Assembly (NCBI RefSeq): GCF_003325455.1
Contig: NZ_CP025198.1
Coordinates: 124,001-188,000 of the forward strand
Reading direction: 5' to 3'
Source: Acidipropionibacterium virtanenii
GTDB lineage: Bacteria; Actinomycetota; Actinomycetes; Propionibacteriales; Propionibacteriaceae
DNA: 64,000 nt
The notes beneath the pieces are model-generated. The model ran no database searches, was not told the origin of the DNA, and saw nothing but the letters and a program-made list of their open reading frames with translations. Both the position numbers and the translations under genes were made by a program. Positions 1 to 64,000 of the stretch are shown one piece after another (position 1 is the stretch's first letter; every line of letters begins with the position of its first letter).

Positions 1-1442
1 CCCCCGAGGACGAGGTGGCCGACGGCGCCGGCGATCGACACCACCAGGGCGGTCCAGCGGATCCACGCGTTCCAGGAGGGAGCGTAGGTCGCCATCAGGT
101 GGAATCCCCAGAAGCCGGTGAAGGCGAAGGCCACCGCCAGGGTGATCCGCTTGAGCAGGGCCGCGGTCCGGCCGTCCGACCCACGGGGCCAGATCTCGGC
201 CGCACCGGAGGCGATCGTCCCGCCGATCAGCGGGGCGAGGGCCACGGTGTAGTAGGGGTGGATGGTGCCCTCCATGAAGCTGAACACCGCCGTGGTGGTG
301 AGCAGCGAGCCGCCCCACAGGATCAGACCGGCGCGCGAGCGGTCCGCGAGCGGACGGCGTCCGCAGCTGATGAGCCCGGCCACCAGGAGCAGCGCGGTCG
401 CGGGCAGCAGCCAGCTGATCTCGGCGGCGAAGGAGGAGTTGAACATCCTCAGCAGGCCGGTGGAGCCGCCGAAGCTTCCGCCGCCGCCCCCGCCGTTCCC
501 GGCGCCGCTGAAGATCCGGCCGAGGCCGTTGTAGCCCATCGCCAGTTCCCACAGCGAGTTGTTCGTCGAGCCGCCGATGTAGGGACGCGACGACGCCGGC
601 CACACCGCGCACAGGGCGATCAGCCAGCCGGCCGAGACGATCATCGAGACCATCGCCGCCAGCAGATGCCAGATCCGCGTCCACCAGGAGCGCCTGGCGC
701 ACAGCAGGTACACCAGGGCCAGGGCCGGCAGGACCAGCAGGCCCTGCAGCATCTTGGTGAGGAAGGCCAGGCCGATCAGCCACCCGGCCCCCAGCATCCA
801 CCACAGGGCGCGACGTCCCCGGTCGGACTGCAGCGCCCGGACGATCATGTAGCCGGCCGCCGTGGTGCACAGCACCAGCATGGCGTCGGGGTTGTCGAAG
901 CGGAACATCATCGCCGCCACCGGCGTCACCGTGACGACGGCACCGGCCAGCAGACCGGCCCCGTGCCCGGACAGCCGTCGCACCGTGCCATAGGTGAGCG
1001 CGACCGTGGCGATGCCCATCAGGGCCTGGGGCAGCAGCAGACTGAAGCTGGAGAAGCCGAAGATGCGGGCCGAGGCGCCCATCACCCAGATGGCCGCAGG
1101 CGGCTTGTCCACGGTGATGGACAGCTGGGAGTCGAGGCTGGCCCACAGCCAGGCGCGCCAGCTCTGGGTGGCCGACTTCACACTGGCCGCGTAGAACTCG
1201 TTGGCGTATCCGGAGTTGGTGAGGTTGACGAGGTAGAGCAGGGCGGTCGCCACCATCAGCCCCCACAGGCCCGGACGGGCCCAGCGGGGGTCCTCGGTGC
1301 GGCCGAGGAATATCCGGGTGAACCGGTTACTGCCCGGTGCCGCGCGCCGCGGTCCCTCGGCCGAACCGGGGCCGGGCGGCGCCGCGGGAACGGGGGGCGC
1401 CGTCGATGCGGTGGGCGAGCTCACCGCAGGTGCGTATGTCAT
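1..1442 (-). CDS. Glycosyltransferase family 39 (ArnT/PMT-like) membrane protein, 3' end cut by window
   Basis: The gene reads leftwards and runs off the window edge with about 480 codons visible. The N-terminus is Pro/Ala-rich for about 45 residues, then come hydrophobic helices and a first periplasmic loop (NSGYANEFYAASVKSA, then DKPPAAIWVMG) typical of actinobacterial GT39 proteins, followed by FRFDNPDAMLVL. A glycine run (GGGGGGSFGG) lies near positions 450-500, as is common in this group. Family members transfer mannose or other sugars from a polyprenyl phosphate donor on the outer membrane face. The start is ATG at 1442 with a GGAAGGA ribosome site about 8 bases upstream. Substrate and acceptor cannot be told. 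It is downstream of, and co-oriented with, the histidine kinase, separated by a palindrome. Confidence 0.85.
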   Translation of the reverse strand, partial: MTYAPAVSSPTASTAPPVPAAPPGPGSAEGPRRAAPGSNRFTRIFLGRTEDPRWARPGLWGLMVATALLYLVNLTNSGYANEFYAASVKSATQSWRAWLWASLDSQLSITVDKPPAAIWVMGASARIFGFSSFSLLLPQALMGIATVALTYGTVRRLSGHGAGLLAGAVVTVTPVAAMMFRFDNPDAMLVLCTTAAGYMIVRALQSDRGRRALWWMLGAGWLIGLAFLTKMLQGLLVLPALALVYLLCARRSWWTRIWHLLAAMVSMIVSAGWLIALCAVWPASSRPYIGGSTNNSLWELAMGYNGLGRIFSGAGNGGGGGGSFGGSTGLLRMFNSSFAAEISWLLPATALLLVAGLISCGRRPLADRSRAGLILWGGSLLTTTAVFSFMEGTIHPYYTVALAPLIGGTIASGAAEIWPRGSDGRTAALLKRITLAVAFAFTGFWGFHLMATYAPSWNAWIRWTALVVSIAGAVGHLVLG

Positions 1443-1582
1443 GGGTCATCCTTCCGCAGACGCGCCTGAGTGCCAGGCGGCCGTCGTCATCCAGAAGTCT
1501 GGAAAAACGCACTGTGCGAAATCTGTGATCCGAGTGTGGTGAGCGGATGAGCCGGGCCGTGGTCGCCGATGACACGACAGCG

Positions 1583-1638
1583 CGCCAGAGTCTGAACGCA
1601 GCGCCAGGAATACCTGGCGCGTCGTGCAGACTCTGGCG
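1583..1638. repeat. Intergenic palindrome, family A copy 1
   Basis: Outer arms CGCCAGAGTCTG and its exact complement (1583-1594 / 1627-1638) enclose a second palindrome at 1601-1620 with 8-bp arms GCGCCAGG / CCTGGCGC around AATA. There is no T-run on either side, so it is not a standard intrinsic terminator. The same design recurs at 12404-12471, and the inner core also recurs in the family D palindromes at 22.0 and 23.1 kb. Confidence 0.85.
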
Positions 1639-1718
1639 TTGCGTGGGAACAGGAGGGAGAGGTGGGGACAGGGGTGGAAGGGGGAGAGGGGCCACTGCGC
1701 CTCCACCGGGCGACGACG

Positions 1719-3086
1719 TCAGCGGGTCGGGCCCAGCGGCAGCACCGCGCGAACCCGGAAACCCTCATCGAGGGGGCCGGCCTCCAGCGTTCCGCCCATC
1801 GACGTCACCCGTTCGCGCATGCCCTGCAGACCGTGGCCCCGGCCGTCCCCCTGGACCGCGGCACCATGGCCGTCGTCAACCACCTCGATGGCGATCGTGG
1901 CCGCGCCGTAGCGCACGTCGACGCTCGCCCGGGCGGTCGGGCCGGCGTGCTTGAGGACGTTGGTGACGGCCTCCTGGACCACCCGGTAGGCGGTCAGGCC
2001 CAGCGCCTGGGAGACCTCGGGGGGCCGGCCCGCGACGCTCAGCGTGATCCGCTCGCCGGAGTGATCGACCAGCCCGGGGATCTCGGCCAGGCCTGGCGAG
2101 GGGGAGTACTGCGCGCCCTCCTCCGGGTCCTGGCGCAGCACCCCCACGATGCGTCGCATCTCGACCAGGGCGTCCCTGCCGGTGTCGGCGATCGTGTCCA
2201 GCACCTCGATGCCCTTCTCGGGCTTCTTGACCGCCAGCGCCTTGCCCCCCTCCGCCTGGACGATCATCACCGACAGGGAGTGGGCGACGATGTCGTGCAG
2301 CTCGCGGGCGATCTCGTTGCGGGTGCGCTCCTCGGCGACCCGGGAGGACTGCTCGCGCTCGGCGAGGATGGCCCGGTAGCGCTGGGCCTTGGCGAACCTC
2401 TGCTGGGACTCGATGAGCGCCGCCTCGCGGATCCGCCGACCGATGGCGTAGGGGGTGAGCACCAGACCGGCGCACACCGTCACCGCCAGGAACCAGAGCA
2501 CCCACGGGGCGCCCGTCGAGGCGTCGTAGTCGGCGGTGAGCGCGCCCTTCCAGCGGGTGGGCCCCAGGATCGCCCCGGCCGCGCCGAACCACAGCACCAG
2601 CCGGGACTCGTGGCCGGTCACCCAGCGGGCGACCGTGTAGGAGGCCACCGGAATGGTGAGGATCGACAGCACGGGGAAGGGCACGAACACGAACTGGGTG
2701 AAGGCCCCTGCGACGAGGATCGCCATCATCACCAGGGGATTCTCCCGGCGGACGGTCAACGACCCCACCATCACCGCCGAACTCACCAGGGCCGCTATGT
2801 ACTCCGGGCTGGGGTAGATGGTCACCGCGGTGAGGTAGGGCACGACGGTGAGCACGGTGAGGAAGATGACGATCGTGATGTCGAACCACAGGGCCCGCTC
2901 GGAGTCCTGGGGGCGGCCATCGTCGATCTCCGGGTTGAGCACCTCTTCCATGCCGGGGATGGAGAGCTGCTCCTGGGCCGGGGCGCCGCGACCGGCGGTG
3001 AATCTGGTCAGGCGCGCGCGAACCCCGCTCCCGGACCGTTGCTGGGGCGCGGGAGCCGAGACCGCACGACCGCTTCCACTCATCAT
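1719..3086 (-). CDS. Sensor histidine kinase, HisKA_3/HATPase type
   Basis: Two-component sensor kinase of the NarL-partner class. From the ATG at 3086 it has 455 residues: a disordered N-terminus, a block of membrane helices at about residues 68-215, a linker helix, then the dimerisation/phosphoacceptor motif RNEIARELHDIVAHSLS with the likely phosphorylated His at 264, and a C-terminal ATPase domain (EAVTNVLKHAG as N-box, VVDDGHG as G1, GHGLQGMRERV as G2). The start is uncertain: TAGACT lies just upstream of the paired ATG codons, suggesting a leaderless transcript beginning at 3086 or 3083; an upstream in-frame start at 3110 is possible. No response regulator is adjacent, so its partner lies elsewhere. 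Signal unknown. Confidence 0.85.
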   Translation of the reverse strand: MMSGSGRAVSAPAPQQRSGSGVRARLTRFTAGRGAPAQEQLSIPGMEEVLNPEIDDGRPQDSERALWFDITIVIFLTVLTVVPYLTAVTIYPSPEYIAALVSSAVMVGSLTVRRENPLVMMAILVAGAFTQFVFVPFPVLSILTIPVASYTVARWVTGHESRLVLWFGAAGAILGPTRWKGALTADYDASTGAPWVLWFLAVTVCAGLVLTPYAIGRRIREAALIESQQRFAKAQRYRAILAEREQSSRVAEERTRNEIARELHDIVAHSLSVMIVQAEGGKALAVKKPEKGIEVLDTIADTGRDALVEMRRIVGVLRQDPEEGAQYSPSPGLAEIPGLVDHSGERITLSVAGRPPEVSQALGLTAYRVVQEAVTNVLKHAGPTARASVDVRYGAATIAIEVVDDGHGAAVQGDGRGHGLQGMRERVTSMGGTLEAGPLDEGFRVRAVLPLGPTR

Positions 3087-3176
3087 CGCCAGTCTATGGA
3101 GCCGTCTCAACGGTCAGGGCCGGTGCGCTCTCCGAAAATCCCGCTCGATGGGGCTCGCGGGTCAGATCCGGGCGGA

Positions 3177-3244
3177 GGATCCGCTCCCAACACGCCGTCG
3201 CGCAGCTCCGGCGAGCGCCACGACGGCGTGTTGGGAGCAGATCC
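3177..3244. repeat. Intergenic palindrome, family B copy 1, in a divergent spacer
   Basis: The arms at 3177-3200 and 3221-3244 match at 23 of 24 positions; the core is TCCCAACACGCCGTC. It sits between the divergently transcribed kinase and galE, where a terminator would serve no gene. The same core, with different outer bases that nevertheless pair with each other, recurs at 62.5 kb. The rest of the spacer (3087-3395) holds a possible galE promoter (TAGGAT near 3350) and nothing else recognisable. Confidence 0.85.
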
Positions 3245-3395
3245 CCCAGTGTCAAGGGCCCGACGTCGTCGGATCCAGCCAGGTCCCGGCGGAGCGAGGC
3301 GGCCCCGTCTGGTCCCGGGCGGCCCCGTCCGGCCCCGGGCGGGTCCGTAGGATAGCCACGGACACCTGACCAGCGACGAAAGGCATGGGTCACAG

Positions 3396-4385
3396 ATGAG
3401 GATCCTCATCACGGGCGGAGCGGGATATATCGGGTCGACGGTCGGTTCGGCCTGTGAGGAGGCCGGCCACGAGGTGGCGGTCCTCGACGACCTGTCGGCG
3501 GGGCGCCGCGAGTTCGTCGGAGATCGCACCTTCTACGAGGGGGACATCGCCGACCAGGCCCTTCTGGACAGGGTCTTCACCGAGAACCGGATCGACGCCG
3601 TGGTGCACTGCGCCGCCAAGATCATCGTGCCGGAATCCGTCACCGAGCCGCTGGCGTACTACGGCAACAATGTCGGCAAGACGGTGAAGCTGCTGGAGGG
3701 GATGGCGCGCAACGGTGTGAACCGGGTGCTGTTCTCCTCCTCCGCGTCGATCTACGCCACCGACGCCGAGTTCAAGGTGACTGAGCAGTCCGCGCTGGAT
3801 CCGGGCTCGCCCTACGCCACCACCAAGTTCATGGTGGAGTACATCCTGCGCGACGCCGCCCACGCCTCCGATCTCAAGGCCCTGTCGCTGCGGTACTTCA
3901 ACCCCATCGGTTCAGACCCGAAGCTGCGCACCGGGCAGCAGATCGAGCACCCCACCCATGTGCTGGGCAAGATGATCGACGCTTGGCTGGAGAAGTCCAC
4001 CTTCACCGTCACCGGTGTGGAATGGCCCACCCGCGACGGATCGGGCATCCGCGACTTCATCCACGTCTGGGATCTGGCGAAGGCCCACGTGGCCGCCCTG
4101 GAGCATCTCGACGAGGTGACCGCCGAGGAGCCCTACCAGGTCTTCAACATCGGTACCGGCAACGGCGTCACCGTCAAGGAGCTCGTCGACGCCTTCCAGG
4201 AGGGCACCGGCCAGCCGCTCGATGTCGTCTACGGCCCGCCGCGCCCCGGCGACGTCGCCGGCGCCTACACCGTCTCCCACCGCGCCAAGGATCTGCTCGG
4301 CTGGACAGCCGAGCTCACCCCGGCCGACGGCATCCGCGACGCCATCGCCTGGCTGCCGGAGCGCAAGAAGAAGCTGGGCTACTGA
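3396..4385 (+). CDS. galE: UDP-glucose 4-epimerase
   Basis: Interconverts UDP-glucose and UDP-galactose in the cytosol (Leloir pathway, wall and capsule sugar supply). The 329-residue length is normal. The Rossmann motif GGAGYIG is at residues 7-13, the catalytic Tyr140-x3-Lys144 in SPYATTK, and the serine-rich strand LFSSSASIY precedes it as in extended short-chain epimerases. The C-terminal half carries the sugar-binding region (RYFNPIG, then RDGSGIRDFIHVWDLA). ATG at 3396 is the only good start; AAAGG lies rather far upstream (about 13 bases). A 55-codon membrane ORF follows 28 bases downstream and may be cotranscribed. Confidence 0.95.
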   Translation: MRILITGGAGYIGSTVGSACEEAGHEVAVLDDLSAGRREFVGDRTFYEGDIADQALLDRVFTENRIDAVVHCAAKIIVPESVTEPLAYYGNNVGKTVKLLEGMARNGVNRVLFSSSASIYATDAEFKVTEQSALDPGSPYATTKFMVEYILRDAAHASDLKALSLRYFNPIGSDPKLRTGQQIEHPTHVLGKMIDAWLEKSTFTVTGVEWPTRDGSGIRDFIHVWDLAKAHVAALEHLDEVTAEEPYQVFNIGTGNGVTVKELVDAFQEGTGQPLDVVYGPPRPGDVAGAYTVSHRAKDLLGWTAELTPADGIRDAIAWLPERKKKLGY

Positions 4386-4413
4386 GCCCTACTGAGTCCA
4401 GGACGGTGGAGCG

Positions 4414-4581
4414 ATGGATCTTCTGAGACGCCACAAATTTCTCACCGCACTCGCCGCGATCACCCTCGGCGCGATGGTGGGCGGGCGCATCGGCGCCCAC
4501 CGCAGCCATCAGCGCGCCGAGCTGTGGGCGGTGGCCACCGAGGGAGTCCGCTCTGCGGATCCCCGGCCCAGGTGGTTCTGA
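4414..4581 (+). CDS. Small single-pass membrane protein, unknown
   Basis: A 55-residue ORF starting at ATG 4414, preceded by GGTGGAG. It begins MDLLRRHKF, then has one hydrophobic segment (about residues 10-26) rich in Ala and Gly and including GAMVGGRIG, then a short polar tail ending PRPRWF. It follows galE by 28 bases in the same direction and is followed by a strong hairpin, consistent with being the last gene of a galE transcript. No family recognised. Support comes from start context, hydrophobic pattern and position only. Confidence 0.55.
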   Translation: MDLLRRHKFLTALAAITLGAMVGGRIGAHRSHQRAELWAVATEGVRSADPRPRWF

Positions 4582-4594
4582 GCCGCTCCCTCGT

Positions 4595-4632
4595 CTCACC
4601 GTCGGCCGCGCAAATGCACGGCCGACGGTGAG
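4595..4632. terminator. Perfect 14-bp hairpin after the galE unit
   Basis: Arms CTCACCGTCGGCCG and its exact complement (4595-4608, 4619-4632) with a 10-base loop, starting 13 bases after the small membrane gene. There is no U-tract, as is frequent for actinobacterial terminators. Its placement at the end of a transcript supports termination. Confidence 0.65.
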
Positions 4633-4946
4633 GAAATCTCCTCGAAGGAGAAATCTCATCCGCCGATGTGGAGTGATGACCGATATCGTTATCGGACGAA
4701 CATCAACTGCACTGAATCCCAGCCACCCCGCCAGCGGCCAGGAGTGCATTGAATGCGCGTATTGATTCAGGGGCCAGGACGCTTATTGCGCCAGCCGCCA
4801 CGAGTTCCAAATATGCGGCGTAGCATGGCTTGTCCCGGGTTTGATATTGAGCGGGCGACGACGTGGTGGCACTCTCTGGATAGACGCCGACTATGGAGAA
4901 CTGCCCCACCTTCGTGTGGACTCGAAGGCTTGAGGTATGGCACTCA
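4633..4946. other. AT-richer spacer beside the IS630 remnant, possible gene debris
   Basis: Base composition drops relative to neighbours. On the minus strand one frame from about 4930 to 4703 translates as plausible protein (…CYAAYLELVAAGAISVLAPE…, ending AGGVAGIQCS), with a hydrophobic segment, but it has no start of its own and runs on from transposase antisense sequence. It could be the 3' remnant of a gene cut by the transposon. No other gene is visible. Confidence 0.3.
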
Positions 4947-6008
4947 TTAAACAAAATCGGTGTCTGACCGGGAAATTGGTAGGTGTTCGAAGTCGTAGTT
5001 GAAGGTGCGTCCTTGTACATACTGGGCGAATGTGTTGAAGGTCTGTTCCGGAGTGTCTCTCTGGAGGTTGGATATTTCTCTTTTCGCGGCGTTCCACACA
5101 TGCTCGGTGGGATTGTGGTCCGGAGCGTACGGAGGCAGGTAGATCGGTGTGATCCGGTCCAGGCATTCCCCGGGATCGTAAAGTGTCGTGAGAGCTTTGG
5201 CGTGGTGGAATCCCGCGTTGTCGAGGACGACGGTGATCTTCTCGGTGGCGGTGTCACGCTGGAGACGGGACATCGCCAGGGTGATGGTCTCGGCGTTCTG
5301 CTGGCCCTCGATCGGATATATCCGCATCTTCCCCGTGGTCAGGCTCAACGCGCCGAAGAAGGATTGGGCCGTCTTCGTGCGGTCCACGTAGATTTTCGTG
5401 CGCTGACCGCGGGGCAGCCACATGCGGCGGGTCTCGGCCTCGTGCTCGACCCGGACCTCGTCGATGGTGTACACCTCGTGGCCTTGGGCCAGCAGATCGG
5501 CGACCTGGTCCCGGATCTCGGCCATCCGGACGGTGATCGCGGCCTCGTCGCGGCGCTTGTCGAACGGGTCGGGCAGTTTGAAACTCATCCCGGCGAAGTG
5601 CATGAGCAGCTGGTAGGAGGAGTCTGATTCGTAGGTGACGCCGAACCTGGCCGATACGACGTCGGCGAGGGCGGGCACGTCCCAGAATTCCGCATCGATC
5701 CCGGCCTGCGAGGGTCTCTTTGCGAGGATCTCCTTCAGCTGGGTCTTCTGATCACGGGTGAGCTTTGCCGCGTTCTAGTTGCCGGCGTGGCCGGTCACCA
5801 CCGAGGCCAGGCGTTCCCGTTTCCAGTCGGCCAGCCAGCCGTTCACGGTCTTGCCGGTCCGGTCCACGAGATCGGCGACGATCCTGATATCAACACCCCG
5901 TGACATGTACAGAATCGCTTCGGCTTTCAATCGGATCAGGACGAGCGTATCGGATCGTTTCTTCCATCGTTTGAGGATGGCTACTTCCTCGTCGGTGACA
6001 TCGATCAT
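4947..6008 (-). pseudogene. IS630-family transposase interrupted by an amber codon
   Basis: Reading leftwards from 6008, the N-terminal helix-turn-helix part (77 codons, ending TGHAGN) reaches TAG at 5777-5775 and the same frame then continues without shift through NAAKLTRDQKTQLKEIL into the catalytic part. The DDE_3 motifs are intact: TIDEVRVE, VVLDNAGFHH and NPTEHVW, with WLPRGQ between the first two. Without the stop it would be about 353 residues, normal for IS630. So this is one gene broken by a single nonsense mutation; reinitiation at ATG 5678 could give only a catalytic fragment. Terminal inverted repeats could not be found by eye, so element ends are not given. Confidence 0.85.
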
Positions 6009-6113
6009 GATTGTCAGTCTATGTTGATTTCGACCAGCGTGTCCATAAACTGCGATGAATTATTTCTAGGAATCTTGAGGAATCCGGTCTTGTTTAATGT
6101 GGGCCATATCTCC

Positions 6114-6326
6114 TTAAAGGGTAGACGTTTTGGTCTCGTCCTTGCGTTTGGTCGGGCTCGTCAGTGCTATGGAAAGTGCCGCAAGTATTACAACCGTAAG
6201 GATTACTACTGCGAGCTTCGCGAGGGAAGTGCTGGAACCAAGCAGCGTAAGAATCAGTGTTATTATACTCGCAACGGCCGCGACTGAAATGGCGATTGTG
6301 ACTGATTCTGATCTCACGTGAATCAC
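6114..6326 (-). CDS. Small two-helix membrane protein, unknown
   Basis: 70 residues from GTG at 6326. Two hydrophobic segments (about residues 9-30 and 35-58, the latter LAKLAVVILTVVILAALSI) are followed by a charged tail ending TKRKDETKTSTL. Base composition is AT-richer than the surroundings, like the adjacent transposase, so it may have arrived with it. The ribosome site is weak. No family recognised; judged coding because the residue pattern is strongly membrane-like. Confidence 0.5.
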   Translation of the reverse strand: MIHVRSESVTIAISVAAVASIITLILTLLGSSTSLAKLAVVILTVVILAALSIALTSPTKRKDETKTSTL

Positions 6327-6587
6327 TCTTTTATGTATGCGTATTGATTATGTAATGTGGTAGATCCTCCTGTCTCCTTCTTCTGTGTCCTAACGGACTA
6401 CCTTCAGTCATCATTGCCGAGACTGTTCACAGGCGGCGTGGGGAGTCCATCAGGTTTTTCACGGGGCACTATGGGCTCTCGTCGCTGATCGTGGGCACGT
6501 CTGGAGAGATCAGCGGTGAGGGTGGCAGGGGCCGGGGTTGATGATCTGGGGCATGGCCCGGGGCGCGGAAACCTGAGGGTCCATGGT
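6327..6587. other. Gene-free stretch upstream of the cys operon
   Basis: No convincing ORF, repeat or RNA is seen here. Minus-strand reading frames in it have Arg/Pro-rich, shadow-like composition. Confidence 0.4.
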
Positions 6588-6624
6588 CCTGAAATATGAG
6601 ACAATGTCTCATATAACAAAATTC
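6588..6624 (+). promoter_or_regulatory. cys operon promoter with a perfect operator-like palindrome
   Basis: ATATGAGACA and its exact complement flank a single A (6594-6614). The palindrome fills the spacer of a possible promoter (-35 CCTGAA at 6588, -10 TATAAC at 6612, 18-base spacer), so a bound dimer would block polymerase. The form suits a TetR/McbR-like or Rrf2-type sulfur regulator, but which one is inference. No regulator gene is adjacent. Confidence 0.6.
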
Positions 6625-6663
6625 TCTTGGCGGACGGGGCTGTCCCGTGCGAGGGTGTCAGGC

Positions 6664-6753
6664 ATGCAGATCGAGTTCGGCGAACACACCGCGGCCCACG
6701 GCCGTGGCGCTGTGGCGCGCCTGACCACCTGCATGTGTCGGATGTGTTGCTGA
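6664..6753 (+). CDS. Cysteine-rich leader peptide (candidate attenuator) of the cys operon
   Basis: A 29-codon ORF with GAGGG about 8 bases before its ATG, lying between the promoter and cysH. Four of its last seven residues are cysteine (CMCRMCC, then TGA), strongly biased for so short a peptide. In mycobacteria, cysteine-rich short ORFs upstream of sulfur genes act as cysteine-responsive attenuators: ribosomes stall at Cys codons when cysteine is scarce and expose the downstream gene. Downstream lie a 7-bp hairpin (CCGGGCG / CGCCCGG, about 6776-6794) and pyrimidine-rich stretches that could mask the cysH ribosome site. The function is inferred from composition and position. Confidence 0.65.
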   Translation: MQIEFGEHTAAHGRGAVARLTTCMCRMCC

Positions 6754-6863
6754 TAACCGCGTCCGACTTCCTTCCGGGCGCGTGACGCCCGGACCTCACC
6801 TGGTGTGCCTCCAGCCGCACACGCCCCGGATCTCACGTGCCCCACACCCACAGGGGGACATCC

Positions 6864-7589
6864 GTGAAATCCAGCCCCACACAATTACGGCCGGCGAGAA
6901 ACACCGTCGAACTCCAGATTCTGGCTGAGCAGGCACAGGCCAGATTCGCCGACGCCACCGCCTCCGACGTCCTCGAGTGGGCCTCCGAGGAGTTCGGCGC
7001 TTACCTGGCCGTGGCCTGCTCGATGGCCGCCGACACGATCCTGCCGGCCCTGGTGAGCCGGACCAGCCCCGGCGTCGACGTCCTCTTCCTCGACACCGGC
7101 TACCACTTCCCCGAGACCATCGGGACCCGGGACGCGCTCAAGCAGGCCTTCGACGTCACCATCGTCGACGTCACTCCCGCCCACACCGTCGCCGAGCAGG
7201 ACGCCGCCCACGGCAAGGACCTCTTCGCCCGCAACCCCGGGCTGTGCTGCCGGATGCGCAAGGTGGAGCCTCTCGCCGAGCAGCTGGCCGGCTACGAGGC
7301 CTGGGTCACCGGGATCCGCCGCGAGGACAACGCCCTGCGGGCCGACGCCCAGCTCGTCGAGTGGGATCAGACCCACCAGATGATCAAACTCAACCCCATC
7401 GCGGCATGGTCCTTCGACGACGTCCTGAGCTTCGCCTCCGAGCACGGCGTCCCGGTGAACCCCCTGCTCACCGACGGCTACCCGTCCATCGGCTGCGCCC
7501 CCTGCACGCGGCGCGTCGCTCCCGGAGAAGACCCCAGAGCCGGCCGATGGGCCGGGCTGGCCAAGACAGAATGCGGGATCCACCTGTGA
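6864..7589 (+). CDS. cysH: Adenylylsulfate (APS) reductase, assimilatory
   Basis: Reduces activated sulfate to sulfite using thioredoxin or glutaredoxin. The cysteine pairs Cys128-Cys129 (GLCCRMRK) and Cys211-x2-Cys214 (IGCAPCTR) mark the 4Fe-4S class that uses APS directly; the catalytic cysteine is Cys237 in the C-terminal ECGIHL. No APS kinase gene is in the operon, consistent with this. I chose GTG 6864 because GGGGGA stands 5 bases before it; an in-frame GTG at 6837 lacks such a site. The 241-residue length is normal. The stop overlaps the cysD start (GTGA), implying translational coupling. Likely regulated by the upstream operator and leader peptide. Confidence 0.93.
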   Translation: MKSSPTQLRPARNTVELQILAEQAQARFADATASDVLEWASEEFGAYLAVACSMAADTILPALVSRTSPGVDVLFLDTGYHFPETIGTRDALKQAFDVTIVDVTPAHTVAEQDAAHGKDLFARNPGLCCRMRKVEPLAEQLAGYEAWVTGIRREDNALRADAQLVEWDQTHQMIKLNPIAAWSFDDVLSFASEHGVPVNPLLTDGYPSIGCAPCTRRVAPGEDPRAGRWAGLAKTECGIHL

Positions 7590-8512
7590 CCACAGAACAG
7601 ACCATCCGACCTGCGACGCCGCGACTCACCCAGCTCGACCTGCTGGAGTCCGAGGCCATCCACATCTTCCGCGAGGTCACCGCCGAGTGCGAGCGCCCCG
7701 TCCTGCTGTTCAGCGGCGGCAAGGACTCGGTGGTGATGCTCCACCTGGCCGCAAAGGCCTTCTGGCCCGCGCCGATGCCCTTCCCGGTGATGCACGTGGA
7801 CACCGGCCACAACTTCCCCGAGGTGCTCGACTTCCGCGACGCCGCCGTGGAGCGACTCGGCCTGCGGCTGGTCGTCGAGAAGGTCCAGGACTGGATCGAC
7901 GACGGCCGGCTCGCCGAGCGCGCCGACGGCACCCGCAACCCGCTGCAGACCCAGCCGCTGCTGGAGGGGATCGCCAAGGGGAGGTTCGACGCCGTCTACG
8001 GCGGTGGACGCCGCGACGAGGAGAAGGCGCGCGCCAAGGAGCGCATCGTGAGCCTGCGCGACGGCTTCGGCCAGTGGGATCCGCGCAATCAGCGCCCCGA
8101 GCTGTGGAACCTGTACAACGCCCGGCACCGCCCCGGCGAGCATGTCCGGGTCTTCCCGCTGTCGAACTGGACCGAGCTCGACGTCTGGCGCTACATCGAG
8201 CGCGAGCAGATCGAGTTGCCGAGCATCTACTACGCCCACGACCGGCAGGTGTTCCGCCGTGACGGCATGTGGCTGCCGGTCGGCCCCGTGACCGAGCCGC
8301 GCGACGGCGAGCAGGTCGTCACCCGGCACGTGCGCTACCGCACCGTCGGCGACATGTCATGCACCGGTGCCGTCGAGTCCGACGCGGACAACGTCCACGA
8401 CGTCGTCGTCGAGGTGGCCGCCACCACGCTCACCGAGCGGGGCGCCACCCGGGCCGACGACCGCATCTCCGAGGCCGCCATGGAGGACCGCAAGAAGGAA
8501 GGGTATTTCTGA
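7586..8512 (+). CDS. cysD: Sulfate adenylyltransferase small subunit
   Basis: ATP sulfurylase subunit that makes APS from sulfate and ATP, working with the CysN GTPase. 308 residues from GTG 7586, overlapping the cysH stop by four bases. The PP-loop SGGKDS is at residues 43-48; PVMHVDTGHNFPEV and YGGGRRDEEKARAKER are family signatures, and the C-terminus has the usual NVHDVVVEVAATTLTERGATRADDR-type region (read from 8395 on). Its TGA overlaps the ATG of cysN, so the three cys genes are tightly coupled. Confidence 0.95.
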   Translation: MTTEQTIRPATPRLTQLDLLESEAIHIFREVTAECERPVLLFSGGKDSVVMLHLAAKAFWPAPMPFPVMHVDTGHNFPEVLDFRDAAVERLGLRLVVEKVQDWIDDGRLAERADGTRNPLQTQPLLEGIAKGRFDAVYGGGRRDEEKARAKERIVSLRDGFGQWDPRNQRPELWNLYNARHRPGEHVRVFPLSNWTELDVWRYIEREQIELPSIYYAHDRQVFRRDGMWLPVGPVTEPRDGEQVVTRHVRYRTVGDMSCTGAVESDADNVHDVVVEVAATTLTERGATRADDRISEAAMEDRKKEGYF

Positions 8513-9924
8513 TGAGCACCGACACCCGAGCAGAGGCCCCGGCGATTCTTCCAGCCGATCCGGTCGTCCCCGATCCCGTCCATGCGGATCAGTCGTTCGA
8601 CGGCTCCGAGCTGCTGGCCGAGGGCGGGCTGCTCCGGCTGGCCACCGCCGGATCGGTCGATGACGGCAAGTCCACCCTGGTGGGGCGCCTGCTCTACGAC
8701 TCCAAGTCGATCCTCGCCGACCAGCTCGACGCCGTGGAGCGGGTCAGCCGCGAGCGCGGACTCACCGGCGCCGATCTGGCGCTGCTCACCGACGGCCTGC
8801 GGGCCGAGCGGGAGCAGGGCATCACCGTCGACGTCGCCTACCGCTACTTCGCGACCCCGCGGCGTACCTTCATCCTGGCCGACTGCCCCGGACACGTGCA
8901 GTACACCCGCAACACCGTCACCGGCTCGTCCACCGCCGACGTGCTGGTGGTGCTGGTGGATGCGCGCCACGGGATCCTCGAGCAGACCCGGCGCCATCTG
9001 GCCGTCGGCGCCCTGCTGCGGGTGCCCCACGTCATCGTGGCGATCAACAAGCTCGACCTGGTCAGCTACGACGCCGGCGAGTACCACCGGGTCGCTGCCG
9101 ACGCCCGTCTGGTGGCGCGGCGTCTGGGGATCGCGGACCTCACCACGGTGCCGGTCTCGGCCCTGGTCGGCGACAACATCGTCGAGCGGTCGGCCCGCAC
9201 CCCGTGGTACTCCGGCGGCTCCCTGTTGGAGATCCTGGAGTCCATCGAGCCCGGTCGCGGCGTCGAGGACAGGCCCTTGCGGTTCCCGGTGCAGTACGTG
9301 CTGCGGCCCCAGCAGGCCGCCGCCTCGACCGAGTACACGGAGTACCGGGGCTACGCCGGTCAGATCGGCCAGGGCGTCGTGGCTCCCGGTGACGAGGTGG
9401 TGGTGCTGCCCAGTGGACGGCGCACGACTGTCATCGGCGTCGACACCGCCGACGGATCGCTGGAGCGGGCCGTCGCCCCTCAGTCGGTGGCCCTGAGGCT
9501 GGGCGATGACATCGATATCACCCGGGGAGATCTCATCGCCGCCGTCGACGGCGCTCCCGAGCCGGTCACCGAGATCGACGCCATGGTCGCCTGGCTGGGC
9601 GATCGTCCCCTCCACCCGGGCGACCGGGTCTTCCTCAAGCACGCCACCCGGACCGTCCAGGCGCGCGTCGAGGGGGTGCGCGGGCGCCTGGATCTGGACA
9701 CCGCCGAGCTGGAGGCGGCGTCCTGTCTGGAGCTCAACGACATCGGGCGGGTCAGCATCCGGCTGGCCTCCCCGATCCTGGCCGAGGACTACGCGGAATC
9801 GCGCACCGGTGGGGCATTCCTGCTGGTCGACGCCGCCGCCGGGCTCACCCTGGCGGCCGGCATGATTCGCCCGCCCGAGGCCGAGGCCATCGCACCCGAG
9901 AACGACATCGACTGGCAGATCTGA
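8512..9924 (+). CDS. cysN: Sulfate adenylyltransferase large subunit (GTPase)
   Basis: GTP-hydrolysing partner of CysD; GTP hydrolysis drives APS formation. 470 residues from ATG 8512, which overlaps the cysD stop. The GTPase motifs are all present: P-loop GSVDDGKST (residues 47-55), DCPGH (124-128) and NKLD (179-182); EF-Tu-like beta-barrel domains follow. There is no C-terminal APS kinase extension as in CysNC fusions, fitting the APS-reductase route. A stretch of about 25 residues before the P-loop region is poorly conserved. Confidence 0.95.
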   Translation: MSTDTRAEAPAILPADPVVPDPVHADQSFDGSELLAEGGLLRLATAGSVDDGKSTLVGRLLYDSKSILADQLDAVERVSRERGLTGADLALLTDGLRAEREQGITVDVAYRYFATPRRTFILADCPGHVQYTRNTVTGSSTADVLVVLVDARHGILEQTRRHLAVGALLRVPHVIVAINKLDLVSYDAGEYHRVAADARLVARRLGIADLTTVPVSALVGDNIVERSARTPWYSGGSLLEILESIEPGRGVEDRPLRFPVQYVLRPQQAAASTEYTEYRGYAGQIGQGVVAPGDEVVVLPSGRRTTVIGVDTADGSLERAVAPQSVALRLGDDIDITRGDLIAAVDGAPEPVTEIDAMVAWLGDRPLHPGDRVFLKHATRTVQARVEGVRGRLDLDTAELEAASCLELNDIGRVSIRLASPILAEDYAESRTGGAFLLVDAAAGLTLAAGMIRPPEAEAIAPENDIDWQI

Positions 9925-9937
9925 CGGGAAGAGACCC

Positions 9938-10858
9938 ATGAGAAAACTGATTCTGATCGCCTTCGGCGGTCTACTTGCTCAACTGATCGACGGCTCCCTG
10001 GGCATGGCCTACGGGGTGACCTCCACCACGGTGCTCCTCGCGGGAGGGTTGACGCCGGCGGTGGCCAGCGCCTCGGTCCATCTGGCCGAGGTGGGCACCA
10101 ACCTGGCCTCCGGCATCTCGCACTGGAGACTGAAGAACGTGGACTGGTGGCTGGTGCTGCGCCTGGGCTTGCCAGGGGCCATCGGTTCCTTCCTGGGGGC
10201 CACGGTGCTGTCGAAGCTGTCGACCGAGGCCGCCGCCCCGGCGATGGCCGCGATCCTGGTGGTGCTCGGCCTGTTCATTCTGGGTCGCTTCACCCTGCGT
10301 CCGCCGAAGGTCGCCACGGTGCGCAGGTCCCCGCATGGTGCGAAGTTCCTGGCCCCGCTGGGAGTGATCGGCGGATTCGTGGACGCCACCGGTGGCGGCG
10401 GCTGGGGGCCGGTCTCCACCACTGCGCTGATGAGCGCGGGTCGCACTGCGCCGCGGACCGTCATCGGGTCGGTGGACACTTCGGAGTTCCTGGTCTCCGT
10501 GGCCGCTTCGATCGGCTTCCTGTTCGGGCTGGGCACCGCCGGCGTGAACTTCGGCTACGCCCTGGCTCTGCTGGCCGGCGGCCTGGTCGCGGCGCCGATC
10601 GCCGCCTGGCTGGTGACCCGGATCCCGGCCCAGCTGATGGGCACGCTGGTGGGCGGCATCATCGTGCTCACCAATACTGGGAACCTGCTCAAGGCGGTGG
10701 GAGTGCAGTCCTCGGCCAATCTTCCGGTGCAGCTGGGCATCGGGGTCGTGTGGGCCGCCGCCATCGCAGTGGTGATCGCCCGGCGCCGGCGCGGTGGCGC
10801 GACTCCCGAGCCCGTCGAGGTCAAGGAGGAGGCGACGGCCGGGGTGCTGGCAGACTGA
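9938..10858 (+). CDS. TauE/SafE family permease (sulfur oxyanion transport)
   Basis: 306-residue membrane protein starting 13 bases after cysN with GGAAGAG before the ATG. About eight hydrophobic helices in two repeats of the TauE/SafE fold: the first begins FGGLLAQLIDGSLGMAYG, the second GVIGGFVDATGGGGWGP; both glycine-rich signatures are typical. In actinobacterial cys operons a member of this family (CysZ-like) imports sulfate or exports sulfite. Position as the last cys gene supports a sulfur role; direction of transport cannot be told from sequence. Confidence 0.88.
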   Translation: MRKLILIAFGGLLAQLIDGSLGMAYGVTSTTVLLAGGLTPAVASASVHLAEVGTNLASGISHWRLKNVDWWLVLRLGLPGAIGSFLGATVLSKLSTEAAAPAMAAILVVLGLFILGRFTLRPPKVATVRRSPHGAKFLAPLGVIGGFVDATGGGGWGPVSTTALMSAGRTAPRTVIGSVDTSEFLVSVAASIGFLFGLGTAGVNFGYALALLAGGLVAAPIAAWLVTRIPAQLMGTLVGGIIVLTNTGNLLKAVGVQSSANLPVQLGIGVVWAAAIAVVIARRRRGGATPEPVEVKEEATAGVLAD

Positions 10859-10910
10859 TCCTCCGGAGCCGGGTGTCGGGCCGCCCTTCTCGGGGCTGGC
10901 CTGCCGAGAG

Positions 10911-10952
10911 CGTGTAGGAAATGTGCGCGTCAGCTCGCACATTTCCTACACG
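10911..10952. repeat. Intergenic palindrome, family C copy 1
   Basis: Perfect 17-bp arms (CGTGTAGGAAATGTGCG and complement) around an 8-base loop starting CGTCA, in the convergent spacer after the cys operon. It may also terminate transcripts from both sides. Copies with matching arms and a conserved GTCA loop motif lie at 12563-12614 and 16514-16565. Confidence 0.85.
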
Positions 10953-10988
10953 GTTTCCGCGGTGATGCGGTCCAGGAGGGTCGGGGAC

Positions 10989-11342
10989 TCACGTGGAGTA
11001 GTCCTCGAACTCCCAGTGGCCGATGCGCGAGAGCCTCCCGGCCAGCCCACCCCAGTCCTCGGCGGTCAGAGACTCGATCCTCCGCCGCAGGAACGTGATC
11101 GCCTCGTTCAGGTCCATCGGATCGACGATGAGGTGGTGCCGTCCGATCTGGGGCCCGTCGGTCGAGATGACTTCTGAGAGCCAGGCCGGGGTACAGATCA
11201 GAACGTCGAATGACTCCTCACCGGGCGCGTCGTCGGGGCCGATGATGAACCGGATCCACTGTCCGTCGTGATGCGGGTCTGTCGGTGTGTAGAGGTCGAC
11301 ATCGATGTCGGAGCTGTACACCTCGCGTACGTGAGGTCTCAT
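10989..11342 (-). CDS. Imm8-family immunity protein
   Basis: 117 residues from ATG 11342. The signature of polymorphic-toxin immunity family Imm8 is visible: YSSDIDVDLYTPTDP at the N-terminus, then IIGPDDAPGEESFDVLICTPAWL in the middle and the hallmark C-terminus LSRIGHWEFEDY. Such proteins bind and neutralise a cognate secreted toxin in the cytosol. No toxin is in the window, so it is an orphan. Its ATG overlaps the stop of the upstream gene (ATGA), so the two are translated together. A decayed second copy of its 3' end lies at 12.5 kb. Confidence 0.75.
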   Translation of the reverse strand: MRPHVREVYSSDIDVDLYTPTDPHHDGQWIRFIIGPDDAPGEESFDVLICTPAWLSEVISTDGPQIGRHHLIVDPMDLNEAITFLRRRIESLTAEDWGGLAGRLSRIGHWEFEDYST

Positions 11343-11815
11343 GACGCATCCCTGCCCGTCGTCCTCGTGCCACGGGCGCTCCACATGGTGATCGTCGGCC
11401 CGTAGTCGTCGTTGACCTCTGTGCAGATCGTCCGGCCGGGAAACTGGCCCTGCGCGTGGGTCTTCCAGGTCTGTGCGATGCGCGGGGCCAGGATCTCGAG
11501 CGCCTGGTACTCGGCGTCCTCCTTCGGCTCGAAGACATCCCACAGGTGGACGTGGTTCAGGACATTCTCAATCGCCTCGGTGGCGCCGCCGGTCTCTCGC
11601 CACCACCGCTCGAAGGTGTCCGGGTCGTATATCTCCTTCCGGATCACGCAGTCACGGACGAGCACACATGCGGGGAACATGAGGTCGCTGAACAGCAGGG
11701 CGCTGGTGATGCTCAGGTGGTTCGAGAGGAAGAACGTCGGGTCGTCGATCGGCGGGTCGAAGGCGGTGCTCCAGGAACGGAACTCCGTCAGGTCGTGGAT
11801 GTCGAGGTCATCCAT
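11339..11815 (-). CDS. Unknown acidic protein paired with Imm8
   Basis: 158 residues from ATG 11815, acidic, no signal peptide or membrane segment. It begins MDDLDIHDLTEF and contains ERWWRETGGATEAIENVLNHVHLWD, a Trp-rich central part. I do not recognise a named family. The four-base overlap with the Imm8 gene and cytosolic, acidic character suggest a second immunity-type protein or an Imm8 accessory. A possible GGGAGATGG-type ribosome site precedes the ATG. Confidence 0.6.
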   Translation of the reverse strand: MDDLDIHDLTEFRSWSTAFDPPIDDPTFFLSNHLSITSALLFSDLMFPACVLVRDCVIRKEIYDPDTFERWWRETGGATEAIENVLNHVHLWDVFEPKEDAEYQALEILAPRIAQTWKTHAQGQFPGRTICTEVNDDYGPTITMWSARGTRTTGRDAS

Positions 11816-12024
11816 CTCCCCTCCTCATCGGGACCGCCGCGGCGATGCGGACGAATTCAGATCATACTGTGACAGGGCGAGCTGTACGGGGTCGTGGTGC
11901 GTTCGGTCCTGACGAGGAGGGTCCGAGGATCCCGACCACCTCTTCTGACGACGCGTTGTCCGGCTTCGATCTACCGGGCGCTGTGCCATGACGTATTGTC
12001 CCCGTACCAAGGTGGAGGTCCTTG

Positions 12025-12435
12025 ATGACTGAGTACTGGAAGATCGTTCCGTCCTTGGAACATATCTACCTCGAGGACAGCTGGGTCCTGAAGGTGATGG
12101 CGACCCCCGGTTCCGTGGAATTCCTCACCGAGTTCGTGCTGACTGAGGAGCATCCGGACTATCACCCTCCCAAGTCCGGCGAGCACTACTGCTACGAGAC
12201 CAGGCTGCTGACTTTCTCAGGGTGGGAGGACTTCTCCTGGACGAGAGGATCCGACAGGCCAAACGCGGATCCTGACGGGACCGTTGACTACGGCAACTAC
12301 GACGTATTCGAGATCGAGGGGCGACAGTACTCGATCGTCGGTGGGTTCGGGAAAATCCGGATCGTCGCTGACCCGCCCCGGGTTCTACCTCCGACCCCTG
12401 TCAACGACGCGCCAGAGTCTGCACGACGCGCCTGA
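12025..12435 (+). CDS. Unknown small protein, immunity-like
   Basis: 136 residues from ATG 12025 with GGAGG seven bases upstream; TTG 12022 is an in-frame alternative. The sequence has many aromatics (WKIVPSLEHIYLEDSW, then VLTEEHPDY, then GEHYCYETRLLTFSGWEDFSW and YGNYDVFEI), a pattern seen in stand-alone proteins found among contact-toxin immunity genes; this assignment is inference. The last 11 codons and the TGA lie within the family A palindrome, so the C-terminal tail (PVNDAPESARRA) is repeat-derived and the original end was probably replaced. Confidence 0.6.
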   Translation: MTEYWKIVPSLEHIYLEDSWVLKVMATPGSVEFLTEFVLTEEHPDYHPPKSGEHYCYETRLLTFSGWEDFSWTRGSDRPNADPDGTVDYGNYDVFEIEGRQYSIVGGFGKIRIVADPPRVLPPTPVNDAPESARRA

Positions 12436-12471
12436 AATACCTGGCGCGCCGTGCAGTGTCCGGCGCGTCGT
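12404..12471. repeat. Intergenic palindrome, family A copy 2, overlapping a gene end
   Basis: 21-bp arms (12404-12424 and 12451-12471) match at 17 positions; the inner core GCGCCTGAAATACCTGGCGC is at 12429-12448. The TGA stop of the upstream gene is in this core. Outer arms match copy 1 at 1583, the inner core matches the palindrome at 23117-23182 apart from a few bases. Confidence 0.85.
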
Positions 12472-12481
12472 CGATGAAGGC

Positions 12482-12545
12482 TTCAGGCGGAGTAGACCTC
12501 GAACTCCCAGGTCGCGATACGCGGTAGCCTTTCGGCCGGAAGTTG
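12482..12545 (-). pseudogene. 3' relic of a second Imm8 gene
   Basis: Reading leftwards this translates LPAERLPRIATWEFEVYSA then TGA, closely matching the end of the intact Imm8 protein (LAGRLSRIGHWEFEDYST). At the DNA level about 50 bases align to 10993-11045. The rest of the gene is missing; the relic is squeezed between palindromes of family A and family C. Confidence 0.75.
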
Positions 12546-12562
12546 GACGGTGAGGGACCGTT

Positions 12563-12614
12563 GAGACCGTGTAGGAAATGTGGTCGTCATTTCACCCATT
12601 TCCTACACGCTCTC
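12563..12614. repeat. Intergenic palindrome, family C copy 2
   Basis: Arms 12563-12582 and 12595-12614 (core GTGTAGGAAATG and its complement, extended by GAGA and CTCTC) with a loop containing GTCGTCATTT. It lies in the convergent spacer before the Lrp regulator's stop. Confidence 0.8.
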
Positions 12615-12626
12615 CGAGCGGGGGCG

Positions 12627-13637
12627 TCACGAGCCGGGAACCGGGACCACTGTGCGGGTCGCCCGGCCGTGCTCGTCCAGCAGATGGCCGACGTGCTTGC
12701 GGATCCGCAGCACCGCCGAACGGTCGGCCACCACCGCCGAGGGCAGGATCCCGGTGAGCCGGACCTCGAAGCCGTGGACGTCCTCCAGCCGGGGCAGCCA
12801 CACCGCCAGGATGAGGTTGAAGCGGCTGGAGCACAGCGCCGCCAGCCGCAGTTCGGGCAGTTTCCGCAGTACCGAGCGGGCGGCGTCGATGTGAGCCGCG
12901 GGCAGCTGGATGAAGTACCACGTGTACACCGGCCAGGGGGAGTGCTCCCGGGAGATGTCGGTGCGCAGGTACATCTCGCCGCGCGCCCTCATCGTCGAGA
13001 TCGCGTCGGCCACCCGCTGCGCCGCCAGACCGTGGCGCGCCGCGATCGTGGCGGCCGGCATCCGGCCTTCGATCGCCAGCTCCTTCAGGACCGCAGCGCG
13101 TACCTCCTCGGGCACGTTCGACGCCGCTCGGGGACGGGGCGGCCGGGCCCGCGGTATCCGGGCCACCTCCGACGGGGAGAGGGAGCGCAGCCGCCAGGAC
13201 CGGGCGTCGCTGATGAGCTCGGTCACCATGTGGGTCCGCGATGCCCGCACTCCCGGCAACTGGTCGAACCGCCCCAGCAGATACTCGGTCATCTGCTCGA
13301 TGGAGTCGCAGTAGACCGTCACGAAGAGATCGCGCGCCCCCACGGTGTAGTCGAGGATGAGCACCTCCGGGTCGTGCTCCAGTCGGGTCGCCACCTGCTC
13401 CCGATGGCCTGCGACGCACTCCACCTCGATGAAGGCCAGCCTTCCATGTCTGCCGATCTGAGGGAGCCCGGTGATCCACGCGATGCCGGAATCGCGCATC
13501 GCGATCCAGCGTCGCGACAGCGCCGAGGCGTCCGCGCCCACGATCGGTGCAAGGTCCGACCATGCGGCCCGGGGCTCGATCTGCAACGCATGCAGAAGCC
13601 TCAGATCGATCTCATCGACTTCGTCATCATGCGTCAT
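12627..13637 (-). CDS. Lrp/AsnC-type transcription regulator, duplicated domains
   Basis: 336 residues, twice the usual Lrp length: an N-terminal AsnC helix-turn-helix (VDEIDLRLLHALQIEPRAAWSDLAPIVG...SRRW) followed by a ligand domain, then a second winged-helix-like segment (PEEVRAAVLKELAIEGRMPAATIAARHGL) and a second ligand-type half. Such tandem Lrp proteins often sense the substrate of the adjacent enzyme. It is transcribed away from the M20 amidohydrolase and DUF3100 genes with about 107 bases between, so it probably controls them. The start is ATG 13637. Confidence 0.82.
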   Translation of the reverse strand: MTHDDEVDEIDLRLLHALQIEPRAAWSDLAPIVGADASALSRRWIAMRDSGIAWITGLPQIGRHGRLAFIEVECVAGHREQVATRLEHDPEVLILDYTVGARDLFVTVYCDSIEQMTEYLLGRFDQLPGVRASRTHMVTELISDARSWRLRSLSPSEVARIPRARPPRPRAASNVPEEVRAAVLKELAIEGRMPAATIAARHGLAAQRVADAISTMRARGEMYLRTDISREHSPWPVYTWYFIQLPAAHIDAARSVLRKLPELRLAALCSSRFNLILAVWLPRLEDVHGFEVRLTGILPSAVVADRSAVLRIRKHVGHLLDEHGRATRTVVPVPGS

Positions 13638-13744
13638 GACGCGAGTATGGCCAGGTTTCGTGCGGATTTACAGTTCAGAAACAAGTGGATGGAGAGAATA
13701 GGCCCGAAACCACGCATGTACGTACAACAGAGGAAGAGATCCGC

Positions 13745-14983
13745 ATGGCTCCTGCCGACGTCACTCTCACCGCACCGACCACTCTCGCCGCCGCCCGTCA
13801 GGCCGTCGCCGAGACCATCGCCGGGCAGCGGGAGAAGCTACTGGCCATCAGCCACCAGATCCACGACGATCCCGAGCTGTCCTACGACGAGCACCGCTCG
13901 GCCGCCCTGCTGGCCGACCAATTGCGCGAGGCGGGCTACGACGTCACCCTCGGCTGCTACGGGCTGGAGACCGCCATCGAGGCCGTCATAGGCCAGGGCG
14001 ACCTCACCGCCACGCTGTGCCTGGAGTACGACGCCCTGCCGAAGATCGGCCACGCCTGCGGACACAACATCATCGCCACCGCCGGGCTCGGAGCCGCGAT
14101 CGCCCTGGCGCCGCTGGCCGCCGAGGCCGGGATCCGGGTCAAGGTGCTCGGCACCCCCGCCGAGGAGCACGGCGGCGGCAAGGTCGACATGCTGCGCGCC
14201 GGAGCCTGGGAGGACTCCACCTTCTCCCTGATGGTCCACGGCATGACCACCGGAGACGTCGCCGTCGAGCGCACCGTCTTCACCGCCGTCGAGCGCTTCC
14301 AGGTCGCCTTCCACGGCGTCGCCTCCCACGCCGCCGGAGCCCCCTGGCTGGCCGTCAACGCCGGGGCCGCAGCCACGCTGTCCCTGACGGCGATGGCCCT
14401 GCTGCGCCAGCACATCCCGCACACCGCCAACATCAACGCCTTCATCTCAAACGGCGGCGCCGCCACCAACATCATCCCCGACCTCGCCGAACTCCAGGTG
14501 GAGGTGCGCGCCGCCGACCTCGACGTCCACCGTGACCTCAAGCAGCGCGTCATGAACTGCTTCGAGGGGGCCGCCATCGCCACCGGATGCACCTGGGAGC
14601 AGCACGCCACCGAGAACGGTTACGCCCCCGTCAGGCACGACCCCGACCTGTCGCGGATCTGGGACGCCAACCTGACCGCCCGCGGCCGCACCCTCGACGA
14701 CTCCTACGACCTGGGCGGCGGCTCCACCGACATGGGCAACGTCTCCCAGGTGCTGCCCGGCCTGCACGGCACGGTGGCCCTGACCGGTTGCGAGGCCGCC
14801 CCCCATCAGGTCGCCTTCGAACAGGCCGCGGCCAGCCCCGCCGGGGATGACGCCGTCCTCGACGCCGCCGCCGCACTGGCCTGGACGGTCCTGGACGTCG
14901 CCCACGATCCGGAGCTTCGCGCCGATCTGCTGGCCCGGCAGGCCGCCCGTCCGGCCGGCGCCACCACCGTCGATTCAATCTGA
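13745..14983 (+). CDS. M20-family amidohydrolase (AbgB/aminoacylase-like)
   Basis: Zinc peptidase/amidase of 412 residues, cytosolic, no signal peptide. Metal-site motifs are present: YDALPKIGHACGHN (His-x-Cys-x2-His region), GTPAEEHGGGK with the catalytic Glu pair and the C-terminal GGGSTDMGNVSQVLPG. The lid domain begins around residue 180. Related enzymes cleave p-aminobenzoyl-glutamate or N-acyl amino acids. ATG 13745 is preferred (GAGGAAGAG upstream) to an in-frame ATG at 13685. It is followed by a DUF3100 permease, which suggests uptake and hydrolysis of one amide substrate. Its stop codon falls in the first unit of a 26-bp tandem repeat. Confidence 0.88.
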   Translation: MAPADVTLTAPTTLAAARQAVAETIAGQREKLLAISHQIHDDPELSYDEHRSAALLADQLREAGYDVTLGCYGLETAIEAVIGQGDLTATLCLEYDALPKIGHACGHNIIATAGLGAAIALAPLAAEAGIRVKVLGTPAEEHGGGKVDMLRAGAWEDSTFSLMVHGMTTGDVAVERTVFTAVERFQVAFHGVASHAAGAPWLAVNAGAAATLSLTAMALLRQHIPHTANINAFISNGGAATNIIPDLAELQVEVRAADLDVHRDLKQRVMNCFEGAAIATGCTWEQHATENGYAPVRHDPDLSRIWDANLTARGRTLDDSYDLGGGSTDMGNVSQVLPGLHGTVALTGCEAAPHQVAFEQAAASPAGDDAVLDAAAALAWTVLDVAHDPELRADLLARQAARPAGATTVDSI

Positions 14984-15069
14984 ATCGCATCGGGCACTGC
15001 TCAATCTGAATCGCATCGGGCACTGCTCGATCTGAATCGCATCCGGCACTGCTCGATCCGAGTCGTTCC
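14975..15069. repeat. 26-bp tandem repeat between amidohydrolase and permease
   Basis: Three full units (14975-15000, 15001-15026, 15027-15052) and one partial, diverged unit. The consensus contains ATCTGAATCGCATCGGGCAC; units 1 and 2 are identical and unit 3 differs at two positions. The amidohydrolase TGA (14981) is inside unit 1. Copy number may vary between strains. Confidence 0.9.
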
Positions 15070-15099
15070 CCATTCTCGCCCCGACCCCTGGAGCACCCC

Positions 15100-16443
15100 A
15101 TGGCTGAGATCCTCGAGGCGCCCGAGAGCGCCGAGACGCCCAACCCGGCGTCGACCCCCGAAGTGCTGCGGATGACGCTGCGCTCCCGTCAGCTCTGGAT
15201 CGTCATCGGCTTCACCGTGCTGGTGGCCTCGATCGCCGAACTCATCGGCAAGGTCGTCATCCCCGCCGGTGTGGCCGACATCGTCATCCTCCCGATGGTG
15301 TGGGGCCTCATCATGTCGGGCATCATCTCCTCCCAGAAGTGGAAGCCCCTCGGTCTGGACATCCAGGCGGTGGCCAACACGATGATGACCGTCATGGTGC
15401 TGGTGCTGCTGGCCCATCTGTCGTTCACCATCGGCCCGAACATCATGGTGCTGGCCAAGGCCGGCCCGGCACTGATGCTCCAGGAGATCGGCCATCTGCT
15501 CGGCACGCTGGTCCTCGCGCTGCCTCTGGCGGTGCTGCTGAGGATGGGGCCCGCCACGGTGGGCGCCACCTTCTCCATCGACCGCGAGGGCTCCTTCGCG
15601 ATGGTCTCCGAGAAGTACGGCACGGACTCGCCCCAGTACCGCGGGGTGCTGTCGATGTACGCCTTCGGCACCCTCTTCGGGGCCGTGACGGTCGGCATCA
15701 TCGCCTCTGTGAGCTCCTCGCTCAAGATCTTCGACCCGCTCGCCCTGGCCATGGGGTCGGGTGTGGGATCCGGCTCGATGATGGCCGCGGCCACCGGCGC
15801 CGTGGCCGCCGCCCACCCCGAGGTCGCCAAGGAGGTCACCGCGATGGCGGCCACCTCCAACCTCATCACCACCGTGCTGGGCGTCTACGTCGGCATGTGG
15901 GTGGCGCTGCCGCTGGCCGACAGGCTCTACAAGGCGCTGACCCGCCGCAAGGCGCAGAAGGACACCACATCGGGAGTCAGGATGACCTCCCTCGACGTGC
16001 CCAAGGTCGCGGTGCCGACCTGGCTCACGCTCGCCAGCATCAGCGTCATCGGCATCGTCGTGGCCGTCATCAACACCAGGTCCTTCTCGATGAACTTCGT
16101 GTGGTGCTACGTCATCCTCTCGGTGCTGGTCGGATTCTCGATCCTGGTGTCGAAGCTCACCCACGGCAGGGTCAGCGCGATGCTGCTCACGGTGACCCTC
16201 GGGGCGCTCATCACCACTCCCATCTCGCCGATCGCCGACTTCGTGGTCGACACCACCCAGACCGTGCCCTTCCTGGCGGTCTGCACGCTGGTGCTCACCA
16301 TCGCCGGGCTGAGCCTGGGCAAGGACATCCCGGCCCTCAAGGCCATCGGCTGGAAGATCATCCCGGTGGGCATCGTGGCGATCGCCTCGTCCTACATCTT
16401 CTCGGTGGTCGTCGCCGAATTCGCCCTGGGGATGTGGGGCTGA
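15100..16443 (+). CDS. DUF3100-family multi-pass membrane protein
   Basis: 447 residues, about ten to twelve hydrophobic helices. It begins with a short soluble tail rich in Pro/Glu, then RSRQLWIVIGFTVLVASIAELIGK. Conserved-looking stretches are GPATVGATFSIDREGSFAMV and MGSGVGSGSMMAAATGAVAAAHPE. DUF3100 proteins commonly neighbour M20 amidohydrolases, as here, and are probably their substrate importers; the transported compound is unknown. CTGGAGCACCCC precedes ATG 15100. The upstream 26-bp repeats separate it from the amidohydrolase and may tune its expression. Confidence 0.85.
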   Translation: MAEILEAPESAETPNPASTPEVLRMTLRSRQLWIVIGFTVLVASIAELIGKVVIPAGVADIVILPMVWGLIMSGIISSQKWKPLGLDIQAVANTMMTVMVLVLLAHLSFTIGPNIMVLAKAGPALMLQEIGHLLGTLVLALPLAVLLRMGPATVGATFSIDREGSFAMVSEKYGTDSPQYRGVLSMYAFGTLFGAVTVGIIASVSSSLKIFDPLALAMGSGVGSGSMMAAATGAVAAAHPEVAKEVTAMAATSNLITTVLGVYVGMWVALPLADRLYKALTRRKAQKDTTSGVRMTSLDVPKVAVPTWLTLASISVIGIVVAVINTRSFSMNFVWCYVILSVLVGFSILVSKLTHGRVSAMLLTVTLGALITTPISPIADFVVDTTQTVPFLAVCTLVLTIAGLSLGKDIPALKAIGWKIIPVGIVAIASSYIFSVVVAEFALGMWG

Positions 16444-16513
16444 ACAATGCGGGACCGTCGGGGCGCGGTCCTGGTTGGACCGTCTTCGGAGGCTTCCCGG
16501 CGCCGACTGCTGG

Positions 16514-16565
16514 AGACTGTGCAGAAAGTGGGGGCGTCATTTCCCTCGCTTCCTGCACACTCTCT
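16514..16565. repeat. Intergenic palindrome, family C copy 3 (diverged)
   Basis: Left arm GAGACTGTGCAGAAAGTG and right arm complement GAGAGTGTGCAGGAAGCG, with the loop GCGTCATTT shared with copy 2. Compared with copies 1 and 2, GTGT/ACAC has become GTGC/GCAC, a compensating change on both arms. It lies in a same-strand spacer, so pairing rather than bare sequence seems preserved. Confidence 0.8.
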
Positions 16566-16633
16566 GGGTGGGCCTGGTCGCAGGGCCGCATATCGTGGAG
16601 GGCGACGTCACCCCGACGAGCCAGGAGGTTTCG

Positions 16634-17479
16634 ATGCGCACCGTGACGATGGCCGACAGGTCACTGCCCGCCCTGGGACAGGGGACCTGGTACCTGGGCG
16701 AGGGAAGGGCTCCCCGCGATGAGGAGATCAAGGCCCTGAGAGCCGGTTTCGACGCCGGCATGACCTTGGTGGACACTGCCGAGATGTACGGGGACGGGGC
16801 TGCCGAGACCCTCGTCGGCGAGGCGCTGGGGGATGTACGCGACGAGATCTTCATCGTCGACAAGGTGCTGCCCACCCACGCCTCCCGCGAAGGCATCGCC
16901 ACGGCCTGCGAGCGGTCCCTGGAGCGGCTGGGCACCGAGCACATCGACCTCTACCTGCTGCACTGGCGCCAGAGCGAGGTGCGCCTGGACGAGATGATCG
17001 AGGGGATGGACGATCTGATGCGCAACGGCTCCATCGGCGCCTGGGGCGTCTCCAACCTCGACCCCGACGACATGACGGACCTCCTCGCGGAGACCGGCGG
17101 GCCGGGATGCGCCACCGACCAGGTGCTCTACAATCTCACCCGACGCGGGCCGGAGGTCGACCTTTTCGGTCTGCTGGGTGAGCACGGGATTCCTGTGATG
17201 GCCTACTCCCCGATCGAGCAGGCCCGGTTACTGGCACCGGGCGAGGGGCACGACGCCCTTGTCCGGGTCGCAGCCGGTCACGACGCCAGCCCGGCGCAGG
17301 TGGCGCTGGCCTGGACCATCCGTTCCGGCGACGTCCTGGCGATCCCGAGGACCGGCTCACCGGCCCACGCCAAGGAGAACGCCATGGCCGGTGATCTCAC
17401 CCTCTCCGACGAGGACCTGGCCGCCCTGGACGCCGCCTTCCCGGTGCCCCCGGAGCCCGTGCCGCTGGAGATCCTCTGA
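16634..17479 (+). CDS. Aldo/keto reductase
   Basis: NAD(P)H-dependent carbonyl reductase of 281 residues, cytosolic TIM barrel. The catalytic tetrad can be read: Asp and Tyr in DTAEMYG, Lys in FIVDKVLP and His in LLHWRQ; the C-terminal cofactor region is AIPRTGSPAHAKENA. The start is ATG 16634 behind CCAGGAGG, five bases away. It resembles the YajO/YeaE-like bacterial subgroup; substrate unknown. It stands alone, with a family C palindrome upstream. Confidence 0.9.
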   Translation: MRTVTMADRSLPALGQGTWYLGEGRAPRDEEIKALRAGFDAGMTLVDTAEMYGDGAAETLVGEALGDVRDEIFIVDKVLPTHASREGIATACERSLERLGTEHIDLYLLHWRQSEVRLDEMIEGMDDLMRNGSIGAWGVSNLDPDDMTDLLAETGGPGCATDQVLYNLTRRGPEVDLFGLLGEHGIPVMAYSPIEQARLLAPGEGHDALVRVAAGHDASPAQVALAWTIRSGDVLAIPRTGSPAHAKENAMAGDLTLSDEDLAALDAAFPVPPEPVPLEIL

Positions 17480-17622
17480 GACGGACATCGCTACTTCGCT
17501 CGGCCCCAACACGGTAGATCCATGAGCCTGGTGGTCGTCAACGGTGGGACGCTCCACTCAGGATCTCGCGATTGTCATCATGCTGAGCCTCTTCTCTCCA
17601 GATGGCGGCCGCGGCCCCAGGG

Positions 17623-18480
17623 TCAGCTGACCACCTGGTAGCTCACACTGGCCACACCGGCGCCAGTGCTGGCGATCTGGGAGAAGGCGCCGGTGGACAG
17701 GTCGAGGCAGCGGCCGGACACGTAGGGTCCGCGGTCGTTGATCCGCACGACGACGGACTTGCCGTTGGCCTGATTGGTCACCTTGAGCTTGGTGCCGAAC
17801 TTGTAGGTCTTGTGGGCCGCGGTCATGGCCGAGGAGTCGAAGGACTCGCCGGACGCGGTCTGGGAACCCTCGCCGTAGAAGGAGGCCTGGCAGGAGCCGC
17901 CGCCACCGGTGCTCGAGGAGCCCGACGAGTAGGTGGACTCCGCCGAACGACGGGGCGTGTAGTTCTTGCTCTCGCTGGAGGAACTCGAGCTGGAGCCGGC
18001 CGAGTGACGCGGGGTGTAGCTGTTGCTCGACTGACCACTGCTCGAATGGCCACTGCCCGCCTGGCCGCCGCTCGCGGAGGTGGCGGAGTGGCTGAGGTAC
18101 TGGCTGTAGATGTAGCCCACCTGGCCGTGGTAGCGGACCTTCGTCCAGCCGTTCTGCGAGGGTTCGAGCTGGGTGGTGTAGTGGCCGGTGCGCAGCAGCC
18201 CGATGCGTGAGTGATCGGTGCCCGCACCGGAGCGGACGTTGACATCGGTGGTCGCCCAGACGTGCGTACGGGTCTGCGAGACCTTCGAGGGGCTCGCGGC
18301 GTGCTGGGCCTTGGGGGCCTGGGCGGCGTGGGAGACCTGGGCCGGAGCCTTGGGCTGGGAGACGGGTGCGGCGTGTGCCTGCTGGGCTACTGAGCCCATG
18401 ACGGCGATACCGGCGGCGGCGCCGAGGGCGGCGACACGTCGGAACGACTTCGCGGAGTTCGTGGTGTTGGTGCTTGCCAT
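17623..18480 (-). CDS. Secreted SH3b + RlpA-like (double-psi beta-barrel) wall protein
   Basis: 285 residues. A Sec signal peptide (about residues 1-38, ending QQAHAAPV) is followed by a bacterial SH3 domain (TTDVNVRSGAGTDHSRIGLLRTG... YLSH), a Ser/Gly-rich linker of about 70 residues with two TPRxSA repeats, and a C-terminal RlpA/3D domain: ASFYGEGSQTASGE, then VVVRINDRGPYVSGRCLDLS. It probably binds or cuts peptidoglycan at the cell surface. ATG 18480 has GGAAGGAAAC upstream. A nested inverted repeat just upstream may be its control site. Confidence 0.88.
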   Translation of the reverse strand: MASTNTTNSAKSFRRVAALGAAAGIAVMGSVAQQAHAAPVSQPKAPAQVSHAAQAPKAQHAASPSKVSQTRTHVWATTDVNVRSGAGTDHSRIGLLRTGHYTTQLEPSQNGWTKVRYHGQVGYIYSQYLSHSATSASGGQAGSGHSSSGQSSNSYTPRHSAGSSSSSSSESKNYTPRRSAESTYSSGSSSTGGGGSCQASFYGEGSQTASGESFDSSAMTAAHKTYKFGTKLKVTNQANGKSVVVRINDRGPYVSGRCLDLSTGAFSQIASTGAGVASVSYQVVS

Positions 18481-18528
18481 CTGCGGTTTCCTTCCGAACG
18501 GTGGGCCGCGTCGCGACCCGCTGCCCCC

Positions 18529-18567
18529 GACAGTAAGAGCATGCTGAGAAATTCTCAAGCTACTGTC
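18529..18567. promoter_or_regulatory. Nested inverted repeat upstream of the RlpA-like gene
   Basis: Outer arms GACAGTA / TACTGTC (18529-18535, 18561-18567) enclose TGAGAA-A-TTCTCA. It lies 49-87 bases before the RlpA-like start, suiting an operator or a 5' leader hairpin. The regulator is not known. Confidence 0.45.
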
Positions 18568-18637
18568 AGAATCTCAGGAGGGATAACGCGGTCGACGGCG
18601 TCGGCAACCACGGTCGACAGTCGAGGCGTCCGCCGCG

Positions 18638-19573
18638 TCAGACCAGCCCGGCGAGCGTCCCCGCCAACTCCTGCGGCACGTCCTCCTGCAGATTGTGGCC
18701 CGACTCCAGGGTGACGATCCGTGACGCCGGCCGCACGGCGTTCAGCCGCTCGAGCTGCGCGGGGGCCAGGACGCCGTTGCTGGCGGCGATGACGTCGAAG
18801 CCGGCGGGCAGTGACGTCAGGCGCTCCCAGCCGGCCGCGCCGTCACCCAGTGTCGAGACCAGGTCGTCGATGCCCAACTGGGCGACGTGATGCTTCCATT
18901 GAACGGTGCCGTCGGCCAGCACCCGCGTGTTGTGGATCACCCCGCGGCGCACCGCGGCCTCGGACCTCCCGCCGAACCCCAGGGCCATCGCCGACGCCAC
19001 GATCTCGTCGCGGGAGGCGAAGACCGTCGGCCCGCCGACCATGGCCCGCAGCCGTTCCATGAACGCCCCACCCTGGCCGGTCTCCACCAGGCCGGGCAGC
19101 GAGTCCAGAGCGATGACATGGGCGACGTCGCGGCGCCCGGCGGCCAGCTCGATCGCCGTCAGCCCGCCCAGGGAGTGCCCCACCAGAGTCAGCGGTCCGG
19201 CCAGCACGCCGTGCTCCAGCAATTCGTCGAGGAAGGAGTTCAGCGCGTGCGCCAGCGTGGCGGGGGAGTAGTCGCGGTCCTGTCGCCAGGCCGACTCGCC
19301 GTGGCCGGGCAGATCCACCGCCACCACGTCGACGCCGTCCCGCCGTGCCGACCAGTGCAGCAGGGTCATGTCCCAGGTGTGGGCGTTGAGCGCCATCCCG
19401 TGCAGCAGCACCACCCGCGCCGGATGATCCCCCCAGACCAGGGCCGAGACGGCGTCACCCACGCGGGTGACGGGCGGTGCTATCAGGCCGAGTTCGGCAG
19501 CTGCCTGGTCGATGAGCGCGAACTCATCCTCGGAGGAGGGGCTGCCGGACGGGCGGATGTCGGACGGGGACAT
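18638..19573 (-). CDS. Alpha/beta hydrolase
   Basis: 311 residues. Typical fold features: VVLLHGMALNAHTWD (oxyanion region), nucleophile elbow VGHSLGG with the catalytic Ser, late acid in the C-terminal part and His in VTLESGHNLQED. The insertion between elbow and C-terminus is cap-like. Substrate cannot be predicted. The chosen ATG 19573 has CATAAT about 6 bases upstream and no ribosome site, so a leaderless transcript is likely; a longer in-frame form to 19741 would run into the TPP riboswitch of the divergent thi operon and is less likely. Confidence 0.85.
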   Translation of the reverse strand: MSPSDIRPSGSPSSEDEFALIDQAAAELGLIAPPVTRVGDAVSALVWGDHPARVVLLHGMALNAHTWDMTLLHWSARRDGVDVVAVDLPGHGESAWRQDRDYSPATLAHALNSFLDELLEHGVLAGPLTLVGHSLGGLTAIELAAGRRDVAHVIALDSLPGLVETGQGGAFMERLRAMVGGPTVFASRDEIVASAMALGFGGRSEAAVRRGVIHNTRVLADGTVQWKHHVAQLGIDDLVSTLGDGAAGWERLTSLPAGFDVIAASNGVLAPAQLERLNAVRPASRIVTLESGHNLQEDVPQELAGTLAGLV

Positions 19574-19643
19574 GCGGCAATTATGGGTGGCGATCCCAAC
19601 CGCTATCAGTTCCCGCCCAGCCCACCGGCACCATCCCCACCTG

Positions 19644-19670
19644 TTCCCGGCGCCCGAGGGTGCGTATAGT
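19644..19670 (+). promoter_or_regulatory. thi operon promoter
   Basis: TATAGT at 19665-19670, with a weak -35 around TGTTCC/TTCCCG (19642-19649), stands just before the riboswitch; the transcript would start within its first bases. Confidence 0.5.
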
Positions 19671-19675
19671 TCGAG

Positions 19676-19758
19676 ACCTACGGGAGCCCCACAGCGGGGC
19701 TGAGAGGGCGCAAGCCGACCGTCACACCTGATGCGGGTCATGCCGCCGGAGGAAAGGA
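19676..19758 (+). ncRNA. TPP riboswitch (THI element)
   Basis: The hallmark GGGGCTGAGAGGG follows a P2-type stem (AGCCCC / GGGGCT), and ACCTGATGCGGGTCATGCCG supplies the pyrophosphate-binding helix; the order and spacing fit the class. It sits directly before thiS, and the final helix runs into GGAGGAAAGGAG, the ribosome site. Ligand binding therefore probably blocks translation initiation rather than causing termination. Confidence 0.92.
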
Positions 19759-19771
19759 GCGATGCGCGATC

Positions 19772-20005
19772 ATGCTGACAGTCAACGGCGAGAGCTACCA
19801 GTCACGCCCGGGAGAGACCGTCCTGGACCTGGTGGCCGCACGCATCGGCAGAAACCTCGGCCCCGACGGCCGCCCCACCGACGGCGGCCGGCTCGGCGTC
19901 GCGGTGGCCATCGACAAAGCCGTCGTACCGCGCAGCCGATGGCAGGCCACCGCACTGGCTCCCGGACAGAACGTCGACATCGTCACCGCCGTACAGGGCG
20001 GCTGA
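19772..20005 (+). CDS. thiS: Sulfur carrier protein ThiS
   Basis: 77-residue ubiquitin-like protein ending in the required Gly-Gly (TAVQGG); the C-terminal glycine is adenylated by ThiF and receives sulfur for thiazole synthesis. Somewhat longer than the usual ~66 residues because of a loop DGRPTDGGR. The ATG at 19772 is 12 bases from AAGGAG, longer than ideal, and an out-of-frame ATG lies between at 19762, which may lower ThiS translation. First gene of the riboswitch-controlled operon. Confidence 0.9.
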   Translation: MLTVNGESYQSRPGETVLDLVAARIGRNLGPDGRPTDGGRLGVAVAIDKAVVPRSRWQATALAPGQNVDIVTAVQGG

Positions 20006-21972
<1,967 letters not shown>

Positions 21973-22002
21973 CACTGGGCGCACGACAGGCTGCGTCGGC
22001 CA

Positions 22003-22068
22003 CGTGGCGCCACTTCTGCGGCGCGGCGCCTGGAACAGCTGGCGCCACGTCGGACTTCAGGCGCCACG
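22003..22068. repeat. Intergenic palindrome, family D copy 1, at the 3' end of a nuclease gene
   Basis: Outer arms CGTGGCGCC / GGCGCCACG (22003-22011, 22060-22068) surround an inner pair GGCGCC-N10-GGCGCC whose sequence (GCGCCTGGAACAGCTGGCGC) is a variant of the family A core. The nuclease gene ends inside the right arm: its TGA is 22059-22057. Confidence 0.8.
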
Positions 22069-22992
22069 TCGCTGAGGGCTTCGGCTGTCCAGAAGGCGGA
22101 TGAGTCTGGCCGCGGCGGCGACCGGATTGCGGAGGTCCGCGCGGCAGAACCGGATGATCTCCCATCCCTGGTCACGGATGTTCGCCTCGCGCTCCTTCTC
22201 GTGGACGACGACGTCAGAGACCGTCTGTCCGGGTTTGAGCAGCCGGCCGTACTTCTGCGGGCCGTCGTACTCGCCGACGACCCTCTGGTTCGGCCAGCCG
22301 AAGTCACAGCGGGCGACGAATTCCCCCAGCGGTGTGCATATGCCCACCTGAAGATCCGGCGCGGGGCACTGGTGGAGTTCCAGCTGGGCACGCATCAGGG
22401 ACTCCCCGGGGCTCTCCGACCTTCCGTCGGCGAATGCCGCAACTGCCTGAGCCATCACATTGCCTCTCCTCCTCGGCGCCCGCCTCAGGAGCTCCTGCAT
22501 CCGCTCTACGGAGCCGGAGCCCCTCAGAACGGCGTCAGCGATCATGACGCCTGTCGGGAAGTCGAATTCGCGAGCCATGTCGACGGCAGTCCGTTCGGGA
22601 CTGGTCACCAGGTAGGAGCCGATGCGCATGATCTCGTCGGGTTCGAGTGCGCAGGCTCGTGTGATGATCTGTGGACGCCGGTGCTTACTGCTTCCCCTCG
22701 GCCGGTTCAGCCACACCTGCTCGGCACCCCTGTTCGTCATCGGCAGGCCGAGCAGCGCGACGGCAGACGTATGCGTCAGCACGCCCGGTGCCTTTGAGAG
22801 TGCCGGCAGGGTGGCCTGGATGAGCTCGATCTGACGGCTTCTGAGGTCCTTGGCCAAGGGTCCTTCGACGACCGCTCCGTGTCGGACGGCCGAGTAGCTT
22901 CCCTCCCTCTTGAGCTTCTGGATCTGGTCGGGGCTCATGCCCTGACGGACGAGGTCGCTGATTCTGAACACGAGCCGGCCTGATTGCTGCAT
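22057..22992 (-). CDS. AbiEi-like / DUF559 endonuclease-domain protein
   Basis: 311 residues from ATG 22992; an in-frame start to 23055 is possible. The N-terminus (RISDLVRQGMSPDQIQKLKR, then YSAVRHGAVVEG) is like the winged-helix AbiEi antitoxin domain; the C-terminal ~100 residues are DUF559, a Vsr-like PD-(D/E)xK fold: acidic FVARCDFGWPNQRVVGEYDG, then REANIRDQGWEIIRF. Solitary proteins of this design are widespread in actinobacteria without known function. Here it is bracketed by two family D palindromes, and its last codons and stop are palindrome sequence. No toxin partner is adjacent. Confidence 0.75.
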   Translation of the reverse strand: MQQSGRLVFRISDLVRQGMSPDQIQKLKREGSYSAVRHGAVVEGPLAKDLRSRQIELIQATLPALSKAPGVLTHTSAVALLGLPMTNRGAEQVWLNRPRGSSKHRRPQIITRACALEPDEIMRIGSYLVTSPERTAVDMAREFDFPTGVMIADAVLRGSGSVERMQELLRRAPRRRGNVMAQAVAAFADGRSESPGESLMRAQLELHQCPAPDLQVGICTPLGEFVARCDFGWPNQRVVGEYDGPQKYGRLLKPGQTVSDVVVHEKEREANIRDQGWEIIRFCRADLRNPVAAAARLIRLLDSRSPQRRGA

Positions 22993-23116
22993 GGCACACA
23001 AGACAGCCACACCCCGCGCCGGCTGACCAGACTTTCCCGGGAAATCTGTGGACAACTCGATTCGCGGAACCGCCCTGTGGAAAACCCCTCAGGCTGTCCG
23101 GTCCGTTCAAGGTCGG

Positions 23117-23182
23117 CGTGGCGCCACTTCTCCGACGCGACGCCTGAAATAGCCGGCGCCAGGTCGGAGAAGTGGCGCCACC
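23117..23182. repeat. Intergenic palindrome, family D copy 2, at the 5' side of the nuclease gene
   Basis: 20-bp arms (23117-23136 and 23163-23182) match at 19 positions and include GTGGCGCCACTTCTCC. The inner core GACGCCTGAAATAGCCGGCGCC is shared with family A. It lies between divergent genes, so it cannot be a simple terminator. The remainder of the 22993-23384 spacer shows nothing else. Confidence 0.85.
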
Positions 23183-23384
23183 TGGTGGAGAACCGGGGAG
23201 CACGGTCCTGGCTCCCATCTGGTGGGGACGACCCGCGAAAGGCAGGTGGTGGCCACCGGCACTGTGCGCCTCCACCGCGGCATGCGCCCCGCGCGGGGCG
23301 TCGGACACGACTGGTGGCCCCGGGAAGGGCAGGATGGGGCGGACCCCACCCCGAGGTGGACCGCCGAGGAGGGATGATGCCACG

Positions 23385-24065
23385 TTGATCACCATTTCCG
23401 GATCCATCGGCAGCGGGAAGACGACGCTGACCACCCTGCTGGCCGACCACCTCGGCTCGCGGGCTTTCCACGAGCCCGCCGAGGACAATCCGATCATCGA
23501 CGACTTCTACCGGGGCAACAGGATCGCAGCGCAGCGCAGGGCCGCCGGCGAGGCCGACGCCCACAACCCGTACGCCTTCCTCATGCAGGTGTACCTGCTC
23601 AACAGACGGTTCGCCACCATCAAGCAGGCGATGCGCGACGACGACAACGTGCTGGACCGCAGCATCTACGAGGACCGCATCTTCATGAGGATGAACTACG
23701 ACCGGGGCAATGTCAGGGAGGTCGAGTGGCGGACCTACGAGGCGCTGTTCGCCAACATGATGGAGGAGCTGCCTTACGCCGCCCACAAGAAGAGCCCCGA
23801 CCTCATGGTGTTCATCCGCGCCGGCTACGACACGCTGATCCGCCGGATCGCACGACGCGGCCGCCCATTCGAGCAGGTGGACCGGGATCCGAGCCTGGCG
23901 GGCTACTACCGCGAACTGATCCGCTACTACGACGAGTGGTCGCGCGCCTACGACGCGAGCCCCCTGCTCGTCATCGACGCCGAGCGCTACGACTTCGAGC
24001 GGGACGCCGACGACCGGGCCGCGGTGTTCGCCATGATCGACCGGAGCCTGGCAGCCGTGCGCTGA
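23385..24065 (+). CDS. Deoxynucleoside kinase (dAK/dGK type)
   Basis: Phosphorylates deoxynucleosides for nucleotide salvage. 226 residues beginning MITISGSIGSGKTTL: the P-loop GSIGSGKTT is at the very N-terminus, so the TTG at 23385 fits (GGAGGG 11 bases upstream). Other family features: the catalytic Glu in FHEPAEDNP, the DRS motif in VLDRSIYEDRIF, and the LID-like RRIARRGRPFEQ. Cytosolic; a single-gene unit between the nuclease element and TetR. Confidence 0.88.
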   Translation: MITISGSIGSGKTTLTTLLADHLGSRAFHEPAEDNPIIDDFYRGNRIAAQRRAAGEADAHNPYAFLMQVYLLNRRFATIKQAMRDDDNVLDRSIYEDRIFMRMNYDRGNVREVEWRTYEALFANMMEELPYAAHKKSPDLMVFIRAGYDTLIRRIARRGRPFEQVDRDPSLAGYYRELIRYYDEWSRAYDASPLLVIDAERYDFERDADDRAAVFAMIDRSLAAVR

Positions 24066-24102
24066 CGAACCCCGGCTGCGGGGACCCCCGGTCGGGGCTC
24101 CC

Positions 24103-24756
24103 TCAGCCGCGCATCAGGGCCTTCAGCAGGGTGGCCATCTGGGAACTGACGGCACCGGCCTTGTCGGGCGCCCCGGAGATGAGAGCCTCGATCATCTGCT
24201 GGTCGTAGAGGGTGCGCATGATGCCCAGCAGGTCGTCGACCGGGATGTCGATATGGACATCGTTGGCCTCCATCACCTCGACGACCAGTTCCCTGAGGGC
24301 GGGGGTGGCGGACTCGTTGAGGGCCCGGTAGGCGGGCCGCAGGGCGGGGTCTCGGGCGGCCTGGAGGCGGATCTCGCTGATCGCCAGGACGGTGTCCGGG
24401 TCACCGCTGATCGTGCGGCTGGTGAGCTCGATGGCCAGGTTGAGCTTCTCGTCCATCGGCAGCTCGGTGGCGCTCGCCTTCGGCAGCTCGACCGTCAGGG
24501 CCTCGAAGGCACGGTCGAGGCTGCGCTGGAGGACGTCGATGCACAGCTCGTTCTTCGAGCCGAAGTTCGAGTAGAAGGCACCGCGGGTGAAGTCCGCCTC
24601 CTCGCAGATCTCCTCCACCGTCGCGCCGTCCACCCCCTTGCGGGCGAAGACTCGGACGGCCGCGTCAGACAGCCTCTCCCTGGTGGCGGCCCGCCGGGCG
24701 CTCACCTGATGGGCCTCTTCCCGGCCTCGTTCCCGGGTCGTGGCGACATCGGACAT
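24103..24756 (-). CDS. TetR-family repressor
   Basis: 217 residues. The helix-turn-helix is at about 28-70: AAVRVFARKGVDGATVEEICEEADFTRGAFYSNFGSK, read in two parts, a typical TetR pattern; the C-terminal ligand domain is unassigned. It is divergent from the MMPL/YhgE operon, and two palindromes in the shared promoter region are its probable operators, so it likely represses both itself and the export genes until an effector binds. Confidence 0.9.
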   Translation of the reverse strand: MSDVATTRERGREEAHQVSARRAATRERLSDAAVRVFARKGVDGATVEEICEEADFTRGAFYSNFGSKNELCIDVLQRSLDRAFEALTVELPKASATELPMDEKLNLAIELTSRTISGDPDTVLAISEIRLQAARDPALRPAYRALNESATPALRELVVEVMEANDVHIDIPVDDLLGIMRTLYDQQMIEALISGAPDKAGAVSSQMATLLKALMRG

Positions 24757-24780
24757 CGGCCCTCCTCACATAAGTTTGCA

Positions 24781-24838
24781 TACGGAAGTGTATCGGATAC
24801 GCTTCCGTACTGGATACAAGACCGTATCGAATACGGTC
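24781..24838. promoter_or_regulatory. Two palindromic operators between TetR and MMPL
   Basis: Operator 1 (24781-24809): arms TACGGAAGTGTATC and complement with one mismatch. Operator 2 (24820-24838): GACCGTAT-CGA-ATACGGTC. Both contain CGTAT/ATACG elements and lie 25 and 83 bases from the two divergent starts, as expected for TetR autoregulation. Confidence 0.75.
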
Positions 24839-24921
24839 ATGTATCGAGATGGTTCGTTGGTGGCGACACCGGTACGTAGTGTGGTTCGCGGCGACCGATG
24901 ACGATGACTCTGAGGTGATGC

Positions 24922-27777
24922 ATGTCCTCCTTCCTTCATGATCTGAGCGCATGGTGCTTCCGCCGCGGCAAGACGGTGATCGGCCTCTGGCTGGCCGTCC
25001 TGGTGGCGCTGGGGGCGTTGACGCTGGGGTTCAAGGGGTCCTTCGACGACTCATTCACCATCCCCGGTGCGCCCTCCCAGACCGCCATGGATCACATGAA
25101 GGCCACCTTCCCGGAGGCCGCCGACCTCATGGCGAACGTCGTCGTCACCGTCCCCGACGGGGCATCGGTCGAATCGGCGGTCAACAGGCCGAAGATCGAG
25201 CAGGGCGTCAAGAACCTCGAGAAGCTCGACTTCGTGAAGTCCGCCACGTCGCCGTGGGGGGACTACGTCGACGGCATGGTCAGCTCCGACAAGTCCGCCG
25301 CCGTCATCCAGGTCGACGTCGGCGACATGACCTCGCTGTCCTTCCCCAGCTCCGACAAGCAGGCCCTCCAGGACGCCGGCAAGAAGATCCAGGAGTCCAT
25401 GCCGGCCGGCACCACGGTGGACGTCGGAGGCCAGGCCTTCGGCGCGACGCTGCCCACCCTCGGCATCACCGAGGCCTTCGGCGTCATCGTCGCCCTGGTG
25501 GTGCTGTTCATCACCCTCGGCTCCCTCATCGCCGCCGGAATGCCGATCCTCACCGCCCTCATCGGCGTCGGCATCTCGGCATGCCTCATCCTGCTGCTCG
25601 CCAACTTCACCGACGTCAACTCCACCACCCCGATGCTGGCCGTCATGCTGGGCCTGGCCGTCGGCATCGACTACGCCCTGTTCATCCTGTCGCGGCACCG
25701 CGACCAGCTGGCCGAGGGCGTCGACCCGCAGACCTCGGCCACCAGATCCGTGGCCACTTCCGGGTCCGCGGTGATCTTCGCCGGCGCGACCGTCATCATC
25801 GCCCTGGTGGGGCTGTCGATCGCGGGCATCCCCTTCCTCACCGTGATGGGCATCTTCGCCGCCATCGGCGTGGCCCTGGCCGTGATCATCGCGCTCACCA
25901 TGCTGCCGGCCTTCATGGGTCTGATGGGGGCCCGGATGGCCCCGCGGCGACGCCGTGCCGGGAAGAGGCGGAAGAAGCCCGCCCGCGAGAGCCGCGGCGG
26001 CGTCTTCGGCTGGTGGGTGCGAGTGGTCACCAAGGTGCCGCTGCTCACCGTCCTCATCGTGGTGGTGGGGGTCGGGTCGCTGGCCATTCCGATGAAGGAC
26101 CTCCACCTCTCCCTGCCCAGCGCCGCCGAGGACGCGGCGGGCACCCCCTCGCGCGATACCTACGACACCCTCACCAAGAAATTCGGCGAGGGCTTCAACG
26201 GGCCGATCATCGTCACGGCCGACATCGTCAACTCCGACGATCCGATGGGCGTCATCAAGGGGCTGAAGAAGGACATCGAGGCCCTTCCCGGCGTCAAGCA
26301 GGTGCCCACCGCCCTGCCCAACCAGAACGCCGACACCGCGATGATCCAGGTGATCCCGACCACCGGACCCTCCGACGAGGCCACCTCGGAGCTGGTGAAC
26401 CGGCTGCGCGACCAGCAGTCGAAGTGGTCCGACGAGTACGACGTCGACACCGGCGTGACGGGACAGACCGCCATCCAGATCGACGTCTCCGACCAGCTCG
26501 GCAGCGCCCTGGTGCCCTTCGGGATCTTCGTCGTCGGCCTGTGCCTGGTGCTGCTGACCGTGGTGTTCCGCTCCATCGCGGTGCCCGTCAAGGCCGTCGT
26601 CGGCTACCTGCTGAGCGCCGGTTCGGCGCTGGGCGTCTCCCAGCTGGTGTTCAACCGAGGCATCGGGCTGAGCATCATCAACATGGACTCCGCCGTGCCG
26701 ATCATCTCCTTCATGCCGATCTGCGTGATGGGCATCCTCTTCGGCCTGGCGATGGACTACGAGGTCTTCCTCGTCTCGCGGATGCGCGAGTCCTACACCC
26801 ACGGGATGGACGCGAAGGGGGCCGTCGTCGACGGTTTCATCCATTCCGGCAAGGTGGTGACGGCGGCCGCCGTCATCATGTTCTCGGTCTTCGCCTTTTT
26901 CATCCCCGAGGGGATGAATGCGCTGCGCGAGATCGCCCTGGCGCTGGCCGTCGGCATCCTCGTGGACGCCTTCCTGGTGCGGATGACCTTCGTGCCCGCC
27001 GTGCTCACCCTGCTCGGGGACAAGGCCTGGTGGGTGCCGAAATGGCTGGATGCGCACATGCCGGTCCTCGACATCGAGGGCGAGGCCGTCGCCCGCGAGG
27101 CGAAGCTCTCCGAGTGGCCCACGGCGTCTCACACCGAGGCGGTGCATGGCGAGAAGCTGTCCGTCCACGGACTGTTCAGCGACGTCGACGCCCACGTGGA
27201 GCCGGGTGAGGTACAGGCCGTGGTCGGGCCCGCCGGGCCCGTCACCGGGCTGCTGCTGGCCCTGTCGGGGCGTCTCACCCTGGACTCCGGCACCTGCCGG
27301 TCCGCCGGTGAGCTGCTGCCCGACCGGGCCGCCAAGGTGCGCCGGCTGGTCTCCTTCGTCGACGCCGCCGAGGCCGACGGGCTGGCCGACCGGCTTCGTC
27401 AGGCGCTGCGTCCGGAGAGCCGGATGGTGGTCGTCGACCACGCCGACCGGATCGTCGAACCCGACGACCGGGCGGCCCTGACCCGCCTGTGCGAGAACGC
27501 CCGCAATCGCGCCACCACCGGTGTGCTGCTGGGCGCCCAGCGGGCCCGGCGCCTGGACTGGGCCCGCCCAGACGGATTCGGCGAACTCGTCGCCTCCGAG
27601 GCGCCGTACCAGGGAGTCCCCGCGATGGGGGAGGCCGCCCCGCAGACCGAGCCCGCGGCGTCGACCCCTGCTCCTTCGCAACCCGCTGCTCTGCACTCCG
27701 CGGCTGCGACGGCCTCGGACGAGGCGGTCGGCCCCCACCCCAGAACTGTTGACCCCTCCACCGAAGGAACGCGCTGA
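24922..27777 (+). CDS. MMPL/RND-type exporter with a degenerate ABC-ATPase-like C-terminal domain
   Basis: 951 residues. Two MMPL halves, each a single helix, a large external loop, then a helix bundle (first at about 175-345, second at about 525-715); VGIDYALFILSRHRDQ and FGLAMDYEVFLVSRMRE are the paired signatures with proton-relay Asp. After the last helix about 170 residues resemble an ABC ATPase that has lost its active site: VEPGEVQAVVGPAGPVTGLL (P-loop remnant at 769-776 without the Lys/Ser) and RMVVVDHAD at about 834 as Walker B. It likely exports lipids or drugs using the proton gradient. Stop overlaps the start of the YhgE gene by one base. Confidence 0.9.
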   Translation: MSSFLHDLSAWCFRRGKTVIGLWLAVLVALGALTLGFKGSFDDSFTIPGAPSQTAMDHMKATFPEAADLMANVVVTVPDGASVESAVNRPKIEQGVKNLEKLDFVKSATSPWGDYVDGMVSSDKSAAVIQVDVGDMTSLSFPSSDKQALQDAGKKIQESMPAGTTVDVGGQAFGATLPTLGITEAFGVIVALVVLFITLGSLIAAGMPILTALIGVGISACLILLLANFTDVNSTTPMLAVMLGLAVGIDYALFILSRHRDQLAEGVDPQTSATRSVATSGSAVIFAGATVIIALVGLSIAGIPFLTVMGIFAAIGVALAVIIALTMLPAFMGLMGARMAPRRRRAGKRRKKPARESRGGVFGWWVRVVTKVPLLTVLIVVVGVGSLAIPMKDLHLSLPSAAEDAAGTPSRDTYDTLTKKFGEGFNGPIIVTADIVNSDDPMGVIKGLKKDIEALPGVKQVPTALPNQNADTAMIQVIPTTGPSDEATSELVNRLRDQQSKWSDEYDVDTGVTGQTAIQIDVSDQLGSALVPFGIFVVGLCLVLLTVVFRSIAVPVKAVVGYLLSAGSALGVSQLVFNRGIGLSIINMDSAVPIISFMPICVMGILFGLAMDYEVFLVSRMRESYTHGMDAKGAVVDGFIHSGKVVTAAAVIMFSVFAFFIPEGMNALREIALALAVGILVDAFLVRMTFVPAVLTLLGDKAWWVPKWLDAHMPVLDIEGEAVAREAKLSEWPTASHTEAVHGEKLSVHGLFSDVDAHVEPGEVQAVVGPAGPVTGLLLALSGRLTLDSGTCRSAGELLPDRAAKVRRLVSFVDAAEADGLADRLRQALRPESRMVVVDHADRIVEPDDRAALTRLCENARNRATTGVLLGAQRARRLDWARPDGFGELVASEAPYQGVPAMGEAAPQTEPAASTPAPSQPAALHSAAATASDEAVGPHPRTVDPSTEGTR

Positions 27778-30203
27778 TGTCCCGCTTCACAATGCCGCGC
27801 GCCGAGCGGTCGCACTCGACCATCACCCTGAGCATCCCCTCGGTGATCGCTCTCATCCTGGTGCCGCTGCTGGTGGCCGCCGGGCTGATCGGAACCACCT
27901 GGAAGATGACCGACCGGCTCGGGCAGGTGAAGGCCGCCATCGTCAACGAGGACGCCGGGGTCAAGCTCAACGGGCAGCAGGTGCCGCTGGGCCGCCAGCT
28001 GTCGGGCGGGCTCATCAAGTCCGACACGCAGACCACCGACGGGCGCACCATCTCCTGGGAGCTGTCGGATTCCGACAAGGCCTCCGACGGATTGAAGAGC
28101 GGCGAGTACGCGGCCGTGGTCACCATCCCGAAGGACTTCTCCAAGGACGCGACGTCGTACTCGGCGAACAAGGCCGACAAGGCGAATTCGGCGGTGATCA
28201 ATGTGAGGACGTCGGATTCCGCCCCGGTGACCGACACCACGATCGCCACGATGACCGCTCAGGCCGCGGAGCGGGAGACCAACAAGACCCTCAACAGCCA
28301 GTATCTCGACAACATCTACATCGGCTTCAACAAGTCGGCGAACTCGATGGTGTCGCTGGCGAAGGGGGCCAAACAGCTCGACAACGGTGCGGCGAGCCTC
28401 AACAGCGGGATCAAGCAGTCCACCAACGGCGCCAAGCAGCTGAACACCGGCATGGGCCAGCTCGACAAGGGAGGTTCTCAGCTGGCCACCAGCGGGAACC
28501 AGATGGTCGTCGGGGTGAAGCAGCTCGCCACCGGGATCAACGCGCTGGACGTCAATGGCCAGAAGCTGAGCAAGAGCGGCAAGCAGCTGAGCAGCGGGGT
28601 CTCCCAGCTGTCGACCGGGATGACGCAACTCGGCACCAGCGGCGACAAGCTGGCCTCCAGCGGTAAGCAGTTGAACAGCGGCGTGTCGCAGCTGTCGACC
28701 GGGCTGAACAAGCTGGACAAGCAGCTTCAGAGCTCATCCTCCGGTTCCGGATCGGACATGGACCTCAGCGGACTTCAGAAGCTGAAGACGGGCGCAGACG
28801 GCGTGGCCCAGGGAACCCAGGGCGTGTATGCCGGTCTGCAGACGTACCAGAAGAACATGGCAGCTCTTCCGGATACTCAGGTGCAGCAGATCGTCCAGCA
28901 GACCTGCAAGCAGGCGCCCGCGGAATGCGCCACGCCGGAGCAGCAGAGGGCCGTCGGCGTCGGCGTGAAGGCTGGTGCCGCCGCAGCGGCCCAGGGACTC
29001 GAACAGAAGGACCCGGATTCGGGTGTGTCGTTGATGGATGCGGCGAAGCAGACGAATACGGGTGCCCAGGCGTATGCGAAAGCCGTGGGCCAGGCCGTCG
29101 ATGCGCTCACCAAGCAGCTGAAGCAGCTTCCCGAACAGATGAAGCAGCTCCAGAGCGGGGTTCATCAGGTGGCCGGGGCGTCATCGCAGCTGTCGAGCGG
29201 GGTGTCCAAGTACACCAACGGAGTCTCCCAGTACACCAACGGCGTGTCCCAGGTGGCCAGACAGGTGCCGCAGCTGAGCAGCGGCGTCTCCCAGTACACC
29301 AACGGGGTGTCGCAGTACACCGCCGGCGTCCACACCCTCAACACTCAGATGCCCACCCTGACCTCCGGGATCTCCCAGTACGTCTCCGGGGTCGGGACCT
29401 TCGCCGACGGCGTCCACCAGAGCGCCACCGGCGTCGACAAGTTCTACGACGGGCAGGTGAAGCTGTCCCAGGGCGCCTCGAAGTACGCGAAGGGCGTCAA
29501 CACCTTCTCCACCGAGCTCCAGAAGGGCTCCAAGCAGGTGCCGACCTACTCGGCGGCCGACCGGGAGAAGCTCTCCGACGTCGTCTCCACCCCGGTGAAT
29601 GCGGACACCAACCCGATGGGCACCTCCGCCTGGGTGGTCGGGCTCATCGTCATCCTCGGCCTGTGGCTCGGCGCCCTGGCCATGTGGCTGGTGGCCCGCA
29701 CCGTGCCGTCGCGGGTGCTGACCTCCTCGAAGTCCTCACTCTCCCTGCTGTGGACCTCGATGTCGACCGGCGCCCTGGTCACCGGTATCAGCGCCCTGGG
29801 ACTCACCGTGATCGCCGCTCTCGCCACCGACCTGTCGGTGGGCCGCGGCATCGGCCTGTTCGGCATGCTGCTGCTGGTCGGAGCCATGTGCATGCTGGTC
29901 AACCACGCCCTGGCGGCCTGGCTGCACGCCGGGGGACGGTTCATCTCGCTGCTCTTCTTCATCGTGGCAGCGGCCGTCGGACTGGTGAGCGCCGTACCGA
30001 AGCCGATCAGTACGGTGCACAGCATCTCGCCGTTGAAACCCGCCATGGAGGGGGTCACCGCGATCCTGTCCGGCAGCTCGCCCACCTTCGGATCTTTCGT
30101 CACCATCCTCCTGTGGCTGGTGATCGGCGGGGTGGCGAGCCTGCTGGCGGTCAACAGGGCCAGACGCACCAGTGCTGCGAAGGTGGTGGGCCAGGTCGCC
30201 TGA
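27777..30203 (+). CDS. YhgE/Pip-family membrane protein
   Basis: 808 residues. One N-terminal membrane helix (about 24-46), a long extracellular region of roughly 570 residues built of repeats of the form GxxQLxxG / SGVSQYTNGVSQ, likely helical or coiled coil, and a C-terminal bundle of about five to six helices from about 618. This is the YhgE/Pip (phage infection protein, EsaA-like) family. Gene overlap with the MMPL exporter implies they form one export machine. The repeat region is made of near-identical short repeats at DNA level (28.4-28.7 and 29.2-29.3 kb) and may vary by recombination. Confidence 0.9.
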   Translation: MSRFTMPRAERSHSTITLSIPSVIALILVPLLVAAGLIGTTWKMTDRLGQVKAAIVNEDAGVKLNGQQVPLGRQLSGGLIKSDTQTTDGRTISWELSDSDKASDGLKSGEYAAVVTIPKDFSKDATSYSANKADKANSAVINVRTSDSAPVTDTTIATMTAQAAERETNKTLNSQYLDNIYIGFNKSANSMVSLAKGAKQLDNGAASLNSGIKQSTNGAKQLNTGMGQLDKGGSQLATSGNQMVVGVKQLATGINALDVNGQKLSKSGKQLSSGVSQLSTGMTQLGTSGDKLASSGKQLNSGVSQLSTGLNKLDKQLQSSSSGSGSDMDLSGLQKLKTGADGVAQGTQGVYAGLQTYQKNMAALPDTQVQQIVQQTCKQAPAECATPEQQRAVGVGVKAGAAAAAQGLEQKDPDSGVSLMDAAKQTNTGAQAYAKAVGQAVDALTKQLKQLPEQMKQLQSGVHQVAGASSQLSSGVSKYTNGVSQYTNGVSQVARQVPQLSSGVSQYTNGVSQYTAGVHTLNTQMPTLTSGISQYVSGVGTFADGVHQSATGVDKFYDGQVKLSQGASKYAKGVNTFSTELQKGSKQVPTYSAADREKLSDVVSTPVNADTNPMGTSAWVVGLIVILGLWLGALAMWLVARTVPSRVLTSSKSSLSLLWTSMSTGALVTGISALGLTVIAALATDLSVGRGIGLFGMLLLVGAMCMLVNHALAAWLHAGGRFISLLFFIVAAAVGLVSAVPKPISTVHSISPLKPAMEGVTAILSGSSPTFGSFVTILLWLVIGGVASLLAVNRARRTSAAKVVGQVA

Positions 30204-30270
30204 TACCAGGGTGTGCTTGTCCAGTGGGAGTTCTCGCTGAGATGGGCTGAGCCGGGCTGGGCAGTGGCTC

Positions 30271-30340
30271 CTGGAAACGGCCACAGGACGGCCGCCGTGT
30301 GGATATTCCATGCGGCGGCCGTCCTGTGGCCGTTCTCAGG
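30271..30340. repeat. Intergenic palindrome G
   Basis: 21-bp perfect arms (30276-30296 and 30314-30334; core GGCCACAGGACGGCC) extend outward to about 27 bp with two mismatches. The inner spacer has TGGATATTCCA. It lies between convergent genes (YhgE and SDR) and could form a two-way terminator, but lacks T-runs. Confidence 0.85.
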
Positions 30341-30358
30341 GGCGTATGGCCGAACTCG

Positions 30359-30967
30359 TCAGCGCTCGGCCACGGTGAACCGGGCCTCGCGGTGGGCCGG
30401 CTTCTCGAGCTCGTCGAGGATGGCGACGGCGAAGGTGCCATTGCTCACATACTCCCCGGCGGGGGAGTCGTCGGCGACCTGGTAGCTCTCGGCCGCATCT
30501 CCGGGGGCGATGGTGGGGGCCGGGGAGATCATCGTCCAGTCCAGGCCCTTCGAGGCGCGGTAGTCGTCCAGCACCTGGGCGAAGGCCGTGGGCTCCGCCT
30601 TGAACTCGGGCGGGAAGTCCGGGGTGTCCTTGAGCTGGATGCCGCCGACGATGAGAGATCCGGCGCCGCCGACCACGAAGATCCGCTTGGTCGGGGCGGC
30701 CGCGATGATGGCCTTGTGGGCGTCGATGACCGGCTGCGGGGAGCCCCCGGTGCGGTCGGTCGGGACCGCGATGACGGTGGCGTCGGAGGAGTTGATGAGG
30801 CCGACGATGGTGTCGGTGTCGGTGAGATCGGCGGTGACCGACTTCACCGCGCCCTCGACCTCCTTGCCCGAGCGGGTGACCGCCGTCACCTGGTGGCCGC
30901 GCTTCACGGCCTCGGCGACGACCTTCGAACCGACCATGCCGGTGGCTCCGACGACGGTGATGTTCAT
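30359..30967 (-). CDS. NAD(P)-binding SDR/NmrA-like oxidoreductase
   Basis: 202 residues beginning MNITVVGATGMVGSKVVAEA: the GxxGxxG nucleotide motif of atypical short-chain dehydrogenases (YwnB/NmrA group). There is no clear YxxxK pair, so it may act as a redox sensor or flavin/quinone reductase rather than a classic SDR. Strong ribosome site GAGAGGAGA before ATG 30967. It is divergent from an HxlR regulator; this pairing is common and suggests redox- or quinone-responsive control. Confidence 0.85.
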   Translation of the reverse strand: MNITVVGATGMVGSKVVAEAVKRGHQVTAVTRSGKEVEGAVKSVTADLTDTDTIVGLINSSDATVIAVPTDRTGGSPQPVIDAHKAIIAAAPTKRIFVVGGAGSLIVGGIQLKDTPDFPPEFKAEPTAFAQVLDDYRASKGLDWTMISPAPTIAPGDAAESYQVADDSPAGEYVSNGTFAVAILDELEKPAHREARFTVAER

Positions 30968-31017
30968 GGGTTCTCCTCTCTGTGCGGTGCGCCCTAGGAC
31001 GCCCCGTGACGACTGCA

Positions 31018-31070
31018 TGATGACCAACTGGGAACAATGGTATACTCTGGAAACCAAGTACCTCAAGGTA
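31018..31070. promoter_or_regulatory. Overlapping divergent promoters, SDR / HxlR
   Basis: TATACT (31041-31046, plus strand) overlaps TATACC of a minus-strand promoter whose -35 TTGAGG lies 16 bases away, so the two promoters share their -10 region. AAGTACCTCAAGGTAACC next to it is an imperfect inverted repeat and a possible HxlR site. Confidence 0.5.
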
Positions 31071-31117
31071 ACCGCGCAGATTTCTGGAATCGCTCTTCTC
31101 GGATTGGATGTCGCCCC

Positions 31118-31483
31118 ATGAACCCCGCCCCGGCCTTCGACGTGATGGATCCGGCGTGCCCGTCCAGGACCGTGCTGCGCCATCTCACCGACCGGTGGAC
31201 CCCGCTCATCGTCACCGTGCTGTCCGACGGGTCGCGGCGGTTCGGGCAGCTGCGCGACGAGGTGGGCGGGGTCACCGCGAAGGTGCTCACCCAGACCCTG
31301 CGATCGATGGAGCGCGACGGCCTGGTCACCCGTTCGGTCACGGCCTCGGTGCCCGCCCGGGTGGACTACGAGCTCACCGACCTGGGCCGGTCTCTCATCG
31401 CGCCCATCCAGGCCCTGAGGGGCTGGGCCGAGGCCCACGCGGGCCAGGTGCTCGACGCTCGTGCGAGCTGGGGCGAGGGCTGA
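31118..31483 (+). CDS. HxlR-family transcription regulator
   Basis: 121 residues, a single winged-helix domain: CPSRTVLRHLTDRWTPLIVTVL at the N-terminus with the conserved Cys used for sensing in several HxlR proteins, then RFGQLRDEVGGVTAKVLTQTLRSMERDGLVTR as the recognition part. ATG 31118; a ribosome site is not obvious. Likely controls the divergent SDR gene and itself. Confidence 0.9.
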   Translation: MNPAPAFDVMDPACPSRTVLRHLTDRWTPLIVTVLSDGSRRFGQLRDEVGGVTAKVLTQTLRSMERDGLVTRSVTASVPARVDYELTDLGRSLIAPIQALRGWAEAHAGQVLDARASWGEG

Positions 31484-31550
31484 ACCCCGGACCCGCAGGG
31501 GTTCGCAGGCCGAAGTCGGTCTGTCGGGGCAACGTCAGGAGCCGGGGAAC

Positions 31551-32270
31551 TCAGCCCGCCAGGTACCTCTGAGCGTCCAGGCCCGCCCGGTAGCCCGAGC
31601 CGGCCGCGACCACGGCCTGCTGATGGTCGGGATCGGCCAGGTCCCCGCAGGCGAAGACGCCGGCCAGACTGGTCGTGGTGCTCGGCGGCTCGCACACGAC
31701 GTAACCCAACTCATCGAGCCGGACCTGTCCCGCCACCAGTTCCGCGCGCGGGGCGTGGTCGACCGTCTGCACCAGCCCACCCGACTCCACCACCCGGTAG
31801 CCGCACCCCATGGCGAGAATCACGGCACGGCAACGATGCGTCTTCTCTTCGCGGATCTCCTTGACGCGCCCTTCCAGCATCGTCGAGACCGCCTCGGCGT
31901 CACGGAACCGCGCACCGACGCGTTCGGCCTGGCGTCGCATCCGCTCCCAAGCCTGTGACGCCGTGATCGGCTCCTCGATCGCCGGCAGGTAATCGATCTC
32001 GTGGCTTCCCAGCAGGACCTCGTCGGGGTCGGTCGCCCGGGCCAGCACCAGGGTGGACAGCCCTGCCCGGGCGGTGAAGGTCGCGGCGGCGCAGCCCGCC
32101 GGGCCCGCACCGATCACGATGACGTCATAGATCCCGTCCTCGGGCTCCGGGTGAGGCGACGGCTTCGCATCGGGTTGGCGCCCCGGGTCCGCCGAGACCG
32201 CCCCCGGCGCCAGGCTTATCCGCCCCAGTCCCGGGGCGGGCATGACGAGGGGTCGAGTCGGAATCGTCAT
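31551..32270 (-). CDS. Thioredoxin-reductase-like FAD protein lacking the NADPH/CxxC domain
   Basis: 239 residues from ATG 32270 (AGGAG six bases upstream). The FAD half is good: DVIVIGAGPAGCAAATFTARAG and the C-terminal TTTSLAGVFACGDLADPDHQQAVVAAGSGYRAGLDAQRYL, as in TrxB. But between VILAMGCGYRVV and VQTVDHAPRAEL the roughly 110-residue NADPH-binding domain with its redox CxxC is absent, in frame. So it cannot be a classical thioredoxin reductase; it may be a flavin-binding relic or have a new donor. An extra N-terminal ~45 residues are Pro-rich. Confidence 0.8.
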   Translation of the reverse strand: MTIPTRPLVMPAPGLGRISLAPGAVSADPGRQPDAKPSPHPEPEDGIYDVIVIGAGPAGCAAATFTARAGLSTLVLARATDPDEVLLGSHEIDYLPAIEEPITASQAWERMRRQAERVGARFRDAEAVSTMLEGRVKEIREEKTHRCRAVILAMGCGYRVVESGGLVQTVDHAPRAELVAGQVRLDELGYVVCEPPSTTTSLAGVFACGDLADPDHQQAVVAAGSGYRAGLDAQRYLAG

Positions 32271-32465
32271 CGGAACTCCTGGCGGGGGTGACGATGCGCG
32301 GGCGCCGTCGGGGCCGCGCACGGGACGGGGCGCCTTCGGCGCCGCTCCCAGCGTATGCGCCCGCTGTGGATCCGGGGCCTCGCCGGGCTCCATCGAGTCG
32401 AGAGACCTGCGGCGCTCTCGCGGATCACCGGGCGCGACGGCCCGTCTACTCGATAGCCTCCTGTC

Positions 32466-33581
32466 ATGGACTCCACCGTCGACAGCCTGTGCGCACCGTC
32501 CCGTACCCGGCGTCCGCGGTGGCGTGCCGCCGCGGCCGTCCTCCTGGCGCCGCTCCTGCTGGTGCTCTCGGCCTGCGGCAATGCGGAGATGGCCGTCACC
32601 ATCAAATCGGCAGACGAGGTCACGATCGTCACCGATTTCTCCATGAAGAGCTCGGAGACGGCGGGCCTCATCACCAAGGACGACCTGTGCGACTCCCTCG
32701 ATGATGCGAAGTACTACACCGCGGTGACCACCGAGAGCTATCAGCGCGACGGGATGATCGGCTGCCGGGCCACTGCGACGTCGACCCTGCAGAAGCTGGA
32801 TGACGAGGGCATCGTGGTGCGCGACGGGGACAAGGTGACGGTGAAATTCACCACCTCATCGGTGAGCTCGCCGACCGGCTCCACGGACTCACTGGACTCC
32901 ATGAAGCTGTCGGTGACCTTCCCCGGCAAGGTGCTCAGCCACACCGGCACCGGCGTCGTCAAAGACTCCACAGTCACCTGGAGCGACCCGAGCGACCTGT
33001 CGTCCAGCGGAGGCATCTCGGCCACCGGCACTCTGGCCGAGGGGTTCGGCGGCCTGGCCTGGTGGATCTGGGCGATCATCGGGGTGAGTGCCGCCGCGAT
33101 CATCGGGGCGGTGATCGGAGTGGTCATCGGCCGACGCCGTCGCGCCAGGGCGACTGCGGCCGCCGCAGCCGGCCAGCAGCAATGGGCCGGAGCCGACCAG
33201 TACGGTCAGTACACATACGGGCAGCAGCCGCCTCAGCAGTACGGCGAACAGCCGCAGTATCCGCCTCAGCAGTACGGGCAGGAGCCGCAGCAGGGCCCGC
33301 AGGGGACGCAATACCTGGAGTCGCCGCAGCAGTACTATCCGCAGCCCCCGGCGCAGGATCAGGAGCAGTTCTTCCAGCCGCCCGCCTCGGACAACCGGCC
33401 TCCGGGCGGGTATCAGCAGGGCGGGAGCGGGCAGCCGTGGGGTGTCCCCGACCAGGATCCGGCGACCCGCCCGATGGACTGGCAGGATGTGCAGAGCACT
33501 GAGGCCTTTTCGGACCGTAAGGCACCATGGGAGACGCCGGGATGGGAAGACCCCGGCGGGCAAGGACGTTCGCACCAGTAG
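32466..33581 (+). CDS. LppM-like lipoprotein with membrane anchor and Q/P-rich tail
   Basis: 371 residues. A lipoprotein signal (LLVLSACGN, lipobox Cys near residue 38) is followed by a LppM-type beta domain of about 160 residues (EMAVTIKSADEVTIVTDFSM...), a membrane helix (WWIWAIIGVSAAAIIGAVIGVVIG, about 198-222), a short Arg/Lys/Ala stretch, and a cytosolic low-complexity tail of Gln/Tyr/Pro repeats (QQPPQQYGEQPQYPPQQYG). LppM of mycobacteria is a surface lipoprotein with a similar fold. Just upstream of the HtrA protease, same strand, 78 bases apart. Confidence 0.8.
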   Translation: MDSTVDSLCAPSRTRRPRWRAAAAVLLAPLLLVLSACGNAEMAVTIKSADEVTIVTDFSMKSSETAGLITKDDLCDSLDDAKYYTAVTTESYQRDGMIGCRATATSTLQKLDDEGIVVRDGDKVTVKFTTSSVSSPTGSTDSLDSMKLSVTFPGKVLSHTGTGVVKDSTVTWSDPSDLSSSGGISATGTLAEGFGGLAWWIWAIIGVSAAAIIGAVIGVVIGRRRRARATAAAAAGQQQWAGADQYGQYTYGQQPPQQYGEQPQYPPQQYGQEPQQGPQGTQYLESPQQYYPQPPAQDQEQFFQPPASDNRPPGGYQQGGSGQPWGVPDQDPATRPMDWQDVQSTEAFSDRKAPWETPGWEDPGGQGRSHQ

Positions 33582-33659
33582 GTGAGCCGCGGAGAATTCA
33601 CAGTCGCGCTCCCAGTGATCCACAGGACACAGATATGCCGAGGAGAGACGATCACGCCC

Positions 33660-35333
33660 ATGGATGAGAACACGAACCTCCCCGGCGGACATTCCGGGTC
33701 CGGGGAGACGAACGGATCGACGTCGTCGTCGAGCTGGTGGGACAACCTCGGCCCTGAGCAGTCCCGATCCTCGGGCCCGCAGCCCTCGGCCCCGCAGCCC
33801 TCGGCCTCGCAGTACGGCCAGCAGGGCAGCCGGCAGGGGGAGCCGGGGCACTCCTCGCCGGGGAACCCGGCCGCTGACGGGTCGGCGTCGCAGGGGAGCC
33901 CGTGGGCGGCCTCGAACAGCCGATCCGGGTTCTCATCCGGCAACTCCTGGCCCCAGCAGCCGTCCCAATCCCAGCAGACCCAGCCGGTCCCTCCGCAGTA
34001 CCCCTCGCAGCCCCGGCGGCCGAACCCGCAGGGCTGGGGGTCGGCTTCCTACTCCCAGCAGAGTTATGGCCCTTATCCGGGCTATCAGGCCCAGCCGCAG
34101 CCCGGTCAGGGACCAGTGGGCCAGGGCACGGTGGGACAGAGCGCCATGGGTCAGGGCGCCATGGGTCAGGGCACAATGGGGCAGCCGTCCGGACAGGCTC
34201 CCGTTCAACAGGCCACGCCACGCAGGACCAAGGGCCTCAAGGCCGGTGCCGTGGCGCTGGTCGCGGTGCTCGCCGCCGGAGCGGGCGGCCTGTCGGGATG
34301 GGCGGTCAACGCCGGCAGCGGGCATGACTCGGCTGCGGCGTCGCCGTCTGCGACCGTCACCAAGGTGGTGCAGGGCAATTCCTCGGCCCCGGACTGGACG
34401 GCCACCGCCTCGGCCGTCTCCGACTCCGTGGTCTCCATCAGCATCACCTCGGGCAGTGGAAAGGCCGCCGGCTCGGGGGTCGTGCTGGACGCCAAGGGCA
34501 ACATCGTCACCAACAACCACGTGGTCTCATCCGCCGCGGGGGGCGACATCCAGGTCTCCCTCGGCGACAAGACCTACACCGCCACCGTCGTGGGCACCGA
34601 CGCCTCCAGCGATCTGGCCGTGATCAGGCTCAGCTCTCCTCCCAAAGACCTCAAGCCGATCAGCTTCGCCGACAGCGACAAGCTGTCGGTGGGGGCCCCG
34701 GTGATGGCGATCGGCAATCCGCTGGGGCTGTCCGGATCGGTCACCACGGGCATCATCAGTGCCCTCAATCGCCCGGTCTCCACCTCCTCCAGCGAGCAGC
34801 AGGACGAGTCCGGCTCCGATGTCGTGGTGACCAATGCCATCCAGACCAGCGCCCCGATCAACCCTGGCAACTCCGGCGGTGCCCTGGTGAACGCCAGCGG
34901 TGCGCTCATCGGCATCAACTCGTCCATCGCCAGCCTGTCGTCCGGCTCCTCCTCGTCGCAGTCGGGAAGCATCGGCATCGGCTTCGCGATCCCGGCCAAC
35001 CTGGTCAAGAACATCACCGGCCAGCTCATCTCCACCGGCAAGGCCAAGCACGCCTTCCTGGGACTCACCACCCAGGATGCGACCGCCACCCTCGACGGTG
35101 TGCAGGTGAGCGGGGCCGGCGTCCGGTCGTTGCAGTCCGGGTCGCCCGCCGACAAGGCAGGGATGAAGGAGGGCGACGTCGTCATCAAGATGAACTCGAC
35201 CACCGTCACCTCCGGGGAGGGGCTCGTGGGCCTGGTGCGATCCCGCCAGGTGGGGGAGAAGGTGACCCTCACCCTGGTGCGCGACGGATCGGAGCAGAAG
35301 GTGAGCGCCACCCTGGCCGCCGCACAGGAGTGA
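33660..35333 (+). CDS. HtrA/DegP-like membrane-anchored serine protease with PDZ domain
   Basis: 557 residues. A long disordered N-terminus (~180 residues, Ser/Gln/Pro/Gly-rich, cytosolic) precedes one membrane helix (AVALVAVLAAGAGGLSGWAV), then a trypsin-like domain with catalytic His287 (TNNHVVS), Asp318 (SSDLAVIRL) and Ser405 (NPGNSGGAL), and a C-terminal PDZ (SPADKAGMKEGDVVIKMN). It degrades or refolds damaged extracytoplasmic proteins. ATG 33660 has AGGAG 12 bases away; the longer GTG form at 33582 abuts the LppM stop and its N-terminus looks non-coding. Confidence 0.92.
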   Translation: MDENTNLPGGHSGSGETNGSTSSSSWWDNLGPEQSRSSGPQPSAPQPSASQYGQQGSRQGEPGHSSPGNPAADGSASQGSPWAASNSRSGFSSGNSWPQQPSQSQQTQPVPPQYPSQPRRPNPQGWGSASYSQQSYGPYPGYQAQPQPGQGPVGQGTVGQSAMGQGAMGQGTMGQPSGQAPVQQATPRRTKGLKAGAVALVAVLAAGAGGLSGWAVNAGSGHDSAAASPSATVTKVVQGNSSAPDWTATASAVSDSVVSISITSGSGKAAGSGVVLDAKGNIVTNNHVVSSAAGGDIQVSLGDKTYTATVVGTDASSDLAVIRLSSPPKDLKPISFADSDKLSVGAPVMAIGNPLGLSGSVTTGIISALNRPVSTSSSEQQDESGSDVVVTNAIQTSAPINPGNSGGALVNASGALIGINSSIASLSSGSSSSQSGSIGIGFAIPANLVKNITGQLISTGKAKHAFLGLTTQDATATLDGVQVSGAGVRSLQSGSPADKAGMKEGDVVIKMNSTTVTSGEGLVGLVRSRQVGEKVTLTLVRDGSEQKVSATLAAAQE

Positions 35334-35336
35334 CGT

Positions 35337-35401
35337 GACGATTTTTTTCGTTCCGGACCCCCTGAATCGACGGTGGCGATGCCGAATCAGAGGTTCCGGA
35401 A
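35337..35401. repeat. Palindrome, family E copy 1, at the 3' end of a nuclease gene
   Basis: TTCCGGACCCCCTGAATCGAC and its partner (35352-35372 / 35381-35401) pair with a few mismatches; the left arm is extended by ATTTTTTTCG without a complement on the right. The T-run precedes rather than follows the stem, so it is not a terminator for either neighbour. The nuclease stop TGA (35389-35387) lies in the right arm. Confidence 0.8.
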
Positions 35402-36343
35402 GGAGTTTGTGCACCTCCAGAAGGGTGCATACGCCTGATACACCACCAACGGCAGGGCGCTGGGGCGGTGCGGACGGTACAGGCGGCAGCACAGGTCGTG
35501 CGGGAAGTCGTTCGGGTTCCGGCGCAGCTGCTTGGGAGTGACAGGCAGGAGAGTCCACCCCGCCGCCGCGAACCAGCGGGTTCGGCGGGCGTCCTCAGCG
35601 AATGCTCGGGCATTGTTGTGGTACTGCTCGCTGGCCACTTCGACTCCCAGCTTCTCGGCCTCGAAGGCGGCATCGGGATGTCGCTTCCTGATTGTCTGGA
35701 CGCCGTCCTCGAGCACCGGCAGGAACACCGGGAGATTACCTTTCCATCCCTTGATGCCAGCGATCCGGAGCAGCTCGTGGAGCTCGAGTTCCGCTACCGA
35801 CCACGGACTCTCGGAGATGTATCGCAGCGTCTTGTCCATGAGCCGCGCGTCGGGGTGGTGCCGCAGAAGCTCTCGGGCCCGTGTCATCGCCTCGGGGGTC
35901 ACCTTGTCCTCGCGTATTGCATCACAGATCGGCGCCCAGTCCCCCCGGCTGCCGAGGAACAACGCCGATGCCGCTGTGCTCGCCATCGAGCCGTGCTCGG
36001 TGTCGAGCTTCAACTCGCCGGGCAGCCGGCAGTTGTGGAACCGGAGCCGGCCACGGTCCCGGAGCTCGTACGGGAGGAGCGCGTCGACGACCGGAGCCGC
36101 AAGATCGGGTAGCCCTTGGAGGCGCAGCGCCGCTCTGCCGGTGACGACCGAGGACGGTCTCCAGAGCCAGTTCGCCAGGACCCAGGCGCTGGGGTCCGCC
36201 TGGACGCCCGGTGACATGACGATGCGGGGCAATGGACGCAGGACGAGCCCGTCCACCGCGGCTCGTGCCGCCTGGCGGGCCAGGGGCCCGGAGGGAGGGA
36301 TCCGGAGGACGGGGGCGCGTTCCAGCAGCTCAAGTAGTTCCAT
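35387..36343 (-). CDS. Second DUF559-type endonuclease-domain protein
   Basis: 318 residues. The N-terminal 200 residues differ from the 22-kb protein but have the same plan (VVTGRAALRLQGLP, a promoter-binding-like helical domain). The C-terminus has DUF559/Vsr-like features: FEAEKLGVEVASEQYHNN with the acidic pair, FAEDARRTRWFAAAGWTLLPV and a final basic helix region. Start ATG 36343 with GAGG immediately before it. Bracketed by family E palindromes; the final residues (NSFRNL) and the stop are encoded in the palindrome. No partner gene is adjacent. Confidence 0.68.
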   Translation of the reverse strand: MELLELLERAPVLRIPPSGPLARQAARAAVDGLVLRPLPRIVMSPGVQADPSAWVLANWLWRPSSVVTGRAALRLQGLPDLAAPVVDALLPYELRDRGRLRFHNCRLPGELKLDTEHGSMASTAASALFLGSRGDWAPICDAIREDKVTPEAMTRARELLRHHPDARLMDKTLRYISESPWSVAELELHELLRIAGIKGWKGNLPVFLPVLEDGVQTIRKRHPDAAFEAEKLGVEVASEQYHNNARAFAEDARRTRWFAAAGWTLLPVTPKQLRRNPNDFPHDLCCRLYRPHRPSALPLVVYQAYAPFWRCTNSFRNL

Positions 36344-36431
36344 ACCTCAGTTATCGCTGTCGGCCCCTTGATTTGTCGGCTGAGTTCGACCCTGTGGAAA
36401 ACGTCGACGGACGCTTGTGGATAACTTCGGT

Positions 36432-36506
36432 GACACTTTTTCGTTCCAGAACCGCTGAAACCGGCGCACCGGCGCCTCTTCAAGGGATCTGGGACGAAAA
36501 AATGTC
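36432..36506. repeat. Palindrome, family E copy 2, 5' side of the second nuclease gene
   Basis: 28-bp arms (36432-36459 and 36479-36506) pair at 23 positions; core TTTTTCGTTCCAGAACC / TTTTTTCGTCCCAGATCC on the complement. A third copy with perfect 23-bp arms is at 60103-60183. Confidence 0.85.
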
Positions 36507-36622
36507 GGGGCGGGGTGGTGGTGACGCGGCGGAGGAGGTCGCGGGGCGGGGCGGAAGATGTTGAAGGGTGGTGGCGGAGCCGGGGCGGAAGACGTTGCGG
36601 GGCGGGGTGGTGGTGACGGGGC
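36507..36622. repeat. G-rich imperfect repeat block
   Basis: The plus strand has runs GGGGCGGGGTGGTGGTGACG at both ends and a repeated CGGGGCGGAAGA(T/C)GTTG between. Several G-runs are close enough for G-quadruplex formation. It abuts the stop of the SorC regulator (36623). Confidence 0.6.
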
Positions 36623-37573
36623 TCACATGAGGTCGAGCACAGCTCGGGCGGTCTCGTCATCGACCACCAGGTCCGTGGCCACCCGTGCCCGCAGCGCGGC
36701 CAGCAGCACTCTCGCCTTGGCCTTCCCGGCCACCACGCAGACCCGGCGCGGCACCTTCCGCAGCTGGTGGGGACTCATTCCGGTCGCCCTCTCGTTGAAG
36801 GGGATGTCGGCATATGACCCGTCGGCCTTGAGGAAGACGGTGTTGACGTCGCCGGCCACCCCGCTGGCCGCCAGCTCGGCCATCTCGGCGTCATCCAGAT
36901 AACCCGACGAGTACACGTGGGAGGGCACCGGCCCCTGAAGGGCCCCGATGCCGAAGATCGCCACGTCCAGGGTGCGCTGCTCCTTGAGGACCGACTGGAC
37001 GGCGCGTTCGCGCCACATCGCGGCCTTGGTCTCCGGGTTGTCGAAGAAGGCCGGGACCGGGAAGTGGACCACCTCCGCCTGGAAGGCCTGCCCCAACCGG
37101 GCCATCAGGTTTCCCACATAGGGGATCCCCGAGGTCGCCGGATTCGCCGCCCCGTTCATCTGGACCACCTTCACCCCGCGGACATCCTTCGGGATGACGT
37201 GCTGGGCCACCGCGTCCAGGGTGGTGCCCCAGGCGATCCCGATCGAGGTGCGGTCCTCCACCAGATCGGTGGTCAGCTGCCCGGCGATCCGCGCCACCTG
37301 GTCGAGCCGGTGCACGGCCGTGGTGCCCGAGCGCACCGGGACCACTGTGGTGCGCACCCCGAACATCCGCGAGAGCGACGTCCCGGCCCCGTTGCGGGCA
37401 CCTGTCGGCTGGGCGAGGCTGATCCTCACCAGGCCGGTCTCCCGGGCCTGCTTGAGCAGCCGCGAGACGGTCGACCGCGAGGTACCCAGGTGCTTGGCGA
37501 TGACGTCCATCGTCTCGCCCTGCAGGTAGTACATGGACGCGGCCGTCCAGACATCGTCCGCCCACTCGTTCAT
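36623..37573 (-). CDS. SorC-family sugar-responsive regulator, divergent to glpFK
   Basis: 316 residues. The N-terminal helix-turn-helix: YLQGETMDVIAKHLGTSRSTVSRLLKQARETGLV; the rest is the SorC sugar-phosphate-binding domain (SIGIAWGTTLDAVAQ, then VVQMNGAANPA, then FGIGALQGP and the ligand-loop region ERATGM). ATG 37573 has GGAGG seven bases upstream. Being divergent from glpF it probably controls the glycerol genes, using glycerol 3-phosphate or dihydroxyacetone phosphate; the ligand is inference. Confidence 0.88.
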   Translation of the reverse strand: MNEWADDVWTAASMYYLQGETMDVIAKHLGTSRSTVSRLLKQARETGLVRISLAQPTGARNGAGTSLSRMFGVRTTVVPVRSGTTAVHRLDQVARIAGQLTTDLVEDRTSIGIAWGTTLDAVAQHVIPKDVRGVKVVQMNGAANPATSGIPYVGNLMARLGQAFQAEVVHFPVPAFFDNPETKAAMWRERAVQSVLKEQRTLDVAIFGIGALQGPVPSHVYSSGYLDDAEMAELAASGVAGDVNTVFLKADGSYADIPFNERATGMSPHQLRKVPRRVCVVAGKAKARVLLAALRARVATDLVVDDETARAVLDLM

Positions 37574-37589
37574 TCTCTCTACCTCCTGC

Positions 37590-37605
37590 CTGCACGTTAG
37601 TGCAG
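37590..37605. promoter_or_regulatory. Palindromic candidate SorC operator
   Basis: CTGCAC-GTTA-GTGCAG, 17 bases before the SorC start. Nearby, TCGACGTGTT and TCGATGTTTG (37613-37634) form a direct repeat which could be a second binding half-site set. Confidence 0.5.
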
Positions 37606-37741
37606 AGCGAGCTTCGACGTGTTCATTCGATGTTTGACTAGGGGCTGCTCGGCCGAGGTTCGACCGAGCGGACTGCCTCCCGCGTCCTGGCGTGGGTGCC
37701 TCGCGGGCATGCACGAAGTGGGAGCCTCGCAGTTCACAGGA

Positions 37742-37764
37742 GTGGTGTCAACGCCTGACACCAC
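37742..37764 (+). promoter_or_regulatory. Perfect 9-bp hairpin in the glpF leader
   Basis: GTGGTGTCA-ACGCC-TGACACCAC ends seven bases before the glpF ribosome site AGGAG. It is an exact inverted repeat; it could be an operator or an RNA hairpin affecting translation of glpF. Confidence 0.55.
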
Positions 37765-37780
37765 AGAATCAGGAGTGACA

Positions 37781-38533
37781 ATGATCAGTCCGTTAGCGGT
37801 ACCCATCGCCACAATCTTCGGGTCGGAGTTCCTCGGCACGATGATCCTCATCATTCTTGGTGTGGGCGTCGTGGCCAACAACCTTCTTCCAAAGACAAAG
37901 GGCCATGACAACGCTCCCGGATCCCTCCAGATCAACTGGGGCTGGGGTTTCGGCGTCATGTTCGGTGTGTATGGAGCCTACAAGACCGGCGGGCATCTGA
38001 ATCCCGCCGTCACCATCGGCCTGTGGGTCTCCGGTAAGGAGCTGGCCCCCGGCATCCCGGCCACCGCCGCGAACATGGCCACCTACATCGTCGCTCAGTT
38101 CGCCGGCGCCTTCGTCGGTGCCGTGATCGCCTGGCTGGCCTACAAGCAGCACTACGACGAGGACTGCGACCCCGCCCTCAAGCTGGGCACCTTCGCCACC
38201 GGCCCCGAGATCCGCAACCCGTTCTGGAACACCCTCACCGAGGTCATCGGCACCTGGGTGCTGGTGATCTGGGTCATCATCTCCGGCTACACGGAGGGCA
38301 CCACGATCGGTCCGCTCGGCGTCGCCCTGCTGATCGTCGCGATCGGCGCCTCCCTCGGTGGACCCACCGGATACGCCATCAACCCCGCCCGAGACCTCGC
38401 ACCCCGCCTCGCCCACGCCGTCCTGCCCATCAAGGGCAAGGGGGGATCCGACTGGGGCTACGCCTGGGTGCCGATCGTCGGCCCGATGATCGGCGGCGTC
38501 CTCGCCGGTCTCACGTACATCATCTTCTGGTGA
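37781..38533 (+). CDS. glpF: Glycerol uptake facilitator (aquaglyceroporin)
   Basis: Channel letting glycerol enter the cell by diffusion. 250 residues with six helices and the two pore half-helices: HLNPAVTIG and INPARDLAPRL; Asp after the second NPAR marks glycerol-type channels. ATG 37781 with AGGAG at a good distance. First gene of the glp pair, divergent from SorC. Confidence 0.95.
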   Translation: MISPLAVPIATIFGSEFLGTMILIILGVGVVANNLLPKTKGHDNAPGSLQINWGWGFGVMFGVYGAYKTGGHLNPAVTIGLWVSGKELAPGIPATAANMATYIVAQFAGAFVGAVIAWLAYKQHYDEDCDPALKLGTFATGPEIRNPFWNTLTEVIGTWVLVIWVIISGYTEGTTIGPLGVALLIVAIGASLGGPTGYAINPARDLAPRLAHAVLPIKGKGGSDWGYAWVPIVGPMIGGVLAGLTYIIFW

Positions 38534-38862
38534 TGACAACCGGTGACGCCGTCCGTCGCAGTTCGGCGGCGATTCGCACCGGTAGGGCATGATGGGGCGG
38601 GGGCTGCGGTGACGGCGACCCCTGCCGACAACTGAATATGTCGACAACTGAAGAACGGGTACGACGGGTCGGACGCGGTGATGCGGGCCGACCCACCGGA
38701 TCCGGACAACTGGTCGGGAGCCGAGCAGGGCTCCCAGGACCACGCATAAGCCGCACACGCCGGGCGCATGAAGCACCCGGACCGCCCCCGGGAGCCACTC
38801 CGGCGCCCGATCGACCCCCGGGCGTCGCGGCGCCCGAGAATCGACACAGAAAGGCTTCACCC
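38534..38862. other. glpF-glpK spacer with an 11-bp direct repeat
   Basis: The 329-bp gap has no gene. CGACAACTGAA occurs twice with a 16-base period (38626-38636 and 38642-38652) and could be an activator or SorC half-site pair giving glpK its own promoter. GC-rich inverted repeats around 38537-38575 may end the glpF message. The stretch from 38660 to 38840 shows nothing. Confidence 0.4.
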
Positions 38863-40392
38863 ATGAGCGAGCAGCAGTACATCCTGGCCATTGACGAGGG
38901 GACCACCTCCGCCAGGGCCATCGTCTTCGACCACTCCGGCCACGTCGTGGCCATCGGCCAGCAGGAGTTCGAGCAGATCCTGCCCCGCGCCGGATGGGTC
39001 GAGCACAACCCGGTCGAGATCATGACAGCAGTCAACGAGGTCGTCGGCCAGGCCTTGGTGAAGGCCGGGATCAACCGCCACCAGCTCGCCGCGGTCGGCG
39101 TCACCAACCAGCGCGAGACCACCGTGGTGTGGGACAAGAACACCGGCGAGCCGGTCTACAACGCCATCGTCTGGCAGGACGGCCGCACCGGAGCGATCGT
39201 CGACGAGATCGCCGGCGGCGATACTCTGGGCACCGAGCGCTACCGCCAGATCACCGGCGAGAACATCTCGAACTACCCCTCGGCCCCCAAGATCAAGTGG
39301 ATCCTCGACAACGTCGACGGAGCGCGCGAGCGCGCCGAGGCCGGCGACCTGCTCTTCGGCACCGCCGACTCCTGGGTCGTGTGGAACCTCACCGGTGGCG
39401 TCAACGGCGGAGTCCACGTCACCGATGTCACGAATGCCTCCCGCACCCTGCTGATGGACGTCCGCGAGCTCACCTGGCGCGAGGACATCTGCAAGGACTT
39501 CGGCATCCCGACGTCGATGCTGCCCGAGATCAAGTCCTCCTCCGAGATCTACGGCTACGGCGCGAAGAACAGTCTGCTGATCGACACCCCGATCGCCGGC
39601 ATCCTCGGTGACCAGCAGGCCGCGACCTTCGGCCAGGCCTGCTTCGAGTCCGGCAACGTCAAGAACACCTACGGCACCGGCTGCTTCGTGCTCATGAACA
39701 CCGGCACCGAGCCCGTCTTCTCCAAGAACGGCCTGCTCACCACCGTCTGCTACAAGCTCGGCGATCAGAAGACCGTCTACGCCCTCGAGGGCTCTGTGGC
39801 CGTCGCCGGATCCCTGGTCCAGTGGCTGCGCGACAACCTGCGGATGATCGACTCCGCCCCGGAGATCGAGGAGCTGGCCAACACCGTCGAGGACAACGGC
39901 GGCGCGTACATCGTCCCCGCCTTCTCCGGCCTCTTCGCGCCGTACTGGCGCAACGAGGCCCGCGGCGCCCTCGTCGGCCTGACCCGCTACGTCAACCGCG
40001 GCCACCTGGCCCGTGCGGTCATCGAGGCCACGGCCTTCCAGACCCGCGACGTCGTCGGCGCCATGAACGCCGACTCCGGCGTCCCGATCACCGAGCTCAA
40101 GGTGGACGGCGGCATGACCGCCAACAACACCCTGATGCAGTTCCAGGCCGACCAGGTCGGTGTGCCGGTCATCCGTCCGGTGGTGGCCGAGACCACCGCC
40201 CTGGGTGCCGCCTACGCCGCCGGCATCGCCGTCGGGTTCTGGTCGGGCGAGCAGGACGTCATCGACAACTGGGCCGAGGACAAGCGCTGGGAGCCCAAGG
40301 GCGATCGTGAGGAGAACGACCGTCTCTACCGCAACTGGCAGAAGGCCGTCACCAAGACCTTCGACTGGGTCGACAAGGACGTGAAGGACTGA
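38863..40392 (+). CDS. glpK: Glycerol kinase
   Basis: Phosphorylates glycerol at the expense of ATP; with GlpF it traps glycerol for catabolism. 509 residues, full length. FGGY signatures: [18 protein letters not shown] (phosphate 1), [43 protein letters not shown], and [18 protein letters not shown] with [19 protein letters not shown] (FGGY_C). AGAAAGG precedes ATG 38863. An IS110 element follows within 350 bases. Confidence 0.97.
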
Positions 40393-40404
40393 GTTACCAG
40401 AGCT

Positions 40405-40420
40405 AAGGGGTCGACCCCTT
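40405..40420. terminator. 16-bp perfect palindrome after glpK
   Basis: AAGGGGTC-GACCCCTT directly follows the glpK stop by 12 bases. It may be a terminator, though it is loop-free as DNA and has no U-tract. Confidence 0.4.
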
Positions 40421-40638
40421 CGGAACCCCGGTCTCGCAACTCCGTGCGGGTCGGATCAGTGCCGCGGGCCACGACCCCTCCACGCTCGCCAGGGCTCGCT
40501 GCCTCCCCACCGAGAATGTAAGTGGCCTGTTGCCGGGTGTGACTCTTGACTCCCCTGACGGCCCCTTGGGGCCTGTCCTTCGAACGATGTGTCCACCCGG
40601 CGGCGGGTATGAAGCGTGGGCCGGCCGGGCATGACTTG

Positions 40639-41991
40639 ATAGGAGCATGACCGACACCAAGGTCTCCTCGGTGTGCTGTCTGCCTGCCCGGCCGACGCTT
40701 CCCATTGTGACATCTCACAGGGAGGCTGCCAGCCATGAGCGCCGACGTTCCAGTCCAACCACTACCGGTCGTCGCCGGGGTCGACACCCATTCCGAGACC
40801 CACTACGCCGCAGTCATCAGCGTCACGGGTCAGGAACTGGGCGCGGTCGAGTTCCAGACCACCGAGTCCGGCTACCGGGCCCTGGAGGCCTGGATCACCA
40901 GTCTCGGGCCCCTTCTACGAGTCGGGGTCGAGGGCACCGGCTCCTACGGGGCCGGGCTGACCCGCCACCTCCAGAAGGACGGGATCACCGTCCAGGAGGT
41001 CCTGCGCCCCGCCAGGCGACTGCGACGGATGAAAGGCAAGTCCGACAAGATCGATGCCTATGCCGCCGCCCGCACCGCCCTGTCCCAGGTCGCTCCGGTC
41101 GTCCCCAAGGCCGGCGACGGGCCGGTGGAGGCCCTGAGGGTCACCATGATGGCCTACCGCTCGGCGGTCAAGGCCCACACCGCCGCCGGCGCCCAGATCG
41201 GCTCCGTGCTGGTCACCGCCCCCGAGGAGATGCGGGCCCGCTACCGCGGCATGTCCGGCGAGCCGCTGGTGCGAGCCCTGGCGGCGGCACGCCAGCGTGC
41301 CGGCGAGGACGAGGTCGCCCGGGCCACCCGGACCACCCTGACCCGCCTGGCGCGCCGGTCCCAGTTCCTGGCCGACCAGAGCCAGGCCGCCGAGGACGAC
41401 CTGAAACGCCTGGTGACCCAGATCAACCCGGGGCTGCTCCAGGCCCGGGGAGTGGGTCCCGTCACCGCCGCGCAACTGCTGATCACCGCCGGGGACAACC
41501 CCGAACGCATCACCACCGAGGCCGGGTTCGCCGCCCTGTGCGGCACCAACCCGGTCCCGGCGTCCTCAGGCAGGACCACCCGTCACCGACTCAACAAGTC
41601 CGGGGACCGTCAGGCCAACTGGGCCCTCCAGATGATCGTGGAGAACCGGTTGTCCAACGACCACCGGACCATCGGCTACCAGACCCGCCGCATCAGGGAG
41701 GGCAAGACCAAGACCGAGATCAACCGGTGTCTCAAACGAGCCGTCGCCCGCGAGATGCACCACCTGATCGTCCACCCCCGACCACCGGTCGACGTCACAG
41801 ACCTGGGTCCCCGGCGCAAGGCCCTGAACATCACCCAGCTCCAGGCCGCCGACCACATGCGAGTGTCGAACGCGACACTCTCCCGGCTCGAACGTGGCAA
41901 GACCTTCGCCCCCGACCTCTACCACCAGTACACGCACTGGCTCACAGAACTTGAAAACCCCCAACAAACCTCTTGACACCCATAGGAGCAT
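40639..41991 (+). mobile_element. IS110-family insertion sequence (approximate ends)
   Basis: The transposase is complete and flanked by a 10-bp direct repeat ATAGGAGCAT (40639-40648, 41982-41991). Ends of IS110 elements lack inverted repeats, so these boundaries are a guess; the left end may lie as far as 40421. The stretch 40421-40638 has no gene and could hold the bridge-RNA part of a long left end. TTGACA at 41973-41978 faces outward at the right end, like the -35 element used to make a junction promoter in IS110 circles. Confidence 0.55.
40735..41976 (+). CDS. IS110-family transposase with a C-terminal XRE-like HTH
   Basis: 413 residues. The N-terminal DEDD domain has Asp17 (AGVDTHSETH), Glu in GVEGTGSYG and the Asp pair KSDKIDAYAAA; the transposase_20 domain has LLQARGVGPVTAAQLL and the catalytic-Ser region NPVPASSGRTTRH. 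After the usual end (MHHLIVHP) about 55 more residues carry a Cro/XRE-type helix-turn-helix (NITQLQAADHMRVSNATLSRLERGK). This extra domain may regulate the element's own promoter or its RNA-guided complex. The reading frame is intact, so the element may be active. Confidence 0.92.
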   Translation: MSADVPVQPLPVVAGVDTHSETHYAAVISVTGQELGAVEFQTTESGYRALEAWITSLGPLLRVGVEGTGSYGAGLTRHLQKDGITVQEVLRPARRLRRMKGKSDKIDAYAAARTALSQVAPVVPKAGDGPVEALRVTMMAYRSAVKAHTAAGAQIGSVLVTAPEEMRARYRGMSGEPLVRALAAARQRAGEDEVARATRTTLTRLARRSQFLADQSQAAEDDLKRLVTQINPGLLQARGVGPVTAAQLLITAGDNPERITTEAGFAALCGTNPVPASSGRTTRHRLNKSGDRQANWALQMIVENRLSNDHRTIGYQTRRIREGKTKTEINRCLKRAVAREMHHLIVHPRPPVDVTDLGPRRKALNITQLQAADHMRVSNATLSRLERGKTFAPDLYHQYTHWLTELENPQQTS

Positions 41992-42255
41992 CGAACGGGT
42001 GGGGTCGGCGGGCCCTGGCCTGTGTTTCCCTGTACCGCCTCGTGGCGGGGGTCTGCGTGCGGATTCGACATGGGTCGCGGTCCCCGTGCCCACACAAAGC
42101 TGTGTATTGACTTTTCGCCAGTAACTCCACGTTCATCCCCGTGCAGGAGGGCCAACGCAGGAGGAAGAGGCGCATAGCATCCACACAGGACACCGGTGGC
42201 GGGGAATGTGACGGAAAGGCTCCGGAAGGCGGGGCCTTCGTCCGGGTCCTGGCCG

Positions 42256-42531
42256 TTATTTGTGAGCGGCGGATGATCGGCTGATGCCCAGGCCCTTCCT
42301 GGTGTAATGGCTCGGTACGTTGGCTCCGAAGGTACCGGTGCTGGTGCGGTTGAGGAGCTCACCCAGGGGATCTCGGCCCTTCGCCCGGGTCGCCGCCTCG
42401 CGGACCTCCTGCTCATCGGCGATGGCTCCCAGCACCGATTCGACGACGTCGTCGGGGGCGGAGGGGGAGGGTTGGGAGGCGAGCAGTTCGCTCACCCATC
42501 CGGTGTCGGAGGGGATCTGGTCGAATCTCAT
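42256..42531 (-). CDS. Small cytosolic protein downstream of sigM, possible anti-sigma remnant
   Basis: 91 residues from ATG 42531 with AGGAGG five bases upstream. It contains SPSAPDDVVESVLGAIADEQ, similar to the N-terminal parts of actinobacterial SigM anti-sigma proteins, but has no zinc motif and no membrane helix, and ends SHYTRKGLGISRSSAAHK. In related genomes the gene after sigM encodes its anti-sigma factor; here only a short soluble form is seen. Function not established. Confidence 0.55.
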   Translation of the reverse strand: MRFDQIPSDTGWVSELLASQPSPSAPDDVVESVLGAIADEQEVREAATRAKGRDPLGELLNRTSTGTFGANVPSHYTRKGLGISRSSAAHK

Positions 42532-42655
42532 GGGGTCCTCCTGACGGGGTTGAGTGCGGGCGGGCACTTCTGATGGGACGCGGTCGGGGCCGGAACGGTT
42601 CCATGGGCGGGACGGGCCAGAGGGGTCCGGCTGCCGGGTGACGGCGTCATGGAGC

Positions 42656-43240
42656 TCATGCCGCACCCCGCAGAGGCTCCAGCAGTACGGCCAGACGGGT
42701 CCGTCCCCGGGCGCAGCGGCTCTTGACGGTGCCCTTGGGCACCCCCAGCTGCGCAGCCGCCTCCTCCACGCTGAGCCCCTCCATGTCCACCAGCACCAGG
42801 GCGGCCCGCTGGTCGGCGTTGATACGGCCCAGCGCCTCCTCGACGGCGCCGGCCAGATCAGCGGCCTCCAGGTCCCTGGCCGGGTCCTCGTCGGTCACCA
42901 TCTTCGGATCGTGGTCGATGTTCTCCGGCAGGGCCTCGGCCCGGCGCACCTTGCTGCGCCGGATCTGGTCGAGGCACGCGTTGACGACGATGCGGTGAAG
43001 CCAGCTCGTCACCGCCGAGTCCCCGCGGAAGGAGGAGGCCCGGCGGAAGGCCGACACCATGGCGTCCTGCAGGGCATCGGCGGCGTCCTCCCGATTGCGC
43101 ATGGTGCGAAGAGCCACCGCCCACAGGCGGTCCCGATGCCGCGTGAAGAGCTCGCCGAAGGCCGTCGGGTCTCCCTCGACGTGGGACTTCAGCAAGGCGG
43201 CGTCGGACAGCTCCGGACGCGGATCATTCGGCGGATTCAT
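42656..43240 (-). CDS. sigM: ECF sigma factor, SigM type
   Basis: 194 residues. Region 2: FGELFTRHRDRLWAVALRTMRNREDAADALQDAMVSAFRRA with the DALQDA signature of -10 recognition; region 4: LPxxQRAALVLVDMEGLSVEEAAAQLGVPKGTVKSR. ATG 43240 (GGGGAG just upstream) is preferred to longer forms. Lies in the conserved order pcnA / DUF6049 / pseudokinase / sigM. In mycobacteria SigM responds to surface and redox stress, which is a likely role. Confidence 0.9.
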   Translation of the reverse strand: MNPPNDPRPELSDAALLKSHVEGDPTAFGELFTRHRDRLWAVALRTMRNREDAADALQDAMVSAFRRASSFRGDSAVTSWLHRIVVNACLDQIRRSKVRRAEALPENIDHDPKMVTDEDPARDLEAADLAGAVEEALGRINADQRAALVLVDMEGLSVEEAAAQLGVPKGTVKSRCARGRTRLAVLLEPLRGAA

Positions 43241-43316
43241 GTCTCCCCAGTGTCTACCAGAATCGGTGCGCGTGGAACAGGGAGGGTCGCGTCCTCGCGC
43301 CACCGGACGGAGAGGG

Positions 43317-45356
43317 TCACGACGTCACCCGGATCTCGGCGATCCCACCCTGGTACCGGCCCTGCGAGACCTTCGGCAGTTTCGTGAGATAGACCAGCAG
43401 ATAGCGGCTCGTCGTCGCCGAGGACGGCTTGAGGGTCACCGTCGCCGTCGCCCCCGTGCGCCCTGCGATCCGGCTCCAGCTCTTGATCGCGTTCATCGGC
43501 GCCTGCCTGGCCGAGGCCGACGCCGGCACCCACAGACCCACATCCGTGGCCCCGCCGTCGACAGTCACCTGCACGCTCGTGAATCTGTGTCGCTCGCCCA
43601 GATCGACTACCAGCCCCACCCCCGGCTTGAGCTGTCCGAGTTGCGGTGAGCCCAGGTACACCAGCGTCTTCCACGCGGTGCCCTCCTTGCCGTCCCAGGC
43701 CAGCGCGACCTGGTTCGGGTTCTCCTCGTCATTGCCGCCGTCACCCTCCGGATCGAAATCGTCGACGCTCGAGATGGCGACGGTACGAGTGGTGGCGGGT
43801 TCCCGCGAACCGGAGGACCCCTGGTCGGAATTCCTTCTCACGCCCACCACGATGAGGCTCACCAGCAGGGTGAGGACGACCAGGGCCGCCAGCCCGAACA
43901 GCCAGCGCCGCGGCGCCGGCCGGGGCTGACTGAGATTGTGGGGCACAGACGACACGGCCTGCGACCCGCGGGCGGCGGGCTCCGGGCCGGGAGCCGCGGA
44001 CGCGCGCCCGGTCGCTCCTCGACGGGCCGCCCAGGAGCTGAGATCGATGCGCGAGGGGTTGCGGCGACGTCGCGACCGCTGCGGGTCGGGGGCCGCCACA
44101 TGGGCCCACTCCCCGGCTGCCGCCTCGGGGCTCCAGTAGCCTTCCTCGTCGACGCCGAGGGGGCGGCCCGGGGTGCCGGTGCCGTCGTCCAGGGCGGAGT
44201 CGTCGAGGGTCGCATCGGTCGTGTCGAACTGGACGGTGTCGTAGTCGTCCGCGGACAACTGCCGGGTGGGATCGTCGGCTCCCAGGACCGTCGGGGTCTC
44301 GTCGTCGCTCCGGAACTGCCGTGCGGCCGGGTCCGGGCCGGAGCCCTCGCCGCCGGTGCCCACCGGGTAGCGCAGCCGCCGTTCGAGATCGGCGGCCGCG
44401 TCGGCGCTGCCCAGTACCCGGCTCAGGGCCTGGGCCACCTCGTTGGCCGTGCGGACCGGCACCTCGTCGTGTCGGGGCACCTCCGAGAGGATCTGATCGC
44501 ACAGCGTGTCCAGAGCGGGGGACACGCCGGAGCGCACCTGCCGTGGCGTCAACCATCCGTGTCGGTCCAGCGGCGCGGGGTCCAGGCCCCAACGGGTGCG
44601 GGTGGCGGTCGGCGCGGGCCGGTGCAGGGTCCCGGCAGGCCAGCGGGACACCAGGCAGGCGTACAGCAGCCGTCCCATATCGGTGACGTCGCGGGCCTCG
44701 CGCTCCGACCATGTGAGGGCCCGGTCGGAGGTCCACGGATGCAGCGCCCCCTCGATGAGCAGGCCGACGATCTTCACATTGCCGGTCGAGGTGACGATGA
44801 TGTTGTCGGGATTGAGCCGCTCGTGGAAAATGCCCTGGGCGTGCAGAGGGGCCAGGGCGTCGGCCAGTTCCCGGACGATCCAGGCGGCCTCCAGAGCCGA
44901 CAGCGGCCCTGAGGCGAGCAGCTCCTCGATGGAGCGGCCGGGAGCGTACTCGCACACCACGAAGCTGCCCGGGTCCTCCGGCCCCGCCTCCACGGCGTCC
45001 AGAACCCGCAGGAACCGGGAATCGGTGGCGATCGCGGCCCGTCTGGCCGCCGACAGCACCTCGAGGGTGTGACGTCCGTCGGCAGCCATGATGTGCACCA
45101 GCACGGGACGGTGGAGGACGAGGTCGAAGGCCCGCCAGGTGAGGGTGCCCAACGGCTGGCCGAGCTTCTGCTCCAACCGGAAGCGTCCGCCCAGCTCGGT
45201 GCCGGCCGGGATCGGGGGCAGGACGTCCTCATCGGCCGGGGACGGGCGCTCCGACCACAGGTTCGACCGGGTCTCCTCAGCCTCGTCGTCGGGGTACTCG
45301 GACTCGATGGACGGTGCGCCCGGATGCTGCCAGTCGTCGAACGCGCTGTCCACCAT
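43317..45356 (-). CDS. Membrane-anchored pseudokinase (MurJ-partner type)
   Basis: 679 residues. An acidic N-terminus, then a protein-kinase fold in which the catalytic residues have gone: FHERLNPDNIIV in place of HRDLKPxN and KIVGLLIEG in place of DFG; there is no proper glycine loop. About 200 residues of disordered acidic linker follow, then one membrane helix (FGLAALVVLTLLVSLIVVGV) and an extracellular F5/8-type beta domain (AWDGKEGTAWKTLVYLGS...). In mycobacteria this domain set is fused to MurJ and binds FhaA; here no MurJ precedes it. ATG 45356 or GTG 45353 are both possible starts. Confidence 0.85.
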   Translation of the reverse strand: MVDSAFDDWQHPGAPSIESEYPDDEAEETRSNLWSERPSPADEDVLPPIPAGTELGGRFRLEQKLGQPLGTLTWRAFDLVLHRPVLVHIMAADGRHTLEVLSAARRAAIATDSRFLRVLDAVEAGPEDPGSFVVCEYAPGRSIEELLASGPLSALEAAWIVRELADALAPLHAQGIFHERLNPDNIIVTSTGNVKIVGLLIEGALHPWTSDRALTWSEREARDVTDMGRLLYACLVSRWPAGTLHRPAPTATRTRWGLDPAPLDRHGWLTPRQVRSGVSPALDTLCDQILSEVPRHDEVPVRTANEVAQALSRVLGSADAAADLERRLRYPVGTGGEGSGPDPAARQFRSDDETPTVLGADDPTRQLSADDYDTVQFDTTDATLDDSALDDGTGTPGRPLGVDEEGYWSPEAAAGEWAHVAAPDPQRSRRRRNPSRIDLSSWAARRGATGRASAAPGPEPAARGSQAVSSVPHNLSQPRPAPRRWLFGLAALVVLTLLVSLIVVGVRRNSDQGSSGSREPATTRTVAISSVDDFDPEGDGGNDEENPNQVALAWDGKEGTAWKTLVYLGSPQLGQLKPGVGLVVDLGERHRFTSVQVTVDGGATDVGLWVPASASARQAPMNAIKSWSRIAGRTGATATVTLKPSSATTSRYLLVYLTKLPKVSQGRYQGGIAEIRVTS

Positions 45357-45481
45357 CACCTCCCGATCCGAGCTCCACCCGCGAGATCCGACCGTGAACG
45401 GTTCGCGGCCATGCCTGTTCCAAGTCTGCCGTGACCCGGCCGACAACGGAATCAGGCTCACCGAAAGGCAGGAGGACGGGC

Positions 45482-47572
45482 TCAGCTCGGGTCGCGGTCG
45501 GCGCCGTCGTCGGCCTCCCCGGTGACCCCGGCCTCCCCGGTGGCCGCACCGGCCTTCCCGGTGATCCCGTCGCCCGTACCGCCATTGCGACGGCGCACCT
45601 GGCGGACCCTCAGCAGGGTCGCCCCCAGGACCACCGCACCCGAGACGATGATGATGATCCACCCGATGTCGTCCATCCGGGTGGCCCGGATCACGAAGGT
45701 GGTCGACGGGCCGAGTTCGCGGCCCGACGGGGTGGTCAGCTGGGCGGTCATCTCGACGATCCCGTTCGAGCTGGCCCTCGGGGCGAATCTGATGGTCTGG
45801 GACTCCTTGGGCCGGATCGTCACCACCGAGGTGTCGGGGATCCCGATGCGCTGCGGGTTGGCCGAGGTGAAGGTCACCTTCACCTTGACCGTCTCGGTGA
45901 GGTTGTTGGTGACCGTCAGGGGGAAGTCGTTGCTGGACGAGGACATCACGAAGCTCGCGGCCGAGTGCAGCTGCACCCCGGATCCGCCGAGCAGGTCGGT
46001 GGCCGGGGCCATGGCGTCGCGCAGCCAGGCGGACCGCCGGTCGGCGGCCAGCGAGAGGCTCAGCGAGCGTGACAGGATCCGGGCGGTCTGCAGTTCCGCG
46101 ACGGCTCCGTTGCCCAGTACATTGCCCCAGTCGGCCGCGTCCGAGGCCGCTGTGATCTGCGTGGTCCACCAGTCCCCCGTCAGCGCGGTGGCGGTGCTGC
46201 TGTGCGCGGGCAGCGGGGCCGTGGTGGCGGTGGCCGAGGCGATGGCGGAGCCGAGGTCGGTCAGCGTCAGCCACGACGTCGAGGTGCCCAGCGGGGCGGT
46301 GGCGTCGAGCTGGGCGGTGTCGCCGACCAGGGTCACTGCGGGCAGGTTCTCGCGGGACATCAACAGGGTCTGCGCCAGCAGCCTGCCGCGCAGCTGCCCG
46401 GCGCTGGTCTGGTGGTCGGGCCCGCCTGCCAGCAAGGAGTGGGACAGGCCGATGACAGTGGCCCCGTTCTGGCGGTGCGCCGGACCGGCGGGCGCGGCGG
46501 CGGTGAGCACCAGGGAGGGTTTGAGCATCGTGGTGATGAGGTTCAGGCTGGGCCGGTCCAGGGCGCCCGCCTCATCGGTGACGGCCAGCGGCAGCGAGCG
46601 GGCCGGGTTCTTGACGTCCAGGGCCTTCACCGAGCGGGAGATGACGGTCGAGTGGCCGGTCCGGGCGGCGGCGACGACGTCGGCGTCGCCGTAGGGCAGC
46701 CGGTAGATGCGCCCGCTGGTCAGCAGCGGGGTGAGCTTGGCCAGCCACGCCCTGGCCGCACCGGTGCCGGTTCCTGTGATGCCGTTGACGGTGTAACCGG
46801 CGGCCATGGCGGTGGCCTCGTCGACCAGTGCCGGATCCACCAGGACCGTCGACCTCCGGCTGGCCGCCTCATCGATGAGACGATCCAGACGACCGGTGAA
46901 CTCCTCTGCCAGGTGGTCGTCGGTGAAGGTGCCGTCGAGCCGGACCGAGGGGGCCGATGACAGGGTGATCACAGGCGCCAGCCGGGCCTTCGTCGAGGCA
47001 CCCGAGACGACGGTGAAGGCGCGCGCCCGCCCGACGGTCATCCGGGAGTGCCCGGCCGGGGTCGCCTGGATATGGACGCCGATGAGGTATGCGGCGTCGG
47101 TGCTCGTCAGACCCATGGCCGACGCGGTGCCGCTCACCGTGAAGTTGGCCTTCTCTCCCGGTTTGAAGACCGTGGTCCCGTCGGGATCGGTGATGTTGGC
47201 GATGCTCCTGCCTCCCGGCTCGTGGAACCACCGTTCACCGACCGGCACGGTCGGTGGGGACACCGCCAGGGAGCCCAGCGAGTCGGTGTCGGAGATGGGA
47301 TCGCGGGAGCGCCAGAAGGAGGCCTGCACCCAGCTCATCGCCACCGAGGAGGTGTTGCGGACGGTGCCTGTGATGGTGATGGTGCCCTTGGCGTCGACGG
47401 TCGCCGGGCTGACGCCGGTGAGGGTGATCCCCACCGAGGGCTCGGCGGCATGGGCGGGCGCGACCCCGCAGAAGGCACCCACCACCCCCAGCAGCATCGT
47501 CAACAGGGCCGCCAGAACGTGCGCAGGCGCCGACCGGGAAGCACGGGCGGTCTGGGAAGGCACGGCGACCAT
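45482..47572 (-). CDS. DUF6049 secreted membrane protein
   Basis: 696 residues. An N-terminal signal peptide (ending PAHAAEP, about residue 42), a large extracytoplasmic part with beta-rich ends (GITLTGVSPATV..., and near the C-terminus FPLTVTNNLTETVKVKVTF) and a C-terminal membrane helix (IGWIIIIVSGAVVLGATLL) with a basic then Gly/Thr tail. Homologues (Rv3909-like) always sit before murJ and sigM and probably act in wall growth; the function is not known. The start ATG 47572 lacks a ribosome site and may be leaderless. Confidence 0.82.
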   Translation of the reverse strand: MVAVPSQTARASRSAPAHVLAALLTMLLGVVGAFCGVAPAHAAEPSVGITLTGVSPATVDAKGTITITGTVRNTSSVAMSWVQASFWRSRDPISDTDSLGSLAVSPPTVPVGERWFHEPGGRSIANITDPDGTTVFKPGEKANFTVSGTASAMGLTSTDAAYLIGVHIQATPAGHSRMTVGRARAFTVVSGASTKARLAPVITLSSAPSVRLDGTFTDDHLAEEFTGRLDRLIDEAASRRSTVLVDPALVDEATAMAAGYTVNGITGTGTGAARAWLAKLTPLLTSGRIYRLPYGDADVVAAARTGHSTVISRSVKALDVKNPARSLPLAVTDEAGALDRPSLNLITTMLKPSLVLTAAAPAGPAHRQNGATVIGLSHSLLAGGPDHQTSAGQLRGRLLAQTLLMSRENLPAVTLVGDTAQLDATAPLGTSTSWLTLTDLGSAIASATATTAPLPAHSSTATALTGDWWTTQITAASDAADWGNVLGNGAVAELQTARILSRSLSLSLAADRRSAWLRDAMAPATDLLGGSGVQLHSAASFVMSSSSNDFPLTVTNNLTETVKVKVTFTSANPQRIGIPDTSVVTIRPKESQTIRFAPRASSNGIVEMTAQLTTPSGRELGPSTTFVIRATRMDDIGWIIIIVSGAVVLGATLLRVRQVRRRNGGTGDGITGKAGAATGEAGVTGEADDGADRDPS

Positions 47573-47580
47573 CCTAGGGA

Positions 47581-48864
47581 CTACGCCTGTGACCGGCGGT
47601 CCGGGTGCGGCGGGAGGGGTGTACCGGGCGGGGCGATGATGTAGACCACCCCGCGCGAGCCGTTCAACCACACCCTCTCGAACTGGTCCCGACGGTAGAC
47701 CGTGCGCACGTGCTCGTCGGAGGGCTCCTCGTGGCTTGCCGGATCGTTGACGATGACGTCGCCGCTCGCGGTGAAGCCGGTGACCAGCATTAGGTGGCCG
47801 TCGGTGGAGTAGCCGGCCCCGTCCAGCTCGGCGGCCCGGAAGCTCGCTGAGACCACCACCGGGATGCCGGCGACGATGAACTCCTCCAGGGCGCGCAGAT
47901 CCGGCAGGCGGGTGACGAAGGCCTCCAGTCCGTGGGCGGCCGCGTGGGCCGCCGAGAAGGCCCAGTTCCCGGCCCCGCGGTATGCGTGGTCCCAGGTGCC
48001 GCGGGCCGTCTGCGGGACGACGGCGTCGACGGGATCGATGACGCCGTGGTAACCCATCGCCATCGCCACCGAGGTCGGCGAGCACCACGATTCGCCACCG
48101 CCTCCGTACTGTGGGGAAACTCCCCGGTGAACCATCTGGGAGAGCGGCCGGACGGCCAGTTCCAGGCCCGCGGCGGGCCCTGCGGGGCTGGTGGGGTCCG
48201 TGGAGCCGGCGGGGCCGGTGTCGCCGGGAGCCTCGACGGGCGCGTCGCGAGGAAGCGAAGTGGCTGCAGCGCCCAGGAGGGTGATCGCGGGGCGTTCGGG
48301 AGCACCTCGCGGATACAGCAGGACCGCGCGTAGCCGGTAAGCCGTGACGGCCCGGCCCTCGGCGGCGAAGAGGGTGTCGGTGTCGACGCGGGCGTTCTGG
48401 TCTGCCTGACCGTCGACGCCGGCGCGGTGGATCGCGCCGCCCTGGTCGGGGTCACGAGGGTTCGGCAGCTCCTGGCACCAGCGGGCCATGGTGAACCAGC
48501 GGCTCGGGCAGGACGGTTCGAGGGCGGTGCGCTCGGCCGCCACGGTGCCGGTGGTCTCCGTCTGCCGCGTCGTGACCTGGATCTGCACCTCGATCCAGGA
48601 ATGGCCGGGGGTGGTGGCGTTGAAGGAGACGATCACCTCCTGGGAGGCGAAGGGCGGTCGGTGCCATGGCGAGGTCCATGTGGTCGTCTCGTAGCGGACC
48701 GGCGGACTCTGGCCGCGAACCACCGAGCCGTCGGTCTCGTCGACGAAGGGATCTGAGAAGTCGCGCGGGCCGGTGGAATCCCATCGGCCCGCGCAGAAGG
48801 CCTCCCACCCCTGCCGGGGGTGGGCCGCCCAGGCGTGGAACTCGGTCAGCCGGCTGGATGTCAC
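47581..48864 (-). CDS. C39-family cysteine peptidase
   Basis: 427 residues without a signal peptide. The C-terminal half is a Peptidase_C39_2 domain: Cys261 in GGGESWCSPTSVAMAM, His357 in TDGHLMLVTGF and Asp374 in IVNDPAS, the papain-like triad. The N-terminal half (about 240 residues) is a beta-rich unknown domain with several Trp. It ends nine bases before DUF6049 starts, so they could be cotranscribed. The GTG start 48864 has a poor ribosome site. Role unclear; it may cleave a peptide substrate at or in the cell. Confidence 0.82.
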   Translation of the reverse strand: MTSSRLTEFHAWAAHPRQGWEAFCAGRWDSTGPRDFSDPFVDETDGSVVRGQSPPVRYETTTWTSPWHRPPFASQEVIVSFNATTPGHSWIEVQIQVTTRQTETTGTVAAERTALEPSCPSRWFTMARWCQELPNPRDPDQGGAIHRAGVDGQADQNARVDTDTLFAAEGRAVTAYRLRAVLLYPRGAPERPAITLLGAAATSLPRDAPVEAPGDTGPAGSTDPTSPAGPAAGLELAVRPLSQMVHRGVSPQYGGGGESWCSPTSVAMAMGYHGVIDPVDAVVPQTARGTWDHAYRGAGNWAFSAAHAAAHGLEAFVTRLPDLRALEEFIVAGIPVVVSASFRAAELDGAGYSTDGHLMLVTGFTASGDVIVNDPASHEEPSDEHVRTVYRRDQFERVWLNGSRGVVYIIAPPGTPLPPHPDRRSQA

Positions 48865-48946
48865 CTGGCCGATTCTTGCAGTCGATGGGCGGAGATCTCG
48901 GGTCTGAGCTCTTTCGGGGCGGTCGATCGGCGGTTACGGTGGCGCC

Positions 48947-49873
48947 ATGCGCGCCCAGCAGTACAGCCGCTTCGGCGGCAGTGAGGTCCTTGAACTCGTC
49001 GACGACCGGCCCGTCCCGAAGACGCCGCCGGGCTACGCCCTGGTGAGGGTGAGAGCGGCCGGGGTCAATCCGGTCGACTGGAAGGTGATGGCCGGGGGAC
49101 TCGACCCGATCTACGACTCCGTGTTCCCGGTGGTTCCGGGCTGGGATGTCGCCGGGGTCATCGAGCAGCTGGGCGCCGACGTTCCCGGATACGAGGTCGG
49201 TGATGAGGTGCTGGCCTATGCCCGCACCGCCTGGATCCATCACGGCACCTTCGCCGAACTGGTCCCGGTGCCCCTGGAGGCCCTGGCCCACAAGCCCGCC
49301 GAGCTGGACTGGGACCAGGCCGGTGCGTTGCCGCTGGCCGGGCTCACCGCCTACCAGACCCTCACCCGGCTGGGCACGGAAGCCGGCCAGACCGTGCTCA
49401 TCCACAACGCCTCGGGCGGCGTCGGGTCCTTCGCCGTCCAGATCGCCCAGCACCTGGGCGCCCAGGTGATCGGCACGGCGTCCGAGCGCAACCACGAGCG
49501 CCTCAAGGCCCTCGGCGCCACCCCGGTGGCCTACGGCGAGGGGCTGGCCGAGCGGGTGCGCGAGATCGCGCCCGGCGGGGTGGACGTCGTGCTCGATCTG
49601 ATCGGCGGGGTGCTGGATGTGACCAGGGAGGTGCTCACCCCGGGCGGGGCGCACGGCTCGATCGCCGACCCCGCCGTCGCCTCCGAGGGCGGCCTGTACG
49701 CATGGGTGCGCCCCTCCGGCACTCAGACCAACGAACTGGCCGGTCTGGCGGTCACCGGCGAGCTGCACGCCGACATCGCCGCGACATACCCGCTGGCCGA
49801 GCTGCCCGAGGCCTTCGAGGAGTCGAGGACGGGCCACATCCAAGGCAAGATCGTCATCCACCCCGACGAGTGA
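48947..49873 (+). CDS. Quinone-oxidoreductase-like MDR dehydrogenase
   Basis: 308 residues, NADP-dependent medium-chain reductase without zinc. GROES-like N-terminus (AAGVNPVDWKV, then PVVPGWDVAGVIEQLG), and nucleotide motif IHNASGGVGSFAVQIAQHLGA (AxxGGVG form of the QOR subgroup). Substrate unknown, probably a quinone or enone. ATG 48947 with GGTGG before; single gene. Confidence 0.9.
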   Translation: MRAQQYSRFGGSEVLELVDDRPVPKTPPGYALVRVRAAGVNPVDWKVMAGGLDPIYDSVFPVVPGWDVAGVIEQLGADVPGYEVGDEVLAYARTAWIHHGTFAELVPVPLEALAHKPAELDWDQAGALPLAGLTAYQTLTRLGTEAGQTVLIHNASGGVGSFAVQIAQHLGAQVIGTASERNHERLKALGATPVAYGEGLAERVREIAPGGVDVVLDLIGGVLDVTREVLTPGGAHGSIADPAVASEGGLYAWVRPSGTQTNELAGLAVTGELHADIAATYPLAELPEAFEESRTGHIQGKIVIHPDE

Positions 49874-49944
49874 CGCCCGACGGCCAGCCCTTGAACGAGC
49901 GAGCCGGGGACCCGGGATGAGACGATCCGGGGTCCCCTGCGATC

Positions 49945-50961
49945 TCAGCCGACGGAGACCGGTTGCTTCTCGGCGGGAGCCGCCCCGGTCGCGCCGGCGA
50001 TCTTCCTGCGATCATCGTGACGGCGCCACCAGGAGGCCAGCACCGATCCGGAGATGTTGTGCCAGACACTGAAGAAGGTCGAGGGGATCGCGACGATCGG
50101 GTTGGCGGCGAAGGCCTGCAGCGCCAGCGTCGCCCCCAGACCCGAGTCCTGCATGCCGACCTCGAAGGTGATGGCCTTCTGCTGGGCGTAGCCGAAGCCC
50201 TTCGGGTAGACGCGGTACATCAGCCGGCTGAACAGGTAGCCCAGACCGTAACCGGAGAGATTGTGCAGGATCACCACGGGCAGCGCCAGGGCGGTGGCCG
50301 CGCTGAACAGGACGGCGTGGTTGGCCGAGACCACGGCGCCGATGATCACGAGGATCGCCAGCTGGGAGACGGCCGGCATGACGGTCCGCACGCCGTCCAC
50401 CTTGTGGCCGAAGAGGGTGTGCACGGTCACGCCCAGCACCAGGGGGATCAGGACGACCTGCAGAGCGGTCATGAACAGCTTCCCGGTGGGGATGGAGACG
50501 TACTGGCTGGCCAGCAGGCTCATCAGCAGCGGCACCATGAGCGGTGCCAGCAGGGTGGAGACCAGTCCGATCGAGACGTCGAGGGCCACGTCGCCGCGCG
50601 ACAGGAAGGACATCACGTTCGACGAGGTGCCCGAGGGGCAGCAGCCGACCAGGATCACGCCGACCGCCAGCATCCCGTCGAGGTGGAAGATCCAGCAGAG
50701 CAGCACCGCCAGCAGCGGCATGATCACGTAGTGGGCGACAGTGCCGACAATGACCATCAGCGGCATCTTCACGAGGCGCTTGAAGTCGCCCAGGCTGAGT
50801 GTCATCCCCATCCCGAAGAGGATGACGGACAGGAAGATGTTGGTGTACGACTTCGCCCAGACCCCGGCCTGGGGAATGAGGTAGGTGAATGCGGCCCATA
50901 CCACGACCACGGCTGTGAACCATTTCGTCAGCCATGACCCGAACTGCTGGATCCTCGACAT
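49945..50961 (-). CDS. Bile acid:sodium symporter (BASS) family transporter
   Basis: 338 residues, about nine to ten helices. Characteristic VGCCPSGTSSNVMSFLSRGDVALDVS with the sodium-site GT/S and the crossover motif; then FEVGMQDSGLGATLALQAF. Family members take up bile acids, pantothenate or other organic anions with sodium; which one is not predictable. ATG 50961 with AGGAGG eight bases away. Single gene. Confidence 0.9.
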   Translation of the reverse strand: MSRIQQFGSWLTKWFTAVVVVWAAFTYLIPQAGVWAKSYTNIFLSVILFGMGMTLSLGDFKRLVKMPLMVIVGTVAHYVIMPLLAVLLCWIFHLDGMLAVGVILVGCCPSGTSSNVMSFLSRGDVALDVSIGLVSTLLAPLMVPLLMSLLASQYVSIPTGKLFMTALQVVLIPLVLGVTVHTLFGHKVDGVRTVMPAVSQLAILVIIGAVVSANHAVLFSAATALALPVVILHNLSGYGLGYLFSRLMYRVYPKGFGYAQQKAITFEVGMQDSGLGATLALQAFAANPIVAIPSTFFSVWHNISGSVLASWWRRHDDRRKIAGATGAAPAEKQPVSVG

Positions 50962-51120
50962 CGGCTGAGCCTCCTGTGAGCCCGTCGCCGCAGTCGCCGG
51001 CGTCGGGGAGGCCACTCCGGCGAGCCGTCTGCCCGTCCGCCTCGACGCACAGATTAAGACGTCGTCCCAATCCTCGGTACACATGTCCGGATCATGAACA
51101 CGAGCTCCGGCCGCCTGACC

Positions 51121-52638
51121 TCACCTGAACCGGCGCAGCGCCCGGACCCCGCCGGTGAGCAGGCCTGCCCAGGCACGGTGGCCCAGGGCGGCCGGGCCCG
51201 CGATCGGGATGAGCCGCTGGGCGGCCACGGTCTGCGCCTCGGTGTACTTGAGGATCCCCTCATCCCCGTGCCGGCGTCCCAGCCCTGACGCCTTGAACCC
51301 GCCCATCGGGGCGTCGTGGGAGGCCCATGCCGCCCCGTACCCCTCATTGATGTTCACGGTCCCGCTGTGCAGCCGGCGGGCCGCCCAGCCGCCACGTCTC
51401 CGCGACCACACGCTCGCGTTCAGGCCGTACTCCGAGTCGTCGGCGGCGTCCACCGCCTCCTCGTCCGACGCCGCCCGGTACAGGCTCACCACCGGGCCGA
51501 AGGTCTCCTCGTCGTGGACCCTCATGCCCGGGACGACGTTGCTCAGCACGGTCGGTTCGTAGAAGTACGGGCCAAGGTCGGGGCGCGGACGCCCCCCGGC
51601 CAGTACCGTCGCTCCCTTGGCCCGCGCGTCGTCGACGGCCTCGACGGCCTTCCTGAGCTGCCCGGCCCCGGCCAGCGACCCCATGTCGGCGTCCCACCCG
51701 GTGCCCGCAGCCAGCCGCAGGGCCCGCGTCCGCGCCACGAAGCGGGTCACGAAGGGTTCCCAGACCGACTCGTGGACGTAGATCCGTTCCATGCTGATGC
51801 ACAGCTGGCCGGAATTGGCGAAACAGGCGTGAACCGCGCCGGGCACCGCCCGGGACAGGTCGGCGTCGGCCAGGACCAGGAGCGGATTCTTGCCGCCGAG
51901 CTCGGCCGAGAAGCCGATCAGCCGCTCGGCGCAGCGAGCGGCGAGTTCCCTGCCGGTGGCGGTGGAGCCGGTGAACATGAGGAAGTCGGAGCGCTCGACG
52001 ATCGGGGCACCGATGCGGCGTCCCGGCCCCACGGCGATCTGCATGAGCTCGGTCGGCAGCCCGGCCTCGCGCAGCAGACTCAGCGCCGCAGCGGCGGTCA
52101 GCGGGGTCTGCGAGTCCGGCTTGAGGATCACCGCGTTGCCCGCCATCAGGGCCGGCACGGCATCGCCGATGGGCAGCGTCAGCGGATAGTTCCACGGGGT
52201 GATGACGCCGACCACGCCCTTGGGCAGATGCCTCTCGACGGTCCTGGTGAGCACCGGGAAGGCTCCCGGACGGCGTCTTTCCCGCAGCAGGGCCGGTCCT
52301 CGGCGGGCCACGTGATGGGTCCACAGCACGGTGTCGGCGAACTCCTCCATGGCGCTGGCACGGTTCTTGCCGGTCTCCAGACCGATGAGATCCAGCAGGT
52401 CGTCGCGATGATCGATCAGCAGTCCGGCGAAGCGCTCCAGGATCCGGGCGCGGTCGCGCAGCGAGGTGGTCTCCCAGGCCTTCTGGGCGGCCGACGCCGT
52501 GGTGAAGGCCCGATCCAGGGCCGCGCTCCCGGTCAGCGGGACCTCGCCCACCGGCTCCTGGTCGAAGGGGCTGAGGATCCGGCTGCGCGGGGCGCCGGGA
52601 TCGGCCGTCACCGCGTCTGCGAGGTCGTACACCGTCAT
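51121..52638 (-). CDS. Aldehyde dehydrogenase (succinate-semialdehyde type)
   Basis: 505 residues. Catalytic Glu in ELGGKNPLLV and Cys in FANSGQLCISMERI, NAD site FTGSTATGRELA, and TPWNYPLTLPIGDAV with the structural Asn. GabD2-like in motif pattern: oxidises succinate semialdehyde or a similar aldehyde. The start ATG 52638 has GGAAGGGGA directly ahead. It ends without overlap with the BASS gene, and pcnA is 20 bases upstream, so cotranscription with pcnA is likely. Confidence 0.92.
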   Translation of the reverse strand: MTVYDLADAVTADPGAPRSRILSPFDQEPVGEVPLTGSAALDRAFTTASAAQKAWETTSLRDRARILERFAGLLIDHRDDLLDLIGLETGKNRASAMEEFADTVLWTHHVARRGPALLRERRRPGAFPVLTRTVERHLPKGVVGVITPWNYPLTLPIGDAVPALMAGNAVILKPDSQTPLTAAAALSLLREAGLPTELMQIAVGPGRRIGAPIVERSDFLMFTGSTATGRELAARCAERLIGFSAELGGKNPLLVLADADLSRAVPGAVHACFANSGQLCISMERIYVHESVWEPFVTRFVARTRALRLAAGTGWDADMGSLAGAGQLRKAVEAVDDARAKGATVLAGGRPRPDLGPYFYEPTVLSNVVPGMRVHDEETFGPVVSLYRAASDEEAVDAADDSEYGLNASVWSRRRGGWAARRLHSGTVNINEGYGAAWASHDAPMGGFKASGLGRRHGDEGILKYTEAQTVAAQRLIPIAGPAALGHRAWAGLLTGGVRALRRFR

Positions 52639-52658
52639 TCCCCTTCCGGCCGGAACGA

Positions 52659-54248
52659 TCAGTTGGACTCGGGCTGATCGGCCCACCAGGCCAGCAGGGC
52701 CTCGCGGACCTGGTCGGGGGTCTTCGGGCCCTCGTCCAGGCGCAGGTTCAGCAGGAATTTGTAGGCCTTCCCGACCACCGGCCCGGGCCTGATCCCGAGG
52801 GTCTCCATGATCTGGGAGCCGTCGAGATCGGGCCGGATCGCCTCCAGCTCCTCCTGGGCCTCGAGCTCGCCGATGCGGTGCTCCAGATCGTCATAGGCGA
52901 ACTCGAGCCGCTCGGCCTTGCGGCGATTCCTGGTCGTGCAGTCGGAGCGGGTGAGGATGTGCAGGCGCTCCAGCTGGTCCCCGGCGTCGCGGACGTAGCG
53001 GCGCACCGCGGAATCGGTCCAGGCCTGATCCCCGTAGCCGTGGAAGCGCAGGTGCAGCTCGACCAGCCGGGCGACGTCCTTGACCTGCTGGCCGGGGAAG
53101 GCCAGAGCCCGCAGCCGCTTCTTGGCGAGCTTGGCGCCGACGATGTCGTGATGGTGGAAGGAGACCTTCCCGCCGGCCTCGAAGCGGCGGGTGGCGGGCT
53201 TGCCGATGTCGTGCAGCAGTGCGGCGAGTCGTCCGGTGAGGTCGGGCCGGTGGCCGCGGCTCTTCTCCAGCGCGATCGACTTGTCGAGCACGGTGAGGCT
53301 GTGCTGGTAGACGTCCTTGTGGCGGTGGTGCTCGTCGCGCTCCAGCCGCAGGGCCGGCAGCTCCGGCAGTACGTATCCGGCGATCCCGGTGCTCACCAGC
53401 AGATCCAGCCCCTGGCGGGGACTGTCCGTGAGCAGCAGCTTCGACAGTTCGTCGCGGACCCGCTCGGCCGAGATGATCTCGATCCGCCCGGCCATCTCGG
53501 TCATCGCCTCGCGGACCGGGTCGGTGACCTGGAAGCCCAGCTGGGAGGTGAACCGGGCTGCCCGCATCATCCGAAGCGGGTCGTCGGAGAAGGACCGCTC
53601 GGGAGGGAAGGGGGTGCGCAGCAGTCCGGCGGCGATGTCGGCCAGCCCGGCGTGGGGGTCGGCGAATCCGCGGGTGTCTGCATGTACGGCCATCGCGTTG
53701 ATGGTGAAGTCGCGGCGGATCAGGTCCTCGTCGATGGTGGTCCCGAAGGCGATCTCGGGCTTGCGGGAATCGGGCCGGTAGACGTCGGTGCGGTAGGTGG
53801 TGATCTCGACCACCCAGGAATCGGGGGTGCCGGCGTCGGCGGAGGTCGCAGAGCCCTCGGCGGGGTTCCTGCCAGCGTCAGCAGGGTTCTTCGGACTCCC
53901 CGAAGGGATCTTGCAACCGCCTCCCGAAGGGATCTTGCAACCAATGGTGCCGAACTGCCGACCGATGTCCCACACCGCGTGGGTGCGGGTGCGCACCAGC
54001 CTCTCGATCTCGTCGGGGTGGGCGTCCGTGGTGAAATCGAGATCGTGACCCAGGGTGCCCATCAGGGCGTCGCGCACCGATCCGCCCACCAGGTACAGGT
54101 CATGGCCCGCCTGCGCGAACAGCCGGCCCAGATCCGACACCAGCGGGATCGAGGTGAACAGCCGCTCGATCCTGTGCTCCAGCAGCCGGGGCAGGGTGCA
54201 GCCCCGTTCCTCATCGGTGGGGTTCAGGGCGTCAAGTGGTCCGGGCAC
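52659..54248 (-). CDS. pcnA: CCA tRNA nucleotidyltransferase with HD domain
   Basis: Adds or repairs the CCA end of tRNA. 529 residues. Class II head: LVGGSVRDALMGTLGHDLDFTTDA (G-loop and DxD), RRDFTINAMAVH, RMMRAARFTSQLGF; C-terminal HD phosphohydrolase DVYQHSLTVLDKS...LLHDIGKP. Oddly, between FGTIG and VVEITTYRTD about 40 residues of low complexity are inserted (residues ~103-143), with a repeat GCKIPSG(G/S); it lies in the catalytic domain in a loop normally short. GTG/ATG choice: the ATG at 54248. In mycobacteria pcnA sits beside the murJ/sigM cluster. Confidence 0.93.
   Translation of the reverse strand: MPGPLDALNPTDEERGCTLPRLLEHRIERLFTSIPLVSDLGRLFAQAGHDLYLVGGSVRDALMGTLGHDLDFTTDAHPDEIERLVRTRTHAVWDIGRQFGTIGCKIPSGGGCKIPSGSPKNPADAGRNPAEGSATSADAGTPDSWVVEITTYRTDVYRPDSRKPEIAFGTTIDEDLIRRDFTINAMAVHADTRGFADPHAGLADIAAGLLRTPFPPERSFSDDPLRMMRAARFTSQLGFQVTDPVREAMTEMAGRIEIISAERVRDELSKLLLTDSPRQGLDLLVSTGIAGYVLPELPALRLERDEHHRHKDVYQHSLTVLDKSIALEKSRGHRPDLTGRLAALLHDIGKPATRRFEAGGKVSFHHHDIVGAKLAKKRLRALAFPGQQVKDVARLVELHLRFHGYGDQAWTDSAVRRYVRDAGDQLERLHILTRSDCTTRNRRKAERLEFAYDDLEHRIGELEAQEELEAIRPDLDGSQIMETLGIRPGPVVGKAYKFLLNLRLDEGPKTPDQVREALLAWWADQPESN
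53899..53942. repeat. 20-bp direct repeat in the pcnA insertion
   Basis: CCCGAAGGGATCTTGCAACC occurs at 53899-53918 and 53923-53942 (24-base period, so in frame). It encodes the repeated CKIPSG in pcnA and could be part of a dispersed coding repeat. Confidence 0.85.
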
Positions 54249-54427
54249 AGTGTTTCAGTTTACGTGGTGCGGTCCGGTTTCACCTCGGCTCCCGACCTCC
54301 CGAACTCCGGGCGGTCGCCGGGCGGGCCGCCGAACGTCCCACCGGGCGGAGCCGGGACCGGCCGATCCTGGCCAGGGTGGTCCCCCGGGAGCGGACCGCA
54401 CGGCGAACAGGTGACATGCTGAGGCCC

Positions 54428-55576
54428 ATGAGTGCGCAAGCCGTCGTGACCGACATCGGCACCGTCGTCGTCGCCGTGGACTCCTTCAAGGGGTCGCTGA
54501 CCAGCAGTCAGGCCTGTCAGGCCGTGGCCGAGGGGATCCACCGGGGGGAGGCCGGGCTGCCGGTGATCACCATCCCGGTGGCAGACGGCGGGGAGGGGAC
54601 CCTCGACGCGGCCCTGGCGGCCGGCTACCAGGCCGTGACCACACGCTGTCACGGCGCCACCGGCGATCTCGCCGAGGTCGAATGGGCCCGCCGGGGCGAC
54701 GACGCCGTCATCGAGATGGCGGCCTGCTGCGGCCTGGAGAGGGCCGACCGGGTGTCCGGCCCGCCCACCCCGCAACGCGCCCTGACGGCGTCCAGCAGAG
54801 GGCTGGGCGAGGTGATCGCGGCCGCCCTGCGCGCCGGGGTGACGTCCATCACCATCGGGATCGGCGGATCGGCCAGCACCGATGGCGGGGCCGGGCTGCT
54901 GGAGGCCCTGGGGGCGCGCTTCCTGGACCGCGAGCGCAACGACATCGACGCCGGGGCGGCGGGCCTGGAGGCCCTCGACCTGGTCGATCTCACCCACCTC
55001 AGTCCGCGGCTGGCCGAGGTGGAGCTCACGGTGGCCTGCGACGTCACCAGCCCCCTGCTCGGAAAGAACGGGGCGGCCGCCGTCTTCGGGCCGCAGAAGG
55101 GCCTCGACGCCGAGGGGATCGCTCGCGCCGACCACGCCCTGGAGATGTTCGCCGGAGCCGTCGAGCCGGCGCTGGGAGTCATCCACCGCGACGATCCGGG
55201 GGCCGGTGCGGCCGGCGGGACGGGCTTCGCGCTGCTCTGCCTGGGGGCCGGCTACCGGCCCGGGGCGCAGGTGGTGCTCGGCTGGTCGCACGCCACCGAG
55301 CACATCGCCGGCGCCTCCCTGGTGATCACCGGCGAGGGACGGCTGGACCACCAGACGCTGCTCGGCAAGACCCCCGACGCCGTCCGGCGGATGGCCCGGG
55401 CGGCCGGCGTGCCGGTGTGGGCCGTGTGCGGGGTGTGCGATCTGGAGGGGGAGGACCGCGACGCCTTCGACGGGGTCCTGGCGCTCTCGGACATCGAGCC
55501 GGACCCGGCCAGGTCAATCGCCGGGGCCAGGGGGCTGCTGGTCCGGGTGGTCGCCGAGGCCATGGGGACCGAGTAG
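54428..55576 (+). CDS. Glycerate kinase (GckA/GlxK type)
   Basis: Phosphorylates glycerate to phosphoglycerate. 382 residues. Family signatures: VAVDSFKGSLTSSQACQAV at the N-terminus, PVADGGEGTLDA, IGGSASTDGGAGLLEALGA, and C-terminal ITGEGRLDHQTLLGKTP. ATG 54428; GAGG close upstream. It may work in glyoxylate or glycerol-derived carbon use. Its 3' end overlaps a convergent small ORF by 63 bases. Confidence 0.92.
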   Translation: MSAQAVVTDIGTVVVAVDSFKGSLTSSQACQAVAEGIHRGEAGLPVITIPVADGGEGTLDAALAAGYQAVTTRCHGATGDLAEVEWARRGDDAVIEMAACCGLERADRVSGPPTPQRALTASSRGLGEVIAAALRAGVTSITIGIGGSASTDGGAGLLEALGARFLDRERNDIDAGAAGLEALDLVDLTHLSPRLAEVELTVACDVTSPLLGKNGAAAVFGPQKGLDAEGIARADHALEMFAGAVEPALGVIHRDDPGAGAAGGTGFALLCLGAGYRPGAQVVLGWSHATEHIAGASLVITGEGRLDHQTLLGKTPDAVRRMARAAGVPVWAVCGVCDLEGEDRDAFDGVLALSDIEPDPARSIAGARGLLVRVVAEAMGTE

Positions 55577-55771
55577 CCGCGGGTCCGGCGGATCGGGCTG
55601 ATCCGGTTGATCGGGCTGATCGGGGGGCGCCTGGCCGGGTGGCACGCGGCCCGGGCCCGACCGGGCCCCGGTGAGGCCGGGCCTGGCGATCATCATCACC
55701 AGGAACCCGGCGCCGAGCACGATGATCGGCAGGGTGAACAGAAGCCCCAGCCCGATGATCGCCCAGGTCAT
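55514..55771 (-). CDS. Small membrane protein with Asp-Gln-Pro repeats
   Basis: 85 residues; ATG 55771 overlaps the mscS stop by one base (TGATG), so it is translationally coupled. One membrane helix (AIIGLGLLFTLPIIVLGAGFLVMMI) is followed by a Pro-rich tail containing DQPDQPDQPDPP. The last third is antisense to the end of the glycerate kinase gene. No family recognised; the helix and coupling are the support. Confidence 0.5.
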   Translation of the reverse strand: MTWAIIGLGLLFTLPIIVLGAGFLVMMIARPGLTGARSGPGRVPPGQAPPDQPDQPDQPDPPDPRLLGPHGLGDHPDQQPPGPGD

Positions 55772-56679
55772 CAGAAGGCGCCCCTGATCCGCGCCTCGTC
55801 GAAGGCGTCCTTGACCTTGCGGCGGGTGGTCCGGATGACGTCGAACTGCGACTGGGCGACGCACTTGACGCTCACCTGGAAGGTCATCACACCCTTCGAG
55901 ATATCGGTCACGCCGAGCACGGTGGGCTCCTCGAGCAGGGATTCGGCGAAGGCCGGATCCTGGTCCACCTCCGCCAGTACCTTGCGGATCACCCTCATCA
56001 CGACCTGCGGGTCCTCCGACTGGTGGACGGCGATGTCGATGGTCTCCTGGGCCCAGCCCTGGGTGATATTGCCCACCTTGAGGATCTCGCCGTTGCGCAG
56101 GTACCAGGACATGCCGTTGAAATCGCGGAGCCTGGTGGTGCGCAGACCCACCTCCTCCACGGTGCCCTTGAGTTCGTCGATCTCCACCACATCGCCCACC
56201 CCGTACTGATCCTCGAAGATCAGGAACATGCCGGTGAGCAGGTCCTTCACCAGGGACTGCGCGCCGAAGGCGATCGCGATGCCGGCCACTCCCGCCGAGG
56301 CGATGACCGGCGTCAGCTGGATGCCGACCGCGGAGAAGCCGGAGAAGATCGCGATGAGAGCGATGAGGGCCACGCTGATGTTCGACATCAGCCGGCCCAT
56401 CGTGGTGGCCCGTTTGGTCTGGCGCTCCGCGCCACGGCCGATGATGTCGCTCCAGGCCCGGCCGGTCCGGTTCACCTCGGGTGCGGGGCGCTTGGCGCTG
56501 CGGGAGTTCATCCATTTGATGAGCTGGTCGATGCCCTTGCGCATCAGCCAGCGCGCCACCAGCGCCACGACGATGATGTAGCCCAGATGGATCGGCGTCT
56601 GCGGCCAGATCCACTCGAAATTCTTGAACAGGGTGGTGCTCCCCTTCATGGGGACCAGCACGTTCAGCGGGCTCAGCAT
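55771..56679 (-). CDS. mscS: Small-conductance mechanosensitive channel
   Basis: Opens under membrane tension to release solutes. 302 residues. Three helices, the last pore-lining one Gly/Ala-rich (VIASAGVAGIAIAFGAQSLVKDLLTGMF), then the MscS beta-domain FGVGDVV-like QYGVGDVVEID, VGLRTTRLRDFNG and a C-terminal cage domain. ATG 56679 with a G-rich site upstream. Precedes the DQP-repeat membrane gene. Confidence 0.92.
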   Translation of the reverse strand: MLSPLNVLVPMKGSTTLFKNFEWIWPQTPIHLGYIIVVALVARWLMRKGIDQLIKWMNSRSAKRPAPEVNRTGRAWSDIIGRGAERQTKRATTMGRLMSNISVALIALIAIFSGFSAVGIQLTPVIASAGVAGIAIAFGAQSLVKDLLTGMFLIFEDQYGVGDVVEIDELKGTVEEVGLRTTRLRDFNGMSWYLRNGEILKVGNITQGWAQETIDIAVHQSEDPQVVMRVIRKVLAEVDQDPAFAESLLEEPTVLGVTDISKGVMTFQVSVKCVAQSQFDVIRTTRRKVKDAFDEARIRGAF

Positions 56680-56716
56680 GGTATCGCCCCCCACGTGGAG
56701 CCGCTCATGGCAGATC

Positions 56717-58675
56717 TCATGACAGGAAGGCCTTGATCAGCGGGCCGGCGGTCCCCGACCCGGACTCGCCGATCTCGACCATGCAGGCGACCGCGATGGC
56801 TGACGTCCAGCAGATCATCCACGCGTGGGTCCTCAACTTTCCTGACTCTCCGAACTCGGCGGTGCCCGTCTTGGCACCCGTGGCGAGTCCCGAGAGTACC
56901 CGGCCCGAACCCTTCTGGACGGTCGCGATCATCACCTGCCGCAGTGCGGCCACCTCCTTGGTGGACAGCGCGGTGGCCTTCGACTTCGGCTGATGGCCCT
57001 CGACCAGCCAGGGGATGACGGTCCTGCCGGCCGCCACCGAGGCTGCCACCCCGGCCATCGCCATCGGGGAGGCCAGCACCCCGCCCTGGCCGATCATGTC
57101 GGAGGCCAGCACGTCGGCGGCGGTGGTGTCGCTCACCTGGCCGTAGAAGGCCGGGAAGCCGGTGTCGTAGTCGGTGCCCATGCCCAGGCTCCCGGCGGCC
57201 TTGCGCAGGGTTGCCGAGGTCACCTTGGCGTGCTGGGAGATGAAGGCGGTGTTGCACGACTGCGCCACGGCGTCGACCAGTGGGATCGAGCCCGAGTAGG
57301 AGGAGTCGTAGTCGGAGTAGTTGTGGAAGCTGCGCCCGTTGACGGTGATGTTCGGCGAGCAGTTCACCGGTGAGGACGTCGTGAGCCCGGCCCGCACCAG
57401 GGCCAGGGTGGTGGCGATCTTGAAGGTGGAGCCGGGTGCGTACTGACCGGAGGTGGCGTAGCCGTTGGCGCTGGCGGCCGTGGAGTTCGCGGCGGCCAGG
57501 ATGCGGCCGGTGCCGGGTTGCACGGCCACCAGGCAGGCGACCCCCTTGACCGGGCTGAGCGCCGCCTCGGCCTTGGACTGGGAGTCCGGATCCAGGGTGA
57601 CGCGCAACGCCTTGCCGTCGGTGGCCGGAACCGAGAAGAGGCCCTGCGGTGTGTCGGGGGACGCACTGGACGAGCCGGTCGCCGTGACTGTGGGCTGGGA
57701 GGCTGGAGATGCGGAGGACGTCGGGTCCTTGCGGGCGACGATCGAGATGACGTGTCCGACCTTGCCGCGCAGCTGGTCGTCGTAGCGCAGCTGGAGACCG
57801 GACTTGCCCACCACGTCGCCCTCCTGGATCTCGCCCTTGCCTCGCTTGACGTCCGAGTCGTCGGCCAGTCCCGAGGTGCCGAGCAGTCCGATCGCGAAGG
57901 TGCGGGTGGAGGCGAGCATGAGATCGCGGTCGACAACCGAGGCTCCGTCGACGCTGTCGATATTGCGCGGGATGTCCTGCTCGCGGACGGTGATGGCGAC
58001 GACGAAGGCCTGGTCGCCTGCGGCCTTCACCTTGGCGACGTAGGTCTTGGCGTCGATCTTGACCAGCTTGGCCAGGGCGGTCGCGGAGGCCTCCCACTTC
58101 GTCTTGTCGAGGTGGGACTTGTCGATGCCGAGATCATGCACGGTGTGCTTGACGACGATGTCCTTGCCCTCGTTGCCGGTGATGGGGGCGCGCTCGCCGA
58201 GCTTGCGGGTGTGCCGCAGCCGGGTGGCCTGACCGAGCTGGGGGTGGACGATCGCCGGTTCCCAGGCGGTCTTCCAGGTGCCGGCGTCCTGGTTGAGGGT
58301 GGCGGTGGAGGTGAAAGCCCACTTCCGGGAGCCGAGGGCCAGGGTGTGGGCCAGCGTGGCGGTGCAGGAATCGCCGTCCTTCGTCACCGAGGCGAGAGCG
58401 GTGATGGGACGCAGCCCGTCCATGCCGGTGAAGATGACCTTGAGGTCGGAGACGGCGGTGGCCGGGTCGTCGAGGGGGACGTTCTTCAGGTCGCCCTTGG
58501 TGAGCCCGGCCGCGAGTTTCTGGGCCGACTGTCTGGCGGCGTCGGGGGCGTTGTCGTCGGAGGAGCTGCATGCCGCCAAGGAACCGAGCATGCCGCCGCC
58601 CAGGGCGAGAGCCGCGGTGGTTCCGGCGGCGGCCTTGCCGAAACTGCGGCGCGAGACGACGGGATTCTGCGGCAT
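56717..58675 (-). CDS. Class B penicillin-binding protein, probable Tat lipoprotein
   Basis: 652 residues. An N-terminal twin-arginine motif (VSRRSFGKAA) precedes a hydrophobic stretch and a lipobox ending LAAC with Cys36, so export by Tat and lipid anchoring are likely. An NTF2-like (MecA-N) domain is at about 43-155, a dimerisation domain to about 320, then the transpeptidase with Ser416-x2-Lys419 (PGSTFKI), SCN (473-475) and KTG (602-604). It cross-links peptidoglycan; of the PbpA-like class rather than FtsI. No RodA/FtsW partner is near. Confidence 0.88.
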   Translation of the reverse strand: MPQNPVVSRRSFGKAAAGTTAALALGGGMLGSLAACSSSDDNAPDAARQSAQKLAAGLTKGDLKNVPLDDPATAVSDLKVIFTGMDGLRPITALASVTKDGDSCTATLAHTLALGSRKWAFTSTATLNQDAGTWKTAWEPAIVHPQLGQATRLRHTRKLGERAPITGNEGKDIVVKHTVHDLGIDKSHLDKTKWEASATALAKLVKIDAKTYVAKVKAAGDQAFVVAITVREQDIPRNIDSVDGASVVDRDLMLASTRTFAIGLLGTSGLADDSDVKRGKGEIQEGDVVGKSGLQLRYDDQLRGKVGHVISIVARKDPTSSASPASQPTVTATGSSSASPDTPQGLFSVPATDGKALRVTLDPDSQSKAEAALSPVKGVACLVAVQPGTGRILAAANSTAASANGYATSGQYAPGSTFKIATTLALVRAGLTTSSPVNCSPNITVNGRSFHNYSDYDSSYSGSIPLVDAVAQSCNTAFISQHAKVTSATLRKAAGSLGMGTDYDTGFPAFYGQVSDTTAADVLASDMIGQGGVLASPMAMAGVAASVAAGRTVIPWLVEGHQPKSKATALSTKEVAALRQVMIATVQKGSGRVLSGLATGAKTGTAEFGESGKLRTHAWMICWTSAIAVACMVEIGESGSGTAGPLIKAFLS

Positions 58676-59044
58676 GGGCGCGTCCTCTCAGGAGCTGTGA
58701 CCAACAGTCTTCATACAACCATTCCTGCGGCAGCAGCGAAGCGGATCGCCGTCGGGTGCCGACTGTGACTTCCGGCCCTGGCGAGTCGGGGGCGTATTGC
58801 CCCTCGCGGTATCCGGGCATTTCAGCGCGACGCGCGGGGGTCGGGACAGATCCGCGACGTGCAGGCCCCTCTCCGGCTGAAATGCCCGGGAGTGAACTCG
58901 CGCCCATGGACGCCGCCCCGGTCGACGGCGGACGGGGGATAGGCTGCCACCGCCTCCCGATTCCCGGCGGTGGGACGCCTTGTGCCCCCTGCCGCGTGCG
59001 GCAGGTCACTTGTACAGCCTCCCAGGCGAAGGAGCAGCCTGCCC
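58676..59044. other. Divergent spacer with palindrome H
   Basis: No gene between the PBP and pyrB. Contains the H palindrome (58813-58889). A GAAGGAG ribosome site stands before pyrB at 59027-59033. PyrR/attenuator structures could not be identified. Confidence 0.4.
58813..58889. repeat. Intergenic palindrome H
   Basis: Perfect 14-bp arms CCGGGCATTTCAGC / GCTGAAATGCCCGG around a 49-base GC-rich interior, in a divergent spacer. Confidence 0.7.
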
Positions 59045-60091
59045 ATGACCCGGACCCCCGACGAATTCCCCCCCTTCGGCCCCGGACGTCACCTGCTGAG
59101 CGTCCAGCAGCTGGACTCCGGTCTCCTGTCACAGATCTTCGAGCTCGCCGAACTGGTCGATCCCATCGCTGCGGGTACCGTCCGCTGCACCGTGCTGGAC
59201 GGCGCCGTGCTGGGCAGCCTCTTCTTCGAGCCCTCCACCCGTACCCGGCTGAGCTTCGAGTCGGCCTTCCTGCGGCTGGGCGGCGAGGTGACCACCACCA
59301 CCGGGTTCACCTTCTCCTCGATGGCCAAGGGGGAGTCGATCCACGACACCTCGCGGGTGGTCTCGGGCTACTCCGACGTCATGGTGGTCCGCCACCCCGA
59401 CAAGGGATCGGTGGCCGAGTTCGCCGAGGCGTCGGTGGTGCCGGTGATCAATGCCGGTGACGGTGACGGTGAGCATCCCAGCCAGGCCCTGCTGGATCTC
59501 TACACCCTCACCCGGGAGCTCGAGGCTCGCGGGAAGACGGTCGACGGGGCCACCGTCGCCATCGTCGGCGACCTCAAGTACGGGCGCACCGTGCACTCGC
59601 TGATGAAGCTGCTCACCCTGGCCTCGGGCATCACCTTCCGGCTGTTCAGCCCGCCCAGCCTCGAACTGCCCCTGGAGATCGAGAACTACGTCGCCGAACG
59701 CGGCCACCGGATCATCGAGTGCGACTCCGCCGGGGAGGCGGTGAGCGGAGCCGACGCGGTCTACGCCACCCGCGTCCAGCGGGAGCGGATGACCGAGGAG
59801 GTGCTGGCCACCGCCAATGTAACGGGCAATCTGCTCAACCGGCAGATCCTCCACGACGCCGGGGCGCAGGACATCGTCATCATGCACCCGCTGCCGCGCG
59901 ACTCCCGGCACGACTCCTTCGACCTGTCGAGCGATGTCGACGATCTGCCCGGGTTGTCGATCTTCCACCAGACCGACAACGGCCTGCGAATCCGGATGGC
60001 AATCTTCCTGGTCGCGATGGGCTGCTCGGCCGAGGCCGTGAAGGCCGCCACCAAGAATCAGAGCTGGAACGCGGCCCTCGACTGGGCCTGA
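59045..60091 (+). CDS. pyrB: Aspartate carbamoyltransferase catalytic chain
   Basis: Second step of pyrimidine synthesis. 348 residues. Carbamoyl-phosphate motif FFEPSTRTRLSFE, the 80s loop MAKGESIHDT, DGDGEHPSQALLDLYT and aspartate-site HPLPR(D) in IMHPLPRDS. The sequence is longer than Bacillus-type PyrB and keeps the regions used in E. coli-like complexes, but no pyrI follows. ATG 59045 after AAGGAG. Confidence 0.95.
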   Translation: MTRTPDEFPPFGPGRHLLSVQQLDSGLLSQIFELAELVDPIAAGTVRCTVLDGAVLGSLFFEPSTRTRLSFESAFLRLGGEVTTTTGFTFSSMAKGESIHDTSRVVSGYSDVMVVRHPDKGSVAEFAEASVVPVINAGDGDGEHPSQALLDLYTLTRELEARGKTVDGATVAIVGDLKYGRTVHSLMKLLTLASGITFRLFSPPSLELPLEIENYVAERGHRIIECDSAGEAVSGADAVYATRVQRERMTEEVLATANVTGNLLNRQILHDAGAQDIVIMHPLPRDSRHDSFDLSSDVDDLPGLSIFHQTDNGLRIRMAIFLVAMGCSAEAVKAATKNQSWNAALDWA

Positions 60092-60102
60092 GGGGAGTCC
60101 CA

Positions 60103-60183
60103 GGCGACATTTTCTCGTCCTGGAGGCCCGGTTCCGGCACCGTCGGTGCGGATCCCGAGTCTCCAGGACGAGAAAATGTCGCC
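60103..60183. repeat. Palindrome, family E copy 3, perfect 23-bp arms
   Basis: Arms 60103-60125 and 60161-60183 are exact complements; core GACATTTTCTCGTCC matches the family E arms near 36.4 kb (GACATTTTTTCGTCC). No nuclease gene lies beside it. Between convergent pyrB and pepC. Confidence 0.9.
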
Positions 60184-60192
60184 CCCCATTGA

Positions 60193-61545
60193 TCAGCGCG
60201 CGAGGGTGCCCATCGGGTCCCAGGCCGGCAGGGCCAGGGGCTCCTCGGCGACCGCGGCCCGCAGCTCCTCAGGCAGGGAGTCGACCTTCACCACCACCTC
60301 GAAGACGTAGTCGGTGAACCAGGCGTCGTCCATGGTGAAGAAGCCCTTGTCGCCGGGCTCCTCGCCCCACGAGTTCTCCACCCTCCAGCGTCGCGGGGCG
60401 CCGTCGGCGACATCGACCCCGGTGAACAGCATGGCGTGGTTCATCGCCGAGGCACCGGTGTTGACCCGCTGCTCCTTGGTGGTCGACAGATCCACCCCGA
60501 ACAGGCCGGAGTAGTCGTACAGGTCGCCGACCAGCAGGCCGTCGTCGCGCTCGGACTGCTGGGAGACGTCGGCGCCGAACCAGACGGGCTCGCCGGCCAC
60601 GATGGTCTCGGCGGCCAGTCTCTTGATGGTGTCCATGGGCGCGTTGATGTAGCGGATCTGGCGCCCGCCCACCACATTGCCCAGATGCTCGACGGTCAGC
60701 GCCCGGCCCTTCGGGTGCTCGCGGCGCGGGTCGTCGACCAGGCACACGTAGCCGGACAGGTCGATCCCGACGTGACGCGCGTAGAACTCGGTCGGGGTGA
60801 GCACGCCGTCGCGGTGGAAGTTCTTGTCGTCGTCGATCCACTCCCACTCGAAGCTGGACGGCGGGTTGCCGAGACTGATCACCAGGATGCGCCAGACATC
60901 GGCGAGGATCCCGCGGCGGGCGGCGTCGAGCACCTCCTGCGAGGCGCCGGCGGCGGCCTGCTCGCGCAGGTCGAGGGCGGCCTTGCGCAGCAGTGTCTGG
61001 AGCTGCTTGTTCATCTGGGCGGTGTGGGTCGAGGGCTCGGTCTCGGGCATCGCCTCCTTGGGGACGACGCCGTGCTTGGCGTAGATGGAGACGGCCATGT
61101 CCCACTGGCCGCCGTCGCCCAGCACTTCGGCCAGCATGAACTGGATGAGGCGGGAGTCCAGGGGTTCGGAGACGGTGGCGATGATGTCGTTCAGGAAGTA
61201 GTTGGCGCGCTCGAACTTGTCCCAGAAGACCGCGTAGTTGCCCGACAGCTCGAAGTCCTTGACGCCGAGGTCGGTGCGGGCCGCGGAGCGCAGCAGGTTG
61301 AGCGAGGAGAACAGCCAGCAGCGGCCCGACTTCTGCTGGGAGGTGGCCGACCAGTCGTCCAGGCGGTTCGACATCACCTTGGGGGTGCCGGTGACCTTCT
61401 CGCGGTCCAGAGCCGAATTGTCGACGCCGGAGTGCGTGACGGCGTTGAGGGCCAGGCGCAGGGTGGGGTCGTCGGTGGTCGGGAGCGTGGCGAGCAGGTC
61501 GTCGTCGACGGCCCTGGAGGTGACGGAGCGGGTCTGAATGGTCAT
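60193..61545 (-). CDS. pepC: Aminopeptidase C (bleomycin hydrolase family)
   Basis: 450 residues, cytosolic cysteine aminopeptidase. Active Cys76 in QKSGRCWLFSS, His in MNHAMLFTG and Asn in VENSWGEE; length is normal for PepC hexamers. C-terminus WDPMGTLAR is close to the family's autoprocessed end. Final steps of peptide use. ATG 61545. Confidence 0.95.
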   Translation of the reverse strand: MTIQTRSVTSRAVDDDLLATLPTTDDPTLRLALNAVTHSGVDNSALDREKVTGTPKVMSNRLDDWSATSQQKSGRCWLFSSLNLLRSAARTDLGVKDFELSGNYAVFWDKFERANYFLNDIIATVSEPLDSRLIQFMLAEVLGDGGQWDMAVSIYAKHGVVPKEAMPETEPSTHTAQMNKQLQTLLRKAALDLREQAAAGASQEVLDAARRGILADVWRILVISLGNPPSSFEWEWIDDDKNFHRDGVLTPTEFYARHVGIDLSGYVCLVDDPRREHPKGRALTVEHLGNVVGGRQIRYINAPMDTIKRLAAETIVAGEPVWFGADVSQQSERDDGLLVGDLYDYSGLFGVDLSTTKEQRVNTGASAMNHAMLFTGVDVADGAPRRWRVENSWGEEPGDKGFFTMDDAWFTDYVFEVVVKVDSLPEELRAAVAEEPLALPAWDPMGTLAR

Positions 61546-61603
61546 GGTGTCAGTTCTACCTCAGGGTTGTGATGGGATGGGTGTTCCCTCGGAGAGGACG
61601 ACC

Positions 61604-62464
61604 ATGAGCGACGACGCCGAGACCAGCGATGCCCTGGCCGACAACAGGGCCTCCTGGGACGACCGTGCCGGCATCCATGCTGCGTCGGACTTCTACGCCG
61701 TCGACGCCCTGATCGCCGATCCGGGCGCCGTCACCGACGTCGTCCGCCGCGACCTGGCCGTGCTGACCCCGCACCTGGCGGCCGGGCCCGGCTTGACCCG
61801 GGGCAGCGTCTCAGGCCGCTCCCTGCTGCATCTGCAGTGCCACATCGGCGACGACACCTTGTCCTGGTGGCGTCTGGGCGCCTGCGACGTCCACGGCCTG
61901 GACTTCTCCCCGAAGGCTCTGGAGCAGGCTCGCGGCATCGCCGAGCGGGTGGGCGCCCCGATCACCTTCGTGGAGGGCGACGCGCGGTACGCCTCCGACA
62001 TCATCGCCCGGACCTTCGACGTCGTGGTCACCAGCACCGGGACCATCGTCTGGCTGCCCGACCTGGAGGCCTGGGCGCGGTCGATCGCCACGTTGCTGGA
62101 GCCCGGCGGGGTGTTCTTGATCCGCGACGACCATCCGGTGCTCGGCGCGATGGAGTTCGAGCCGTGGACAATCACGACCGATTACCTGTCGGGCGGCGGG
62201 CAGAGCGACTACGTCTCCGACCAGAGTTACACCGGCGACCCGATGCCCAGCCACACCAATCACGAGTGGGTCCACGACCTGTCGGAGGTGGTGACGGTGC
62301 TGCTGGACGCCGGGTTGCGGATAGAGGCGCTCGGTGAGCATCCGGCGATGGACTGGAGGCCGATGGAGGGCATGGTCCACACCGATGCCGGGTGGCAGCT
62401 GCCGGAGGGAAGCCCCCGGATCCCGCTGACCTTCTCCGTCGTCGCCCGGAAACCTCGGGACTGA
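61604..62464 (+). CDS. SAM-dependent class I methyltransferase
   Basis: 286 residues. The SAM motif I is LLHLQCHIGDDTLSWWRLGA, followed by VHGLDFSPKALEQAR, and VVVTSTGTIVWLPDLEAWARS with post-motif residues; the C-terminal part has aromatic stretches that may bind substrate. Substrate unknown. ATG 61604 (GGAGAGGACGACC ahead). Confidence 0.85.
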   Translation: MSDDAETSDALADNRASWDDRAGIHAASDFYAVDALIADPGAVTDVVRRDLAVLTPHLAAGPGLTRGSVSGRSLLHLQCHIGDDTLSWWRLGACDVHGLDFSPKALEQARGIAERVGAPITFVEGDARYASDIIARTFDVVVTSTGTIVWLPDLEAWARSIATLLEPGGVFLIRDDHPVLGAMEFEPWTITTDYLSGGGQSDYVSDQSYTGDPMPSHTNHEWVHDLSEVVTVLLDAGLRIEALGEHPAMDWRPMEGMVHTDAGWQLPEGSPRIPLTFSVVARKPRD

Positions 62465-62541
62465 GGGGGCCGCCGCCTTTCCCCTGGCCGGGCCCGCTGT
62501 CGTTCCCAGGGCCTTTCCCCTGCCGTCCCTGACTGGGGGAA

Positions 62542-62603
62542 TTTCCTCCCAACACGCCGTCCCAGCGCTCGCTGGGGCTCGGGGACGGCGTGTTGGGAGG
62601 AAA
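62542..62603. repeat. Intergenic palindrome, family B copy 2
   Basis: 22-bp arms (62542-62563 and 62582-62603), core TCCCAACACGCCGTC as in copy 1 at 3.2 kb; outer bases (TTTCC) differ from copy 1 but pair within this copy. Confidence 0.85.
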
Positions 62604-62727
62604 ATCTCCACAGTAAACTCACAGGCGCCAGTTTCGTTGTGGCCGGCGACGGGGTACTGGGTTAGTGCTGGCTTGCCGCTACGAGGGGGGCCGGGGGGGT
62701 CGTTCCCCCGCCTATTAAGGTGAGGGC

Positions 62728-63414
62728 GTGACCAACGACGACCATATGGACGCTGCCCGACTACCCGGGGGATTCGTCCCCGGGCCCATAGACCCCGAGG
62801 AGCTGCCTGCCGACGTCGCGGTCCCCGAGACCCTGCCCCCGACCGGCCCTGCAGTCGTGGGCGCCGCCGTCGGGTCGATCGGCGGGACGCCGAATGTCGA
62901 GGGGATGGTGGACGCCGCCGGCGACAACCGCGTCGACGTCCTCACCTGTGCCGACGCACCGGCCCCCGGCTGGACGACCTGGTCGACCGTCACCCTGCAC
63001 GCCCGGCCCAATGAACTGCCGATGGCCGACGGCACGAAGCTGGACGTCCGCGTCGAGCTGATGGCGGTCGGCATGCCCGGTTCCGACGTCATGGGCAAGA
63101 TCCTGGGATCCTGCGCCTTCGCGGTGCTCCAGGACGGCTGGATGATGGCCCCCGGCGTCGTCTACGGCGACGTCGTCTCCCTCTACGACGACAAGGCCAC
63201 CACCCCGCACATCATGTGGTCGCACCCCTTCACCGCCGGGGATCTCGGTGCGGTGGAGATCGATGACGACCTCAAGGTGCACTGGCTGATGGCGGTGCCG
63301 ATCACCGAGGCCGAGCGCACCTTCCTCGAGCAGAACGACTACGAGGCGCTGGCCCAGCTGCTGGACTCCCACCAGGTGAACTACACCGACATGCACCGGG
63401 AGTCGGTGGTCTGA
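62728..63414 (+). CDS. Suppressor-of-fused-like protein, unknown role
   Basis: 228 residues from GTG 62728 with AAGGTGAGG before. The pattern APGWTTWSTVTLHARPNELP, then MMAPGVVYGDVVSLY and HWLMAVPITEAERTFLEQNDYEAL...DMHRESVV resembles bacterial SUFU-domain proteins, which often act as immunity proteins. N-terminal 40 residues are Pro-rich. No toxin is near. Assignment moderate. Confidence 0.55.
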   Translation: MTNDDHMDAARLPGGFVPGPIDPEELPADVAVPETLPPTGPAVVGAAVGSIGGTPNVEGMVDAAGDNRVDVLTCADAPAPGWTTWSTVTLHARPNELPMADGTKLDVRVELMAVGMPGSDVMGKILGSCAFAVLQDGWMMAPGVVYGDVVSLYDDKATTPHIMWSHPFTAGDLGAVEIDDDLKVHWLMAVPITEAERTFLEQNDYEALAQLLDSHQVNYTDMHRESVV

Positions 63415-63424
63415 TCCGCGACAC

Positions 63425-63466
63425 TGTGTCGAGTTGATGCGGAATGACCAGCATCAACTCGACACA
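63425..63466. repeat. Intergenic palindrome I
   Basis: Perfect 16-bp arms TGTGTCGAGTTGATGC and complement with a 10-base loop, between the SUFU-like gene and thiC, 10 bases after the stop. Could act as a two-way terminator. Confidence 0.8.
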
Positions 63467-63515
63467 GCTCACCGCCCACAGTGGGTGACCGGTTCCCCCA
63501 CCGGCCCCTGACCGC

Positions 63516-64000
<485 letters not shown>

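Follow-up and report, generated by a model that had tools for sequence, protein, structure and literature searches.

A gene for an AbiEi-like, Vsr-like fusion protein between matched palindromes in Acidipropionibacterium virtanenii: a candidate palindrome-spreading unit of actinobacteria

In the window, by which we mean the whole 64-kb stretch of Acidipropionibacterium virtanenii DNA analysed here, unit 1 consists of a single gene lying between two palindromes and adjoined by a ThiF/rhodanese gene and a deoxynucleoside kinase gene (Table 1). The ATG at 22992 is its likely start, the reading frame staying open to a TTG at 23055, and the stop codon (22057-22059) falls within the left repeat, as the first-pass annotation of this DNA had stated. 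The same annotation had described the gene as bracketed by paired palindromes with common sequence, and the pairing proved to be real: the repeats at 22003-22076 and 23117-23190 share 78% identity over 74 nt in direct orientation, and the flank-to-flank shared score of 34.5 compares with maxima of 15.0 (200 pairs) and 18.0 (500 pairs) in mismatched-locus controls (L071, with too little downstream sequence, was omitted from the scoring with 200 control pairs). In the right copy, the arms 23118-23144 and 23155-23181 pair at 89% of 27 positions across a 10-nt gap; the left copy is eroded, with 35-nt arms that are 71% paired. The element GTGGCGCCACTTCT has three exact occurrences in the window, every one at unit 1; allowing up to two mismatches brought no extra window matches, and three such looser matches were reached in 6 of 100 shuffles. 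Neither an AbiEii (DUF1814) toxin gene nor a methyltransferase gene was found among the two neighbours of unit 1. Elsewhere, the window contains a TPP riboswitch (19670-19771; Rfam RF00059, 58.4 bits) and internal repeats of about 145 nt (28480-29417) within the ORF 27777-30203.

Table 1. Units, palindromes and DnaA-box-like sites in the 64-kb window.
Feature	Position	Strand	Basis
Solo own2-type palindrome (68 nt) in a gap between gene predictions	1577..1644	.	
Solo CTCCC-type palindrome	3174..3247	.	
Solo TGTAGG-type palindrome	10904..10960	.	
Solo own2-type palindrome, overlaps a predicted ORF end by 32 nt	12404..12471	.	
Solo TGTAGG-type palindrome	12558..12618	.	
Unit 1 left flanking palindrome, worn copy, holds the gene's stop codon	22003..22076	.	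repeat search
Unit 1 gene, predicted AbiEi-like DNA-binding and Vsr/homing-endonuclease-like parts, about 311 aa	22057..22992	-	ORF, profiles, predicted fold
DnaA-box-like site TGTGGACAA (read on + strand), unit 1	23047..23055	-	
DnaA-box-like site TGTGGAAAA (read on + strand), unit 1	23076..23084	-	
Unit 1 right flanking palindrome, good copy	23117..23181	.	inverted repeat, arms 27 nt, gap 10
Unit 2 left flank, imperfect palindrome	35336..35405	.	
Unit 2 gene, distant member of the unit 1 gene family, product sharing 14% identity with that of unit 1	35387..36343	-	
Two DnaA-box-like sites of unit 2	36393..36401, 36416..36424	-	
Unit 2 right flank, palindrome	36434..36508	.	
Probable solo own3-type copy, 72-77% identity to the own3 and L045 flanking repeats	42113..42188	.	
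Solo CTCCC-type palindrome	62536..62609	.	

The unit 1 protein matched no Pfam family, DUF559 included, and its nuclease part drew nothing from Pfam, NCBIfam or a PDB sequence search. PADLOC AbiEi profiles span residues 6-185; the commonest of these was matched by 39 of 40 aligned relatives, and Pfam AbiEi_4 by 21 of the 40. An AlphaFold2 model based on 52 sequences had a mean pLDDT of 93.5, and when it was compared with PDB folds (157 matches), AbiEi of Streptococcus agalactiae (6y8q) gave the sole match with E < 0.001 (E 1.3e-5; TM-score 0.46 by target length). The catalytic domain of I-Bth0305I (3r3p) ranked fourth (probability 0.99; E 0.13; TM 0.68 by target) and Vsr (1vsr) fifth (probability 0.97; E 0.14). 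Because all of the nuclease fold matches had E > 0.1, the nuclease assignment rests on fold probability together with four acidic residues of the putative Vsr-like (EDxHD) domain, E201, D234, E245 and D247, that are invariant across the 52 sequences; the unit 2 protein does not keep D247. Judged by its predicted fold, the unit 1 protein appears to join an AbiEi-like DNA-binding part to a domain of the Vsr/homing-endonuclease kind, and the gene probably encodes a DNA-cutting enzyme. The first-pass label of AbiEi/DUF559 is supported in its AbiEi half, through PADLOC and fold, and has no Pfam match in the unit 1 protein for its DUF559 half; the Vsr-like domain proposed at the same time is supported by the predicted fold, with matches at E 0.13-0.14. 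Two relatives carry annotation as AbiEi-family antitoxin or DUF559 protein and nothing more; the DUF559 name was met in a relative encoded by a Tsukamurella plasmid. No HUH enzyme was named among the best 50 of the 157 fold matches, and the H-hydrophobic-H motif is absent from the unit 1 protein; a position-free match to this motif, unaligned to any HUH site, is present in 19 of 95 family proteins.

Relatives of the gene are present in all five genus genomes, namely the genome to which the window belongs (G000, 3.43 Mb) and four others (G001-G004). Inspection by eye found palindromes, some of them imperfect, on both sides in 12 of 14 genus loci, with one side only at L040 and L048, and each locus or orthologous pair has its own palindrome sequence. 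Matching was then scored as sequence sharing between the two flanks, which is not a gauge of symmetry, with a threshold of 18 and 500 mismatched pairs, related pairs excluded, as controls. Scores above 18 were obtained in 80 of 98 family loci and 45 of the 65 loci of a named set, and in none of the 500 mismatched pairs used for either; the named set comprises 65 of 80 loci, 15 cut-off, partial or broken ones having been left out, and shares several loci with the family set. Flanks far from the gene at the same loci exceeded 18 in 1 of 88 and 0 of 65 controls. Matched flanks also characterized 33 of 50 loci outside Propionibacteriaceae, a group defined by the titles of the sequence records that includes Pseudonocardia, Rhodococcus, Nocardia, Gordonia, Blastococcus and Nakamurella, so that the question posed by the first-pass annotation, whether homologous genes have flanking copies, can be answered in the affirmative for most of them. 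The flanks did not pass 18 in 18 of the 98 family loci and 20 of the 65 named loci. In more distant subfamilies within the genus, 14 of 23 distinct loci passed (L288, L368 and L369 among the 23 being partial genes); L291, L361, L362, L364, L366, L368 and L369 did not pass, and L288 was cut off.

The matched flanks behave as palindromes do, in that both orientations passed in 64 of the 80 matched family loci and 37 of the 45 matched named loci. An inverted repeat score of at least 13 was found in one or more flanks of 69 of 80 and 41 of 45 loci, a level that far segments reached in 4 of 186 and 3 of 130 cases; both flanks had one in 43 of 80 family and 30 of 45 named loci. Collectively, these data demonstrate that the arrangement of a gene between matched repeats occurs in many relatives far beyond chance; chance repeats were rejected by the mismatched-pair, far-flank and inverted-repeat controls. 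Cargo of plasmids or phages was likewise rejected, the searches having returned a single weak phage record, seven plasmid records that were weak too, and no near plasmid match. In the upstream flanks of L110, L143 and L040, tandem arrays of half-sites or single arms stand beside one palindrome or replace it.

Dispersal, for which the first-pass annotation had proposed a search of related genomes, does not apply to the palindrome of unit 1, which is present only beside its gene: in G000 the next matches beyond its own locus begin only at E 0.04, and G001-G004 have no match. Other palindrome types are dispersed. Genome-wide own-query searches covered the unit 1, own2-type and L109-type palindromes; the counts given for the CTCCC and TGTAGG types are lower bounds, and own3-type copies were sought within the 64-kb window. 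The own2-type palindrome occupies 15 places in G000, 5 in G001 and none in G002-G004, and the own2 gene lies in G000 with a broken counterpart (L048) at the same site in G001, a site common to none of the examined G002-G004 loci. In G097 the L109-type palindrome occupies 20 full places and 1 partial place, two of which adjoin its gene; the 19 congeners, searched with this palindrome, have none. CTCCC-type copies number at least 17 in G000, at least 27 in G001, and at least one each in G002 and G004. Starting from a palindrome also led to genes: the CTCCC type to a family gene flanked by the same type (G000:C1:2832483-2833370), and the TGTAGG type to another (G001:C1:224191-225069) with a decayed counterpart in G000. 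Co-occurrence of palindrome and nuclease, a check that the first-pass annotation had proposed, is seen for the own2 and L109 types in the genomes that have copies. The CTCCC type in G001 is an exception: no unit flanked by such palindromes was found there despite at least 27 copies.

The solo copies compared were not accompanied by nuclease genes. Protein comparison of 27 solo regions, some of them overlapping, found no adjoining family gene, the sole exception being an L109 reading frame that matched inside the palindrome itself in 4 regions. Six of the seven solo palindromes of the window are clear of predicted genes. At L178:1191-1622 (G000:C1:3304500-3307500), a short stretch that by eye may encode an AbrB-like protein lies between a pair of TGTAGG-type palindromes spaced 0.4 kb apart. 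Two further long imperfect palindromes of the window, at 30267-30343 and 60103-60183, have convergent predicted genes on either side and could be assigned to none of the units; they may be terminators, or palindromes that are orphans. These two are what speaks for regarding all the palindromes as ordinary terminators or chance repeats, an explanation to which we attach almost no probability given the flank and inverted-repeat controls and the recurrence of the same palindrome types at unlinked places; plain terminators, too, were rejected.

In the palindromes of the unit 1 subfamily, the same half-site was seen by eye twice per arm, about 19-20 nt apart. Conservation across 20 L109-type copies reaches 0.98-0.99 in the outer half-sites and 0.85 in the inner ones, as against 0.68-0.76 in the spacers and 0.58-0.62 in the flanks; covariation among these 20 full copies, the partial place being left out, is slight (5 of 38 column pairs). 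The own2-type copies end sharply at 68 nt, and their arms are paired at 0.869 (maximum 0.849 in 1000 shuffles) with 35 compensated cells (maximum 30 in 1000 shuffles), a comparison made on 17 of 20 places with shuffles that ignore relatedness. In the CTCCC type, inner arms of 16 nt are kept, the outer arms vary and a second half-site is not clear. Lengths run from about 64 nt (unit 1) through 68 (own2) and 74 (CTCCC) to at least 76 nt (L109), with symmetric ends; the TGTAGG type, at about 52 nt, contains GTAG within each arm rather than as a tag at one end.

Half-sites of this kind resemble a protein footprint, and the protein could accordingly be an AbiEi-like repressor, its nuclease part serving defence or repair, with the palindromes as operators: the upstream copy for autoregulation and the solo copies for a small regulon. 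The predicted AbiEi-like fold is consistent with such a role, as is the binding of AbiEi antitoxins to inverted repeats in their own promoters, according to excerpts of a published account (PMC7319586). We nevertheless consider a repressor unlikely. A matching copy lies downstream of the gene too, not upstream alone, and the sharp ends and partly conserved spacers of the own2 type over 68 nt look like copied DNA. Furthermore, five of the seven solo copies of the window lie between convergent ORFs (one is divergent and one tandem, with ORFs chosen by composition), and most are therefore badly placed for a promoter operator.

Palindrome similarity was further compared with protein identity over 2,554 pairs from 75 loci (score > 18, long ORF), in which all effects were small. 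It tracked residues 61-125 (beta 0.124; 0 of 300 permutations as large) and residues 5-60 (beta 0.078, p 0.013), more weakly residues 126-195 (beta 0.063, p 0.07), and did not track the nuclease part (beta -0.056, p 0.93). This bears on the scenario in which the palindromes are REP- or MITE-like and owe their spread to another enzyme, with the nuclease genes lodged between them as passengers. Such a scenario draws on the abundance of the CTCCC type in G001 (at least 27) without a flanked unit found there and on the undispersed palindrome of unit 1. It gives no cause for the weak tracking of the AbiEi-like part by palindrome similarity, however, and the pairing of each gene with its own flanks holds over many unrelated palindrome types; we regard it as very improbable.

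The flanks of unit 2 are each palindromic with a weak mutual match (score 15.5; threshold 18), and its site is bordered by what are presumably a protease-type gene and a SorC-type gene. At this site neither gene nor palindrome was seen in G002 and G004, where 44-49 nt separate the matched ends, or in G003, where the distance is about 144 nt, and in G001 it is occupied by a different unit, L037, of the unit 1 subfamily. Empty sites, which the first-pass annotation had suggested looking for, thus exist for unit 2; at unit 1, the comparison across genomes was made from the moeB end and is not clean because the other neighbour differs. Rearrangement and decay were evident as well. The own3 and L045 genes occupy the same site in inverted orientation with both flanks matching; between L036 and L042, one flank matches inverted and the other is unmatched. 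Comparison of two close species showed a downstream palindrome whose middle part has been lost. Of the palindrome at window 1582, a single decayed arm survives at the counterpart in G001, which therefore represents loss and not a virgin site. The family genes own3, L042, L043 and L048 are broken at differing positions, which points to frequent decay. Among the 14 genus loci, no two different sites were seen to carry near-identical units, which gives no sign of recent movement of whole units.

One site holding different units in two species would also be expected of a selfish gene of the homing-endonuclease type, for which the solo palindrome is the target, cut and then repaired from the unit to give the order palindrome, gene, palindrome. 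The likeness of the predicted C-terminal domain to the I-Bth0305I catalytic domain fits this, as do the direct repeats that extend past the palindrome in own2 and the CTCCC unit, as expected from insertion into an existing copy. Homing of this kind seems quite unlikely, since the closed versions of the unit 2 site lack a palindrome, the unit would go on cutting its own flanks, the inverted match is the better one in many loci, and the origin of 13 (own2-type, G000) to 18 (L109-type, G097) solo copies is left unexplained.

Many of the genes have a further feature upstream. The sequence TTNTCCACA, which we take to be the actinobacterial DnaA box, occurs 65 times on either strand within 24,750 nt (250 nt upstream of matched starts), at 56 of 99 loci, compared with 4 times in 272,865 nt of background and not at all in 24,429 nt downstream. 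The window has four occurrences only, all upstream of units 1 and 2.

As the best reading of these data, and one that we consider moderately probable, we propose that the nuclease spreads its own palindromes. Each unit would combine a single nuclease gene with a palindrome of its own, present in one copy on either side. In the unit 1 subfamily this palindrome carries half-sites of about 10 nt, two in each arm and four in total; the palindromes of the more distant subfamilies are simpler. Binding of the half-sites most likely falls to the AbiEi-like part, acting as an oligomer, and cutting or nicking within or next to the palindrome most likely to the Vsr-like part. Repair or replication of the hairpin-prone DNA after cutting could then copy the palindrome into new intergenic places as solo copies, and in a rarer outcome the gene might be carried along with two palindromes. 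The paired palindromes would permit recombination that flips or deletes the gene, and expression would be coupled to replication by the DnaA-box-like sites, of which many of the genes have one or two upstream. Binding, cutting, spreading by the nuclease, the route of copying and a role for the DnaA-like sites are what we infer. The data themselves show a predicted fold, private flanks that match, a half-site footprint in two dispersed types and solo copies of several types. They also show the site with different units in two species that is closed or short in three others, and the unit inverted in place. The mobilising role suggested in the first-pass annotation gains ground for the gene family rather than for unit 1, through flanks and dispersed copies, with movement and nuclease-driven copying still putative. 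If true, the proposal would account for a large group of actinobacterial genes, give the dispersed palindromes there a source, and mean that a second type of enzyme can spread palindromes. Most genes have their own candidate site in their flanks, which thereby offer dozens of protein-site pairs for the study of AbiEi-type DNA recognition.

Several known systems resemble the units in part. Those of the AbiE type IV toxin-antitoxin system share the N-terminal two thirds, by profile and fold, and the binding of inverted repeats by AbiEi; Rv2827c binds two sets of them (both from excerpts of PMC7319586). Here, by contrast, there is a nuclease-like fusion, palindromes lie on both sides of the gene, and a toxin gene is absent beside unit 1. 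Vsr-like homing endonucleases such as I-Bth0305I and the Vsr mismatch endonuclease are similar in the predicted fold of the C-terminal domain and differ from the free-standing gene described here, which lies between its own palindromes, has an AbiEi-like part and, in unit 1, has no methyltransferases as neighbours. MITEs and insertion sequences likewise have short gene-less copies alongside a gene-carrying unit; the present units have whole palindromes in place of simple terminal repeats and no known transposase, and no target-site duplication was seen by eye around the own2-type or L109-type copies. A literature search limited to titles and abstracts, mostly without subscription papers and including PMC3733652, PMC8266576 and PMC7319586, turned up no evident account of an AbiEi-Vsr gene in this arrangement with palindromes.

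The closest precedent for an enzyme with matched palindromes is the REP/RAYT system (REPtrons and TIRtrons), in which, according to excerpts of its description (PMC8266576), palindromes flank the gene of a DNA-processing enzyme and are scattered elsewhere too, mostly in intergenic places, and palindrome families can be assigned to their own enzyme. The flanking of the enzyme gene by its palindromes is found here as well, with 18 of 98 family loci below threshold. Intergenic dispersal with a matching enzyme was seen for the own2 and L109 types and in the positions of the window solo copies, and not for unit 1, and the CTCCC type is dispersed in G001 without a unit found. The enzyme is a predicted AbiEi-like and Vsr-like fusion here and a HUH tyrosine transposase (IS200/IS605-type) there. 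The palindromes here are symmetric and about 52 to at least 76 nt long, with four half-sites in those of the unit 1 subfamily, whereas REP sequences have 20-50 nt and a GTAG or CGTC tag at one end. Copy numbers are 5 to 27 here and hundreds there, and DnaA-box-like sites upstream of many nuclease genes set the present units apart. The REP/RAYT likeness noted in the first-pass annotation therefore stands for the arrangement of a gene between palindromes and not for the defining HUH enzyme and the tag at one end; lacking both, the nuclease units were not filed as a REPtron. Matched private flanks combined with scattered copies make the family look like an unrecognised palindrome-spreading element whose enzyme and palindrome architecture fall outside REP/RAYT. 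More broadly, and with slightly less than even confidence, we suggest that actinobacteria harbour a widespread, unnamed class of elements built on a fusion nuclease of AbiEi-Vsr type that recognises its own palindrome and spreads it, recognition shifting fast enough to leave mostly private palindromes, as a convergent, non-HUH and perhaps DnaA-timed counterpart of REP/RAYT.
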